Both the position numbers and the translations under genes were made by a program. Below are positions 1 to 47,977 of a DNA stretch of 47,977 nt, one piece after another (positions within the stretch are counted from its first letter, which is position 1; each line of letters opens with the position of its first letter). The notes beneath the pieces are model-generated. The model did no database searches and was not told where the DNA came from. It was given only the letters and a program-made list of their open reading frames with translations. Origin of the DNA: Candidatus Hydrogenedentota bacterium (GTDB lineage: Bacteria > Hydrogenedentota > Hydrogenedentia > Hydrogenedentales > JAGMZX01); assembly GCA_018005585.1 (NCBI GenBank), contig JAGMZX010000002.1, forward strand, positions 1 through 47,977, read 5' to 3'.

Positions 1-319
1 CCGAGACAAGGAGGTCGAGGCTCACAAGACACGGAGGTCGGCCAGGATGGGCGCGCCGCGGTGTCTTCCCAACACCACGCGACCGGCGTGAACATCTCCA
101 TTACCCTCTTTGAATGGCGCCATGACTTTGCGTTGTGGCGCTCATTCCCTTTTTCGGCGCTCATGACCCAACGCCGGCGCCGCGAGTCAAGTCTCCGGCG
201 TATCTGCCGATAGAAGAACCGGCAGCCATGAGGTGGACGATATAGCCTCGCAAGAGGCGCCGCCGTGTGTCCCAGCACGAAAGGCCGGCAACTGGCCTCA
301 TGGGCTTGCCTCCTTGAAT
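1..319. other. Left-edge non-coding stretch
   Basis: No convincing coding frame was found here. The open frames are short and compositionally poor. Two near-identical 12-mers, ACAAGGAGGTCG at 6-17 and ACACGGAGGTCG at 29-40, form an imperfect direct repeat of unknown meaning. GGCGCTCAT occurs twice between about 140 and 165. The stretch ends at a strong plus-strand terminator, so it may be the 3' region of a plus-strand gene lying off the left edge. Confidence 0.5.
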
Positions 320-349
320 GCGTCATAGCCTCGGTTATGGCGCTTTTTT
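320..349 (+). terminator. Intrinsic terminator facing truA
   Basis: GCGTCATAGCC (320-330) pairs with GGTTATGGCGC (333-343), with two G-U wobbles and a tiny loop, and six T residues follow at 344-349. The U-tract is on the plus strand only, so it would stop transcription arriving from the left. It abuts the stop codon of the convergent truA gene. Confidence 0.7.
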
Positions 350-1131
350 CACGCTTGCGCAGTCCTGCCCGATTCCTCGTATGCGACGCAGACCAGCGTC
401 AGCCCGTGCGCGGGCGCGCAATACCCTTGGAACGGACCCCGCCCCTTCAGGCAAGCCTCGAAAAAAGCGGGGGGGAAGCGTCCCCGCGCGACCTCGATCA
501 ACGTGCCTGTGATATTGCGGACCATGTGGTAGAGGAACGCGTCTCCATAGAGTTCGATGCGCCAGAGAAATTCCGCGTCGCGCGCCTGGATGAGTCCGCC
601 GGATTCGAGCCGTGCCGAGAATATGGTGCGCACCGTCGATTCCGCCGGGCTGCCCGCGCTTTGAAAGCCCGCGAAATCGTGCGCGCCCTCGACCAGCGGC
701 AACAGCGCGCGCACGCGTTCGAGTTCGACGCGATAGGGCACGTGCCAAGCGTACCGCGCTGACAGCGGGTCGGCCTCCTTGCCCAGGTCCAGGGAATAGG
801 CGTAGCGCTTGGCCCTTGCCGAGAAACGGGCATTGAAATCCGGGGTGGTCTCGGTCAGTTCCGCCACGCGTATTTCCGGCCCGAGCATGCGCGACAAGGC
901 GCGCCGCAACCGCGCGGGAAAAGGGCCGGGCCACCGGCACGAGCAGACCTGCCCGAGCGCATGCACGCCCGCGTCGGTGCGGCTCGCGCCTTGCACGCGC
1001 ACGGGCTGCCCCGCGATTCGGCTCATGGCGGATTCGAGCACGCCCTGCACCGTGCGTTTGCCGGGCTGTTTCTGCCACCCGGCGAAATGCGTGCCGTCGT
1101 AACGCACGACGGCTCTCAGCGCCGTTTCCAT
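349..1131 (-). CDS. truA: tRNA pseudouridine(38-40) synthase TruA
   Basis: This 260-residue protein has the length and motifs of TruA, which isomerises uridine to pseudouridine at positions 38-40 of the tRNA anticodon arm in the cytoplasm. The N-terminus reads VRYDGTHFAGWQ. The catalytic aspartate sits in SRTDAGVHALGQV, and NITGTLIEVARG lies near the C-terminus. The open frame extends upstream to 1326, but that extension is Arg/Pro-rich and unlike TruA. I therefore start at the ATG at 1131; a GTG four codons earlier is also possible. A TATACT -10 element about 50 bases upstream supports this start. The gene is monocistronic, with its stop codon next to a plus-strand terminator. Confidence 0.96.
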   Translation of the reverse strand: METALRAVVRYDGTHFAGWQKQPGKRTVQGVLESAMSRIAGQPVRVQGASRTDAGVHALGQVCSCRWPGPFPARLRRALSRMLGPEIRVAELTETTPDFNARFSARAKRYAYSLDLGKEADPLSARYAWHVPYRVELERVRALLPLVEGAHDFAGFQSAGSPAESTVRTIFSARLESGGLIQARDAEFLWRIELYGDAFLYHMVRNITGTLIEVARGRFPPAFFEACLKGRGPFQGYCAPAHGLTLVCVAYEESGRTAQA

Positions 1132-1182
1132 GGTCGTATTCACGCTTCTGCCGCGCCGTGTGGCGGCGTTTCGGATGGCTGG

Positions 1183-1212
1183 AGTATAGGCGAAGCCGGC
1201 CGGACAGGCCAA
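1183..1212 (-). promoter_or_regulatory. truA sigma70-like promoter
   Basis: On the minus strand TTGGCC (1212-1207), an 18-bp spacer and TATACT (1188-1183) form a good sigma70-type promoter, about 52 bp upstream of the chosen truA start. It lies inside the longer open frame, which argues against that longer start. Confidence 0.55.
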
Positions 1213-1308
1213 GAGTTCAGCCTGTGGCGCGCGATGGCGCGGCCGGCAGGGAATTGTGGTATCCTGCGTACACAGTCTGCCGCTGGTATTGGTTGTGTGA
1301 AGGCCCGG

Positions 1309-1328
1309 GCATGCCCGCGCGGGCATGC
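1309..1328. promoter_or_regulatory. 20-bp perfect palindrome, candidate operator
   Basis: GCATGCCCGCGCGGGCATGC is its own reverse complement over all 20 bases. It lies just upstream of the Shine-Dalgarno sequence of the next gene, whose ATG is at 1347. It could be an operator for a dimeric regulator or a leader hairpin. No binding protein can be named from the sequence. Confidence 0.4.
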
Positions 1329-1346
1329 GAGGCGGGGGAGGTTGTC

Positions 1347-1832
1347 ATGAGTGCAGGCCCGGATGCGCCGAAGGGGTTTGTCTGCCCCGTATGTGGCGCG
1401 CAATTGCAGATTCCGCCAGACCATCACGTCCAGGAGGTTCGCTGTAACACGTGCGGGACATTCGTCGCCTGCCCGGCCGCAGAGCCGCAGGCCGCCGCCG
1501 CACCTCTTGTCCGCCTGGCGAGCAATGCCGAGTCAGCCCGGCTGCGTTTGAAGTGGAGGATACTCATCGGGTTGCTCGTGCTGCCGCTGCTGGTGCTTGC
1601 CCCGTTTTCCCTCCGCGTTGGCGCCACGGGCAGCGCCCAAGCGCTGCGCCTGTGCACGATGAACCTGCTGCTGGCCGCCCTGTACGGCTACGGGCTTATG
1701 GCGGGCGGCTATGACCCGGTCGTGATCTCAAGAATTGTGCGGCTCGACTTGGACCGCCGTCAGATCGTGGCTTTGTTCCTGCCCGCCTTTATCATCGCGC
1801 TATTTCTTGGGTACTATACGTACAGCCCGTGA
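1347..1832 (+). CDS. Zinc-ribbon membrane protein, unknown function
   Basis: This is a 161-residue protein. Residues 10-40 form a zinc ribbon with two knuckles, CPVC (13-16) and CNTC (33-36). A polar Ala-rich linker follows, then three hydrophobic segments at about 70-88, 100-120 and 140-158, so it is an integral membrane protein with a small metal-binding head. The ATG at 1347 was chosen because GGGGGAGG lies just upstream and the zinc ribbon begins at residue 10. The longer frame from 1158 is Arg-rich noise. A perfect 20-bp palindrome precedes the ribosome-binding site. Short zinc-ribbon/TM proteins of this kind are common hypotheticals. I do not recognise a specific family. Confidence 0.8.
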   Translation: MSAGPDAPKGFVCPVCGAQLQIPPDHHVQEVRCNTCGTFVACPAAEPQAAAAPLVRLASNAESARLRLKWRILIGLLVLPLLVLAPFSLRVGATGSAQALRLCTMNLLLAALYGYGLMAGGYDPVVISRIVRLDLDRRQIVALFLPAFIIALFLGYYTYSP

Positions 1833-1917
1833 CGCCACGAACCCTCAAGAACCTTCCGCGCCCCCCCGCGCGGCGAATGACGCCGCCCTGCCCGGATGCC
1901 TGCGGGAGAGGGAGTGG

Positions 1918-2235
1918 TCAGAGCGCCGCGTCAATGGCCTTGGACAACTGGTCCTTCGCCGTCACGCCGACGAAGCGTGTTGCTTCCTTGCCGTCCTTGA
2001 GGACGACCAGGGTCGGGATGCTGGACACGCCAAACTGCTCGGCAAGGGCCTGCTCGTGGTCCACGTTGACCTTGCCGATCTTGGCCTTGCCCTCGTATTG
2101 CCCCGCCAGTTCCTCGATGACCGGCGCGACCATGCGGCAGGGGCCGCACCATTCCGCCCAGAAATCGACAAGCGTCACGCCGCCGCTCACTGTCGCGGCG
2201 AAGTTGCTCTTGGTCAGTTCAACGGCTTTCCCCAT
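1918..2235 (-). CDS. trxA: Thioredoxin
   Basis: This 105-residue thioredoxin is a cytoplasmic dithiol-disulfide carrier that reduces ribonucleotide reductase, methionine sulfoxide reductase and other proteins. The active site WCGPC has Cys30 and Cys33, preceded by VDFWAEW and followed by the cis-proline motif SSIPTLVVLKDG, all standard. The ATG at 2235 gives the canonical N-terminus and has AAGGAG about 8 bases upstream. The frame continues further upstream without thioredoxin similarity. The gene is divergent from the thiolase, with two back-to-back promoters in the 179-bp gap. It converges with the zinc-ribbon gene, 85 bp between stop codons. Confidence 0.97.
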   Translation of the reverse strand: MGKAVELTKSNFAATVSGGVTLVDFWAEWCGPCRMVAPVIEELAGQYEGKAKIGKVNVDHEQALAEQFGVSSIPTLVVLKDGKEATRFVGVTAKDQLSKAIDAAL

Positions 2236-2277
2236 GTGTATACTCCTTGTTCTCGTATGCGCCCATCGGCGCAGGGA

Positions 2278-2306
2278 ATCGTAACATAGCCGCATGAAGT
2301 GTGCAA
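2278..2306 (-). promoter_or_regulatory. trxA promoter
   Basis: Minus strand: TTGCAC (2306-2301), 17-bp spacer, TACGAT (2283-2278), 42 bp before the trxA ATG. It is back to back with the thiolase promoter, which has the same -10 hexamer. Confidence 0.6.
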
Positions 2307-2325
2307 TCGCGTTGCCGCCGCCGCG

Positions 2326-2354
2326 TTGCGGCCCGCGCTTTCCCCTGCTACGAT
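2326..2354 (+). promoter_or_regulatory. Thiolase promoter
   Basis: TTGCGG (2326-2331), 17-bp spacer, TACGAT (2349-2354), 60 bp before the thiolase ATG at 2415. Confidence 0.55.
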
Positions 2355-2414
2355 ATGGGTGTTGCATGCCAGATATGCTGGCCGGGGAACAACTCAGGGA
2401 AAGAGGAATACATC

Positions 2415-3593
2415 ATGAACGAAGTAGTGGTCGTATCAGGCGTTCGCACCGCAATCGGCACTTTCGGCGGCACACTCAAGGACTATCCCGCTCCGGACCT
2501 GATGGCGCTCGTCATCAAGGAGGCGCTTCGCCGCGCCAACGCGGCGCCCGAGGAAGTGGGGGACGTCATCGTGGGCCAATGCATGCAGCGCACGGACGAA
2601 GCCACCACGGGCCGCGTCGCCGCGCTCAAGGCCGGCCTGCCCATCTCGGTGCCGGGCGTGACCATCCAGCGCAATTGCGCCTCGGGCATGCAGTGCGTCA
2701 TCTATGGGGCGCAGCAAATCATGCTCGGCGACATGGACGTGGTCGTGGCGGGCGGCGTCGAGGTTATGAGCCGCGTCCCGTACATGTTGTACAGCGCGCG
2801 CTGGGGCGCGCGCCTGCAGCATGGCGTCATGGCTGACGGTGTCTGGGACGGTCTGACCGACCCTTGGTCGGGCCTGATCATGGGCCTTACCGCGGAGAAT
2901 CTCGCCGCGAAATACGACATCAGCCGGGAAGAACAGGACGAAGTCGCGCTGCGCTCGCACAACAATGCGGAAGCGGCCACGAAAGAAGGGCGCTTCAAGG
3001 AAGAAATCCTGCCGGTGGAAATCCCGCAGAAAAAGGGCGCGCCCGTCGTCTTCGACAAGGACGAACATTTCCGGCCCGGCCTGACAAGGGACCAGCTGGC
3101 GCGGCTCAAGCCCACGTTCAAGAAAGACGGCACCGTTACGGCCGGCAACGCCTCGGGCATCAACGACGCGGCGGCGGCGCTCGTGCTGATGAGCGCGAAG
3201 AAGGCCGCCGCCTGCGGCGCGAAGCCGATTGCCAGGCTGGTCGGGCACGGCCTCGGCGGCGTCGAGCCCGAACTGATGGGCTATGGCCCCGTGCCCGCGA
3301 CGAAGCAGGCGCTTGCGCGCACCGGTCTCAGCCTGGACCAGATGGAACTGATTGAACTGAACGAGGCCTTCGCCGCGCAATACATCTCCTGCGAAAAACT
3401 GCTTGGCCTGAACCGGGAAATCACGAACGTCAATGGGTCCGGCATTGGCCTCGGGCATCCGGTCGGCTGCACCGGCGTGCGGATCATCGTGAGCCTGCTT
3501 CACGAGATGCGCCGCCGCGGCAACAAGCTCGGCCTCGCCAGTCTCTGCGTCGGCGGCGGCATGGGCCAGACCACGATCTGGGAGATGGTCTAG
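2415..3593 (+). CDS. Acetyl-CoA acetyltransferase (thiolase)
   Basis: This 392-residue thiolase condenses two acetyl-CoA to acetoacetyl-CoA, or the reverse, in the cytoplasm. All catalytic residues fall at the canonical positions: Cys88 in RNCASGMQ, His348 in GLGHPVGC and Cys378 in CVGGGMG, with NEAFAAQ before the C-terminal half. Length and motifs fit the biosynthetic AtoB/PhaA type. The ATG at 2415 is preceded by an AGAGGA-type ribosome-binding site and gives the standard start [14 protein letters not shown]. The upstream in-frame extension overlaps the promoter and was rejected. No beta-oxidation or PHB genes are adjacent, so the pathway (mevalonate, butyrate/PHB or acetoacetate use) cannot be decided here. 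Confidence 0.95.
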
Positions 3594-3632
3594 CCGCTCC
3601 CGGTACTACCCGTGCCTGTATCCGTGCACGCG

Positions 3633-3657
3633 GCGCGCGAGGCCCGGCCTCGTGCGC
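3633..3657 (+). terminator. Hairpin after the thiolase gene
   Basis: GCGCGCGAGGC (3633-3643) and GCCTCGTGCGC (3647-3657) form an 11-bp stem with one G-U pair and a 3-nt loop, 40 bp past the thiolase stop. There is no U-tract, so it may be a stabilising hairpin or a non-canonical terminator. Confidence 0.4.
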
Positions 3658-3733
3658 GGAAAGCGCGCGCGGACTTGCGCGAGTGATGCGGGCTGTGTCT
3701 CGACGGCGCGCAAGAGGCAAAGGAACCGTCCCT

Positions 3734-4579
3734 ATGAGCAACGCCGTATCGGAATCGCTGCCCCTGCCGCGCGTCATGACCATTGCCGGGAGCGACTCGG
3801 GCGGCGGCGCGGGCATCGAAGCCGATCTCAAGACCTTCACCGTCCTCGGCTGCTACGGCATGGCCGCCATCACGGCCATTACGTCGCAGAACACACAGGG
3901 CGTCTTCGGCATCCACGAAGTCCCCGCGGATGAAGTGGCCCGCCAGCTCCGCGTCGTGCTCGAAGACATCGGCGCCGACGCGATCAAGACGGGCATGCTC
4001 GCTTCCGCGCGGATTATCGAGGCCGTCGCCGCGGAATTACGGCGATTCAACCCGAAGAACCTTGTGGTGGACCCCGTCATGGTCGCCAAGAGCGGCGACG
4101 CCTTGCTCCAGGAAAGCGCCCGCGGCGCTCTGGTCCGGGAACTGCTGCCGCTGGCGCTGGCCGTTACCCCGAACGTGCCCGAGGCCGAGGCGCTCTCCGG
4201 CTTATCCATTTCCGGCGAAGCGGACCTGCGCGCCGCCGCCGAGCGCATCCATGCCCTCGGCCCGCGCTGGGTGCTCATGAAGGGCGGCCATCTCGAGGGT
4301 GCCGAAGCCGTGGACTACCTGTACGACGGGCGCGCGCTCGAACGGTTCGCCGGCCCGCGATTCGACACGCCGCACACCCACGGCACCGGCTGCACCTACG
4401 CTTCCGCCATGGCCGCATGGCTCGCGCGCGGCGAGAACGTGCCCGAGGCGGTCCGCCGCGCCAAAGAGTACGTTTCCGGCGCCATCCGCAACCATGTTCC
4501 CATAGGCCGCGGCCGCGGCCCGCTCAACCACCTGTGGATGACGCCGGCGGAACAGCCCTTCCGGAACCCCCGGCCCTGA
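3734..4579 (+). CDS. thiD: Hydroxymethylpyrimidine/phosphomethylpyrimidine kinase
   Basis: This 281-residue ribokinase-fold enzyme phosphorylates HMP and then HMP-phosphate to HMP-pyrophosphate in thiamine biosynthesis or salvage. Recognisable motifs run in order: TIAGSDSGGGAGIEADLKTF, AITAITSQNT, the VDPVMVAKSGD substrate/ATP segment, TPNVPEAE, LMKGGHL, and the C-terminal anion-hole/catalytic motif THGTGCTYASA. The ATG at 3734 has AAAGGA about 9 bases upstream and gives a family-typical N-terminus. The frame upstream is Arg-rich and not conserved. The gene is convergent with folD, with only 14 bp between stop codons. No other thi genes are nearby. Confidence 0.95.
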   Translation: MSNAVSESLPLPRVMTIAGSDSGGGAGIEADLKTFTVLGCYGMAAITAITSQNTQGVFGIHEVPADEVARQLRVVLEDIGADAIKTGMLASARIIEAVAAELRRFNPKNLVVDPVMVAKSGDALLQESARGALVRELLPLALAVTPNVPEAEALSGLSISGEADLRAAAERIHALGPRWVLMKGGHLEGAEAVDYLYDGRALERFAGPRFDTPHTHGTGCTYASAMAAWLARGENVPEAVRRAKEYVSGAIRNHVPIGRGRGPLNHLWMTPAEQPFRNPRP

Positions 4580-4593
4580 ACCCTGAACCTTGG

Positions 4594-5469
4594 TCAACCC
4601 AGCGCCTGCGCCGCCTGCACCGTATTCTTCATCAGCATCGTGACCGTCATCGGCCCGACGCCGCCGGGCACCGGCGTGATTGCCCCGGCCTTCGCGCTGA
4701 CCCCCGCGAAATCCACGTCGCCCACGAGACGCGACCCGGACTTCTTCGTCGCATCGGGGACGCGGTTGACGCCCACGTCGATCACGACCGCGCCGTCCTT
4801 CACCATGTCCGCCTTGATGAACTCGGGCACGCCCATCGCCGCGACAAGGATATCCGCCTGACGTGTCAGGGACGCGATATCCGGCGTGCGCGAATGGCAC
4901 ACCGTCACCGTCGCGTTGCCGCCCGGCGCTTTCTGCATCAGCAGCGCCGCCAGCGGCTTGCCCACGATATTCGAGCGGCCCACGATGACCGCATGCTTGC
5001 CCGCCGGGTCGTAGCCGCTGCGCAGCAGCAATTGCTGGCAGCCCGCGGGCGTGCACGAAACGAAACCCGGCTCGCCGCTCAACAGCTTGCCCAGGCTTAC
5101 CGGGTGAAACCCGTCCACGTCCTTGCGCGGGTCGATAGCCAGCAGCACCTTGCCCGAATCGATCTGTTTCGGCAGCGGCATCTGCACGAGAATCCCGTGC
5201 ACGCGCCCGTCTTCGTTCAATTCCATGATGAGATCGAGCAACCGCCGCTCCGTGCAGTCCGCGGGCAGGTCGTAATCGAACGAATTGATGCCCAGTTCCG
5301 CGCACGTCTTGCGCTTGCCCCGCACGTAGACCTCGCTCGCCGGATCATTGCCCACCAGCACCACTGCGAGGCCCGGCACGACGCCGCGCCGCTGCAACAC
5401 CGCGATTTCTCGCTTCAATTCCGCGCGGATCGTCTCCGCAACCTGCTTGCCGTCGATGATCTGGGCCAT
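4594..5469 (-). CDS. folD: Methylene-THF dehydrogenase/cyclohydrolase
   Basis: This 291-residue bifunctional FolD interconverts 5,10-methylene-THF and 10-formyl-THF, using NADP and water, to feed purine and formyl-Met synthesis. Visible motifs are the start [17 protein letters not shown], the active-site [10 protein letters not shown] with Tyr48 and Lys52, [17 protein letters not shown], the Rossmann segment [12 protein letters not shown], and the C-terminal signature [14 protein letters not shown]. The start at 5469 is the first Met and matches the family N-terminus. A TTGGCA/TAGAAT promoter lies just upstream. The gene converges with thiD, 14 bp away. Confidence 0.97.
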
Positions 5470-5520
5470 GAATGCACGTCGCTCCCTGCGCTGTTATCTA
5501 TCCGGACGATACGCAGCCGG

Positions 5521-5550
5521 ATTCTAACGCACGCCAAGACGCCTTGCCAA
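5521..5550 (-). promoter_or_regulatory. folD promoter
   Basis: Minus strand: TTGGCA (5550-5545), 18-bp spacer, TAGAAT (5526-5521), 52 bp upstream of the folD ATG. A GCCGCC-GCGT-GGCGGC hairpin also lies in the gap at 5602-5617, without a U-tract. Confidence 0.55.
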
Positions 5551-5750
5551 CTGAGACAGGCGATAGCCTGCGCCGCGAACAGGGGAGATGTTAGAACGCG
5601 CGCCGCCGCGTGGCGGCTGTCTGCAAGGCAAGGGTGATTCTTGACAGTATTGCCCGTAAGCCTCTACCTGGCAGTTAGTTGTACACAAGACCATGCCGGC
5701 CGCGTGTGCCACACTTGCCGGGGCGGCAGGGCGCGCGCACGTGCTTGAAC

Positions 5751-7712
5751 TTACTCGTCGGTTTTGTCTTCGGCGTTTTGCGGGGCCTGGGTTTCGCGTT
5801 CGCGCATGATGCGCTCGTATTCGAGGGGATGGCGCGCCTTAAAGTCTTCTTCGGTGATGTGGCCGGTGATCCAGGACCAGTTCATCGGGTAGGTGTGCGG
5901 GTCGAAGATCATGTAGTAGAGGTGCCAGATGATGATGGTGAGCACGGCGAGCCACGCCTCGTAGAAGTGAATCAGGGCGACGACGTCGAGGGCGAGTTTG
6001 GGCAGGAACTTGAGGAATGTGTTGGCGAACCACATGCAGAACCCGGTGACGATCATGAGCAGCGTGCCCCACCACATGCCCCAGTATTCGAATTTCTCGA
6101 TGTAGCTGTAGCGGTCGAAGCGGGGCTCCTTCCTGGCGAGTCCGAAGGCGTAGCCCAGGTTCCAGAACACGTCCTTGAGGTCCTTGATCCGGAACCAGAG
6201 CGCGAGCAGTTCGCGGCGGCCGGACCTGGTGAACAGCAGGTAGCAGGCATTGCTCACGGCGATGCCCACGAGCACGACCGCGGCGATGCGGTGGACGACG
6301 CCGCGCGCGGCGAGGCCCGCTTCGCCCGGGAAGATGACCTTGGCCCACCAGGCCTCGGGGTAGCGCAGCGCAAAGCCGGATACCGAGAGGGCAATGAACG
6401 CGACGGTCAGCACCATGTGCCCGATGGTGAGGCCGGTGGGGAAGCGGCGGTGGGTACCCTCGCCGCCGAGTTCCTGCTTGAACTTGCGCAGCGCGTGCCG
6501 GCCCATCATGAGCGTGTTGTGGAAGACCATGCCGCCGACGACGGCGAAAATCAGGATGATGTAGGCGAGCCGCACGATACCGAGGGCCTTCTGGCCCGGG
6601 TCGGTGGGCATGATGTGGACGGCGCCCACGGCGAAGTTGGGGTTCGCGTTCGAGTGGCATTGCCCGCAGGTCTTGGGCAGGTTCGAGACGTGCGTCGACG
6701 ACGCCGGGTCGAGATGGGGCAGGATCAGGTGGGTGCCGTGGCAGCTGGTGCAACTCGCCACGACTTGGGAGCCGGCCGCGCCGGCGAGCCCGTGGTAGCT
6801 GTCCATGTAGCTGGCTTGACGCATGGTCTCGATGCCGAACCGGGTCATGATGCGTTCGTCGTCGTGGCAGTTCGGGCAGGTGGACCGGGCCACTTGCTGC
6901 CGGTTCACCGTGGAAGTGCGCTCTTCGGGCGCTTCAATGCTGTGTTCGCCGTGGCAGTCCACGCACGTGGGCGCGAAACGCACGCCCGCGGCCAGCGCCT
7001 TGCCGTGAATGCTTTGCTCGAACTCGGCCAGCTCCCGCGCGTGGCACTCGCCGCAGGTCTTCGGAATGTTCGCGCGGTACACGCGGGAGTCCGGGTCTTG
7101 CGATGGCAGCAGGTCGTGCGTGCCGTGACAGCCCGTGCAACTGGCCGCGTCCAGATTCCCCTTCTCGAATATGGCCCGCCCGTGTACGCTCTTCATGTAT
7201 TTCCCGGACGGGTTCGCGACGGCGATCAGGTGCGCCTTGACGAGCGCGGGGTCCGAGTGGCATTTGCCGCAGGTCGCGGGTTGATTGCGCGGGTGCGTGC
7301 CGGCGAGCGGGTCGCTGGCCGGGCGCATGTCGTGGGTCCCGTGACAACTGGCGCAGGAAGCGGCGCTATGATCGCCGTTCGCGAGGGCGCGCCCGTGCAG
7401 GCTTTCCCGGTATTGCCCGGTTTCCTCGTGGCAGTTGCCGCAGTCCACCGGCAGCAGCGGCGTGTCATGCGGCAGGTCGGGTATGTCCGCGTGACACTCG
7501 ATGCATTGCATGCCGCCGTGCACGGATTCCTGGTAGACGGAATCGTCGACGTACAGGGACAACGTGGTTCCGTCGGGCCGCGTCATATGCAGATCGGGGT
7601 CTTCGTGGCAGAACAGGCAGTCTGCGTTTTCCTGCGCGCGGGCGGCGAGCGGGGCCGCGCACAGTAATGCGCAGCACAACACCGCCGCGCGTTTCCCCAT
7701 GGTATTTCGCAT
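5751..7712 (-). CDS. 11-heme cytochrome c fused to cytochrome b561-like membrane module
   Basis: This is a 653-residue protein. A Sec signal peptide (residues 1-26) is followed by a periplasmic domain with eleven CXXCH motifs: CLFCH at 32, CIECH at 70, then CGNCH, CASCH, CGKCH, CTGCH, CGECH, CVDCH, CPNCH, CTSCH and CGQCH at 349. The C-terminal part has about five membrane helices (roughly 380-400, 428-448, 471-495, 545-565, 580-602) with helix histidines H398, H432, H474, H582 and H597 suited to b-heme ligation, as in cytochrome b561-type quinol oxidoreductases. Likely role (inference): moving electrons between the quinone pool and a periplasmic multiheme wire. The ATG at 7712 was chosen because a GGGAG-type site precedes it; the next Met is at 7700. 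The gene is divergent from the heme-sensor kinase. Confidence 0.9.
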   Translation of the reverse strand: MRNTMGKRAAVLCCALLCAAPLAARAQENADCLFCHEDPDLHMTRPDGTTLSLYVDDSVYQESVHGGMQCIECHADIPDLPHDTPLLPVDCGNCHEETGQYRESLHGRALANGDHSAASCASCHGTHDMRPASDPLAGTHPRNQPATCGKCHSDPALVKAHLIAVANPSGKYMKSVHGRAIFEKGNLDAASCTGCHGTHDLLPSQDPDSRVYRANIPKTCGECHARELAEFEQSIHGKALAAGVRFAPTCVDCHGEHSIEAPEERTSTVNRQQVARSTCPNCHDDERIMTRFGIETMRQASYMDSYHGLAGAAGSQVVASCTSCHGTHLILPHLDPASSTHVSNLPKTCGQCHSNANPNFAVGAVHIMPTDPGQKALGIVRLAYIILIFAVVGGMVFHNTLMMGRHALRKFKQELGGEGTHRRFPTGLTIGHMVLTVAFIALSVSGFALRYPEAWWAKVIFPGEAGLAARGVVHRIAAVVLVGIAVSNACYLLFTRSGRRELLALWFRIKDLKDVFWNLGYAFGLARKEPRFDRYSYIEKFEYWGMWWGTLLMIVTGFCMWFANTFLKFLPKLALDVVALIHFYEAWLAVLTIIIWHLYYMIFDPHTYPMNWSWITGHITEEDFKARHPLEYERIMRERETQAPQNAEDKTDE

Positions 7713-8076
7713 CAGCGTTACAGCTCCCTTTTCGCGACAGCGGCCCCACGGTTTCGCGCTATTGCGCATGACGGGCCGCTTCCCGGCAGACACGACCAGC
7801 GCCGGGCCGACAAACAATACGAAAAACGGAGGGGCGATTGCATCCGTGAAAAATCGAAGCAGCCCGCGCCCGCTGGGGATTTTTCCCTGATGTCCGCATG
7901 GGGCGCCGCGGCCGCTTCCGCCGGTCCGGGGGTTCGCGCGGCGCCCCGGCCGTGTTTTTCGCAGTTTTGTTCTGATATCATGGGCTATTCGCAGTGTGCC
8001 CTGTTGCGTTGGGTCCGCACGATGCCAAGAAACTTCCGGATGCGCGCCGGGCACTTCACATAAGGAAACGGGAGCG
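7713..8076. promoter_or_regulatory. Divergent intergenic region, cytochrome / sensor kinase
   Basis: This 364-bp gap between the divergent multiheme cytochrome and the kinase must hold both promoters. I see no coding frame that continues a known protein. An interrupted repeat GGGA-TTTT-TCCC lies near 7876-7887. A TATCAT -10-like hexamer at about 7976-7981 on the plus strand has no good -35. If the adjacent NarL-type regulator controls this cluster, its sites should lie here, but none can be named by eye. Confidence 0.4.
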
Positions 8077-9621
8077 GTGACGCTGAGAAACACCGGCCGC
8101 GGCGTTGCGTTTCGGTTGCTGTGGCGCGTGCTTTGCGTGCCGATCTTCGTCAAGATCATCGGCGTGGGGCTGGTCGTGACCGCGCTGTTCGGCAGTGTCG
8201 CCTTCTATGAAAGCCGCGCCGGCATCTACCGGACCCATTACCGCATCCACGGGCGCAAGGCGCTCTCGGTCGCCTCGGCTTTGTCGCGCAACATCGAAGC
8301 GCACATACGTTCGATGAACCTGCCCGCGGTGGATGCCGCCCTGGACCGTTCCATGTCGGTGGTCCCGGACGTGCGTTACGCAATCGTGCAGGACACCGGG
8401 GGCAACATCCTCTCCCATGGGTTCACGTTTCCCAGGGATGTCCCGCCGGACCTCGCCTCGCGCGGCGAAGAACTGTGTGCGTCGTGCCACCCCGCCACTG
8501 CGTCGACGGAGATTGCGTCCGAGCTGGTCGAGACGCCCTCAGACCTGGATTTTCCCGCGGGCGAGATGCGCGAATACCATAAGGCGGACCGCCTCATCGT
8601 CGAGGCGCGCGTGCCGATTGGGCCCGAACCGCTCGGCGTGGTGCGCCTCGGTGTCGGCGACACGCTCATCGCGGACGAGTTGACCGCCATCAGCCGGTCC
8701 ATGATCATGGCGCTCGCGACCTGCGCGGCCCTGGGCATTCTGCTTGCTCTCGGGCTTGCCTATCTGATCGTGCGCCCGATCCACAACCTTGTTGAGGCGA
8801 CAAACCAGATCCGCGAAGGCGATTTCAAGGCGCGCGCGCAGGTCTTTTCCGGTGACGAGATTGGGGAACTGAGCACGGCCTTGAATCAGATGGCGGAGGG
8901 CCTGGACAACTACAAGCAGGACGCCCTGGAGAAAGACAAGGCGCGCGTCTTGCTCATCGGCAAGATCGTGCAGGCGCAGGAGGAAGAGCGCAAGAATATT
9001 TCGCGCGAGTTGCACGACCATTTCGGGCAGAGCCTGTCGAACGTGCTGCTGAGCGTGGAGGCCCTGAGCAAAGACTCTCCGGACAGGCCGGACCGCCTGG
9101 CCGCGCTGCGCCGGTCCATTCGCGCGCTTATCGACGATGTGCGCCGCATGGCGTGGGACGCCCGCCCCTCCATCCTCGACGATTACGGCATCGACCACGC
9201 GCTGGCCCGCTACGTCGAGGAGATATCCAAGCGTGTGGCCTTCCCCATTGATTATCAGTGCGTGTTGCCGCCGGACGCCGAACGCTTGCCCTCGGAGATT
9301 GAAGTGACGCTGTATCGCATTGCGCAGGAGGCGGTCACGAACATTATCCGTCATGCGGGCGCGGGCCAGGCCAGTATCATTCTGCTGCGACATGACCACG
9401 AAGTGAGCCTGATTGTGGAGGATGACGGGCAGGGATTCGACCTGCACGCCGTGCAGCGGCCCGGCGATACCGCACTGGGGCTGATTGGCATGGAGGAACG
9501 CGCCGCGCTTGTCGGCGGCGATTTCGCGGTGGTGTCCCGGCCGGGCGCGGGCACAACGGTCCGGGTGCGGATACCCGTGCGTGAGGAAACTTATGCGGAT
9601 ACGGCTATTCATAGCGGATGA
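8077..9621 (+). CDS. NarX-like sensor histidine kinase with CXXCH heme motif
   Basis: This 514-residue membrane kinase has TM1 at about 22-45, a periplasmic sensor at 46-205, TM2 at about 207-232, then a HAMP linker beginning VRPIHNLVEATNQI. A HisKA_3 box follows with phospho-accepting His313 in SRELHDHFGQSL, then a HATPase domain with N-box VTNIIRHAG, G1 VEDDGQGFD and G2 LGLIGMEERAALVGG. The sensor contains CASCH (134-138), a single c-type heme attachment motif, so it probably binds one covalent heme and senses redox state, NO, CO or O2 (inference). Established parallel: periplasmic heme-c sensor domains are known in Geobacter signalling proteins. I start at GTG 8077 behind a GGAG-type site, giving a basic N-terminus. 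Its 3' end overlaps the response regulator by 29 bp. Confidence 0.9.
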   Translation: MTLRNTGRGVAFRLLWRVLCVPIFVKIIGVGLVVTALFGSVAFYESRAGIYRTHYRIHGRKALSVASALSRNIEAHIRSMNLPAVDAALDRSMSVVPDVRYAIVQDTGGNILSHGFTFPRDVPPDLASRGEELCASCHPATASTEIASELVETPSDLDFPAGEMREYHKADRLIVEARVPIGPEPLGVVRLGVGDTLIADELTAISRSMIMALATCAALGILLALGLAYLIVRPIHNLVEATNQIREGDFKARAQVFSGDEIGELSTALNQMAEGLDNYKQDALEKDKARVLLIGKIVQAQEEERKNISRELHDHFGQSLSNVLLSVEALSKDSPDRPDRLAALRRSIRALIDDVRRMAWDARPSILDDYGIDHALARYVEEISKRVAFPIDYQCVLPPDAERLPSEIEVTLYRIAQEAVTNIIRHAGAGQASIILLRHDHEVSLIVEDDGQGFDLHAVQRPGDTALGLIGMEERAALVGGDFAVVSRPGAGTTVRVRIPVREETYADTAIHSG

Positions 9622-10243
9622 CCACGCGGTTTTCCGCAGCGGCTTGCGCGCCTTGCTCGAACAGGAGGAGGAATTCCTTGTCGTAGGCGAAACGGGCTCG
9701 GGCGTGGATACGCTGAAGCTCCTCAACGAAAAAGACGTGGATGTCCTGCTCCTGGACATCAGCATGCCGGGTTTGCCGGGTCAGCGCGTCGCGCGCGAAG
9801 CCCTGCGAGCGCACCCCGGCCTGTCAATCGTGGTGCTCACGATGCATGAAGACGAATACTACCTCCAGGAGTTGCTGCGCGTCGGCGTCCGCGGTTACGT
9901 GCTGAAGAAATCGACCGGCTCGGAACTGGTCCAGGCGATCCGGGCGGTCCATCGCGGCAACGTCTATATCGACCCCACGCTCGCGGGCCTGGTGGTGTCT
10001 CCCTACGTGGGGCGGCCGGCGTCGCGCGCGCGCGACCCGGTCACGTTGCTCACGCCGCGCGAGAAGGAGGTGTGCACCCTGCTCGCATACGGCCACACCA
10101 ATGCGGAGGTCGCGGAAAAACTGCGCATTTCCGACCGCACCGTTGAAACCCACCGCACCAACATCATGGCCAAGCTGGAACTCAAGAGCCGCGCCGACCT
10201 CGTGCGCTATGCCATCGACAACGGTCTGCTCAAGTTCGACTGA
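9593..10243 (+). CDS. NarL/FixJ-family response regulator
   Basis: This 216-residue regulator has a receiver domain with acidic pocket D9/D10, phospho-acceptor Asp55 in LLLDISMPG and conserved Lys in GYVLKKSTG. A LuxR-type HTH follows with LTPREKEVCTLLA and the recognition segment SDRTVETHRTNIMAKL. It is the cognate partner of the heme-motif kinase: the ATG at 9593 lies inside the kinase gene (29-bp overlap), with GAGGAAA just upstream, so the two are translationally coupled. Given its neighbours it likely controls the multiheme cytochrome genes on either side (inference). Confidence 0.94.
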   Translation: MRIRLFIADDHAVFRSGLRALLEQEEEFLVVGETGSGVDTLKLLNEKDVDVLLLDISMPGLPGQRVAREALRAHPGLSIVVLTMHEDEYYLQELLRVGVRGYVLKKSTGSELVQAIRAVHRGNVYIDPTLAGLVVSPYVGRPASRARDPVTLLTPREKEVCTLLAYGHTNAEVAEKLRISDRTVETHRTNIMAKLELKSRADLVRYAIDNGLLKFD

Positions 10244-10449
10244 GCGCGGATTCGCCCGTTTTTCATGTGTTTCTTCGGGCATCCGCCGGGGCACAGCGTA
10301 TGGTGGATTTATACGGATGTGCGGCGCGGCGTTCGCAGGTATCATTTCCGCGTGTCTTGCGTGAATAATTCGCGCGCAGCCGCCGTCAGGCATAGGAAAC
10401 GCAAGGGCGGCGGATGCGCCCAGCAGAAGAAGAGGAGCACTGGACAACG

Positions 10450-11046
10450 ATGAAGATGACGGTCTTTCTGGGACTGGTAATGACGGTAGTGATCTTGCTG
10501 CCCCTGGTGGAACTGACCAGCGTTACGGCTGAGGGACAGGCGACTTACGTTTCGGCCAGCAAGTGCAAGATGTGCCACAACAGCAAGGCGGAAGGCGAAG
10601 TATGGAACGCGTGGAAGGCCACTGCGCACGCTCGCGCCCTTGAAACGCTATCGGGCGAACAGTCCTTGGCCCTGGCGAAGGAAAAGGGCCTGACCACGCC
10701 GCCATCCGAAGCCCCGGAATGCCTCCGCTGCCATGTGACCGCCTTCGACCCCGCCACCGGCAAGCCCGCGCCCGGACTGGATGTGAAAGACGGCGTCCAG
10801 TGCGAAGCGTGCCATGGCCCGGCTTCCCTGCACATTGAAGACGGCAAGCGCAAGAAAAAAGGCGAAGAGGTGGATATGTCGAAGAACCAGACACACCCCG
10901 AAGTCAGTGATTGCGTCGTTTGCCACAACGATCAGAGCCCGACGTGGAACCCTGAGCGTTACACGCTCAAGGACGGCACGAAGTCCGGTTTCGATTTCGA
11001 GCAGGCGTGGGAGAAGATCAAGCACGGCCCGCCCGCCGCGAGTTGA
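10450..11046 (+). CDS. Tetraheme cytochrome c554-type protein
   Basis: This 198-residue exported cytochrome has a signal or anchor helix (residues 3-22) and four CXXCH sites: CKMCH (39-43), CLRCH (91-95), CEACH (118-122) and CVVCH (155-159). Spacing and the motif GVQCEACHGPASLH match the cytochrome c554 family of periplasmic electron carriers. A Lys-rich loop (KRKKKGEE) follows heme 3. The ATG at 10450 directly precedes the hydrophobic segment; an ATG 36 bp upstream in frame is possible but adds an acidic leader. It lies 206 bp after the regulator and 340 bp before the decaheme gene. The likely role is a periplasmic shuttle between the inner-membrane cytochrome and the surface conduit (inference). 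Confidence 0.9.
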   Translation: MKMTVFLGLVMTVVILLPLVELTSVTAEGQATYVSASKCKMCHNSKAEGEVWNAWKATAHARALETLSGEQSLALAKEKGLTTPPSEAPECLRCHVTAFDPATGKPAPGLDVKDGVQCEACHGPASLHIEDGKRKKKGEEVDMSKNQTHPEVSDCVVCHNDQSPTWNPERYTLKDGTKSGFDFEQAWEKIKHGPPAAS

Positions 11047-11080
11047 CCATCCCGGTTTTATAGAAAAGTAATGTCTATCT

Positions 11081-11112
11081 GGAAGCGCCCGGCCCGGCCG
11101 CCGGGCGCTTCC
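11081..11112 (+). terminator. Strong hairpin after tetraheme cytochrome gene
   Basis: GGAAGCGCCCGGC (11081-11093) and GCCGGGCGCTTCC (11100-11112) form a perfect 13-bp stem with a 6-nt loop. TGCGTTATG follows instead of a U-tract; the same nine bases follow the hairpin after the decaheme gene. Confidence 0.55.
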
Positions 11113-11386
11113 TGCGTTATGCGCCTGAAAGAGACCGCGTAGTTTTCCCGTAGGCCGCGCCGCGAATATCCATGCTTTCCCGGATGATTCGATGGCCGTG
11201 ATGGCTTATGCTTAGCCACGTTCATGGTGGGTTTTCATAGATGGGTTCCGGCGTGTGGGAACAAGATCATCACGCGATTGCGCGATAGCCTGAATAGGGA
11301 CCGCGGGCGGGTGAGAAGCCCGCGGTCCACGGAATCAAAACGGCTTGCCCAGCGGAGGCTGGGGGCCACAAGGAAGGGTCAAGTTC
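11113..11386 (+). promoter_or_regulatory. Long structured leader of the decaheme gene
   Basis: About 270 non-coding bases separate the upstream hairpin from the decaheme ATG. They contain a perfect 11-bp stem, GGACCGCGGGC (11298-11308) and GCCCGCGGTCC (11318-11328) with loop GGGTGAGAA, and an IR-like GGTTCC...GGGAAC around 11244-11265. AAGGAAGGG just before the ATG is the ribosome-binding site. It could be a cis-regulatory RNA or a terminator/attenuator. I could not match it to a known riboswitch class. Confidence 0.4.
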
Positions 11387-13513
11387 ATGGGAAAGCGGTT
11401 TAGACAAAGCGTATGCGGCGGGATATCAGGAAACCTGCTTCTCGTCATGGTATGCGGCCTGAGCGTATGCCTGATGGCGGGCTGCCCCCTCTTGCAGGGC
11501 CCTGCAGGCCCGACCGGTCCTGAAGGCCCCGAAGGCCCCGAAGGCCCCGAAGGCCCCGAAGGCCCGACAGGCCCTCCAGGTCCGGGCTTTGCATGGGCGC
11601 CGGGGCTGAATATCACCATTCAGTCCGTGACGATTCCCGCCGACCTGCGGCCGGAAGTCCGGTTTACCGCCAAGGACAACAAGGGCAACAATGTCGTCAA
11701 GGCGGAATTCACGGATGTCCGGCTCATGCTGGACTACCTGGAAGGCAGCGGCGTTGACAAGAGCGCCGTCAGCGGGCGGTACGTAAGCTACACACTCGCC
11801 AGCAACGGTCAGGCGACCACCGACTCGGCTCGTCTCAACGGCGTGACGCAGAATACGGACGGTTCGTTCACGTACAAGTTCGCCGCGGCGATTCCGGCCG
11901 GATATGATCCCGCTGCGACGCACCAGGTAGGCGGCCAGATTGGCCGCATGTACGTTGTGAACGGGAAGACGTATTTCGCAAATCCTGTTTTCACGTTCCG
12001 GCCCGACGGCGCTGCCGTGACACAGACGCGCGAGATCGTGGACACGGAGACCTGTAACGCGTGCCACACCCGCCTCGCGTTCCACGGCGGTGGCCGCCGT
12101 GAAGTTCAGTACTGCATCCTCTGCCACAACGAACAGAGCATTGACCCCGAGACGGGAAACACCGTGGACATGCCGGTGCTTATCCACAAGATTCACCGCG
12201 GCGAAAGCCTGCCCAGCGTGGAAGAGGGCGTTCCCTATCAGATCATTGGCCACGGCGGCTCGGTGAATGATTACTCTACCGTCGTTTTCCCGCAGGACAT
12301 CCGGAAGTGCGAGGTGTGCCACCAGAGCGCGCCGCAGGCCGACGCCTGGAAGACGACGCCGTCGCGCGCGGGCTGCGGTTCCTGCCACGATCGCACCTGG
12401 TTCGGCGACCCGGACGAAACCCCGGAAGGTTTTGAAAATCACCCGCTCGATTTCGAACAGGCGGATGACAGCCAATGCAAGACTTGCCACACGCCGGATG
12501 CCCCGGGAATCTCCCCGATCAGCCTGGCGCACCGCCGGCCCGTCGAGCAAGAGGAAGCTCCCGGTCTCGCGTTGGATATCGTGGGCGTGAGCACCAACCC
12601 CGCCGACGGGACGCTGCAGATCACCTTCACGGCGGCGAACGGCGACGGCACGCCCGTTACGGCCCTTTCCAGCCTGAGCTCCGTTTCCACGCTCGTGGCC
12701 TATCCCGCCACGGACTACGAAACCTTCGTGCGTGAAGCCATTCAGGGCAGCGGCGGCCCCAACGGCACGTTGGACACGAACGCCAGCCCGACCGGCACGT
12801 ACGTGTACACGTATCGGGCCAAGCTGCCCGCCGGCACGGGCGCCACCTTCGCGGTCGCGATGGAAGGGCGGCGTACCTTCGAATCGGACGGCGCCAACGT
12901 CACGCAGGGCACTTCGTCCAATGGCCTCACGTACTTCACGTTGGATGGTGCCGAACCCGAGCCGCGCCGTGAAATTGTGGACCCGGAAAAGTGCAACGCC
13001 TGCCACGGCGAGATGCGCTTCCACGGTGAGCAGCGCTATGGCGTCGACCTTTGCGTCATGTGCCACAATCCGAACACGACCGATATCACGCGCCGGCCCG
13101 CCGAAGAGATTGCCGGCGCCACGACGATAAACTTCAAGGACATGATCCACGGCATCCACACGGGCGAGGAACTGGAAGGCCCGTTGACCATCTACGGATA
13201 TGGCAACGTGCCGCACGACTTCACGGAAGTGCGTTTCCCCGGCGACCGCCGCGACTGCGAGATGTGCCACCTGCCCGGTACCTATGAGCTGCCGGTCCCC
13301 GAAGGCGCCCTCTCCACCGTTGTCGACAACACGGTTGCGGTCACGGAAAAGCTGCCCGAACGCGCGGCGTGCACCTCCTGCCACGACGGCGTTCTGGCCA
13401 ACTTCCATGCCATGCTGAATACGGATGAAGGCGCTGGTGTCGAGACCTGCGCGGTCTGTCACGGCGCGGATGCGGACTTCGCCGTTGAATCCGTGCACGA
13501 AATCGAGCCTTGA
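11387..13513 (+). CDS. OmcA/MtrC-type decaheme outer-membrane lipoprotein
   Basis: This 708-residue lipoprotein has a signal peptide ending in lipobox LMAGC with Cys33, then ten Gly-Pro-X triplets (38-67), a beta-rich domain, five CXXCH (223, 243, 308, 330, 364), a second beta-rich domain and five more CXXCH (536, 556, 624, 662, 688). Two split beta-barrel/pentaheme halves are the layout of OmcA/MtrC-family surface cytochromes, which pass electrons to extracellular minerals or other acceptors. Duplicated HKIHRGE / HGIHTGEE segments show the internal repeat. The ATG at 11387 has AGGAAGGG about 7 bases upstream. No MtrB-like porin or MtrA is in the window, so the outer-membrane crossing partner must be elsewhere or different. 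Confidence 0.95.
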   Translation: MGKRFRQSVCGGISGNLLLVMVCGLSVCLMAGCPLLQGPAGPTGPEGPEGPEGPEGPEGPTGPPGPGFAWAPGLNITIQSVTIPADLRPEVRFTAKDNKGNNVVKAEFTDVRLMLDYLEGSGVDKSAVSGRYVSYTLASNGQATTDSARLNGVTQNTDGSFTYKFAAAIPAGYDPAATHQVGGQIGRMYVVNGKTYFANPVFTFRPDGAAVTQTREIVDTETCNACHTRLAFHGGGRREVQYCILCHNEQSIDPETGNTVDMPVLIHKIHRGESLPSVEEGVPYQIIGHGGSVNDYSTVVFPQDIRKCEVCHQSAPQADAWKTTPSRAGCGSCHDRTWFGDPDETPEGFENHPLDFEQADDSQCKTCHTPDAPGISPISLAHRRPVEQEEAPGLALDIVGVSTNPADGTLQITFTAANGDGTPVTALSSLSSVSTLVAYPATDYETFVREAIQGSGGPNGTLDTNASPTGTYVYTYRAKLPAGTGATFAVAMEGRRTFESDGANVTQGTSSNGLTYFTLDGAEPEPRREIVDPEKCNACHGEMRFHGEQRYGVDLCVMCHNPNTTDITRRPAEEIAGATTINFKDMIHGIHTGEELEGPLTIYGYGNVPHDFTEVRFPGDRRDCEMCHLPGTYELPVPEGALSTVVDNTVAVTEKLPERAACTSCHDGVLANFHAMLNTDEGAGVETCAVCHGADADFAVESVHEIEP
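11498..11587 (+). repeat. Collagen-like Gly-Pro-X coding repeat
   Basis: Ten Gly-X-Y triplets follow the lipid-anchored cysteine; at DNA level GAAGGCCCC is repeated four times (11522-11557) with a fifth copy ending in G (11558-11566). In-frame 9-bp units could vary in number by slippage. It probably forms a short rigid or trimerising stalk for the heme domains (inference). Confidence 0.85.
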
Positions 13514-13551
13514 TGCGTCGCGTCGAGGCATGAAGAGACTCTGAACGGTTG

Positions 13552-13588
13552 TGCGGACGTGGCGCCGGTTCCGGGCGTCACGTCCGCA
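13552..13588 (+). terminator. Hairpin after decaheme cytochrome gene
   Basis: TGCGGACGTG (13552-13561) and CACGTCCGCA (13579-13588) pair perfectly, and the stem extends inward by five more pairs including one G-U, with a 7-nt loop. It lies 38 bp past the stop. It is followed by TGCGTTATG (within 13589-13597), not by a U-tract. Confidence 0.5.
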
Positions 13589-13665
13589 TGCGTTATGTGG
13601 AACGCGGGTGACCACGTGGCGGGCGTGCATAACAGTGCGAAAGCCGCGTGGGACAAGGGACGCGC

Positions 13666-14214
13666 ATGCGAAATATCGAACTGAAAGCCCGGCTCGACGA
13701 TCCGAACGCCGCGGAACGTATCTGCCGGACCCTGGGCGCTACCCCGGAAGGAGTCGTAAAACAGCGCGATACGTATTTCAACGTTGCCCAAGGGCGTCTG
13801 AAGTTCCGGGAAACCAGCGCGGGCCGCACGGAACTTATCTTCTACCGCAGGCCCGATGAATCGGGCCCCAAGGCGTCGGATTACATCGTCGAGGCCGCGG
13901 AGCCCGCCATCAAACACGTGCTTGCCGAGGCCTTGGGCGTGAAAGCGGTGGTGGAAAAGGCTCGCACCTTGTACCTTTGGGAAAATGTCCGCATTCATCT
14001 GGACCACGTCAAGGGCCTGGGAGGCTTTATTGAGTTCGAAGCGGTGCTGACGCCGCCCTATGATGACGCCGACGGGCGCCGCAAGCTGGACCAGCTTATC
14101 GAGGCTTTTGGCCTGCGGCCGGGGCAGCAGCAGCGGCAGTCTTACCTGGAGCTTGTTCTCGCGCGCTCAGCGGGGGCGCCGACGGCCGGCGCGCGCGCAA
14201 ATCGCGTCGAATAG
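13666..14214 (+). CDS. CYTH-domain protein (class IV cyclase/triphosphatase-like)
   Basis: This 182-residue single-domain CYTH protein belongs to a triphosphate-tunnel fold that includes class IV adenylate cyclases, thiamine triphosphatases and inorganic tripolyphosphatases. Signature residues visible are the N-terminal NIELKARL (Glu5, Lys7), KQRDTYFN (33-39), GRLKFRE (43-49), ELIFYRRP (56-63) and the C-terminal FIEFEAVL. The ATG at 13666 makes the signature begin at residue 3; a GTG 18 bp upstream is possible. The 3' end overlaps the convergent HD-domain gene by 48 bp. Which triphosphate it acts on cannot be read from sequence. Confidence 0.88.
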   Translation: MRNIELKARLDDPNAAERICRTLGATPEGVVKQRDTYFNVAQGRLKFRETSAGRTELIFYRRPDESGPKASDYIVEAAEPAIKHVLAEALGVKAVVEKARTLYLWENVRIHLDHVKGLGGFIEFEAVLTPPYDDADGRRKLDQLIEAFGLRPGQQQRQSYLELVLARSAGAPTAGARANRVE

Positions 14215-14757
14215 CGCGCGGACGGGTTCAATCCCGTAGTCTTCGAAATTGCCCCGGGTTTCCCAGAATTCCTCCAGCCGGCCCCGTTGTTCCTGCTGGT
14301 AGCACCAGACCTTGAGCATCATTTGGGCCTTGTCCAGTGCGCGCACCAGCCGCGCCTCTTCCGTGCGCGCTTCGGCGAATTCCCGATGTGCCGCGGCCAG
14401 GCGTTCCGGGAAGCCGCGCAGCAAGTCGCTCACAATAGCCTGCTCCGCCGCGTCTTTTGCGGCCCGCAGGCCTTCTCCGGCCGCGGGCAGGGGAATATCC
14501 ATGAGCCGCGCTTCCGCGAGGTCATGCACGAGCGCCATAGCCAGCACCCGCTCGCGGTCCCAGCGGCCGGGGTACTGCTCAACGAACAGAAGAGCCATCA
14601 GGCTGACGAAATGGCTGTGCGCCGCGACGGACTCCGGTTCTGTTACGCCGCGCAGCACATACCCCGCGCGCGCCACGCGGTCGAGCGGATGCAAATGCTC
14701 GAGGAGTTCGACGACGCGACCCGCGAAGGCAGACGGCACGGCCGATTGCATATCCAT
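14167..14757 (-). CDS. HD-domain nucleotidase, YfbR-like
   Basis: This 196-residue HD-superfamily phosphohydrolase resembles YfbR-type 5'-deoxynucleotidases, metal-dependent enzymes that dephosphorylate dNMPs. Metal ligands are visible as His47 in VAAHSHFVS, His78-Asp79 in LVHDLAEA and Asp142 in RALDKAQMMLK, in the order expected for an HD fold. The C-terminus is helical and basic (AGRRRPR). Its ATG at 14757 is 4 bp beyond the stop of the DnaA-like ATPase gene on the same strand, so the two are almost certainly co-transcribed. It overlaps the convergent CYTH gene by 48 bp. Confidence 0.88.
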   Translation of the reverse strand: MDMQSAVPSAFAGRVVELLEHLHPLDRVARAGYVLRGVTEPESVAAHSHFVSLMALLFVEQYPGRWDRERVLAMALVHDLAEARLMDIPLPAAGEGLRAAKDAAEQAIVSDLLRGFPERLAAAHREFAEARTEEARLVRALDKAQMMLKVWCYQQEQRGRLEEFWETRGNFEDYGIEPVRALFDAICARAGRRRPR

Positions 14758-14761
14758 GATG

Positions 14762-16204
14762 TTATTCGCCGTTCGATGCGGAGGGGCCGCCGCCGCGCCG
14801 CGCCGCGCTTGCGCGCAAGGCCTCCATTTCCACGCTCTGGGCTGCGTTCGCGTGACGCAGTTCCTCCAACTCCGACTCCACGGCGCGCAGGCGCGCCTGC
14901 GCCGCGTCCAGCGTTACCTGCAACCTTCCCTGAGAGGCCCGCGCCTCTTCCAGCATCTCCGCGGCGAATGCCTCTTCCCCGGCTGATTCCAGGCAGGGGG
15001 CACCGCATTCGCCGTCCCCGTTCTGGGCAATGCGGTCGCGCATCGCGGCAAAGGAGGCCAGCCAGTCATTGCGCCGCGCAAGAAGATGTTCAAGCACCTC
15101 GCCCGCGCGCGTCTCGGCCTCGGCCAGCGCGGCCTGGATCGCGTCGCGCTCGGACCGGAGCGCCTGCGCATCCTCCGCGGCAAGTTTCAGCGCGCCCACC
15201 TGGCCCTGCAGCCGCGCCTGCTGGGCGAACGCGGCGGACGCGTCTTCTTGCGCTTCCGTCAAAAGCGCGCGGAGCCGGTCCGCCTGAGACGCCCGTTGCC
15301 ACGCCTCGGTCAATTGCTTCTCGATAAGGTCTCGCTGTTCCACCGCCGCGTTCCGCTCGGCCTCGCAGGCGGCCAAGGCCAGCCGGTGCTGTTCGACGAG
15401 ACTCGCCTCGCGCGCCGCGGCCGCCTCGCGCTCGTCCGACAACGCTTTTTCGAGCCGCGCCCGTTCCGCCTCCGCGGACTGCACCTTGGTCTGCATCTCG
15501 GCGGACTGCGAACGGACGGTGCCCAGTTCCCCCGCGAGCTTCGCTTTTCCGGCCAGCTTCTCCTCCAGAACGTTCCGTTCCTTGCGAAGCGCTTCCGCCT
15601 GGGCCCGCAGGTCAGCGGATTCGCGGCGGAGCCCCTCCAGTTCCTGCCGCAACTGCTCGTAATCCGCCGGCGCATGCTGCTCGGCAGCCGCCGCCGTGCT
15701 GGCGGGCGCGGCGGGGGCGCGCGCCGGCGCCTGGCGCGCGCCAATTTCGATGATACGTCCGGCGCGCAGCAGAGCCTTGAACTCGGGGCTCAGCGCCGGC
15801 AAGCGGTCGGGATGGACGCAGCTTGCGACCACCACTTGGTGACCATGCTCCAGAAACAGCCGCGTTACCGCCTCCAGTTCCGGCACATGCTCCCGGAATT
15901 GGTCTAGTTCGTCCACGAGGAATATCGCGGGTCTGCCCCGAATGGGCGTGGCGTCCTTGAGAAGGCCGCGCACCTTTTCGGGGAATTCGCGCGCCATGAT
16001 GAGCGCGAGACTTGTCTTCACGGCGCTGGCGCGCACGCGCTTCACGATGGCCCAAAGGAGATGGGTTTTGCCGCACTGGTCCGGGCCGAGCAGCAGCACG
16101 GGGCGCGGCCCGGAATACCGGAGCGCGGCCACCTCACGACATACGTCGAATGCCGTCTGATTGGCCTCGGCCAGCTCGAATTGTTCAAAACCGAAGGTGT
16201 TCAT
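14762..16204 (-). CDS. DnaA-like AAA+ ATPase with long coiled coil
   Basis: This is a 480-residue protein. Residues 1-155 resemble DnaA/Hda domain III: the N-terminal TFGFEQFELAEANQTAF, Walker A GPDQCGKTHLL (40-50), Walker B IFLVDELDQF (94-103) and a sensor/arginine-like LSPEFKALLRAGRIIEI. An Ala/Pro linker (158-180) leads into an almost unbroken heptad-rich coiled coil (about 181-430). The DNA-binding domain IV of DnaA is absent, so this is not the replication initiator. It might be a DnaA paralogue acting as a loader or regulator with a scaffold arm (inference). The ATG at 16204 has GGAAGG 7-8 bases upstream and gives a DnaA-like N-terminus; the frame extends 8 codons further. A strong promoter lies 40 bp upstream. 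Confidence 0.85.
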   Translation of the reverse strand: MNTFGFEQFELAEANQTAFDVCREVAALRYSGPRPVLLLGPDQCGKTHLLWAIVKRVRASAVKTSLALIMAREFPEKVRGLLKDATPIRGRPAIFLVDELDQFREHVPELEAVTRLFLEHGHQVVVASCVHPDRLPALSPEFKALLRAGRIIEIGARQAPARAPAAPASTAAAAEQHAPADYEQLRQELEGLRRESADLRAQAEALRKERNVLEEKLAGKAKLAGELGTVRSQSAEMQTKVQSAEAERARLEKALSDEREAAAAREASLVEQHRLALAACEAERNAAVEQRDLIEKQLTEAWQRASQADRLRALLTEAQEDASAAFAQQARLQGQVGALKLAAEDAQALRSERDAIQAALAEAETRAGEVLEHLLARRNDWLASFAAMRDRIAQNGDGECGAPCLESAGEEAFAAEMLEEARASQGRLQVTLDAAQARLRAVESELEELRHANAAQSVEMEALRASAARRGGGPSASNGE

Positions 16205-16243
16205 GCGGCGCCTTCCGCGGTCCCGCATCCATCCCGCTTGCGG

Positions 16244-16272
16244 ATTGTAATGGGGAGGTTACCGGCAGTCAA
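16244..16272 (-). promoter_or_regulatory. Promoter of AAA+/HD operon
   Basis: Minus strand: TTGACT (16272-16267), 17-bp spacer, TACAAT (16249-16244), 40 bp before the ATG. It is one of the best sigma70-type matches in the window. Confidence 0.65.
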
Positions 16273-16302
16273 CCGTGCCGTGTCTGGCGGGTTCGAGCGG
16301 TT

Positions 16303-16332
16303 TTGCCCATTTTGCCGACGCTGCGGCATACT
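16303..16332 (+). promoter_or_regulatory. Possible promoter of glycosylase gene
   Basis: TTGCCC (16303-16308), 18-bp spacer, CATACT (16327-16332), 17 bp before the chosen ATG. The -10 is imperfect and the leader would be very short. Confidence 0.3.
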
Positions 16333-16348
16333 GCGCGCCGGGAATGGA

Positions 16349-16984
16349 ATGAAAATCAGCATGACGCACCCCAACAAATCAGAGCCACTGCCGGGTCCGG
16401 AAGACGCGTTGCAGCGGCTCCTCGAAGAAGCGCGCGCCTGCCGTGTTTGCGAAGCCAGTCTGCCGCTCGGGCCGCGGCCTGTCTTGCGCGCGAAGGCATC
16501 GGCGCGCATCTTGATTGCGGGCCAGGCCCCGGGCTTGCGCGTGCATCAGACCGGCGTGCCTTGGAATGACCCCAGCGGGGACCGGCTGCGCGCATGGATG
16601 GGTATCGGCCGCGAAGCGTTCTACGACGACTCGCGCATTGCCATCATCCCGTCCGGGTTCTGCTATCCCGGCCGTGACCCGCGCGGAGGAGATTTGCCGC
16701 CGCGTGCTGAATGTGCGGAAACATGGCTGGCGCCGCTGATGCGCCTGCTGCCGCATATCCAATTCGCGGTCCTGGCCGGCGCGTACGCCCAGCGGCTGCA
16801 CCTGGGCGGCCGCATTCAATCCACCCTTACGGAAACGGTGCGCTCTTGGCGCGAATATGCGCCCCGTTATCTGCCGCTGCCGCATCCCAGTTTCCGCAAC
16901 AACCAGTGGCTAAAGCGCAATCCGTGGTTTGAAACCGAGGTGTTGCCGTATCTTCGCAAGCGGGTGCGCCTGCTCTTGCGGTAA
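16349..16984 (+). CDS. Uracil-DNA glycosylase superfamily protein
   Basis: This 211-residue protein has the UDG superfamily fold: motif ILIAGQAPG (55-62, GQAPG in place of GEAPG of family 4), a VPWNDPSGDRLRAWMGI segment, and the C-terminal LPHPS (177-181) of the DNA-intercalation loop. Four cysteines (31, 34, 105, 122) could bind an iron-sulfur cluster as in family 4, though spacing is not identical. It probably excises uracil from DNA. The start could be the ATG at 16349 or at 16361; neither has a strong ribosome-binding site. It is divergent from the AAA+/HD operon, and the flavodoxin-fold gene follows after 69 bp. Confidence 0.85.
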   Translation: MKISMTHPNKSEPLPGPEDALQRLLEEARACRVCEASLPLGPRPVLRAKASARILIAGQAPGLRVHQTGVPWNDPSGDRLRAWMGIGREAFYDDSRIAIIPSGFCYPGRDPRGGDLPPRAECAETWLAPLMRLLPHIQFAVLAGAYAQRLHLGGRIQSTLTETVRSWREYAPRYLPLPHPSFRNNQWLKRNPWFETEVLPYLRKRVRLLLR

Positions 16985-17053
16985 TTGAATCCTCCGCGCT
17001 CGCACCCCTTTTCCGGTTTCTGGTAGTCTCTTCCTGTACCGTGAGACGAAAGC

Positions 17054-17638
17054 ATGGGAAAGCGTATCGCGCTATTCTTGGGCCATCCCGACAGCGACAG
17101 TTTTTGCGGCAGCCTGGCGCGCATTTACGTGCGTGCGGCGGAGAAGAATGGCGCGGAGGTGCGGTATACCGAACTCGGCGCGCTGAAGTTCGACCCCGTG
17201 CTGCACCGGGGCTACAAGGTCGCCCAGGAATTGGAGCACGACCTGCAAGCCGCGCGGCGCGATATATTGTGGGCCGGCCACCTCGTGTTTGTGTATCCGT
17301 TGTGGTGGGGGGCGATGCCTGCGCTGCTCAAAGGTTTCGTGGACCGCGTGTTTACGCCCGGCTTCGGCTTCCAGTTTGAGAGCGAGCGGTCTTACATATG
17401 GCGCCGCCTCCTGCATGGCCGGTCCGCGCGCCTGATTGTCACCATGGACGGCCCCCCGCTTCTCATCCGTCTTCTCTACCAGAATCCGGGTATCCACATG
17501 ATGAGAGATATGACCCTCGAATTCTGCGGCGTCAGCCCCGTTGGCGTAACGCTGCTGGGCTCGGTGAAGCGCGCGACGCGCGCCCGGCGCCTGCTCTGGA
17601 AGATGGACGTGGAAGATTTGGGCCGGGCGGGGCGCTAA
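17054..17638 (+). CDS. Flavodoxin-fold NAD(P)H dehydrogenase (quinone)-like
   Basis: This 194-residue protein belongs to the flavodoxin_2 group (NQO/KefF/YwrO-like), FMN- or FAD-dependent two-electron quinone reductases of the cytoplasm. The FMN-phosphate loop is GHPDSDSFCGSLA near the N-terminus. The hallmark FVYPLWWGAMPALLKGFVDR is followed by VFTPGFGF and the later GISP-like CGVSPVG. The ATG at 17054 places the first beta strand at residue 4. The gene lies 69 bp after the glycosylase gene and may be co-transcribed. It could reduce quinones linked to the respiratory chain, but the sequence shows no substrate specificity. Confidence 0.9.
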   Translation: MGKRIALFLGHPDSDSFCGSLARIYVRAAEKNGAEVRYTELGALKFDPVLHRGYKVAQELEHDLQAARRDILWAGHLVFVYPLWWGAMPALLKGFVDRVFTPGFGFQFESERSYIWRRLLHGRSARLIVTMDGPPLLIRLLYQNPGIHMMRDMTLEFCGVSPVGVTLLGSVKRATRARRLLWKMDVEDLGRAGR

Positions 17639-17656
17639 GACGGGGGCCCAAGCAGA

Positions 17657-17685
17657 TTGAGCCGCCTTTTCTTGAATGTTAGTAT
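17657..17685 (+). promoter_or_regulatory. Promoter of GHKL ATPase gene
   Basis: TTGAGC (17657-17662), 17-bp spacer, TAGTAT (17680-17685), 65 bp before the ATG at 17751. Confidence 0.5.
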
Positions 17686-17750
17686 ATCGGGCTCGCGGTG
17701 CTGAATGGACCGATTGGGCATCTTTCGTCTCTTGTGGACCGGAGAACACC

Positions 17751-18989
17751 ATGACGAAGACCATTACTGTCGAAGTGCGCGACGATCACCTGGAAACGCT
17801 GGCGCGCACGAAGCCCATGAACGCCCTCGCGGAGCTGATCTGGAACGCGCTCGACGCGGAGGCTACGAACATCCGCGTTGAATTCGTCGAGAATGAAATG
17901 GGCGGCGTTGAAAGCGTCCGCATCGTGGATGATGGTTACGGCCTGCATTATGACGATGCGTTCATCGTTTTCCGGAACCTCGGCGGTTCGTGGAAGCGCG
18001 AAGGTCTGCGCACGCACCGGCGCAAGCGCATGCTGCACGGCAGATACGGACGCGGCCGGTTCCGTGCGTTTTCCCTGGGCAACCATGTTGAATGGCAGAC
18101 CGTGTATGAAGAAGCGGGGACTCGTTACGGCTACGGCATTATCGGCAGGGCCGCGCGGCTGGGCGAATTCGAGATCAATGACGCGCGGGGTTGCCCCGGC
18201 AGGCCGACGGGGTTGTCGGTAAGTATTTCCGCGCTTTCGAGCGGTGTGGAACTGTTGCGCGGCGTGAAGGCGCTGGCAGAGGTGACGGACGTCTTCGCGC
18301 CCTATATGCGGCAGTATCCCGACGTGAAACTCACGTACGACAATGTGCCGCTCGACCCGGCGAATGCGGAAGAATGCTCGCGCGATTACCTGCTGCCGGA
18401 ACTCGTGATGCAAAACGGCGAGCGCGTCCGCGCTGCGTTGACTGTCGTAGAGTGGAACACGCCGGGCAAGCGCGGCGTGTTCCTCTGCAATGAAGAGGGC
18501 TTCATGCTGCATCACGCGCTGCCGCGCCTCTACTTTCGCGGGTTCAGTTATTCGGCGTACCTGAAATCCGCTCATCTGGCCGCGCTGGACGAGCAGGGCC
18601 TCCTGCAGGTCGAGGAACTCTCGCCGGACCTGCGGCAATTGCTCGACGCGGCGCGCGCGAAATTGCGCGAACACTTCACCGTGCGCGAGGTCGAGCGGGC
18701 GCAGGACACGCTGGCCTACTGGCGTGACTTGGGCATCTATCCCTATGAGGGCGCACCGAAAAACGCCGTCGAAGAGAACGAGCGCCGCATCTTTGAGATC
18801 TATGCGACGCACCTCAACCAGATCTTCGCCGATTTCGCGGAATCCTCACCCCGCAACAAGCGCCTCACGCTTCGCCTGATTCAGGAACTGGTCCGCACCG
18901 AGCCCACGCGTATGGCGCGCATCCTCGACGAACTCCTCGAATTCCCGGAAGAAAAAGAGAACGAAATCCTCGAATTGGCCGGGGGATGA
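17751..18989 (+). CDS. GHKL-family ATPase, MutL/MORC/Hsp90-like
   Basis: This 412-residue protein has a complete Bergerat ATP-binding fold at its N-terminus: N-box LAELIWNALDAEA (Glu28, Asn32, Asp35), G1 VDDGYG (Asp60, Gly62, Gly64) and G2-like HGRYGRGRFRAFSLG (97-111). A transducer-like region follows, then a helical, charged C-terminal part ending in EEKENEIL. No histidine kinase H-box or receiver is present, so it is not a sensor kinase. Stand-alone ATPases of this type occur in DNA repair, chromatin-like and antiviral proteins; the function here is unknown. The ATG at 17751 has GGAG 7 bases upstream. The frame extends 25 codons further without conservation. Confidence 0.85.
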   Translation: MTKTITVEVRDDHLETLARTKPMNALAELIWNALDAEATNIRVEFVENEMGGVESVRIVDDGYGLHYDDAFIVFRNLGGSWKREGLRTHRRKRMLHGRYGRGRFRAFSLGNHVEWQTVYEEAGTRYGYGIIGRAARLGEFEINDARGCPGRPTGLSVSISALSSGVELLRGVKALAEVTDVFAPYMRQYPDVKLTYDNVPLDPANAEECSRDYLLPELVMQNGERVRAALTVVEWNTPGKRGVFLCNEEGFMLHHALPRLYFRGFSYSAYLKSAHLAALDEQGLLQVEELSPDLRQLLDAARAKLREHFTVREVERAQDTLAYWRDLGIYPYEGAPKNAVEENERRIFEIYATHLNQIFADFAESSPRNKRLTLRLIQELVRTEPTRMARILDELLEFPEEKENEILELAGG

Positions 18990-19034
18990 CGCGAGCCCCG
19001 GTCTCGATGAAGGTCGTACCGAACGCAAATGGGA

Positions 19035-19067
19035 GTTTGCACTGCAAACGCGCGCCTGTGCTATAGT
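19035..19067 (+). promoter_or_regulatory. leuS promoter with palindrome over the -35
   Basis: TATAGT (19062-19067) is a good -10, and TTGCAC (19037-19042) is a possible -35 with a long 19-bp spacer. The -35 sits inside the perfect interrupted palindrome GTTTGCA-C-TGCAAAC (19035-19049), which looks like an operator placed to block or activate RNA polymerase. No T-box or leader peptide was recognised before leuS. Confidence 0.4.
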
Positions 19068-19120
19068 CGCGGACAATTCCCTGTCTTCCACGAGAGAGCC
19101 CTACGGGAGTATTTCATTTC

Positions 19121-21646
19121 ATGTCGAACGGCAGTTACGACCATAAAGCCATTGAGAAAAAGTGGCAGGAATACTGGCTGAAGCATAAGACGTTCAAGGC
19201 GGAAATCGACCGCGGGAAGCCGAAGTATTACGTCTTGGACATGTTCCCCTACCCGAGCGGCGACGGCCTTCATGTCGGCCACCCGGAAGGGTACACCGCC
19301 ACGGACATCATCGCGCGATACAAGCGGATGAAGGGGTTCAACGTGCTGCATCCGATGGGATGGGACGCCTTCGGCCTGCCCGCGGAACGCCACGCCATGC
19401 GCACCGGCGAACATCCGGCGGTGATCACGAACAGAAACTGCGGCGTGTTCCGGCGGCAGATCCAGGCGCTCGGCCTGTCCTATGATTGGGACCGCGAAAT
19501 AGACACCACGGACCCCGCCTACTACAAGTGGACGCAGTGGATCTTTTCCGTGCTCTTTGAGCGCGGCCTCGCCTACGAGATCGAGGCGCCCGTCAACTGG
19601 TGCCCCGCGCTGAACACGGTGCTCGCGAATGAGGAGGTGAAGGACGGCAAGTACGTGGAAACGGGGGACCCGGTCGAAAAAAAGATGATGCGCCAGTGGA
19701 TGCTCAAGATCACGGCGTACGCGGAAAAGCTTTTGCGGGACCTCGAGGAACTGGACTGGCCCGAAGGCATCAAGGCGATGCAACGCGAATGGATCGGCCG
19801 CAGCGAGGGCGCCGACGTGCTCTTCAAGGTCGCCGGGTCCGGCGAGGAATTCATGGTCTTTACGACGCGCCCGGACACGCTGTTCGGCGCGACGTATTGC
19901 GTGCTGGCCCCCGAACATCCGCTCGTATCGCGGATAACGACGGACGCGCAGCGGGCGGACGTGCAGGCGTACGTCGCCGCGGCGGAACGCAAGAGCGCGC
20001 AGGAGCGCATGGCCGACGAGCGCGACAAGACAGGCGTGTTCACGGGCGCGAATGCGGTCAACCCCGTAAACAATGCCGAGATCCCCATCTGGGTGGCGGA
20101 CTATGTGCTCGCCGAGTACGGCTACGGCGCGATCATGGCGGTGCCCGCGCATGACACGCGCGACTACGCCTTCGCGAAAAAGTTCCGCCTGCCAATCATC
20201 GAGGTGGTCTCGGGCGGCGATATTTCGGCGGAGGCCTATACCGGCGACGGCGTCATGGTGAATTCGCGGATCATCGACGGGCTGCCCGTGCCGGAAGCGA
20301 AAAAGAAGATTACGAAATGGCTCGAAGAGCGCGGCCAAGGCAAGGCCACGGTGAATTACAAGCTGCGCGACTGGCTCTTCTCGCGGCAGCGCTACTGGGG
20401 CGAGCCTTTCCCGATCTTGCGGCTCGACGACGGCACGGTAAAGATGGTCCCGATGAAGGACCTGCCCGTCCTGCTGCCGGAACTCGATGAATACAAGCCG
20501 GCGCCCGACGGCCAGCCGCCGCTGGCGCGCGCGCACGCATGGGTGCGCACGGTCGACCCGGAAACGGGCCGGCCCGCGACGCGCGAAACGAACACGATGC
20601 CGCAATGGGCGGGCTCGTGCTGGTATTTCCTGCGCTTCGTGGACCCGCGGAACGACCGCGCGGCATGGTCGCCCGAGGCGGAACAATATTGGATGCCCGT
20701 GGACCTCTACGTAGGCGGCGCCGAGCATGCCGTGCTGCACCTGCTCTATTCGCGGTTCTGGCACAAGGTGCTCTACGACGCCGGATGCGTGTCCTGCAAG
20801 GAGCCGTTCCTCAAGCTCTTCAACCAGGGCATGATCCTCGCCTATTCGTACCGCGACACACAGGGCAAGTACTACTACCCGAAGCAGGTGGAGAAGCGCG
20901 GCGAACACTGGTTTGTCAAGGGCACGGATACCTGCGTCGGCACGCAGATCGAAAAGATGAGCAAATCGCGCTTCAACGTAGTGAACCCCGACGAAGTCAT
21001 CGAGGAATACGGTGCGGACGCGATGCGCCTCTACGAGATGTTCATGGGGCCGCTCGACCGCGAAAAGCCGTGGACCGACGAAGGCATCCAGGGTGTTTTC
21101 CGTTTCATCCGGCGCGTATGGGCGCTGTTTATCGGCGATGACGGCGGCTTGCACCCGCGCATCGTGCCCGCGGGCGGCGACCCGGCGATGCTCAAGCTGC
21201 TGCACAAGACCGTCAAGGCCGTATCGCACGACATTGAGCACATGCTCTTCAACACGGCGATCGCGCGCATGATGGAGTTCCTCAATGCGGCCAACAAGGT
21301 CGAGGTCATCGACCAGCACGTGATGGAGCAGTTCGTCCTCGTGCTTTCGCCCTTTGCGCCGCATATGGCGGAGGAACTGTGGTCGCGTCTGGGCCATGGC
21401 GACACGCTCGCGTACGAGCCTTGGCCGCTGTTCGATGAGTCGCTTCTGAACGAGGACTGCATGGAAATCCCGGTGCAGGTGTCGGGCAAGGTCCGGGGCG
21501 TGGTCACCGTCGCGGCCGATGCCGGCAAGGACACGGTCATCGCGGCGGCGAAGGCCGACGCCAAAATCGCGAAGCATCTCGAGGGGAAGACGGTGGTGAA
21601 GGAAATCTACGTGCCGGGCAAGATGATGAACCTGATCGTGAAATAG
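19121..21646 (+). CDS. leuS: Leucyl-tRNA synthetase
   Basis: This 841-residue class I synthetase charges tRNA-Leu. The HIGH signature is HVGH (51-54) in [21 protein letters not shown] is at 612-616, and the CP1 editing domain with [15 protein letters not shown] and the [16 protein letters not shown] segment sits between them. WFLRFVDP-like and [21 protein letters not shown] segments are typical bacterial LeuRS. The anticodon-binding and C-terminal domains are present to the end ([17 protein letters not shown], ending MMNLIVK). The ATG at 19121 has GGGAG about 11 bases upstream. It is followed after 62 bp by the beta-helix lipoprotein gene. Confidence 0.98.
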
Positions 21647-21708
21647 GCGATGTCCCGGAACGAGCGGCGTGCCTGACGGCGCGGAATTCAGAGGATAGGG
21701 AGGACGCC

Positions 21709-23619
21709 ATGACCGATGCCCATCCCCATGGCGGCAACGGGCGCCATCCGCGTGCGCTGATGTGCATGTCTTGCCTGTGTCTGGCTGCTGCGGGATGCGC
21801 CTCGCTGCCGCGGCAGGAAGCGCGGCCGCCGTGCGTGAATGTGCTCGATTTCGGCGCCATGCAGGATGGCGTCGCGGACGCTACCCCCGCCTTTCAACGC
21901 GCGCTCGACGCCGCGGCCGCTGCAGGCGGCGTGGTGTGCGTGCCGACGGGAAAATACCGGTTCGACGGTGTGCTCGATATTCCCGCCAACGTGTGCCTCG
22001 AAGGCGTGTGGCGCGCGCCCGTGCGCGGCGAACCGCCGGACCGCCACGGCAGCGTGTTGCTTGCCTGCGCGGGCAAGGGCGACGCCGATGGGACGCCGTT
22101 CCTCACCATGAATGAGAACAGCTTGCTCAAGGGTGTAACGATCTTCTACCCGGAGCAAGTCCGGGCCGATCCGCCGGTCCCGTACCCGTGGACGGTGCGC
22201 GGCAACGGCAAGGACAACATTGCCATACTCGATGTGACGATGGTCAATCCGTATCAGGCGGTTGACCTTGGCACGAAAGCTTGCGGCAGGCACCTCGTGC
22301 GCAACCTGCACGCTTACCCGCTGTTTCGCGGCCTCTATGTAAACCAATGTTACGATGTGGGACGGCTCGAAAACATCCATTTCTGGCCGTTCTGGGACAT
22401 TGACCCGAACAGTCCGCTCTGGGAATTCACGAAGCAGCACGCGACCGCGTTCATCCTGGGCAAGACCGACGGCGAAATGGCTGTGGGCCTGTTCTGCATC
22501 TTCTATCACGTTGGGATGCACTTCATCGACGGGCCGGTCTATGACGCCGAAGGAAACCTGACGGGTTACGCCGGCGGCAGCGGCATGTATACGAATTGCT
22601 ATCTCGACGTGTCGCCCTGCGCCGTCAAGGCCGACGCGGTCATGGACACGGCGGGCGTCTGTTTCGTGAACGGCAGCATCATGTCGCACGTAGCGGTGGG
22701 GCCGAAGAACCGCGGCCCGGTCAAGTTCGTCGGTTGCGGCTTTTGGGCGACACGCGACCTTGCTTCGCACGCGACACTCGCGGGGCGCGGCTCGGTCATC
22801 TTCGATGCCTGCCAGTTCAACGATTGGGACCGCGCGGAGCGCGGCGCGCCATGCATCGACGCGAACAACAGCCGGCTGATTGTGTCCGCCTGCGACTTTC
22901 CGGCAACGCGCGACGGCTGCCAGGTGCTGCGCCTGGGCCCGCGCGTGCGCAGCGCCGTGATTATGGGCAACACGATGCCCGGAGGCGTCAACATCGTCAA
23001 TGACGCCCCGCCGCAAGCCGATATTCAGATGGGACTCAATGCCGCCGGGCCCAAGCCTAACTACATTGTGGAATGGCTGGCGCTCGGGCCTTTTCCAAAC
23101 CCCGAGACGCCCGGAGCGGCGCCGCCGCGGCCTTGCCGTGCCGGTATTGACATCGATTATCTCGAAGCGCTGGGCGGCGAAAAGGGCGCCGTCCTGACGC
23201 CGGACGCGGGCGTCGCGTACACGGACGGGGACGGCGCCACGCGCAGGGCGACTGTCCGGGTTCTGCGCGCGGATGACCGGCACTGCCTGGATTTCCATGC
23301 CCTCTACGAAGAAGACCGGCGCGTGGCATATGCGTTCGCATATGTCTATTCAGACCGGACGCAAACGGCTGGTTTCGACGCGGGATTCAACGACGGCGGC
23401 AAGGTTTTCGTGAATGGGATGGAGGCGTATCGTCGATTCACGCCCCAAGGCGCGCAGTGCGTGCCCGGGCTCGACCTTTTCGAGGCGGAACTTGAACCGG
23501 GCTGGAACCGGGTGCTTGTGAAGGTCGAGGACGGCGGCGGGGCCCGGTGGGAATTCACATTCGAGGCCTACGGCGAGGACGGCGCGCCGCTCCGATCGGC
23601 GACGGAGCTCCCGGAATAG
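21709..23619 (+). CDS. Pectate-lyase-like beta-helix lipoprotein
   Basis: This is a 636-residue secreted lipoprotein whose signal peptide ends in AAGC with Cys30. Residues 43-450 form a right-handed parallel beta-helix of the pectate lyase 3 superfamily, opening with NVLDFGAMQDGVADATPAF and followed by short repeated coils. Residues about 460-636 form a separate domain starting YIVEWLALGPFPN and ending with GWNRVLVKVEDGGGARWEF, a jelly-roll-like module seen appended to polysaccharide-active enzymes of uncultured bacteria. It could be a polysaccharide lyase/hydrolase or a binding protein; no catalytic residues can be assigned. AGGGAGGA lies just before the ATG. It may be co-transcribed with leuS (62-bp gap). 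Confidence 0.8.
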   Translation: MTDAHPHGGNGRHPRALMCMSCLCLAAAGCASLPRQEARPPCVNVLDFGAMQDGVADATPAFQRALDAAAAAGGVVCVPTGKYRFDGVLDIPANVCLEGVWRAPVRGEPPDRHGSVLLACAGKGDADGTPFLTMNENSLLKGVTIFYPEQVRADPPVPYPWTVRGNGKDNIAILDVTMVNPYQAVDLGTKACGRHLVRNLHAYPLFRGLYVNQCYDVGRLENIHFWPFWDIDPNSPLWEFTKQHATAFILGKTDGEMAVGLFCIFYHVGMHFIDGPVYDAEGNLTGYAGGSGMYTNCYLDVSPCAVKADAVMDTAGVCFVNGSIMSHVAVGPKNRGPVKFVGCGFWATRDLASHATLAGRGSVIFDACQFNDWDRAERGAPCIDANNSRLIVSACDFPATRDGCQVLRLGPRVRSAVIMGNTMPGGVNIVNDAPPQADIQMGLNAAGPKPNYIVEWLALGPFPNPETPGAAPPRPCRAGIDIDYLEALGGEKGAVLTPDAGVAYTDGDGATRRATVRVLRADDRHCLDFHALYEEDRRVAYAFAYVYSDRTQTAGFDAGFNDGGKVFVNGMEAYRRFTPQGAQCVPGLDLFEAELEPGWNRVLVKVEDGGGARWEFTFEAYGEDGAPLRSATELPE

Positions 23620-23770
23620 CGGTCTGGTGTCGTGGGCGCGCTGCTCCGCATGGCATCATTACCGGCGCCGCTTCCTGCGCGGCTGCACGAAGGGTCTGCA
23701 GAAGCGCGGGTCCAAGAACACCCATCGGTGAGCGACTCAGGGGTACTACAGGCGTAAACAGTTGGTAGAC

Positions 23771-23807
23771 AATAAATTAAGAGACCTGATACGCGCTGCG
23801 CATCAGG
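23771..23807 (-). terminator. Distal glpK terminator
   Basis: On the minus strand CCTGATGCGC and GCGTATCAGG (hairpin 23807-23785, one mismatch, 3-nt loop) are followed by TCTCTTAATTTATT, a T-rich tail. Confidence 0.55.
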
Positions 23808-23818
23808 CCTCCGCGGAA

Positions 23819-23839
23819 GGAGAAACGCCACATGTGGCG
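23819..23839 (-). terminator. Proximal glpK terminator
   Basis: The perfect 14-bp palindrome CGCCACATGTGGCG (23826-23839) folds as a 5-bp stem with a CATG loop and reads into TTTCTCC on the minus strand, 80 bp past the glpK stop. Confidence 0.5.
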
Positions 23840-23918
23840 CTGACCGTTTCAATTCTACCACGCGACTGGCGGTCCGGCAAATCGCTTAAACTGCCCTAAC
23901 TAATCGGGATGTGAAAAA

Positions 23919-25391
23919 TCAGGATTTGGCGCGGCGTACGGCATCCGCCCAGCCGGCCAAGGCTGCCTTGCGCCGGGTCTCGTCCCAGCCCGGTTCAAAG
24001 GTGCGGTCCGGTTTCCAAATCGCGGCCAGTTCGTCCGGTCCGCTCCAGAACCCGACGGCCAATCCGGCCAGGAAGGCAGCGCCGAGGGCGGTGGTCTCGA
24101 TGGTCTTGCCGCGCACGACGGGAATGCCGAGCAGGTCGGCCTGGAACTGCATGAGCAGATTGTTCGCGCATGCGCCGCCGTCGACCTTCAACCGGGGGAT
24201 ATACGCGCTGGTGTCTTTTTCCATGGTATGCACGAGGTCGGCGGACTGGTAGGCGATGGATTCGAGCGCGGCCCGGACGATATGGGCGCGGTTCGCGCCG
24301 CGGGTGAGGCCGGTGAGGACGCCGCGGGCGCGCATGTCCCAGTAGGGCGCGCCGAGACCGACGAAGGCAGGCACGAGGTAGACACCGTTCGCGTCGGGCG
24401 TCTGCCCGGCGATGGTTTCGCTTTCGGCGGCGCTGCCGATGAGCTTGAGTTCGTCGCGCAGCCACTGGACCACGGCGCCGGCCACGAATACGCTGCCTTC
24501 GAGCGCGTACGCGACTTCGCCGCCGATGCCCCAGCCGATGGTGGTGAGCAGGCCGTTGGTCGATGCGACGGCCTTCGAGCCGGTGTTCATCAGCAGAAAG
24601 CAGCCGGTGCCGTAAGTGTTCTTGCAGTCGTTCGCATGGAATCCCGCCTGGCCGAAGAGGGCGGATTGCTGGTCTCCCACGAGCGCGGCCACGGGGATTT
24701 CGCCGCCGAGGGCGCCGGTGGCGCCGAATATGCCGCTCGTGGGCCGCGCCTCGGGCAGCATCGCGGCGGGCACATCCAACTTTTCGAGCAGAAATGGGTC
24801 CCAGTCCCGGTCGTGGATATTGAAAAGCAGCGTGCGCGACGCGTTCGAGTAGTCCGTGGCGTGAGCGCCCGTCAGCTTGTAGAGCAGCCATGTGTCGACC
24901 GTGCCGAAGCACAATTCGCCGCGCCGGGCCCGTTCGCGCGCGCCCGGCACGTGGTCCAGTATCCATTTCACCTTTGTGCCGGAGAAATAGGCGTCGATGA
25001 CGAGCCCCGTGCGGCCGCGGAATTCGGCTTCGAGGCCCGCCGCCTTGAGTTGCTCGCAGGTGTCCGTGGTGCGGCGGCATTGCCAGACAATGGCGTTGTG
25101 GACGGGTTGCCCGGTCGCGCGGTCCCAGACGAGTGTCGTCTCGCGCTGGTTCGTGATGCCGATGGCGGCGATATCGCCGGGCGCCGCGCCCGCGCGCTCG
25201 ATCACGGTCTCCGCCGTGGCCAGTTGGGATTCCCAGATGGCGATGGGGTCGTGCTCGACCCAGCCCGGACGTGGGTAGATTTGGGGGAATTCCTGGCTGG
25301 CCACCGCCGCAATCGCTCCGTCCTGGGTGAAAAGGATGGACCGCGAACTGGTGGTGCCCTGGTCGAGCGCGAGGATATACTTTGCCGCCAT
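23919..25391 (-). CDS. glpK: Glycerol kinase
   Basis: This 490-residue FGGY-family kinase phosphorylates glycerol to sn-glycerol-3-phosphate with ATP. It has the phosphate-binding [15 protein letters not shown] at the N-terminus, the glycerol-contact segment [35 protein letters not shown]-like [31 protein letters not shown], and the C-terminal [17 protein letters not shown]. Length and motifs match GlpK throughout. The ATG at 25391 has GGAAGGAG 6 bases upstream and a well-formed promoter. No glpF or glpD lies beside it. Two hairpins downstream serve as terminators. Confidence 0.98.
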
Positions 25392-25430
25392 CGGTTGCTC
25401 CTTCCGAAAGGTCCCCTGATTACGCGGGTT

Positions 25431-25459
25431 ACGATAGCATGCGGCATACCGCGAGGCAA
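25431..25459 (-). promoter_or_regulatory. glpK promoter
   Basis: Minus strand: TTGCCT (25459-25454), 17-bp spacer, TATCGT (25436-25431), 40 bp before the ATG. The spacer contains GCGG-TATG-CCGC, a small inverted repeat that might be an operator. Confidence 0.6.
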
Positions 25460-25610
25460 GAACCGCGGGCAAGCGCGCCTTGAATAGGCGCGGTGCGCCT
25501 GCGTCTGGTTAGGCAGAGGCTGAGGGATGATGTCCCCGGCAGTGGATGGTACAATGCGGTCGGCGCGGGTGCGGTTGGCCTCGCGGCCGCGCACGGTTGG
25601 AGAACGGACC

Positions 25611-25979
25611 ATGAGAAGCATGTTGTTGCCCCTGATGGCGTTGGGAATGGCGATTGCCGTATCCGGGTGCGAGACTACTCCCGCCGAGGACGGCGCGGTG
25701 CTCGGCGCGGCGCTTGGCGCGGGCACGGGCGCGATTATCGGCAACCAGAGCGGCCACGCGGGCGAGGGCGCACTGATCGGCGCGGGCATTGGCGCGCTGA
25801 CTGGCGCAATCATAGGCGACGCCGTGGGCGATTCGCGGCAGCCGCAATACGCGCAGCCGCGGCCCGCCGCTCCGTCGCCGGTTGCTGCGCCCGTAACCAC
25901 GGGCCACTACGAGAACCGCCTGATAGTCACGCCCTCAGGCGAGATGTACGAACAGCGCGTCTGGGTGCCGCATTATTGA
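25611..25979 (+). CDS. Glycine-zipper lipoprotein
   Basis: This 122-residue envelope protein has a lipoprotein signal ending in VSGC (Cys20), then a glycine-zipper membrane hairpin (about 29-70) rich in GxxxG/AxxxG (GAALGAGTGAIIGNQSG, GALIGAGIGALTGAIIGD). A Pro/Gln-rich linker and a conserved-looking C-terminus, YENRLIVTPSGEMYEQRVWVPHY, follow. The design matches the YMGG/SlyB-like outer-membrane lipoproteins of unknown detailed role. The ATG at 25611 has GGAG 8 bases upstream. A TACAAT hexamer at 25550-25555 may be its -10. The next gene starts 14 bp downstream. Confidence 0.85.
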   Translation: MRSMLLPLMALGMAIAVSGCETTPAEDGAVLGAALGAGTGAIIGNQSGHAGEGALIGAGIGALTGAIIGDAVGDSRQPQYAQPRPAAPSPVAAPVTTGHYENRLIVTPSGEMYEQRVWVPHY

Positions 25980-25993
25980 CCGAAAGGCACGGC

Positions 25994-26332
25994 TTGACCC
26001 TCCAACGCAAATGGCGCTTGACGGGCGCGCTGGCCTTGGCGCTCAGCGCGCTCATGGCAGGGTATGGAGTAGCGTATCTCGGCTTTTCCGGGTCCGTGCT
26101 CGTGCTGCTCGTGTACTGGGGGATTTTTCTGCTCTGTCTAATCGTCGCGTTCCTCATGGCGCTGCTCGACATGCGGTACATCCGCGTGCAATATGCCCTC
26201 GAGCAACGGCGCATCTTCGTGGAGACGCTTGGCAGCAAAGCCTTCCGCGAATCGCTCCGCAAAGCGCATCAGGAACAACAAGCCTCTCAGGACAAACCAG
26301 TCGCTGACCGCAGCCGCATCCGCCCCGGGTGA
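25994..26332 (+). CDS. Small two-helix membrane protein
   Basis: This 112-residue protein starts at TTG 25994, with AAAGG about 8 bases upstream. Two hydrophobic helices (about 10-32 and 34-58) are separated by a short turn and followed by a basic, amphipathic cytoplasmic tail (RYIRVQYALEQRRIF and onward). It follows the glycine-zipper lipoprotein by 14 bp and is likely co-transcribed with it, which is the main support for the gene. The last 25 codons look less codon-biased. I do not recognise the family. An opposing frame (26437-26138) overlaps its 3' part and weakens the call. Confidence 0.55.
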   Translation: MTLQRKWRLTGALALALSALMAGYGVAYLGFSGSVLVLLVYWGIFLLCLIVAFLMALLDMRYIRVQYALEQRRIFVETLGSKAFRESLRKAHQEQQASQDKPVADRSRIRPG

Positions 26333-26886
26333 GAGCGCGTCCTCGAGGGCTGCCGCCGCGTAGTCTGTGCGCCACTGGTCGAATGCGCCGTGCAGCCAGG
26401 CCGGTCCGCGGAAGTCGGTCAGCCCGTCATCCGTCACGGAAGACGCCTTTGCGCCCGTTGGGGGCGGTTCCGCGTAGGTAAGCGCCCGAAACCCGGCAAA
26501 ACCCGCGCATAGACACGCTACACCCCCATACAGACGATAATGAACCGTCTGCCGCCGCGATTTGCGCGCGTTTCATTCCCGCCCATGGCGAGACCTCCGC
26601 AATCCGCCGCTTCCACCGCCGTCGCCGCCCGCTGCGACCCGCCGACAGCCCGGGGACGCGGCCGTAACGCCCACTCGGCGCGTCCGGGGTCGTTACGTAT
26701 GGCAAATCATAACCCGCTCGGGTTGTCAAGCGCTTTCTTACTGTCATAGCATCACAGACGACACAAATATCCGCGCGAACGGCGCGAGAACATCGCGCGC
26801 GTGATGTGAGCCAAACCGCGGAGCATGATATGATTGCGTCTTATCTGAGAACATGCGGCGAAGGGATGCGTATTCGGGAGCGATTT
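26333..26886. other. 554-bp region without a supported gene
   Basis: No frame here shows recognisable similarity. A minus-strand frame starting at 26437 has plausible codon choice for its first 50 codons and then runs antisense to the small membrane protein gene. An inverted repeat AACCC-GCTC-GGGTT occurs at 26708-26721. The region also contains a C-rich run of GCC/CCG triplets (26600-26640) and the leader of the following lipoprotein gene. Confidence 0.45.
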
Positions 26887-27534
26887 ATGGCGCGAACACA
26901 TCTTGCGATGTTTGCTTTGGCGGTAGTCTGTGTTTTTCAGGCGTGCGGAAACAAGCCGGTGACGCCGCCGGCGCCCGCGCCGCCGATGAATGAGCCGGAG
27001 ACGCCCCGCGAGTTGGACATCGGCGATGTCGAATCCGCGCTGGCGTTTGAGGGCAGAGTCGCCTCCGAGTCGCGGGGCGCGAATGTGTCGGTCAGTGACC
27101 TCGAAGGCCGGGACAAGACAATTGCGATGAGCACGGTGACGGTTCAGCCGCCGTATCCGGCGGAGTTGTGGGTCGAGTATACGCTGAGGTCCAGCATTGG
27201 GTTCCCGGCGCGGCCCGTTGCGGTGCGCGGCGCAATCTTGCGCAATGTGGGCGGGCAGGACACAGCCCTGGGCCGGTTCAGCGCCGTATTGGGTGCAGAC
27301 GCGCACCTGCCGGGCGCACCCGTGCAAAAGTTCCGCGTGAATGCGCTGGAAGGGCTGGCGACGCCGCCCGAATCCATGCTCCTGCACGTTGCGGCGGAAT
27401 TATTGCTGCTTCCGGCGGGTACCGGCCCCAACACAGTGGACCCGGAAACGGCCGCAACGCTGCCGGAAGATGCGAGCAGCGCGCTGTCATCGAATCCGGT
27501 GCGCATCGAATTCAAGGCGGAGTCCGGTTCATGA
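26887..27534 (+). CDS. Putative lipoprotein, unknown function
   Basis: This 215-residue protein has a signal peptide MARTHLAMFALAVVCVFQAC with a probable lipobox Cys20, followed by a Pro-rich linker (VTPPAPAPPMNEPETP) and a beta-rich globular part. I chose ATG 26887 because GGGAG lies 6 bases upstream; ATGs at 26866 and 26806 are in frame but lack good sites. Its stop overlaps the next start as ATGA, so translation with the PIG-L deacetylase gene is coupled. No family was recognised. It is a likely envelope component of this three-gene operon. Confidence 0.75.
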   Translation: MARTHLAMFALAVVCVFQACGNKPVTPPAPAPPMNEPETPRELDIGDVESALAFEGRVASESRGANVSVSDLEGRDKTIAMSTVTVQPPYPAELWVEYTLRSSIGFPARPVAVRGAILRNVGGQDTALGRFSAVLGADAHLPGAPVQKFRVNALEGLATPPESMLLHVAAELLLLPAGTGPNTVDPETAATLPEDASSALSSNPVRIEFKAESGS

Positions 27535-28343
27535 ACGTTGTTATCATCGGGGCGCATCCGGACGACGCGGAATTCTTCGCGGGCGGCGTGAGCATCAAGT
27601 GGACGCGGCTCGGGCACCGGGTGTTGTTCGTGTCCGCGACCAACGGCGACGTGGGCCACCACGAGGTCTCGGGCGGCGCGCTTGCGCAACGGCGCGCGGC
27701 GGAGGCGCGGCGTTCCGCGCGCATCGCCGGAGCGAGCGAACGCGTGCTCGATTACCATGACGGCGAGTTCCTGCCGACCCTCGAGGCGCGCAAGCGCATC
27801 GTGCGGCTCATTCGCGAGTTTGAAGCGGACATTGTCATGACGCACCGGCCCTGGGACTATCACCCGGATCACCGGTACACCGCGATGGCGGTGCAGGATG
27901 CGGCGTTCATGGTGACGGTTCCGCTCTACTGCCCCGACGCGCCCGCGCTCCGGCGCAATCCGGTCTTCCTGTATCTCATGGATGGGTTTCAGCGCCCGTA
28001 CCCGTTCCGGGCCGATATCGCGGTGGCGGTCGACGACGTGATGGACGAGAAATGGGCGATGCTCGACGCCATGGAATCGCAAGTGTACGAGTGGTTGCCT
28101 TGGCTTGAAGGGCGCGCGGGGGAGACGCCAACCGATAGCGGGGAACGCAAGGCGTTTCTTCGCGCCATGTGGGATCCGTTCTTTCTGGAACCGGCGCAAC
28201 GGGGCCGCGACGCGCTCGCGGCATGGTACGGCCCCGAACGGGCCGCGGCGGTGCGCTATGCGGAGTTGTTCGAGATCTGCGAATATGGACGCCAGCCGGC
28301 CCGCGAGGAACTGCGGGAGTTTTTCCCGTTCTTCGATGCATGA
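27531..28343 (+). CDS. PIG-L/LmbE family N-acetylglucosaminyl deacetylase
   Basis: This 270-residue zinc enzyme of the PIG-L (LmbE) family removes acetyl groups from N-acetyl amino sugars in glycolipids or sugar-linked thiols. The metal and catalytic motif AHPDDAE (His9, Asp11, Asp12) and the third ligand region DYHPDHR (His111/His114) are intact. The ATG at 27531 overlaps the preceding stop by 4 bp (ATGA). The C-terminal 80 residues, rich in aromatic and acidic residues, resemble PIG-L proteins of uncultured Planctomycetes-like bacteria more than mycothiol enzymes (impression only). The substrate is unknown. Confidence 0.93.
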   Translation: MNVVIIGAHPDDAEFFAGGVSIKWTRLGHRVLFVSATNGDVGHHEVSGGALAQRRAAEARRSARIAGASERVLDYHDGEFLPTLEARKRIVRLIREFEADIVMTHRPWDYHPDHRYTAMAVQDAAFMVTVPLYCPDAPALRRNPVFLYLMDGFQRPYPFRADIAVAVDDVMDEKWAMLDAMESQVYEWLPWLEGRAGETPTDSGERKAFLRAMWDPFFLEPAQRGRDALAAWYGPERAAAVRYAELFEICEYGRQPAREELREFFPFFDA

Positions 28344-28366
28344 GGCCGCCGGGAAGGAGGGGCGAG

Positions 28367-29044
28367 ATGCGGCATTTGTTTCTGGTGCTCGGGGCGATTA
28401 CGGCCGTCGTTTCGACCGCGACGGCGCAGGAGGGGCCCGCGACCGTCATCGAGACCGAAGGCCGCGCAACGGTTTTCGCCGCGCCGACGTTCGCTGATTT
28501 CTGGATTCACGCCGTCGCGGCGAAAGAGACGGTGATCGAGGGAATGAACGAGATGGTCGCGTTCGAGATGCGGCTGCGCGAGGCGCTCGCCGCGCGGGCA
28601 CTTGCCCCAAACGACCTCGACGTGCGCGCGCCGGCCGTAGCCGACGTTAACGAGGCGCAGGTCGCCGTCTCGGCGCGATTGCGGTTCAACATGAGCAGTT
28701 TCACGAGTGTAGAGACAGGCCCGCAACAGTTTGCGGGGCTCTGCGACAAGCTGGCGGACCTCGCAAAGGGCCTGGGCATGGCCCTTGAGGGTCCCCAGTT
28801 CACGGTGAATCCGCAGGAGCCCATAGTGCGCTCCGCCGTGGCGAAGGCTACCGAGCAGGCGTATCCCGCGGCGGAAGCCATCGCGAAAGAACTCAAGACC
28901 AGCATCTATGCCGTTACCGCGGTGACCGTCATCGACCTCGTGTGGGACCAGGCTGAGGAAGTGCGCGGCATCCAACCCACGTTGCGGCAAGTATCCTGCA
29001 CCGCGCGGGTTCGCGTCGTGTATGAGGTCGCCACGTTGCCGTAG
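28367..29044 (+). CDS. SIMPL-domain (DUF541) exported protein
   Basis: This 225-residue protein has a cleavable signal peptide (ATA-QEG after residue 20) and a SIMPL domain, recognisable from IETEGRATVFAAPTFADFWI at the start and the C-terminal pattern of paired helices and strands ending CTARVRVVYEV. Family members are periplasmic or surface proteins of poorly known function, some linked to stress. GGAAGGAGGGG 5 bases before the ATG is a strong ribosome-binding site. It is the last gene of the lipoprotein/PIG-L/SIMPL run (23-bp gap). Confidence 0.85.
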   Translation: MRHLFLVLGAITAVVSTATAQEGPATVIETEGRATVFAAPTFADFWIHAVAAKETVIEGMNEMVAFEMRLREALAARALAPNDLDVRAPAVADVNEAQVAVSARLRFNMSSFTSVETGPQQFAGLCDKLADLAKGLGMALEGPQFTVNPQEPIVRSAVAKATEQAYPAAEAIAKELKTSIYAVTAVTVIDLVWDQAEEVRGIQPTLRQVSCTARVRVVYEVATLP

Positions 29045-29161
29045 AAACACCCGTGTCCCCGGTGTCCGCTTCCACCCGTTCGCCCGGCGGCCCGAGGCCC
29101 CGGCGACATCGTGCCGGCTGAATGGTCATGCGAAGGCGCGTCCTCATGACGCCGTTACCTT

Positions 29162-29191
29162 GCCGCAAGTCTGCTTCTTCATTCTTGCGGC
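29162..29191. repeat. Inverted repeat between convergent genes
   Basis: GCCGCAAG (29162-29169) and CTTGCGGC (29184-29191) are perfect inverted repeats with a 14-nt loop, in the 209-bp gap between the SIMPL gene and the convergent kinase gene. They are possibly a bidirectional stop signal, though neither side has a U-tract. Confidence 0.4.
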
Positions 29192-29253
29192 TACAAGTGC
29201 CTTCACGCCCGGGGGTGTCTTCGCGGCGGGGACAAGACGCATCGCCGCGCCGT

Positions 29254-30012
29254 TCAGATAGGCGTGAGACCGTTTTCCAGCGGCAGGGTGATCACGAAGC
29301 CCTCTTCCGGCATGTAGGTGAGGGCGCCCGCGTGCTGCGCGATGATGGCGCGCGCGAGCGGCAGGCCCAGCCCGAAATGCACGCCTGCCTTGGTCGTGAC
29401 GTAAGGCTCGAACATGCGTTCCCGCAACGCCTCCGGCACCGGAGGGCCGCTGTCCTGCACCCGAATTACGACTTCGCCTTCCGTGTGATGCAAGCGCAGG
29501 AAGATGTGCCGTTTTTCCTGTTCCTCGAGGGTTTCCATGGCATTGCGCACAAGATACGCGAGCGCCAGTTCCAGTTTGGGCGCGTTTCCGGGCAGGCTCG
29601 GAACGTCTTCCTGGATTTTCGTCTCTACGGCGATGTGCAGGGTCTTCATCTCGTACATGTGCAGGTTCAGAACGTGCTGGACCAGCAGCGACGGGTCCAC
29701 CATGCCGACGCGAGCCGAGTCCTTGCGCGCAATGCGCACGATTTCGCTGACCAGCGTGCTCGCCTTGTGAACGGCCCCGAGGATTTCGCCCAGCATGCGG
29801 TGGGACTCGGCGGAAACGCCCTTGTCAAGGGATACCAGTTCGGCGTACGCCATGACCGCGCCCAGATAGTTGTTCAGGTCGTGCGCGACGCCGTTGACGC
29901 AGCGGCCCACTTGCGCGTGGCGGAAGAGACCGGCCGCGCGCGCGTCGAAATCCGGAGTCCCGAACGCCGGCGCTATCGCGCCGGAGGGGAGGTCATCAGG
30001 TTTCACGTGCAT
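29254..30012 (-). CDS. Soluble histidine kinase without input domain
   Basis: This 252-residue cytoplasmic kinase has a HisKA box with His44 in NGVAHDLNNYLGAVMAYAEL, a HATPase domain with N-box LALAYLVRNAMETL, G1 VIRVQDSGPPVPE, F-box MFEPYVTTK and G2 GVHFGLGLPLARAI. There is no transmembrane segment, PAS, GAF or receiver; only about 35 residues precede the H-box. The Met start at 30012 has GGGAG too close (1 base); the GTG two codons later at 30006 has the same site at 7 bases and may be the true start. It is the third gene of the serA-icd operon, 64 bp after icd, and no response regulator is adjacent. Confidence 0.88.
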   Translation of the reverse strand: MHVKPDDLPSGAIAPAFGTPDFDARAAGLFRHAQVGRCVNGVAHDLNNYLGAVMAYAELVSLDKGVSAESHRMLGEILGAVHKASTLVSEIVRIARKDSARVGMVDPSLLVQHVLNLHMYEMKTLHIAVETKIQEDVPSLPGNAPKLELALAYLVRNAMETLEEQEKRHIFLRLHHTEGEVVIRVQDSGPPVPEALRERMFEPYVTTKAGVHFGLGLPLARAIIAQHAGALTYMPEEGFVITLPLENGLTPI

Positions 30013-30076
30013 GCTCCCTGTTTCCTACAGGCATTCCCGCATGACCATGACGGCGCCTCGACGGTCCGGCCGCGCC

Positions 30077-31309
<1,233 letters not shown>

Positions 31310-31354
31310 GATATCCCCGTTATTGGTTGTTTTGGCCGTGTACTATTGGGACTG

Positions 31355-32947
31355 TTATTCGGAATCCGGCAGCACCAGCAGCCGGGCCCGGAGCACGTGT
31401 GGCACCTCGCGAGCAGCCGCGAGCGCGTCTTCCGAAAGCGGCTGGTCCAGATTCAGCAAGGTGAGGGCGCGTCCGCCGCGCTTATCGCGGCCGAGCACCA
31501 TGTTTGCGATATTGACGCCCGCGTTGCCGATGATGGTCGCCAGCCGCCCGACGACGAGCGGCTTGTCTTCGTTCTCGCACAACAGTATGCACCCTTCCGG
31601 CTTGGCGTCGACGCGCATGCCGTCAATGCTGCAGATGCGCGGATCCTTGTTTTGGAAGAGGGTGCCTTTAATGACATGTGTTTCCTGGTCGGTGACAATG
31701 GTGACCCCGATCTCGAACGCGTAATCGGAATCGTGGGCGCTCCGCTTCTCGATGCAATCGATACCTCGCGCCTCGAGTTGAGAAGGCGCGCTGACCATGT
31801 TCACCGATTCGACCGTCGGCGCCAGAAACCCGGTCAGTACGGACGTCGTGATGGGATAGGTGTCCGTGACACCCAAGTCGCCGCTGTAGGCGATCTCGAT
31901 GGACGTGGGGGATCCCTCCGAATACAGCGCCTGAAAGGTCCCCAGGCGTTCCGCCAGATAAAGCAGGGGTTGCAGTGATTTCCTCGTTTCGCTGTCCAGA
32001 CTGGGCACGTTCACGGCGTTGACAATAGCGCCTGTCTTCAGGTAATCCACGATCTGCCGCGCAACTTCGACGGCTACGCAGAGTTGCGCTTCATCTGTCG
32101 AGGCCGCCAGGTGCGGCGTCATTACGATATTGTCGAGCCCGACAAACGGGTTGTCCTCAAACGGCTCCGAAGTGAAGACGTCCAGAGCGGCGCCGGCAAT
32201 GACCCCATGTTTCAGCGCTTCGGCCAGTTCTTGTTCGTTGACGATGCCGCCGCGCGCGCAATTAATGATGCGGCAATTCGGTTTCATGCGCCGGAAGTGC
32301 TCGCCGCGCAGCATATTCAAGGTCTTGTCGGTTTTCGGCGCGTGCACCGTAACGAAATCCGACCGTTCGATTACATCGTCCAGACTCACCAGTTCCACGC
32401 CGAGGCCCTCCGCTTTTAACGGCGTCAGCAATGGGTCGAAGGCCAGAACCTTCATCTCGAAGGCCAGCGCGCGCTTGGCCACTTCGCCGCCAATGCGGCC
32501 CACCCCTACGATGCCCAGCGTCTTGCCCCGTAATTCCGTGCCCATGAACTTCTTGCGGTCCCAGCGGCCGGCGTCCATCGATGCGTGGGCCTGCGGGATA
32601 TTCCGGCACAGGGCGAGCAGCATCGCAAAGGTGTGCTCGCACGTCGAAATCGTGTTGCCGCCCGGCACGTTCATGACAACGATGCCTTTTTGCGTGGCGG
32701 CGTTCTTGTCTATATTGTCCGTGCCCACGCCGGCGCGGCCGACGACTTTCAGTCGCCCGGGATTGGACAGGGCCTCCGCGGTGACCTTCGTGGCACTGCG
32801 CACGACGAGCGCATCGTATTGGCCGGCGATTGCGGCCAGTTCCTCCGGTTTCTGGGGCGGCTTTATGTCCACCTCAAAACCGGCGGTCTTGAATACTTCG
32901 AGCCCTTCTTCGCTGAGACCGTCCAAGGCAAGGACTCTGAACATCAT
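31355..32947 (-). CDS. serA: D-3-phosphoglycerate dehydrogenase
   Basis: This 530-residue long-form (type 1) PHGDH makes the first step of serine synthesis. It has the N-terminal VVRSATKVTAEAL, Rossmann GIVGVGRIGGEVA and the catalytic trio in NCARGGIVNEQEL (Arg), LDVFTSEPF (Glu) and TPHLAAST (His). An intervening ASB domain (about 320-450) and a C-terminal ACT domain (about 455-527) follow, for serine feedback. The MM start at 32947 has AGGAG about 6 bases upstream. It is the first gene of the serA-icd-kinase operon and is divergent from the PilT-type ATPase gene. Confidence 0.97.
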   Translation of the reverse strand: MMFRVLALDGLSEEGLEVFKTAGFEVDIKPPQKPEELAAIAGQYDALVVRSATKVTAEALSNPGRLKVVGRAGVGTDNIDKNAATQKGIVVMNVPGGNTISTCEHTFAMLLALCRNIPQAHASMDAGRWDRKKFMGTELRGKTLGIVGVGRIGGEVAKRALAFEMKVLAFDPLLTPLKAEGLGVELVSLDDVIERSDFVTVHAPKTDKTLNMLRGEHFRRMKPNCRIINCARGGIVNEQELAEALKHGVIAGAALDVFTSEPFEDNPFVGLDNIVMTPHLAASTDEAQLCVAVEVARQIVDYLKTGAIVNAVNVPSLDSETRKSLQPLLYLAERLGTFQALYSEGSPTSIEIAYSGDLGVTDTYPITTSVLTGFLAPTVESVNMVSAPSQLEARGIDCIEKRSAHDSDYAFEIGVTIVTDQETHVIKGTLFQNKDPRICSIDGMRVDAKPEGCILLCENEDKPLVVGRLATIIGNAGVNIANMVLGRDKRGGRALTLLNLDQPLSEDALAAAREVPHVLRARLLVLPDSE

Positions 32948-33420
32948 GCGCGCTCCTGGTCTGATGTTAATTCCGATTTATGCCCCGTGCCGCCGCGGCA
33001 CCCCAAATGGCGGCCAAGGCCCACTGGGCCGAAGCGTCCTGAGCAACCGGCACACCGCCGCATGCCCAAGCGCCGCCGCGAACCGTCGCCCCAAACAGGG
33101 CGTCGGCACAAAAACCGTGCAGGGAAACAAAAACAAGAGGTAAGAAAGCCTAACAAAGGCTGGTTATTCTTGTCAAACAGCGTTTCAGATACGGGCCCGG
33201 AATGGTCAAAAAGTCCGGCCTTGAACGCGCGGAATGCGGGCCGGCCGGACAAAGGGCGAATACGCTGAATTCACAGAAGAATGAGGAACTCTCGCGCCGT
33301 TTTGACCTTGGCGCGGGCTCCGTGTATCATGGCCTGGAGGTTGTGAAGTATGCCGGAGAGGCGGTTGGGTTCGACTACGACCAGACTCGAATCAGTATTT
33401 TCACAAGAAGGGGGTTCTTG
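32948..33420. promoter_or_regulatory. Divergent region between serA and PilT-type gene
   Basis: These 473 bp contain no supported gene. The plus-strand frame from 33202 joins the ATPase frame but has no similarity and runs through a promoter. The stretch 33110-33180 is unusually A-rich, with a small hairpin AGCCT-AACAA-AGGCT (33148-33162). A perfect TTGACA reads on the minus strand near 33173-33178 but lacks a good -10. Confidence 0.5.
33302..33330 (+). promoter_or_regulatory. Promoter of PilT-type gene
   Basis: TTGACC (33302-33307), 17-bp spacer, TATCAT (33325-33330), about 90 bp before the ATG at 33421. Confidence 0.55.
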
Positions 33421-34947
33421 ATGAATGAAGTTGTAGTAGGGACAGGCCATCAGCAGAGCCTGCGGGATGTGATTCGCATTGTCGAAAAACTCCTGCGTGC
33501 GACGGAAGGCATTCCGCGTGAGGTGACGACGCGCACGGAGCGGATGGAATTGCGAGCCAGCCGCCCGGAATTTGAAGGCGAATTCGAGGAGTACGTGCTG
33601 CGCCTGCGCGTCACGGAACAACGGAAACAGACCTTGCGCGAAGTGGTGGCGACGTTGGATGGCGCTTGCGCGCTGACGGAGCAGGAGGGGGAATTGATCC
33701 TGCGGTTCCCGCCCGAAGGCAAGATCCCGGACCAGAGCACGTATGAAGCCGTTGACGTGGTCTCGCGCAATCTGACGTTGCCGGAAGTCTGGCGCATCTG
33801 TGGCGATCACTATCGTATCGACCGGATCAGTATCGAACTCCTGTTTCAGGCGATGGTCAAGTACCGGGCCAGCGACGTGCATCTTTCGCCGGGCCATCCA
33901 CCCATTTTTCGCGTCGACAACGACATGCACCATTCCGAGTTGCTCGGCTCGTTGTCCGCGCAGCAGATCCGGGCCCTGATAAAGGAAATCGCGCCTGCCG
34001 AGCACTGGGATGAGTTCGAAAGCCAGAAACAGACCAGCTTCAATTTTCACCAGGTGGGCCTGGGTTATTCCCGCGTATCGGCGTTTCTGAAGGCAGGCGC
34101 GCCCCACTGCACGTTCCGCTTTCTACCGGAGGTGATCCCCTCCTTTGAGGAACTGAACATTCCGCAGGAGTCCATGGTGCGCCTTGCGAGCCTTCAGCGC
34201 GGCCTCGTGCTGGTCACCGGCATGACCGGCAGCGGCAAGTCGACGACCGCCGCCGCGCTCATTGACTGGATCAATACCCACCGTTCCCTGCATATCCTGT
34301 CCATCGAAAACCCGGTCGAATACGTGCACGCGGACAAAAAGTCTATTGTCTCCCAGCGCAGCCTCGGAACGGACGTGGCCACGTTCTACGAGGCGGTTAC
34401 CGGGGCTTTGCGGCACGACCCGGACGTCATCTTTATCGGGGAAATGCGCGACCCCGACACCATACGCGCGGCGATCAACGCGGCGGCCACCGGTCATCTG
34501 GTGGTTAGCACGCTGCACTCGAACACGGCCAGCGAGGTGGTCAACCGAATCATCAGCTTTTTCGACCCCATCGAGCGTGACTTGGTAAGACTGCAGCTGT
34601 ACGATTCCATACAGTGTGTCATCTGTCAGCGGTTGATCGCCAAGATCGGCGGCGGCCGCATTCCGGTCATCGAACTCCTGTTCAAAGACATCAAACCGAT
34701 CGCCGACGGCATCAAGTCGGGGAACACCGACCTCATCCGGATCGGCATGCAGCAGGCGGTGACGCATTCGTTCATGTTTGAAAAGTACGCCTACGCCCTG
34801 TACAAGCAAGGGAAGATAACGCTTGAAAACGCGCGCGAAGCCGTCACGGATGTCTCCGTATTCGATCAGCTCCACATGGGCACCTATTCCGTGCCGCGGC
34901 TGGATTCCATTAAGTACGGCGGCGTACACGAGACGTATAAGTCCTGA
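33421..34947 (+). CDS. PilT/PilU-type retraction ATPase with N-terminal extension
   Basis: This is a 508-residue protein. From residue about 139 it is a standard PilT-family hexameric ATPase: FQAMVKYRASDVHLSPGHPP, Walker A GMTGSGKST (267-275), the Asp-box/Walker B VIFIGEMRDPDTI and the His-box STLHSNTASEVVNR, with PilT's C-terminal AYALYKQGKITLENA. These proteins drive type IV pilus retraction at the cytoplasmic membrane. Residues 1-138 are an extra acidic alpha/beta domain (MELRASRPEFEGEFEEYV, then a helix and LTLPEVWRI) not found in ordinary PilT (about 350 residues). The ATG at 33421 has AAGGGGG about 7 bases upstream. No other pil genes are in the window, so it is an orphan. Confidence 0.92.
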   Translation: MNEVVVGTGHQQSLRDVIRIVEKLLRATEGIPREVTTRTERMELRASRPEFEGEFEEYVLRLRVTEQRKQTLREVVATLDGACALTEQEGELILRFPPEGKIPDQSTYEAVDVVSRNLTLPEVWRICGDHYRIDRISIELLFQAMVKYRASDVHLSPGHPPIFRVDNDMHHSELLGSLSAQQIRALIKEIAPAEHWDEFESQKQTSFNFHQVGLGYSRVSAFLKAGAPHCTFRFLPEVIPSFEELNIPQESMVRLASLQRGLVLVTGMTGSGKSTTAAALIDWINTHRSLHILSIENPVEYVHADKKSIVSQRSLGTDVATFYEAVTGALRHDPDVIFIGEMRDPDTIRAAINAAATGHLVVSTLHSNTASEVVNRIISFFDPIERDLVRLQLYDSIQCVICQRLIAKIGGGRIPVIELLFKDIKPIADGIKSGNTDLIRIGMQQAVTHSFMFEKYAYALYKQGKITLENAREAVTDVSVFDQLHMGTYSVPRLDSIKYGGVHETYKS

Positions 34948-35073
34948 GTTTTCCCCAACAGGAAGGGCAAGAGCTGCCCGGGCGGGCGGCTACGGTCCGG
35001 CTGGGCAGGGGGGGGAATTGTCTCGCCACGCGGGCACCGGGGCCGGGACAGGGGTTTGGCAGGGGGGAAATCC

Positions 35074-35102
35074 TTGACAAATAAGCAGCGGCCGTCTAAC
35101 AT
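35074..35102 (+). promoter_or_regulatory. Promoter of BACON-like protein gene
   Basis: TTGACA (35074-35079), 17-bp spacer, TAACAT (35097-35102). It has a perfect -35 and is the strongest promoter seen in the window, about 90 bp before the ATG. Confidence 0.7.
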
Positions 35103-35160
35103 AAAAACCGCACTAACACCAGTACGCGACTCAGGTTGCGATTAGAGAGAGGGACCGTTA

Positions 35161-35178
35161 CTCGCAGTTTGCTGCGAG
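35161..35178 (+). promoter_or_regulatory. 5'-UTR hairpin before BACON-like gene
   Basis: CTCGCAG-TTTG-CTGCGAG forms a perfect 7-bp stem with a tetraloop, ending 3 bases before the AAAGGAG ribosome-binding site. It may protect the transcript 5' end or modulate initiation. Confidence 0.45.
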
Positions 35179-35194
35179 CACAAAGGAGCCCAGT

Positions 35195-37912
35195 ATGTGT
35201 CGTGTCATGCGGGAGCGGACAATTCGTCTTGAGCTGCTCGTTGCTTGCGTCCTGTCCGGCGTTTTGCTTGCCGGGGCCACTTCTCCGGCGTGGGCCGTTC
35301 GCGGAGCAGGACTGGGCGTGAGCGCGCCGCAGGTGCTTCTAGCCGCTCAAGCCGACCAGGACGAGCCTCCCTGCAAACCGGTTTTGTGCCTTACCCCCAC
35401 CAAGTTTGACGTGGGTTGGCAGTCGGGTTCGGTGCGGTTTTTTGTGACGAACTGCGAATGTGAGACCATGGACTGGTCGGCGGTCTCGGCGTGCGGCTGG
35501 GCAACGGTCGAGCCGACGGGCGGCACGTTGGGGCCCCTCGAGACGGTCGCCGTTGTCGTCACCTACACCTACAATGACAGTTGCGACGGCAGGACATGTG
35601 ATATCGCCGTGGCGGCGCCGGGGGCAATCGGCAGTCCGACAGCGGTGAAGCTCAATCAGGGTCAACGGACGACGCCGGACATGTGCGTGGCGCCGACGGT
35701 CCGCAACGTCTGGCAGAATTCGGGTGTTGTGGGCTTCGAAATATGGAATTGGAGCTGCGTGACCGTCAATTGGAGCGCCAATGCGGACTGCGAATGGGTG
35801 ACATCCATCAATCCGCCAGGCGGGACGCTGCAGCGCGACGAGCGCGTGCTCGTGGAATGCAGCGTGCAGGCCAATCCGGATTGCGATATTCGCAGTTGCC
35901 GGGTGTATTTCACTTCGCCGGGACAGACGGACCCGAAGTATGGGCTGATCAATCAGGCCGGCAGTACGCGTTCGGCCATGGAAGTGGACCAGACGCGGAT
36001 TGACGTGGGCGCGGCGTTCGGCCTCGCATCCTTCCAGATTTCGAATACGTCCTGTGGCGACATGGAGTGGGAAGCGGAAGCGTCTTGTTCCTGGGTGGCG
36101 GCGGTGAGTCCGGCCAGCGGTATCGTGGGACCGGGCGAAAGCCAGACGGTCAATCTGGTATACGAGGCCAACGAGAAATGCGCAGAGCGGCAATGCCTGG
36201 TAGAGGTGACTTCGAACGCCGTCCAGGGCACCCCCGCGGTAGTTACTCTGGTGCAAGAACCCGGCGGCCCGCCGCTGTTGTCCGTGAGCCCCACGAGTCT
36301 GAAAGTGGGCAATAGCAACGGCTGGACGGCCTTCACGGTGAAAAACAGCGGTTGTTCCAGCATGTCGTGGACCGCGACGCATGGTTGCGGTTGGCTGACC
36401 TCGGTGGCGCCGAACACGGGCGTGCTGAATGCGCAGGAAAGTATTACGGTCGCCGTGGTTTACGGCGCCAATACGTTGCCTGAAGAACGGAATTGTTCGA
36501 TCACGGTGGACGCGCCCGGCGCGGGCGGCCCGAAGACGGTCGCCGTCACGCAGACGGGATTGGGCAGCCCGCAGTTGGTCGTGACGCCGCTCGCGCAGAG
36601 CGTCGGGGCCGGGGCGGGCACGTTCACGTTTGCGGTGGCGAACGCAGGCCAAGGCACGATGAGCTGGTCCGCGCAACAGGATTGCAGTTGGATAACGCGG
36701 CTGTCACCGCCGATGGGCACTCTCACGGCCGGTCAGAGCTCCGCCGTGACGGTGAATTACGGCACGAACCCGGCCGCGACGCCCCGCACCTGCAGTATTG
36801 CCGTCACCGCGCCGGGCACGGCCGGCAGTCCGCAGACGGTCGCGGTGCAGCAGGATGGTCTGACGGGAACGCCCGTGTTGAGCTTGGCGCCGGCGAGCCG
36901 CACGGTGCTGGACGAGGCCGGAACCACCACGTTCACGGTGAGTAATAGCGGTTCCGCGCCGCTGGATTGGACGACGGGCGTGAGTTGCGGCTGGGTGCAG
37001 GCAAGCCCATCCGGTGGCACACTGACGCCGGGGCAAGGCGCGGTGGTCAGCGTGAGTTATGAAGCGAATTCGGACCCCTCCACGCGGAGTTGCGCGGTGC
37101 TGGTCACGGCGCCGGGCGCGAGTGGGAGTCCAAAGACCTTTTCGCTGGGGCAGGCGGGCAACGATACACCGGTGCTGGAACTAAGCGGGGTTTCGCAGGC
37201 GCTGGGGTCGAAGGCCGGCATCGCGACATTCACGGTCAAGAACGCGGGCGGCGGCACGATGAACTGGTCGGCGGCGGCCGGCTGTTCCTGGGTCACGCGC
37301 CTCGCGCCGGCCAGCGGCTCGCTGGTATCGGGCCAGAGCATCAACGTCGTGGTCAGTTATGACGGCAATTCGGGCGGCGCGGCGCGTAATTGCGCGATTA
37401 CCGTCCAAGCACCCGGCGCCGCGGGAAGCCCGCAAACGCTGACGCTCAATCAGGCAGGAGACGAGACGCCCGCGCTGTCTGTTTCGCCCACGACGATCGA
37501 GGCGGAAGCAACGGACGCGCTGGCTTCGTTCACCGTGACGAATACGGGTCAGGGCACATTGAACTGGTCGGCGGCCTGGGAATGCGACTGGGTCGCGGGT
37601 GTTGCGCCCGAGAACGGCGCGCTGGCCGCGGGCGCGAGCGAAACCGTCACCGCGAGTTTTAGCGAGAACGACGGGGCGGACGCGCGCACCTGTGAGGTCG
37701 CGGTGATTGCCGAAGGCGCCGCGGGCAGCCCGAAGACGGTGACGCTCGAGCAGGCGGGAACGGAAGAGCCGCCGCCGTGCTGCTGCGGCCCGGCGGGCAG
37801 CTTGCTGGACAAGGACTGGAAGTCGACGATTCAGCGGCAGCTGGGCGACTTGCTGCTGCTGGGCGCGAGCCTGGTCGTCATGCTCGCATTCGCGAGATTC
37901 CGCAAGGATTAG
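35195..37912 (+). CDS. Surface protein with eight BACON-like repeats and C-terminal anchor
   Basis: This is a 905-residue exported protein with a signal peptide ending at about PAWA (34). From residue 63 to about 855 there are eight tandem Ig-like units of 96-100 residues, each following the pattern LSVSPTSxxVG, FTVxNxGxGTMxWSA, CxW, SGTLxxGQ, RxCxIxVTAPGAxGSP, ending xxLxQAG. This matches BACON-type domains that bind carbohydrate or mucin. Each unit has two conserved cysteines (CxW and RxC), likely one disulfide per domain. The tail has CCC, about 27 linker residues, a membrane helix (LLLLGASLVVMLAFA) and RFRKD, resembling a sorting/anchor signal. AAAGGAG precedes the ATG, and a terminator hairpin follows the stop. 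Confidence 0.88.
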   Translation: MCRVMRERTIRLELLVACVLSGVLLAGATSPAWAVRGAGLGVSAPQVLLAAQADQDEPPCKPVLCLTPTKFDVGWQSGSVRFFVTNCECETMDWSAVSACGWATVEPTGGTLGPLETVAVVVTYTYNDSCDGRTCDIAVAAPGAIGSPTAVKLNQGQRTTPDMCVAPTVRNVWQNSGVVGFEIWNWSCVTVNWSANADCEWVTSINPPGGTLQRDERVLVECSVQANPDCDIRSCRVYFTSPGQTDPKYGLINQAGSTRSAMEVDQTRIDVGAAFGLASFQISNTSCGDMEWEAEASCSWVAAVSPASGIVGPGESQTVNLVYEANEKCAERQCLVEVTSNAVQGTPAVVTLVQEPGGPPLLSVSPTSLKVGNSNGWTAFTVKNSGCSSMSWTATHGCGWLTSVAPNTGVLNAQESITVAVVYGANTLPEERNCSITVDAPGAGGPKTVAVTQTGLGSPQLVVTPLAQSVGAGAGTFTFAVANAGQGTMSWSAQQDCSWITRLSPPMGTLTAGQSSAVTVNYGTNPAATPRTCSIAVTAPGTAGSPQTVAVQQDGLTGTPVLSLAPASRTVLDEAGTTTFTVSNSGSAPLDWTTGVSCGWVQASPSGGTLTPGQGAVVSVSYEANSDPSTRSCAVLVTAPGASGSPKTFSLGQAGNDTPVLELSGVSQALGSKAGIATFTVKNAGGGTMNWSAAAGCSWVTRLAPASGSLVSGQSINVVVSYDGNSGGAARNCAITVQAPGAAGSPQTLTLNQAGDETPALSVSPTTIEAEATDALASFTVTNTGQGTLNWSAAWECDWVAGVAPENGALAAGASETVTASFSENDGADARTCEVAVIAEGAAGSPKTVTLEQAGTEEPPPCCCGPAGSLLDKDWKSTIQRQLGDLLLLGASLVVMLAFARFRKD

Positions 37913-37944
37913 TCCTGCGATACGGGAACAAGCAACGGACTGGA

Positions 37945-37975
37945 GGGCCGTCCCATGACGGGGCGGCCCTTCTTT
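37945..37975 (+). terminator. Terminator after BACON-like gene
   Basis: GGGCCGTCCC (37945-37954) and GGGGCGGCCC (37960-37969) pair over 10 bp with one G-U, loop ATGAC, then TTCTTT. The loop contains an ATG that starts the longest version of the next frame, so that start was rejected. Confidence 0.65.
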
Positions 37976-38002
37976 GGTGTGGTGGCGCGGGGACGGCCCG
38001 GG

Positions 38003-41000
38003 ATGAATGATTCCAATCTATATTTCCGGCTCGTGGTTCTGGCCGTGCTTCTCTGCTGCGGCTACGGCCAGGCATTCGCGTTTGACGACCCTGTCGCGAC
38101 GTGCGGCCCGCTCACGCTCCGAATCGAGGGCCCCGCGAACGTATCCGTACTCGAAACCCCGTATCCTGTCCGGGTTCTGTTGCGCAATGACGGGCCGGCG
38201 CCTCTTCGGGGAGAACTGCGCCTGGGCGTGATCGCACCTTGGCGCATCGATCCATCCGCTCCGGCGCCGTTTCAACTGGCGCCGGGCGAGGAGAAGCCGC
38301 ACGGATTCAGCGTCAGCGTGGACGTGGGCGCCTGCAACGGTCACTATCCCATTCATGCCTGGGCGCGGTTCGAAGACGCCGGCGCCGCTCAGGAAGCGCA
38401 CGCGGTATTGCTGGTGGAAACGGCGTTGGAGCATATGTCGGGACCGGCAAGCCAAATCCCATGGACGCCGCTTGCCCTGACCCCAAACGGGGCCATTCCC
38501 CTGTGGAGCGTGCCGGTGCGCCGCGGGCTGATACGGGTCTTTGCCGAACCGGAAACCACCGTGTTGCCGCCAGGCTGGGAAGGTATAGACGAACGCACGC
38601 GCGCCATGGTCATGATGAACCAGCAAACGGTTCGCGGCGACGCACGCGAGAGCGTCGGCATGCACCCGCCGTGGGCGGAGGGCAGAGCTGGAACCGTGGC
38701 CGCCGAATTCCCCGTTTCCTTGCCCGAGGGCACGTCCGTGCGCCTCCGTTTCGCCGTGGCCATTCGCGACCATGACGCCGCGCGAGGCGAACCGCCGAGC
38801 GACGGGGTCATGTTCCGCGTCCGCGCGCTCCCGTTCGATGCGCCGGACGGCGCATGGGGCGACGTCCTATGGGAACGCCACACGGACTCCAAGGCGTGGG
38901 AAGACGCGGAAATCGATCTGCGAGCGTTCGCAGGGAAGACATTACGCCTGCAACTGGAATGTCACCCCGGCCCGCGCAACGACACTACTTGCGACGCCGC
39001 TTATTGGGGCAGGCCTCTGCTCGTGACTCAGACGGACGCCCCCTCCGACGCGGCGCAGCCGCCGGCATATCCCGCCCGGACTCTTGCCGAAGTGCGCAAT
39101 GGCGGCCTGACTTACCAGGTTGCCGTGCAGCCGGGCGTCCGCGGGTTGTTGGACGGCACGTTCTCTTTTGTCTCGCCGGAAAACGCGCTCTCGTTCACCG
39201 GGCTGCGTGTGCGTGTCCTCGGCGACGACCTGCATGCGCCCCATTGCTTCCACCAGCTGACCTACGCCGCGGAACAGGCCATGCCGGACGGGCGCGTGCG
39301 CTGGCTGCATCGCTTTGATGGTCCGCTGGGCCCGTTTGACCTCGTGGTGGACCTCTGGCTGGACGCGTGCTCGCTCCGCGCGCGCTGTTCCATCGAGAAC
39401 GCGCCCGAACCGAAGCCGTGGCAGGCGGTCCACCTGGAAGGCGTCTCCGCTGGTCCGTGGACCGGCCGCGTAACGCGTGTTTATGCTGGCGCCGGGAACG
39501 TGCTGGATATGCCGGAGGCCTTTGAACTCGGCTTCGACGGACATCAGTTGGCCACGTCTTTCGTGGGATTTGAATTCGAGAATGACGCTGCGCTTGTGCA
39601 GGCCGTGGACACGCCGCCGCTGCGCCTGGAGGTCAGGCCCAGCGCCAGCATCGCCACGCTTCACGCCGGGCATGCCCCGACGCTGGCCTTCATCCCGGCG
39701 CCCGATGTCTGGACCGGCGTGCGCGCGTGGCGCGAGGTTAACGGACTGCGCGCCGCGGGCGGCGTCCCGCGCCTGGCGGGGCGGTTTGTGTTTGACCTGT
39801 GGGGCGGCCGCTACGGCGAGAGCGCGGATGCGCTCGACCAGGCTTTTCGCTACGGTCTCACCGGCGCGGCGGTCGTGTGGCACAACTGGCAGCGCTGGGG
39901 CTATGACTATCGCCTGCCGGACATCTTTCCGCCGAACCCCGCGCTGGGGACTCGGGAGGATTTTGCACGGCTGGTGCAAACATGCAAGGACCATGGCGTC
40001 CTCTTCGCGCCACACGACAATTACATCGATTTGTATCCTGACGCGGAGCAGTTTACCTACGATAACGTCGCGTTTACGCGGGATGGGCAGCCCGTGCGCG
40101 CGTGGCTGAATGCCGGGCGCGGCGCGCAATCCTACCGTTGGCGCACGGACCGTGTGCAGCCGTTTCTGGAACGGAACGTGCGGCGGCTCCGGGATGCCTA
40201 TGCGCCCACGGCGTATTTCATCGACGTGTGGTCTTCTATCCGGCCCTACGACTACTGGACGAAGGACGGCCGGTACTTTGATTGTGTCTACACGCGGAAT
40301 GCGTGGGGCGGGTTCTTCGCGTGGATTCGCGAATGCCTCGGCAATGACGCCCCGCAGATATCGGAAAGCGGCCACGACCAGCTCATTGGCTTTCTTGATG
40401 GGGCGCAGGCCAATCATCTCCGCGTCGAGGCGGAACCGCAGGGACAGGACGCGTGGTTTGTCTGGCGCGTGCGCTGTCGCGACGCCGAGCGCGTGCCGTG
40501 GTTCGACATGGCGCACCACGGTCGGTTTGTGCTGCATGGCGCCGGTTACGACCCGCGCTATCGCGCCGGGCTTGATCCGGCACTGCACGGCATCTACAGC
40601 GACGATTACGTTTCCACCGAGGTGCTCACGGGGCATCCCGGCATGGTCGCGGACCCTTTTGGCCGCGACGTGGTGCGCAAGTACTGGCTGCTGCACGGCC
40701 TGATGCGCGCACTCGCGCACAAGCGCATCGACAACGTTGCTTTCGTGGATGGCGATATTCACAGGCAATATGTCCGGTGGGAAGGCGGCGGCGAAGTGTG
40801 GGTGAACCGGTCGGACGCGGACTGGCCGCTGGAAGCGCGCGTGCTCCCGCCTTATGGCTTCCATGCGCGCATACCGCAGGGAGACGGCTATACGGAAGCC
40901 GCCATCGAGCGGCGCGGCGGCGCCATCGTCGACTGGTCTCGCGGGACGGACGGCTACTACGTGAATGCGCGGCCGGACTTGGAACAACGCGAGGTTGATT

Positions 41001-41266
41001 TTGGCGCCGTGCGGACCGGCGGCGCAGTGCGTGTACGACGTAACGGCAACACGCTTGAACTGACGGCCCTGCCTGAGAGCCAGCCGTTTACCGTTCGTGT
41101 CGTGTGGCAGGAATTGATGCCGGGAATGCCCTTGCCTGCTTCTGCGTCGGAGCTTGATGAACAGGGGAATGCGCGCGGAGAGATTCCGGTCGAGTTACAA
41201 AACGGGGTTGTATCCGTTGACTACCCCGCAAGCGCCTTGGACTGCGCGTGCTCCCTTGCGCTGTAG
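38003..41266 (+). CDS. Probable secreted glycoside hydrolase (TIM barrel, GH101/GH31-like clan)
   Basis: This is a 1087-residue secreted protein with a signal peptide ending AFA (26). Residues about 27-150 resemble a NEW3/Ig-like domain (VRVLLRNDGPAPLRGELRL), about 160-370 a jelly roll, about 390-580 a beta-sandwich, and about 590-900 a TIM barrel. The barrel begins FVFDLWGGRYGESADALDQA and contains AVVWHNWQRWGYDY, CKDHGVLFAPHDNYIDLYPD, AYFIDVW (Asp741) and ISESGHDQ (Glu788), the order expected for the nucleophile and acid/base of retaining alpha-glycosidase-type clans; these assignments are inference. The start at 38003 gives a clean signal peptide, whereas ATG 37955 lies in a terminator loop. 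No exact GH family can be assigned from sequence alone. Confidence 0.75.
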   Translation: MNDSNLYFRLVVLAVLLCCGYGQAFAFDDPVATCGPLTLRIEGPANVSVLETPYPVRVLLRNDGPAPLRGELRLGVIAPWRIDPSAPAPFQLAPGEEKPHGFSVSVDVGACNGHYPIHAWARFEDAGAAQEAHAVLLVETALEHMSGPASQIPWTPLALTPNGAIPLWSVPVRRGLIRVFAEPETTVLPPGWEGIDERTRAMVMMNQQTVRGDARESVGMHPPWAEGRAGTVAAEFPVSLPEGTSVRLRFAVAIRDHDAARGEPPSDGVMFRVRALPFDAPDGAWGDVLWERHTDSKAWEDAEIDLRAFAGKTLRLQLECHPGPRNDTTCDAAYWGRPLLVTQTDAPSDAAQPPAYPARTLAEVRNGGLTYQVAVQPGVRGLLDGTFSFVSPENALSFTGLRVRVLGDDLHAPHCFHQLTYAAEQAMPDGRVRWLHRFDGPLGPFDLVVDLWLDACSLRARCSIENAPEPKPWQAVHLEGVSAGPWTGRVTRVYAGAGNVLDMPEAFELGFDGHQLATSFVGFEFENDAALVQAVDTPPLRLEVRPSASIATLHAGHAPTLAFIPAPDVWTGVRAWREVNGLRAAGGVPRLAGRFVFDLWGGRYGESADALDQAFRYGLTGAAVVWHNWQRWGYDYRLPDIFPPNPALGTREDFARLVQTCKDHGVLFAPHDNYIDLYPDAEQFTYDNVAFTRDGQPVRAWLNAGRGAQSYRWRTDRVQPFLERNVRRLRDAYAPTAYFIDVWSSIRPYDYWTKDGRYFDCVYTRNAWGGFFAWIRECLGNDAPQISESGHDQLIGFLDGAQANHLRVEAEPQGQDAWFVWRVRCRDAERVPWFDMAHHGRFVLHGAGYDPRYRAGLDPALHGIYSDDYVSTEVLTGHPGMVADPFGRDVVRKYWLLHGLMRALAHKRIDNVAFVDGDIHRQYVRWEGGGEVWVNRSDADWPLEARVLPPYGFHARIPQGDGYTEAAIERRGGAIVDWSRGTDGYYVNARPDLEQREVDFGAVRTGGAVRVRRNGNTLELTALPESQPFTVRVVWQELMPGMPLPASASELDEQGNARGEIPVELQNGVVSVDYPASALDCACSLAL

Positions 41267-41325
41267 CCTCCGGGCGGCTTGCCGGCCGGCAGAAAAGGCG
41301 GGAGCGGGCTTTCGTGTTCCAGATA

Positions 41326-41355
41326 TTGGCGTTGGCGAAAGCTTTGGGGTAATGT
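41326..41355 (+). promoter_or_regulatory. Possible promoter of GH10 gene
   Basis: TTGGCG (41326-41331), 18-bp spacer, TAATGT (41350-41355), 53 bp before the ATG at 41409. Confidence 0.4.
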
Positions 41356-41408
41356 GGGGGACATGCGGCGCGGGGGCGGCGCAGCGCGCCGGAACTGGGA
41401 GAATGAGG

Positions 41409-43061
41409 ATGATTCGCGCGCATCTTTGCATGGTGGGGATAGCGGTTCTTGCGGCGGCGGACTGTTCTGGGCTGGCCGTCACGCCTGCGGACGCGTCGGT
41501 CAAGCCGATGAACGGGGACGGTACGTTGAAAAACGGCGAACTGCTGGGCGAATTCCTGGCCGTAGGGTCGCCGGGCGGCTATCGGGTCACGGCGCGTGTT
41601 GCCGGAATCGGCGCGGGCTCCGGTAATCGTTACGTTGCGCTGAGCGTGGACCGCACGCCGTGGCGGATCGTAGCGGTGCAAAGCGATGTCGTCGCGGAAT
41701 ATGCCTTTGACTGTGCGCTGACGGGGCCATCGCACGTAGTCGGTGTGCAGGCGCTCGGCGATGGCAAAGAGGAGGGACCGTTGCTCCGCGTGGAATCGGT
41801 GACGGTTGCGCCTGCCGCAGAGGGGCCGGAACCGGGGAAAAGCTCCGTCACGGCGTGGAACGGAGACGCGGAGGCGCGCGAGGCGGCCGTGCTGGCGCAA
41901 AGCGCCGACGCGATTCGCGTGCTGCGGATGAGCCCGGCGGTCGTGACGGTGCTGGACCCGAAAGGCAAACCCGCGCAGGGCGCGAAGGTATGGATTGAGC
42001 AGACGAATCATGCCTTCCTTTTCGGCTGCAACATCTGCGGTTGGGAGCAGTTTGGAGACCGCCGGCTGGACGACGCATACAAGGAGCGTTTCGCGGAACT
42101 CTTCAACTACGCTACGCATCCCTTCTACTGGATGCTCTATGAACCAGAGCGGGGTAAGCCGAATTATGCGTATACGGATGCGGTGCTGTCGTGGTGCGCG
42201 GCGCGGGGAATACAGGCGAAGGGACATCCGCTGTTGTGGGCGAACAAAGCCGGCGTGCCCCCGTGGTCGGACGGTCAGCCGCCGCAAGGCGTGCAGCGGC
42301 GGCGCGTTGAAGACCTGATGCGCCGGTTCGCGGGCAGGGTCGGCTACTGGGAGGTTGTAAACGAGCCGGTGAATGCGCCGGGGCTCGACATTGCCGGGCC
42401 GCACGAGTGGGCGCGCGCGGCGGATCCCGCGGCAAAGCTGGTGATCAATGAATACGGCATATTCTACGAGGGGCACCCGGACTTCTATCGCTTCCTCGCG
42501 CATGCCGTGGAACAGGGGATCCCGTTCGACGTGGTCGGCATCCAAGCCCATGCGCCGCTGCACATGGCATTCCCGTTGGACCGGGTCCGGGCGCTGCTCG
42601 ACCTGTACGGCGGCTTGGGCAAACAGATTCACATCACGGAGTTCACGCCGACGTCGAGCGGCCGCAAAGTCCTGGGAGCGCCTTGGCGCGACGCGTGGGA
42701 TGAGGCGCAGCAGGCCGGCTACGCCGAGCAATTCTACCGGGTGTGTTTCGCCCATCCGGCGGTGACGGCGATCAGCTGGTGGGATTTCTGCGACGTGGGC
42801 GCATGGGCGCCGGGCGGCGGGCTGTTGCGGGAGGATTGCACGCCGAAACCAGCCTTCGAGCGGCTGCGCAAGCTGATTCGCGAAGAGTGGTGGACACGCA
42901 TCGAGACGAACGCGGACGCAAAGGGCGAGGTGGCGTTCAACGGTTTCCAGGGCGCCTATAGGATACGGGCGCGCTACGCGGGCAACGTCGGCGAGGCGGA
43001 ATTCCAGGTCGAGCGGCAAGGCGAGAACCGGTTCGTGCTGCACGTGACCGGCAACCCGTGA
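41409..43061 (+). CDS. Secreted GH10 endo-beta-1,4-xylanase-type enzyme
   Basis: This 550-residue secreted enzyme has a signal peptide (1-23), an N-terminal beta-sandwich (about 35-140) likely to bind carbohydrate, and a GH10 TIM barrel from about 165. Catalytic acid/base Glu319 is in YWEVVNEPVNAPG and nucleophile Glu411 in QIHITEFTPTS. The substrate-site segments FGCNIC, GKPNYAYTDAVLSW, KGHPLLWANK and VVGIQAHAPLHM are conserved. GH10 enzymes cut xylan backbones with retention. A 70-residue C-terminal beta module (about 480-550) follows the barrel. I chose ATG 41409 (GGGAG 7 bases upstream); ATG 41403 is 2 codons earlier. The frame extends far upstream, overlapping the preceding gene, without similarity. 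Confidence 0.93.
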   Translation: MIRAHLCMVGIAVLAAADCSGLAVTPADASVKPMNGDGTLKNGELLGEFLAVGSPGGYRVTARVAGIGAGSGNRYVALSVDRTPWRIVAVQSDVVAEYAFDCALTGPSHVVGVQALGDGKEEGPLLRVESVTVAPAAEGPEPGKSSVTAWNGDAEAREAAVLAQSADAIRVLRMSPAVVTVLDPKGKPAQGAKVWIEQTNHAFLFGCNICGWEQFGDRRLDDAYKERFAELFNYATHPFYWMLYEPERGKPNYAYTDAVLSWCAARGIQAKGHPLLWANKAGVPPWSDGQPPQGVQRRRVEDLMRRFAGRVGYWEVVNEPVNAPGLDIAGPHEWARAADPAAKLVINEYGIFYEGHPDFYRFLAHAVEQGIPFDVVGIQAHAPLHMAFPLDRVRALLDLYGGLGKQIHITEFTPTSSGRKVLGAPWRDAWDEAQQAGYAEQFYRVCFAHPAVTAISWWDFCDVGAWAPGGGLLREDCTPKPAFERLRKLIREEWWTRIETNADAKGEVAFNGFQGAYRIRARYAGNVGEAEFQVERQGENRFVLHVTGNP

Positions 43062-43162
43062 CGGCGGTCTCATCCTCCATGCGCTTTGCGCGGAAAAACG
43101 GGCGAATAGGGTACAATGCAGGCAGAAGACGGGTATCAAGAAACGTTCACTCGCTTGTGGCC

Positions 43163-43191
43163 TTGACGTTGGCGCTTCCTGCTCGTGTCAT
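43163..43191 (+). promoter_or_regulatory. Possible promoter of giant beta-helix gene
   Basis: TTGACG (43163-43168), 17-bp spacer, TGTCAT (43186-43191), 28 bp before the GTG. The -10 is poor; a TACAAT at about 43114-43119 lacks a -35. Confidence 0.3.
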
Positions 43192-43218
43192 AGGGTGAAT
43201 CGAACGGACGGAGGCCGG

Positions 43219-46200
43219 GTGCGTCCTTCTATCTGCCAGTTGCTGCGCGTGCGGTTCCTGATGCGGCGAATTGCCGCGTTTGCCGCCGTGTTATGCCTGC
43301 TGGCGTTTCCCGCGAACGCTGCTACGAAGGTTTTCTACGTCGCGACGAATGGGAATGACGCATGGTCCGGCACGCTGCCCGCGCCGAACGGGCCGCAAAC
43401 CGATGGCCCGCTTGCCACGCTGCCCGGCGCGCGCAACAAGGTGCGCGCGTGGAAAACCGGCAACGGCGGCACGCTGCCCGGCCCGGTGGAGGTGCAGTTC
43501 CGGGGCGGCGTATACCGCTTCGAACAGACCGTTTCCTTCGACTATGACGACGCAGGCGCGTTCGGCAAGACGGTCACGTACAAGGCGTATCCCGGCGAAA
43601 CGCCCGTCTTCAGCGGCGGACGCCCGGTTACGGGCTGGACACAGGCGGGCGCGCTCTGGCGCGCGGCGTTGCCGCAGGTCGCCGCGGGCACGTGGTGGTT
43701 CGGCGTGCTCTACGTGGACGGCGAACTGCTTCCGCCCGCCCGGGATCCGAATTTCGAGGATGACCCGGGCGATGCGGACGGCGACAGGTTTTTCAATGCG
43801 CTGGGCGGCGTTGACGGCGCGGCGGAAAGCCTCTATTACGCCGCGGCTGACTTGCAGCCGTGCCAAAACCCGAACGATGTGCTCTACATGGTGCTCCACA
43901 AGTGGGACGTTTCCTTCCACCGGTTGCAGACCCTCGACGAGACGGACCGGATCATTACGTTCCAGGATATCGACAGCGGTACGACCGGGGCCGACCATGC
44001 GGCGTTCGTGGCGGCGTCTGAGCGGCAGCGGTACTGCGTGTATCATGCGTACGAAGCGCTCGACGCGCCCGGCGAGTGGTGGCTCGACCGCGCGACCGGT
44101 TATCTCTATTACTATCCGAAACCTGGCGAGAGCATGGCGGGTACCGAGGTGATCGCTCCGGTGGTCGAGCGTCTCGTCGAGTTCAAAAGCACGAAGACGT
44201 TTCCGTTGAGTTACGTGACGCTGCAGGGACTGTCTTTTCAGCACACGGACTACGCGTTTGGGCCGAACGCGCTGCGCCCCGCGTACTACGGGTTGAGCGA
44301 AGCGCTGGCGCTCACGAAACTGCCCGGTGCGCTCGAATGCACGAAGGTGAGCGACTGCGTCATCGAAGACTGCGAATTCGCGCATCTGGCGGCCCACGGC
44401 GTGCTCCTGCTCGGAGCGTGCACGAACAACACGATCCGGCGCAATCACCTCCATGATCTCGGGGCCGGCGCCATCGACGTGGGCCGCGACTACGTCATCG
44501 GCACGAGCGGCAACATCATCGACAATAACTGGGTCCACCACGGCAGCAAGACGTTCCTGGGCGCGGTGGGCATTCGTATTGGCGCTTCCTCCTATAACGA
44601 GGTGACGCACAACGACGTGTCCGATTACAACTACTCGGGTATCTCCGTCGGCTGGACGGTCGGGTACGGGACCAGTTCGGCCCACGACAACCTCATCGAG
44701 AAGAATCATGTCCATCACATCGGACAGCAGCGCATTTTGAGCGACATGGGGCTGATCTACCTGGTCGGGGAGGCGCCGGGCACGCTCGTGAACAACAACT
44801 ACTGTCACGACGTGGCGGTGTACGACCGCGGCTACGGCGGCTGGGGCATTTACCTGGACGAGGGCAGTTCGAACGTCACTATCCGCAACAACATCGTTCA
44901 CAGCACGAGCGACGGCGCGTTCCACCTGCACTATGGCCGTAATAACCTGATCGAGAACAACATTTTCGCCTGGTCGGAGGAAGCACAGGTATTTCGCACG
45001 CGCCTCGAGCCTGAGGCCTACCAGTCTTTTGATTTCCTGCGCAATATCATCTACTTCAACAATGATATCCTTATGACCGGCGGTTGGGAGGACCTGAAAT
45101 ACCTCTTTGACTACAACTGCTACTGGGACACGACCAGCGGCGAGTTTGTGTTTCCCGCGGGCACGTTCGCGCAGTGGCAGGCCGCGGGCCAGGACGTGCA
45201 CAGCCGCATCGCGAATCCGCTCTTCAATGACGCCGAACATTACGACTTCACGCTGAATCCGGCGTCGCCCGCCGTCACCCAACTCGGGTTCGTGCCCATC
45301 AGCATCGGCGACGCGGGCCTGTACGGGACGGCCGAATGGATGGCCGGTCCCGGTACGATCGCGCACCCGCCGACGCCGTTGCCCACGGCGCCCGAAGGCT
45401 TCACGTACAGCTACGATTTCGAAGCGTGGGCGCCGGGCTCGCTGCCGGACGGATGGGAAGTCTACACCGACTTGGACCCGGACCCCACGCGGGTGGCCGT
45501 GACCGAAGACACCGCGGCGCGCGGCAGCCGGTCGCTCCGCATGCGCGACGCCACGGGCCTGCCCTATTTGTGGATGCCGGTTGCCTTTCTGCGGCCCAAT
45601 TACCGCATGGGTCTTGGCGTATTCCGCACGTGGATACGCCTGAGCGAAGACGCGCTGTTCGTGCTCGAAGGCCGCGACGAGGAATCGCCGGGCGTCTATA
45701 CCGTCGGCCCAAATCTCATCCTGGCCGACTGGGGACTCAGCATCTCGGGCGTTGTCCACGACCCCCCGCCCCGTAATACGTGGTTCTATCTGGAAATAAC
45801 GGCGCCGCTCGGAGACGATGCCGATGGCGCCTTTGACCTGACCGTGTGGACGCCCGGAGACGGCTGGACCACCTACGCCGACCAGCCGTGCGAGGACCCG
45901 CTATTCCACCGGATGACCTGGATAGGCGCGGTGTCCTACACGGATACGGCGGACACCATCTGGGTGGATGACGTAGAGACCTTCACGGTCGGTCCCGGTG
46001 CGGACGCGGACAACGACGGCATCCTGGACTGGGCGGACGGCGCCGTCGATTTCGACAACGACGGCCTGCCGAACTACCAGGACAATGACAGCGACGGTGA
46101 CGGCATATCCGATGCGGATGAGTACAGCGGCGTTCGGAGCAGTGATGACTTTGACGGCGACGGCCGCCTCAACTTCCTGGACACCGACAGCGATGGCGAT

Positions 46201-47977
46201 TCGGTCGCGGATGTGACCGAAGGCGGCGGTGACCCCGACGGCGACGGGAAGCCAAGTTTCCTGGACAATGACAGCGATGGCAACGGCATCCTGGACAGCG
46301 CGGAGATTCCCGGCGACCTGGACGGCGACGGCAAGGCGAATGGCATCGACCTGGACGATGACGGCGATTTGATCAACGACACGACCGATGGGATGGGCGA
46401 CCTGGACAGCGACGGCACGCCGAATTACCGCGATACGGACAGCGATGGCGACGGCGTAAACGACCGCACCGAAGGCGCTGGGGACGCGGACAGCGATGGC
46501 ACGCCGAATTACCGCGACCTGGACAGCGACGGCAACGGCATATGGGACGTGGCCGAGGGCGGCGCGGACCACGACGCCGATGGCCTGCCGGATTGTATCG
46601 ACCCGGATAACGACGACGACGGTATCCTCGACCAGGTGGAAGGCGCCGGCGATCCGGACAGCGACGGCATACCCAATTACAGTGACAGCGACGCGGACGG
46701 CGACGGCATCCCGGACCAGGTGGAAGGGGTGGCCGACGTTGACGGCGACGGCAAGCCCAATTTCCTCGACACGGATGCGGACGGCGACGGCGTGAATGAT
46801 GCCGATGAAGCACCCGGCGACGCGGACGGCGACGGCTTGCCCAACTACCTCGACGACGACAGCGACAACAACGGTGTCAACGACCTCCAGGAAGGCACAG
46901 CGGACCGGGACGGCGACGACATCCCCGATTTCCTCGATACGGACAACGATGGCGACGGCATCCCGGATACGACGGAAGGCGCAGGCGACGCGGATAGCGA
47001 CGGCACGTCCAATTACAACGACGCGGACTCCGATGGAGACGGCATCCCCGACCTGACGGAGGGCATCACCGACCCAGACGGCGACGGCAAAGCCAATTTC
47101 CTGGATACGGACGCGGACGACGATGGAATCGGCGATGCTGTCGAAACGGCGAACGATGCGGACGGGGACGGCACGGGCAACTACCTCGATCTGGACAGCG
47201 ACGGCAACGGCCTCAATGACGCCTCCGAAGGCGTTGTGGACCGCGACTCCGACGGCAAACCGGACTTCCTTGACCTGGACAACGACGGCGACGACATCCT
47301 GGATGCGACCGAAGGTCTGGCGGACCGGGACGGAGACGGCACGGCGAACCTCAATGATACGGACGCGGACGGCGACGGGTTCGGCGACGCCGTAGAGGGG
47401 CTCGGCAATCCCGACGGCGACGGTTTCCCCAACTACCTGGACCTGGACAGCGACGGGAACGGCATCGGCGACGCCGTAGAGGGGAATGCCGACCTGGACG
47501 GGGACACGACGCCCAATTATCTCGACCTGGACAACGACGGCGACGGCATCAACGATATCGCGGAGGGCACGGGCGACACGGACGGCGATGGCACGCCGAA
47601 CCACAACGACACGGACGCGGACGGCGACACCATCCCGGACCAGACCGAAGGGACCGTGGACGCCGACATCGATGGCAAGCCGAATTTCCTCGATACCGAC
47701 GCGGACGGCGACGGCATCCCCGACCTGAGCGAGAAAACCGGCGACCCGGACGGCGATGGCATTCCGAACTACCTGGACCGGGACAGCGATGGCAACGGGA
47801 TCGACGACAGTATCGAGGGCGTCGCGGACATTGACGGCGACGGCAAGCCAAACTACCGCGACCCGGACAACGACGGCGACGGCATCTCCGACCAGGCCGA
47901 GGGTCTGGGCGACCCGGACGGCGACACCGTCCCCAACTGTAACGACACGGACGCGGACGGCGACGGGATCAACGATG
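43219..47977 (+). CDS. Giant secreted beta-helix protein with calcium-binding repeats (partial, 3' end off window)
   Basis: At least 1586 codons stay open to the window edge. A signal peptide (about 15-37) is followed by FYVATNGNDAWSG and a right-handed parallel beta-helix (about 38-710) with Asn/His-rich coils (NNYCHD, IRNNIVH, LIENNIF). A LamG-like jelly roll (about 720-925) is introduced by GFTYSYDFEAWAPGSLPDGW. From residue about 928 there are at least 23 Asp-rich units of 28 residues resembling thrombospondin type 3 repeats. Likely a calcium-stiffened surface enzyme or adhesin acting on polysaccharide (inference). The GTG at 43219 was chosen because GGAGG lies 5 bases upstream; ATG 43261 shares the frame but has no site. 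The gene is incomplete at 47977. Confidence 0.88.
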   Translation, partial: MRPSICQLLRVRFLMRRIAAFAAVLCLLAFPANAATKVFYVATNGNDAWSGTLPAPNGPQTDGPLATLPGARNKVRAWKTGNGGTLPGPVEVQFRGGVYRFEQTVSFDYDDAGAFGKTVTYKAYPGETPVFSGGRPVTGWTQAGALWRAALPQVAAGTWWFGVLYVDGELLPPARDPNFEDDPGDADGDRFFNALGGVDGAAESLYYAAADLQPCQNPNDVLYMVLHKWDVSFHRLQTLDETDRIITFQDIDSGTTGADHAAFVAASERQRYCVYHAYEALDAPGEWWLDRATGYLYYYPKPGESMAGTEVIAPVVERLVEFKSTKTFPLSYVTLQGLSFQHTDYAFGPNALRPAYYGLSEALALTKLPGALECTKVSDCVIEDCEFAHLAAHGVLLLGACTNNTIRRNHLHDLGAGAIDVGRDYVIGTSGNIIDNNWVHHGSKTFLGAVGIRIGASSYNEVTHNDVSDYNYSGISVGWTVGYGTSSAHDNLIEKNHVHHIGQQRILSDMGLIYLVGEAPGTLVNNNYCHDVAVYDRGYGGWGIYLDEGSSNVTIRNNIVHSTSDGAFHLHYGRNNLIENNIFAWSEEAQVFRTRLEPEAYQSFDFLRNIIYFNNDILMTGGWEDLKYLFDYNCYWDTTSGEFVFPAGTFAQWQAAGQDVHSRIANPLFNDAEHYDFTLNPASPAVTQLGFVPISIGDAGLYGTAEWMAGPGTIAHPPTPLPTAPEGFTYSYDFEAWAPGSLPDGWEVYTDLDPDPTRVAVTEDTAARGSRSLRMRDATGLPYLWMPVAFLRPNYRMGLGVFRTWIRLSEDALFVLEGRDEESPGVYTVGPNLILADWGLSISGVVHDPPPRNTWFYLEITAPLGDDADGAFDLTVWTPGDGWTTYADQPCEDPLFHRMTWIGAVSYTDTADTIWVDDVETFTVGPGADADNDGILDWADGAVDFDNDGLPNYQDNDSDGDGISDADEYSGVRSSDDFDGDGRLNFLDTDSDGDSVADVTEGGGDPDGDGKPSFLDNDSDGNGILDSAEIPGDLDGDGKANGIDLDDDGDLINDTTDGMGDLDSDGTPNYRDTDSDGDGVNDRTEGAGDADSDGTPNYRDLDSDGNGIWDVAEGGADHDADGLPDCIDPDNDDDGILDQVEGAGDPDSDGIPNYSDSDADGDGIPDQVEGVADVDGDGKPNFLDTDADGDGVNDADEAPGDADGDGLPNYLDDDSDNNGVNDLQEGTADRDGDDIPDFLDTDNDGDGIPDTTEGAGDADSDGTSNYNDADSDGDGIPDLTEGITDPDGDGKANFLDTDADDDGIGDAVETANDADGDGTGNYLDLDSDGNGLNDASEGVVDRDSDGKPDFLDLDNDGDDILDATEGLADRDGDGTANLNDTDADGDGFGDAVEGLGNPDGDGFPNYLDLDSDGNGIGDAVEGNADLDGDTTPNYLDLDNDGDGINDIAEGTGDTDGDGTPNHNDTDADGDTIPDQTEGTVDADIDGKPNFLDTDADGDGIPDLSEKTGDPDGDGIPNYLDRDSDGNGIDDSIEGVADIDGDGKPNYRDPDNDGDGISDQAEGLGDPDGDTVPNCNDTDADGDGIND
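46000..47977 (+). repeat. Tandem 84-bp repeats, at least 23 units
   Basis: The in-frame repeats are of 84 bp and 28 residues, consensus EGxGDxDGDGxPNYLDxDSD followed by GDGIxD. I count 23 units by the PNYLDxDSDGDGI-type core, and the array runs off the right edge. Units are diverged at the DNA level (different codons and Asp/Asn/Ser choices), so this is an old array under protein selection rather than a recent expansion. Confidence 0.9.

Follow-up and report, generated by a model that had tools for sequence, protein, structure and literature searches.

A candidate two-locus regulon for extracellular electron transfer with a c-heme sensor kinase in Candidatus Hydrogenedentota

Five neighboring genes of a Candidatus Hydrogenedentota bacterium, here called A to E, encode three multiheme cytochromes (A, D and E), a heme-motif sensor kinase (B) and a response regulator (C). 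Do these genes make up a complete pathway for extracellular electron transfer (EET), and where would the electrons cross the outer membrane? A first-pass annotation of the window (the whole stretch of DNA analyzed, 47,977 nucleotides) had read them as a compact EET module with its own sensor. We put at roughly 70% the probability that the locus makes up half of an EET regulon spread over two loci, that is, a porin-cytochrome pathway of a new type under heme-Cache two-component control. The evidence below supports reading the genes as an EET set that has a c-heme sensor of its own. That of a compact, complete module has to be given up: the locus is one of at least two candidate-regulon loci, and an NrfH-type dehydrogenase, a barrel and two lipoproteins are encoded on another contig, C10. 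The host genome is a draft (6.08 Mb, 288 contigs, 97% complete), and the relatives compared with it are metagenome assemblies. The features are collected in Table 1.

Table 1. Features of the locus (positions in the window), of contig C10 (L057 = C10:17000-36999) and of other loci discussed in the text
Feature	Position	Strand	Remarks
A, inner-membrane multiheme b/c fusion, 653 aa	5751..7712	-	PF14522, PF01292
Element TTTTCACGGATG upstream of A	7841..7852	-	-10-like TATTGT 21 nt downstream
B, heme-motif sensor histidine kinase	8077..9621	+	HAMP + HisKA_3 + HATPase_c; open frame from 7996
C, NarL/FixJ-type response regulator	9593..10243	+	PF00072 (Response_reg) + PF00196 (GerE)
Element TTTATACGGATG upstream of D	10308..10319	+	-10-like TATCAT 20 nt downstream
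D, tetraheme cytochrome c554-type, signal peptide	10450..11046	+	PF13435 (Cytochrome_C554)
Element CTTTCCCGGATG upstream of E	11175..11186	+	-10-like TATGCT 20 nt downstream
E, decaheme OmcA/MtrC-family lipoprotein	11387..13513	+	TIGR03507; lipobox LMAGC
Collagen-like (Gly-Pro-X)n tract in E, ~9 triplets	11498..11581	+	shortly past lipid-anchor Cys
5-heme NapC/NrfH-like membrane protein	L057 7469-9070	-	PF03264, 33.8 bits vs cut-off 24.1
6-heme lipoprotein, distantly MtrA-like	L057 9255-10106	+	first gene of operon divergent from 5-heme gene
Heme-free barrel protein, 546 aa	L057 10113-11753	+	signal peptide; second in operon
14-heme lipoprotein	L057 11773-12795	+	third in operon
NrfHA nitrite reductase pair	L060 2061-4080 (G000:C35)		separate contig
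19-heme b561-type fusions	L045 7920-10706; L152 2405-5242; L163 5405-8323; L166 7906-10731		
Nine-heme Ig/BACON/PKD proteins	L054 6522-9182; L038 10937-13504		promoter element present at L054

Our reading of the five genes and of their 26 CXXCH motifs (11 in A, one in B, none in C, four in D and ten in E) agrees with the first-pass annotation apart from gene starts. That of A lies at about position 7712 and not at 8159; A and B are therefore divergent and do not overlap. Elsewhere in the 48-kb window, the CXXCH-bearing open stretches hold one motif each. The product of A joins Cytochrome_C7/c3 repeats to a membrane part of the Ni_hydr_CYTB (b561) family with about five to six transmembrane helices. 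All nine ortholog sequences read (9/9) have 11 CXXCH motifs. The 27 invariant His comprise the 11 within these motifs, 12 others in the c domain and four in the membrane domain, the last being sufficient for two b-hemes. CbcL of Geobacter sulfurreducens, an inner-membrane quinone oxidoreductase for EET, carries nine c-hemes and a di-heme b membrane domain (PMC9129911); compared by architecture, A has the same fusion of a c domain to a di-heme b domain, with 11 c-hemes rather than nine. It is probably a quinol dehydrogenase built along the lines of CbcL. Many relatives encode, along with A, a b561-type fusion with 19 hemes and more than 900 amino acids; none was found in the host genome at the threshold used.

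D and E belong to known cytochrome families. D (open frame from 10414, likely start 10450) scores 64.9 bits against the Cytochrome_C554 profile, for which the cut-off is 20.8, and matches Nitrosomonas cytochrome c554 among PDB sequences (E 2.5e-9). Four CXXCH motifs are present in 25 of 25 sequences, and an alignment of 26 sequences shows three further conserved His for the four hemes. To judge from its sequence, D is probably a soluble periplasmic carrier. E (open frame from 11345, likely start 11387) scores 462 bits against TIGR03507 over residues 102-718 (cut-off 209.3), and the solved structures that it matches are MtrF, OmcA, UndA and MtrC. It has 11 conserved His in addition to its ten CXXCH motifs, and its family has ten hemes throughout, with six in contig-end fragments. 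The lipobox of E stands after a hydrophobic stretch, and a lipobox-like site is predicted in 20 of 26 E sequences. E is probably a surface reductase. Its Gly-Pro-X tract is possibly a stalk; such tracts were seen in five of 678 proteins scanned, every one an E, and other E orthologs have EGEGEG, DPDPDP or TPTPTP linkers or additional N-terminal segments. In some relatives E is adjoined by nine-heme proteins that begin with Ig, BACON or PKD domains, possibly alternative surface cytochromes.

Where is the outer-membrane crossing? The first-pass annotation had noted that an MtrA/MtrB porin-cytochrome pair was missing, and this holds for the genome as a whole: genome-wide profile searches gave a best E-value of 1.8 for the MtrB/PioB barrel (PF11854), under the cut-off, and at best 50.4-51.8 bits for the decaheme MtrA/DmsE family (TIGR03508), against a cut-off of 192.2. 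It had left the choice between a different crossing partner and one coded elsewhere, and both appear to be true. The best TIGR03508 match is a 6-heme protein on C10, and this weak match pointed to that contig, where a block of four genes in two divergent operons includes the 5-heme protein (four predicted transmembrane segments), a barrel and a 14-heme lipoprotein. The C-terminus of the barrel (...YWRVQAGYTIRF) has the typical barrel signature. The protein matches neither Pfam nor NCBIfam families, and its profile retrieved nothing at E<=1 from the PDB sequences. An AlphaFold2 model of a homolog, built with a 21-sequence alignment, has 22 strands (mean pLDDT 82), and a Foldseek search with this model returned generic outer-membrane barrels alone. 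By its sequence the barrel looks like a new family, with OmbB/ExtB and the Verrucomicrobia porins compared by description alone. Its closest homologs lie in Candidatus Hydrogenedentota loci (best 73% identity), with one further record labeled 'uncultured bacterium'. A seeming occurrence beyond the phylum, on a contig labeled Nitrospiraceae bacterium OTbin.67 (L067), was set aside, as the matching barrel end is found in a genome of the same order (G054:C157) and the label seems to be wrong or out of date.

The two lipoproteins of the block differ in how clearly they can be placed. Outside its CXXCH motifs the 14-heme protein conserves 14 His, which would allow bis-His ligation of each heme; its heme number is constant, and 21 of 27 sequences have a lipobox-like site. 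For the 6-heme protein a crude rule finds a recognizable lipobox in nine of 24 sequences, which leaves its side of the membrane uncertain. In almost all of the loci read, this protein, with six or eight hemes, is the neighbor of the barrel. As predicted from sequence, the arrangement has two of the features that PMC6148476 expects of an outer-membrane conduit, namely a barrel encoded together with cytochromes and redox lipoproteins (the 14-heme protein and E). For another, a periplasmic multiheme cytochrome in or at the barrel, the 6/8-heme protein and the soluble D are candidates.

How does this conduit compare with known ones? Two likenesses tie it to the Shewanella MtrCAB/OmcA system: E falls in the OmcA/MtrC family, and the 6-heme lipoprotein is distantly similar to MtrA/DmsE. 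In contrast to Shewanella, the host has neither an MtrB/PioB barrel nor a decaheme MtrA; its modeled 22-strand barrel is unmatched to any family, there is an extra 14-heme lipoprotein, and the gene for E lies away from that of the barrel. In the Geobacter OmaB-OmbB-OmcB and ExtABCD systems the barrel gene likewise stands between multiheme cytochromes, and ExtABCD resembles the host in having several lipoprotein cytochromes per conduit (PMC6148476). The host differs from the Geobacter conduits in its heme numbers (six or eight, and 14) and in its OmcA/MtrC-type partner, the barrels being compared by description. Freshwater Verrucomicrobia offer another uncultured lineage with a barrel adjoining a multiheme cytochrome. 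As far as the part of PMC5615132 used here goes, that barrel has at least 20 transmembrane motifs and lies beside an 8-heme periplasmic cytochrome, and neither an OmcA/MtrC partner nor a regulon is described; this comparison, too, is by description. Our literature search found no porin-cytochrome EET pathway described in Hydrogenedentota, in which Cyc2 has been reported (PMC9769843). Porin-cytochrome conduits are known in principle; the searches made here turned up no match for the barrel family, the set of hemes, the division into two loci or the regulon with its heme sensor. Since MtrB- and MtrA-type profiles fail in this genome, such lineages would escape surveys that depend on these profiles. 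The barrel would be a distinct solution for the passage of electrons through the outer membrane.

What connects the two loci? An upstream element, YTTHHHCGGATG, followed 20-21 nt downstream by a -10-like TAnnnT, precedes A, D, E and both divergent operons on C10. The element was first picked by eye in the upstream regions and tested afterwards; a search of the upstream regions for exact dyads had given weak repeats only. Across the 6.08 Mb of the genome the 12-mer alone has 32 matches, against 23 for a reversed control pattern. When TAnnnT is required at 20-21 nt, five of the 32 sites are left, and these are exactly the promoters of A, D and E and the two on C10. The same five came out on top of a matrix scan of 176 kb of host DNA, scoring 26.6-31.4 against 20.4 for the next site, with a matrix trained on sites from other species that were entered by hand. 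The element is absent at the other multiheme genes read in the host genome, including NrfHA on C35. Over the genomes with B, it stands upstream of 18 multiheme genes out of 84 and of one out of 360 further genes (p 3e-13); over those without B, it stands upstream of none of 62 multiheme genes (p 2e-5). Both p-values take genes as independent although the genomes are related, and therefore show the case at its strongest. An exact copy is lacking at the other 66 of the 84 multiheme genes, in part since many of them are internal to operons. In a sister species, a 4-heme cytochrome gene divergent from the conduit has the element near its start (L142 11755-12510).

Which protein reads the element? 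Because the element and the B-C pair are co-distributed across several families, C is the simplest candidate. That C binds the element is something we infer from this co-distribution only, and the binding protein could also be a different regulator or a sigma factor. The EET set might thus be real and the element be read by some other regulator or an alternative sigma factor, with B-C merely co-occurring. Such a reading would fit the position of the element, which abuts the -35 region at a fixed spacing as a sigma-factor site would, and the upstream region of B, which shows no clear copy at that spacing. It sits less well with the finding, made in several families, that the element stands near multiheme genes only where B exists, or with the adjacency of B-C to D in several genomes; that there are only five sites so arranged in 6 Mb also counts against a general promoter element. 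We regard a reader other than C as somewhat unlikely. With C as its reader, the promoter element would link an electron conduit to a c-heme sensor in a regulon that can be tested.

What might the sensor perceive? B has a periplasmic domain with one CXXCH between two transmembrane helices, followed by the HAMP-HisKA_3-HATPase_c module. C overlaps the end of B, and the C proteins of relatives are 59-93% identical to it and, in almost all relatives read, are encoded next to B. Among 13 B orthologs, both the CXXCH and a His 20 residues upstream of it are invariant. The sensor domain matches sCache_3_2 weakly in nine of the 13 (best E 0.0012) and has a weak profile match to CitA; a single-sequence model of low confidence (pLDDT 53) resembles the CitA/WalK domains. 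It is probably a Cache fold with an inserted heme motif, like the sCache_heme arrangement. A search of the 13 orthologs with PF11845 gave no match at E<=10, and for this reason we keep B out of the sCache_heme family. The sCache_heme (DUF3365/Tll0287) sensors, among them GSU0582 and GSU0935, share with B the fusion to a kinase and an extracytoplasmic domain, in B a probable Cache fold, with an invariant CXXCH (PMC12889525). Apart from being unmatched by PF11845, B differs from them in its extra invariant His, a possible second axial ligand. In the signaling-fused sCache_heme member that was tested, which binds NO tightly and has NO-sensor properties, water was proposed to occupy that ligand position (PMC12889525). 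The extra His in B would suggest a six-coordinate redox heme rather than NO-sensor properties. It is tempting to hypothesize, tentatively and with the odds somewhat against it, that a new class of conduit, found here only in Candidatus Hydrogenedentota, has its two genomic halves coordinated by a heme-Cache two-component system, and that this system uses a bis-His c-heme to follow the redox state of the periplasmic cytochrome pool, and not NO. If so, the pathway would read its own electron load.

The cytochromes could instead serve nitrogen-oxide chemistry, handling periplasmic nitrite or NO, with B as an NO sensor, a role put forward for signaling-fused sCache_heme domains. D is c554-like, and the namesake of its family, cytochrome c554, serves ammonia oxidation. 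A nitrite reductase, NrfA, is encoded in the host genome, and the tight NO binding of a signaling-fused heme-Cache domain (PMC12889525) would suit such a function. The NrfHA pair, however, lies apart on contig C35 and is without the promoter element, and a periplasmic acceptor needs no surface decaheme, barrel or 14-heme lipoprotein. A nitrogen-oxide function for the cytochromes is on these grounds quite improbable; since NrfHA lies apart and is not among the genes with the element, we set aside the view that the locus serves nitrite reduction. Even so, B may still respond to NO as its signal.

We return to the two-locus EET pathway. The parts, their families, their co-occurrence, the barrel model and the shared element are computed; localization is predicted from lipoboxes and signal peptides, and the electron direction, the role of C as binder and the signal are inferred. 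Electrons from the quinone pool would enter through A, with its 11 c-hemes and two b-hemes, and a second entry from the pool would be the NapC/NrfH-like 5-heme protein of C10. D would carry them to an outer-membrane conduit made up of the 6-heme MtrA-like lipoprotein, the 22-strand barrel and the 14-heme lipoprotein, and the surface decaheme E would reduce an acceptor outside the cell, which may be a mineral, humics or a partner cell. B would read a periplasmic signal (the redox state of its heme, or NO) and pass it to C, which would activate the YTTHHHCGGATG promoters of A, D, E and the two C10 operons. The same conduit might also work in the inward direction, taking electrons from Fe(II), minerals or partner cells. 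PioAB and MtoAB, the latter named in the title of PMC12016527, are porin-cytochrome systems that do so, and no feature of the sequence fixes the direction here. Against inward flow, the organisms most familiar for surface decahemes of the OmcA/MtrC type, and for inner-membrane cytochromes like CbcL (PMC9129911), are reducers; we consider it unlikely.

Do the relatives keep these genes together? Co-occurrence was examined in 68 genomes (60 for E). Among the barrel, A, B, D and E the p-values range from 1.5e-4 to 1e-13 (barrel-D 9e-14; D-E 1e-11; barrel-E 2e-10; barrel-A 2e-8; barrel-B 2e-6), and near-complete genomes mostly contain either none of the five or the full, or almost full, set. The exceptions are one genome with the barrel but without A, B, D and E (G003) and two that are one part short each (G021 and G054); these may be assembly gaps or real variation. 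B-C is missing in about half of the conduit-bearing genomes, so that the sensor is not obligatory. The first-pass annotation had made gene order in relatives the measure of its module, and here the outcome is divided: the genes are partly scattered, with E and the conduit apart in the sister species, but they co-occur tightly and have a common promoter element. A chance cluster of unrelated cytochrome genes, toward which the location of E elsewhere in the sister species might point, is hardly credible given the co-occurrence, the shared element and the complete cluster in one relative (G016).

In that relative, 24 kb of a single contig hold all six genes: barrel, A, E, D, C and B. The order 6/8-heme, barrel, 14-heme is kept in about 25 relatives; D often follows this conduit block, and E and the 5-heme gene are often close. 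In the sister species (G001), D-C-B-A stand together, with E and the conduit on other contigs; because E is away from A-D there, the linkage seen at the locus is partly particular to the host genome. Almost wherever they were read, B and C are direct neighbors, and several genomes have D close by. In the 24-kb cluster of G016, Cytochrom_C_asm and ResB-like proteins are encoded between the 5-heme gene and D (L034 13142-16849), probably a system II heme attachment pair inside the cluster. Two further relatives have a 13-heme class III-type cytochrome between D and C-B (L148 3653-4909 and L149 2869-4179).
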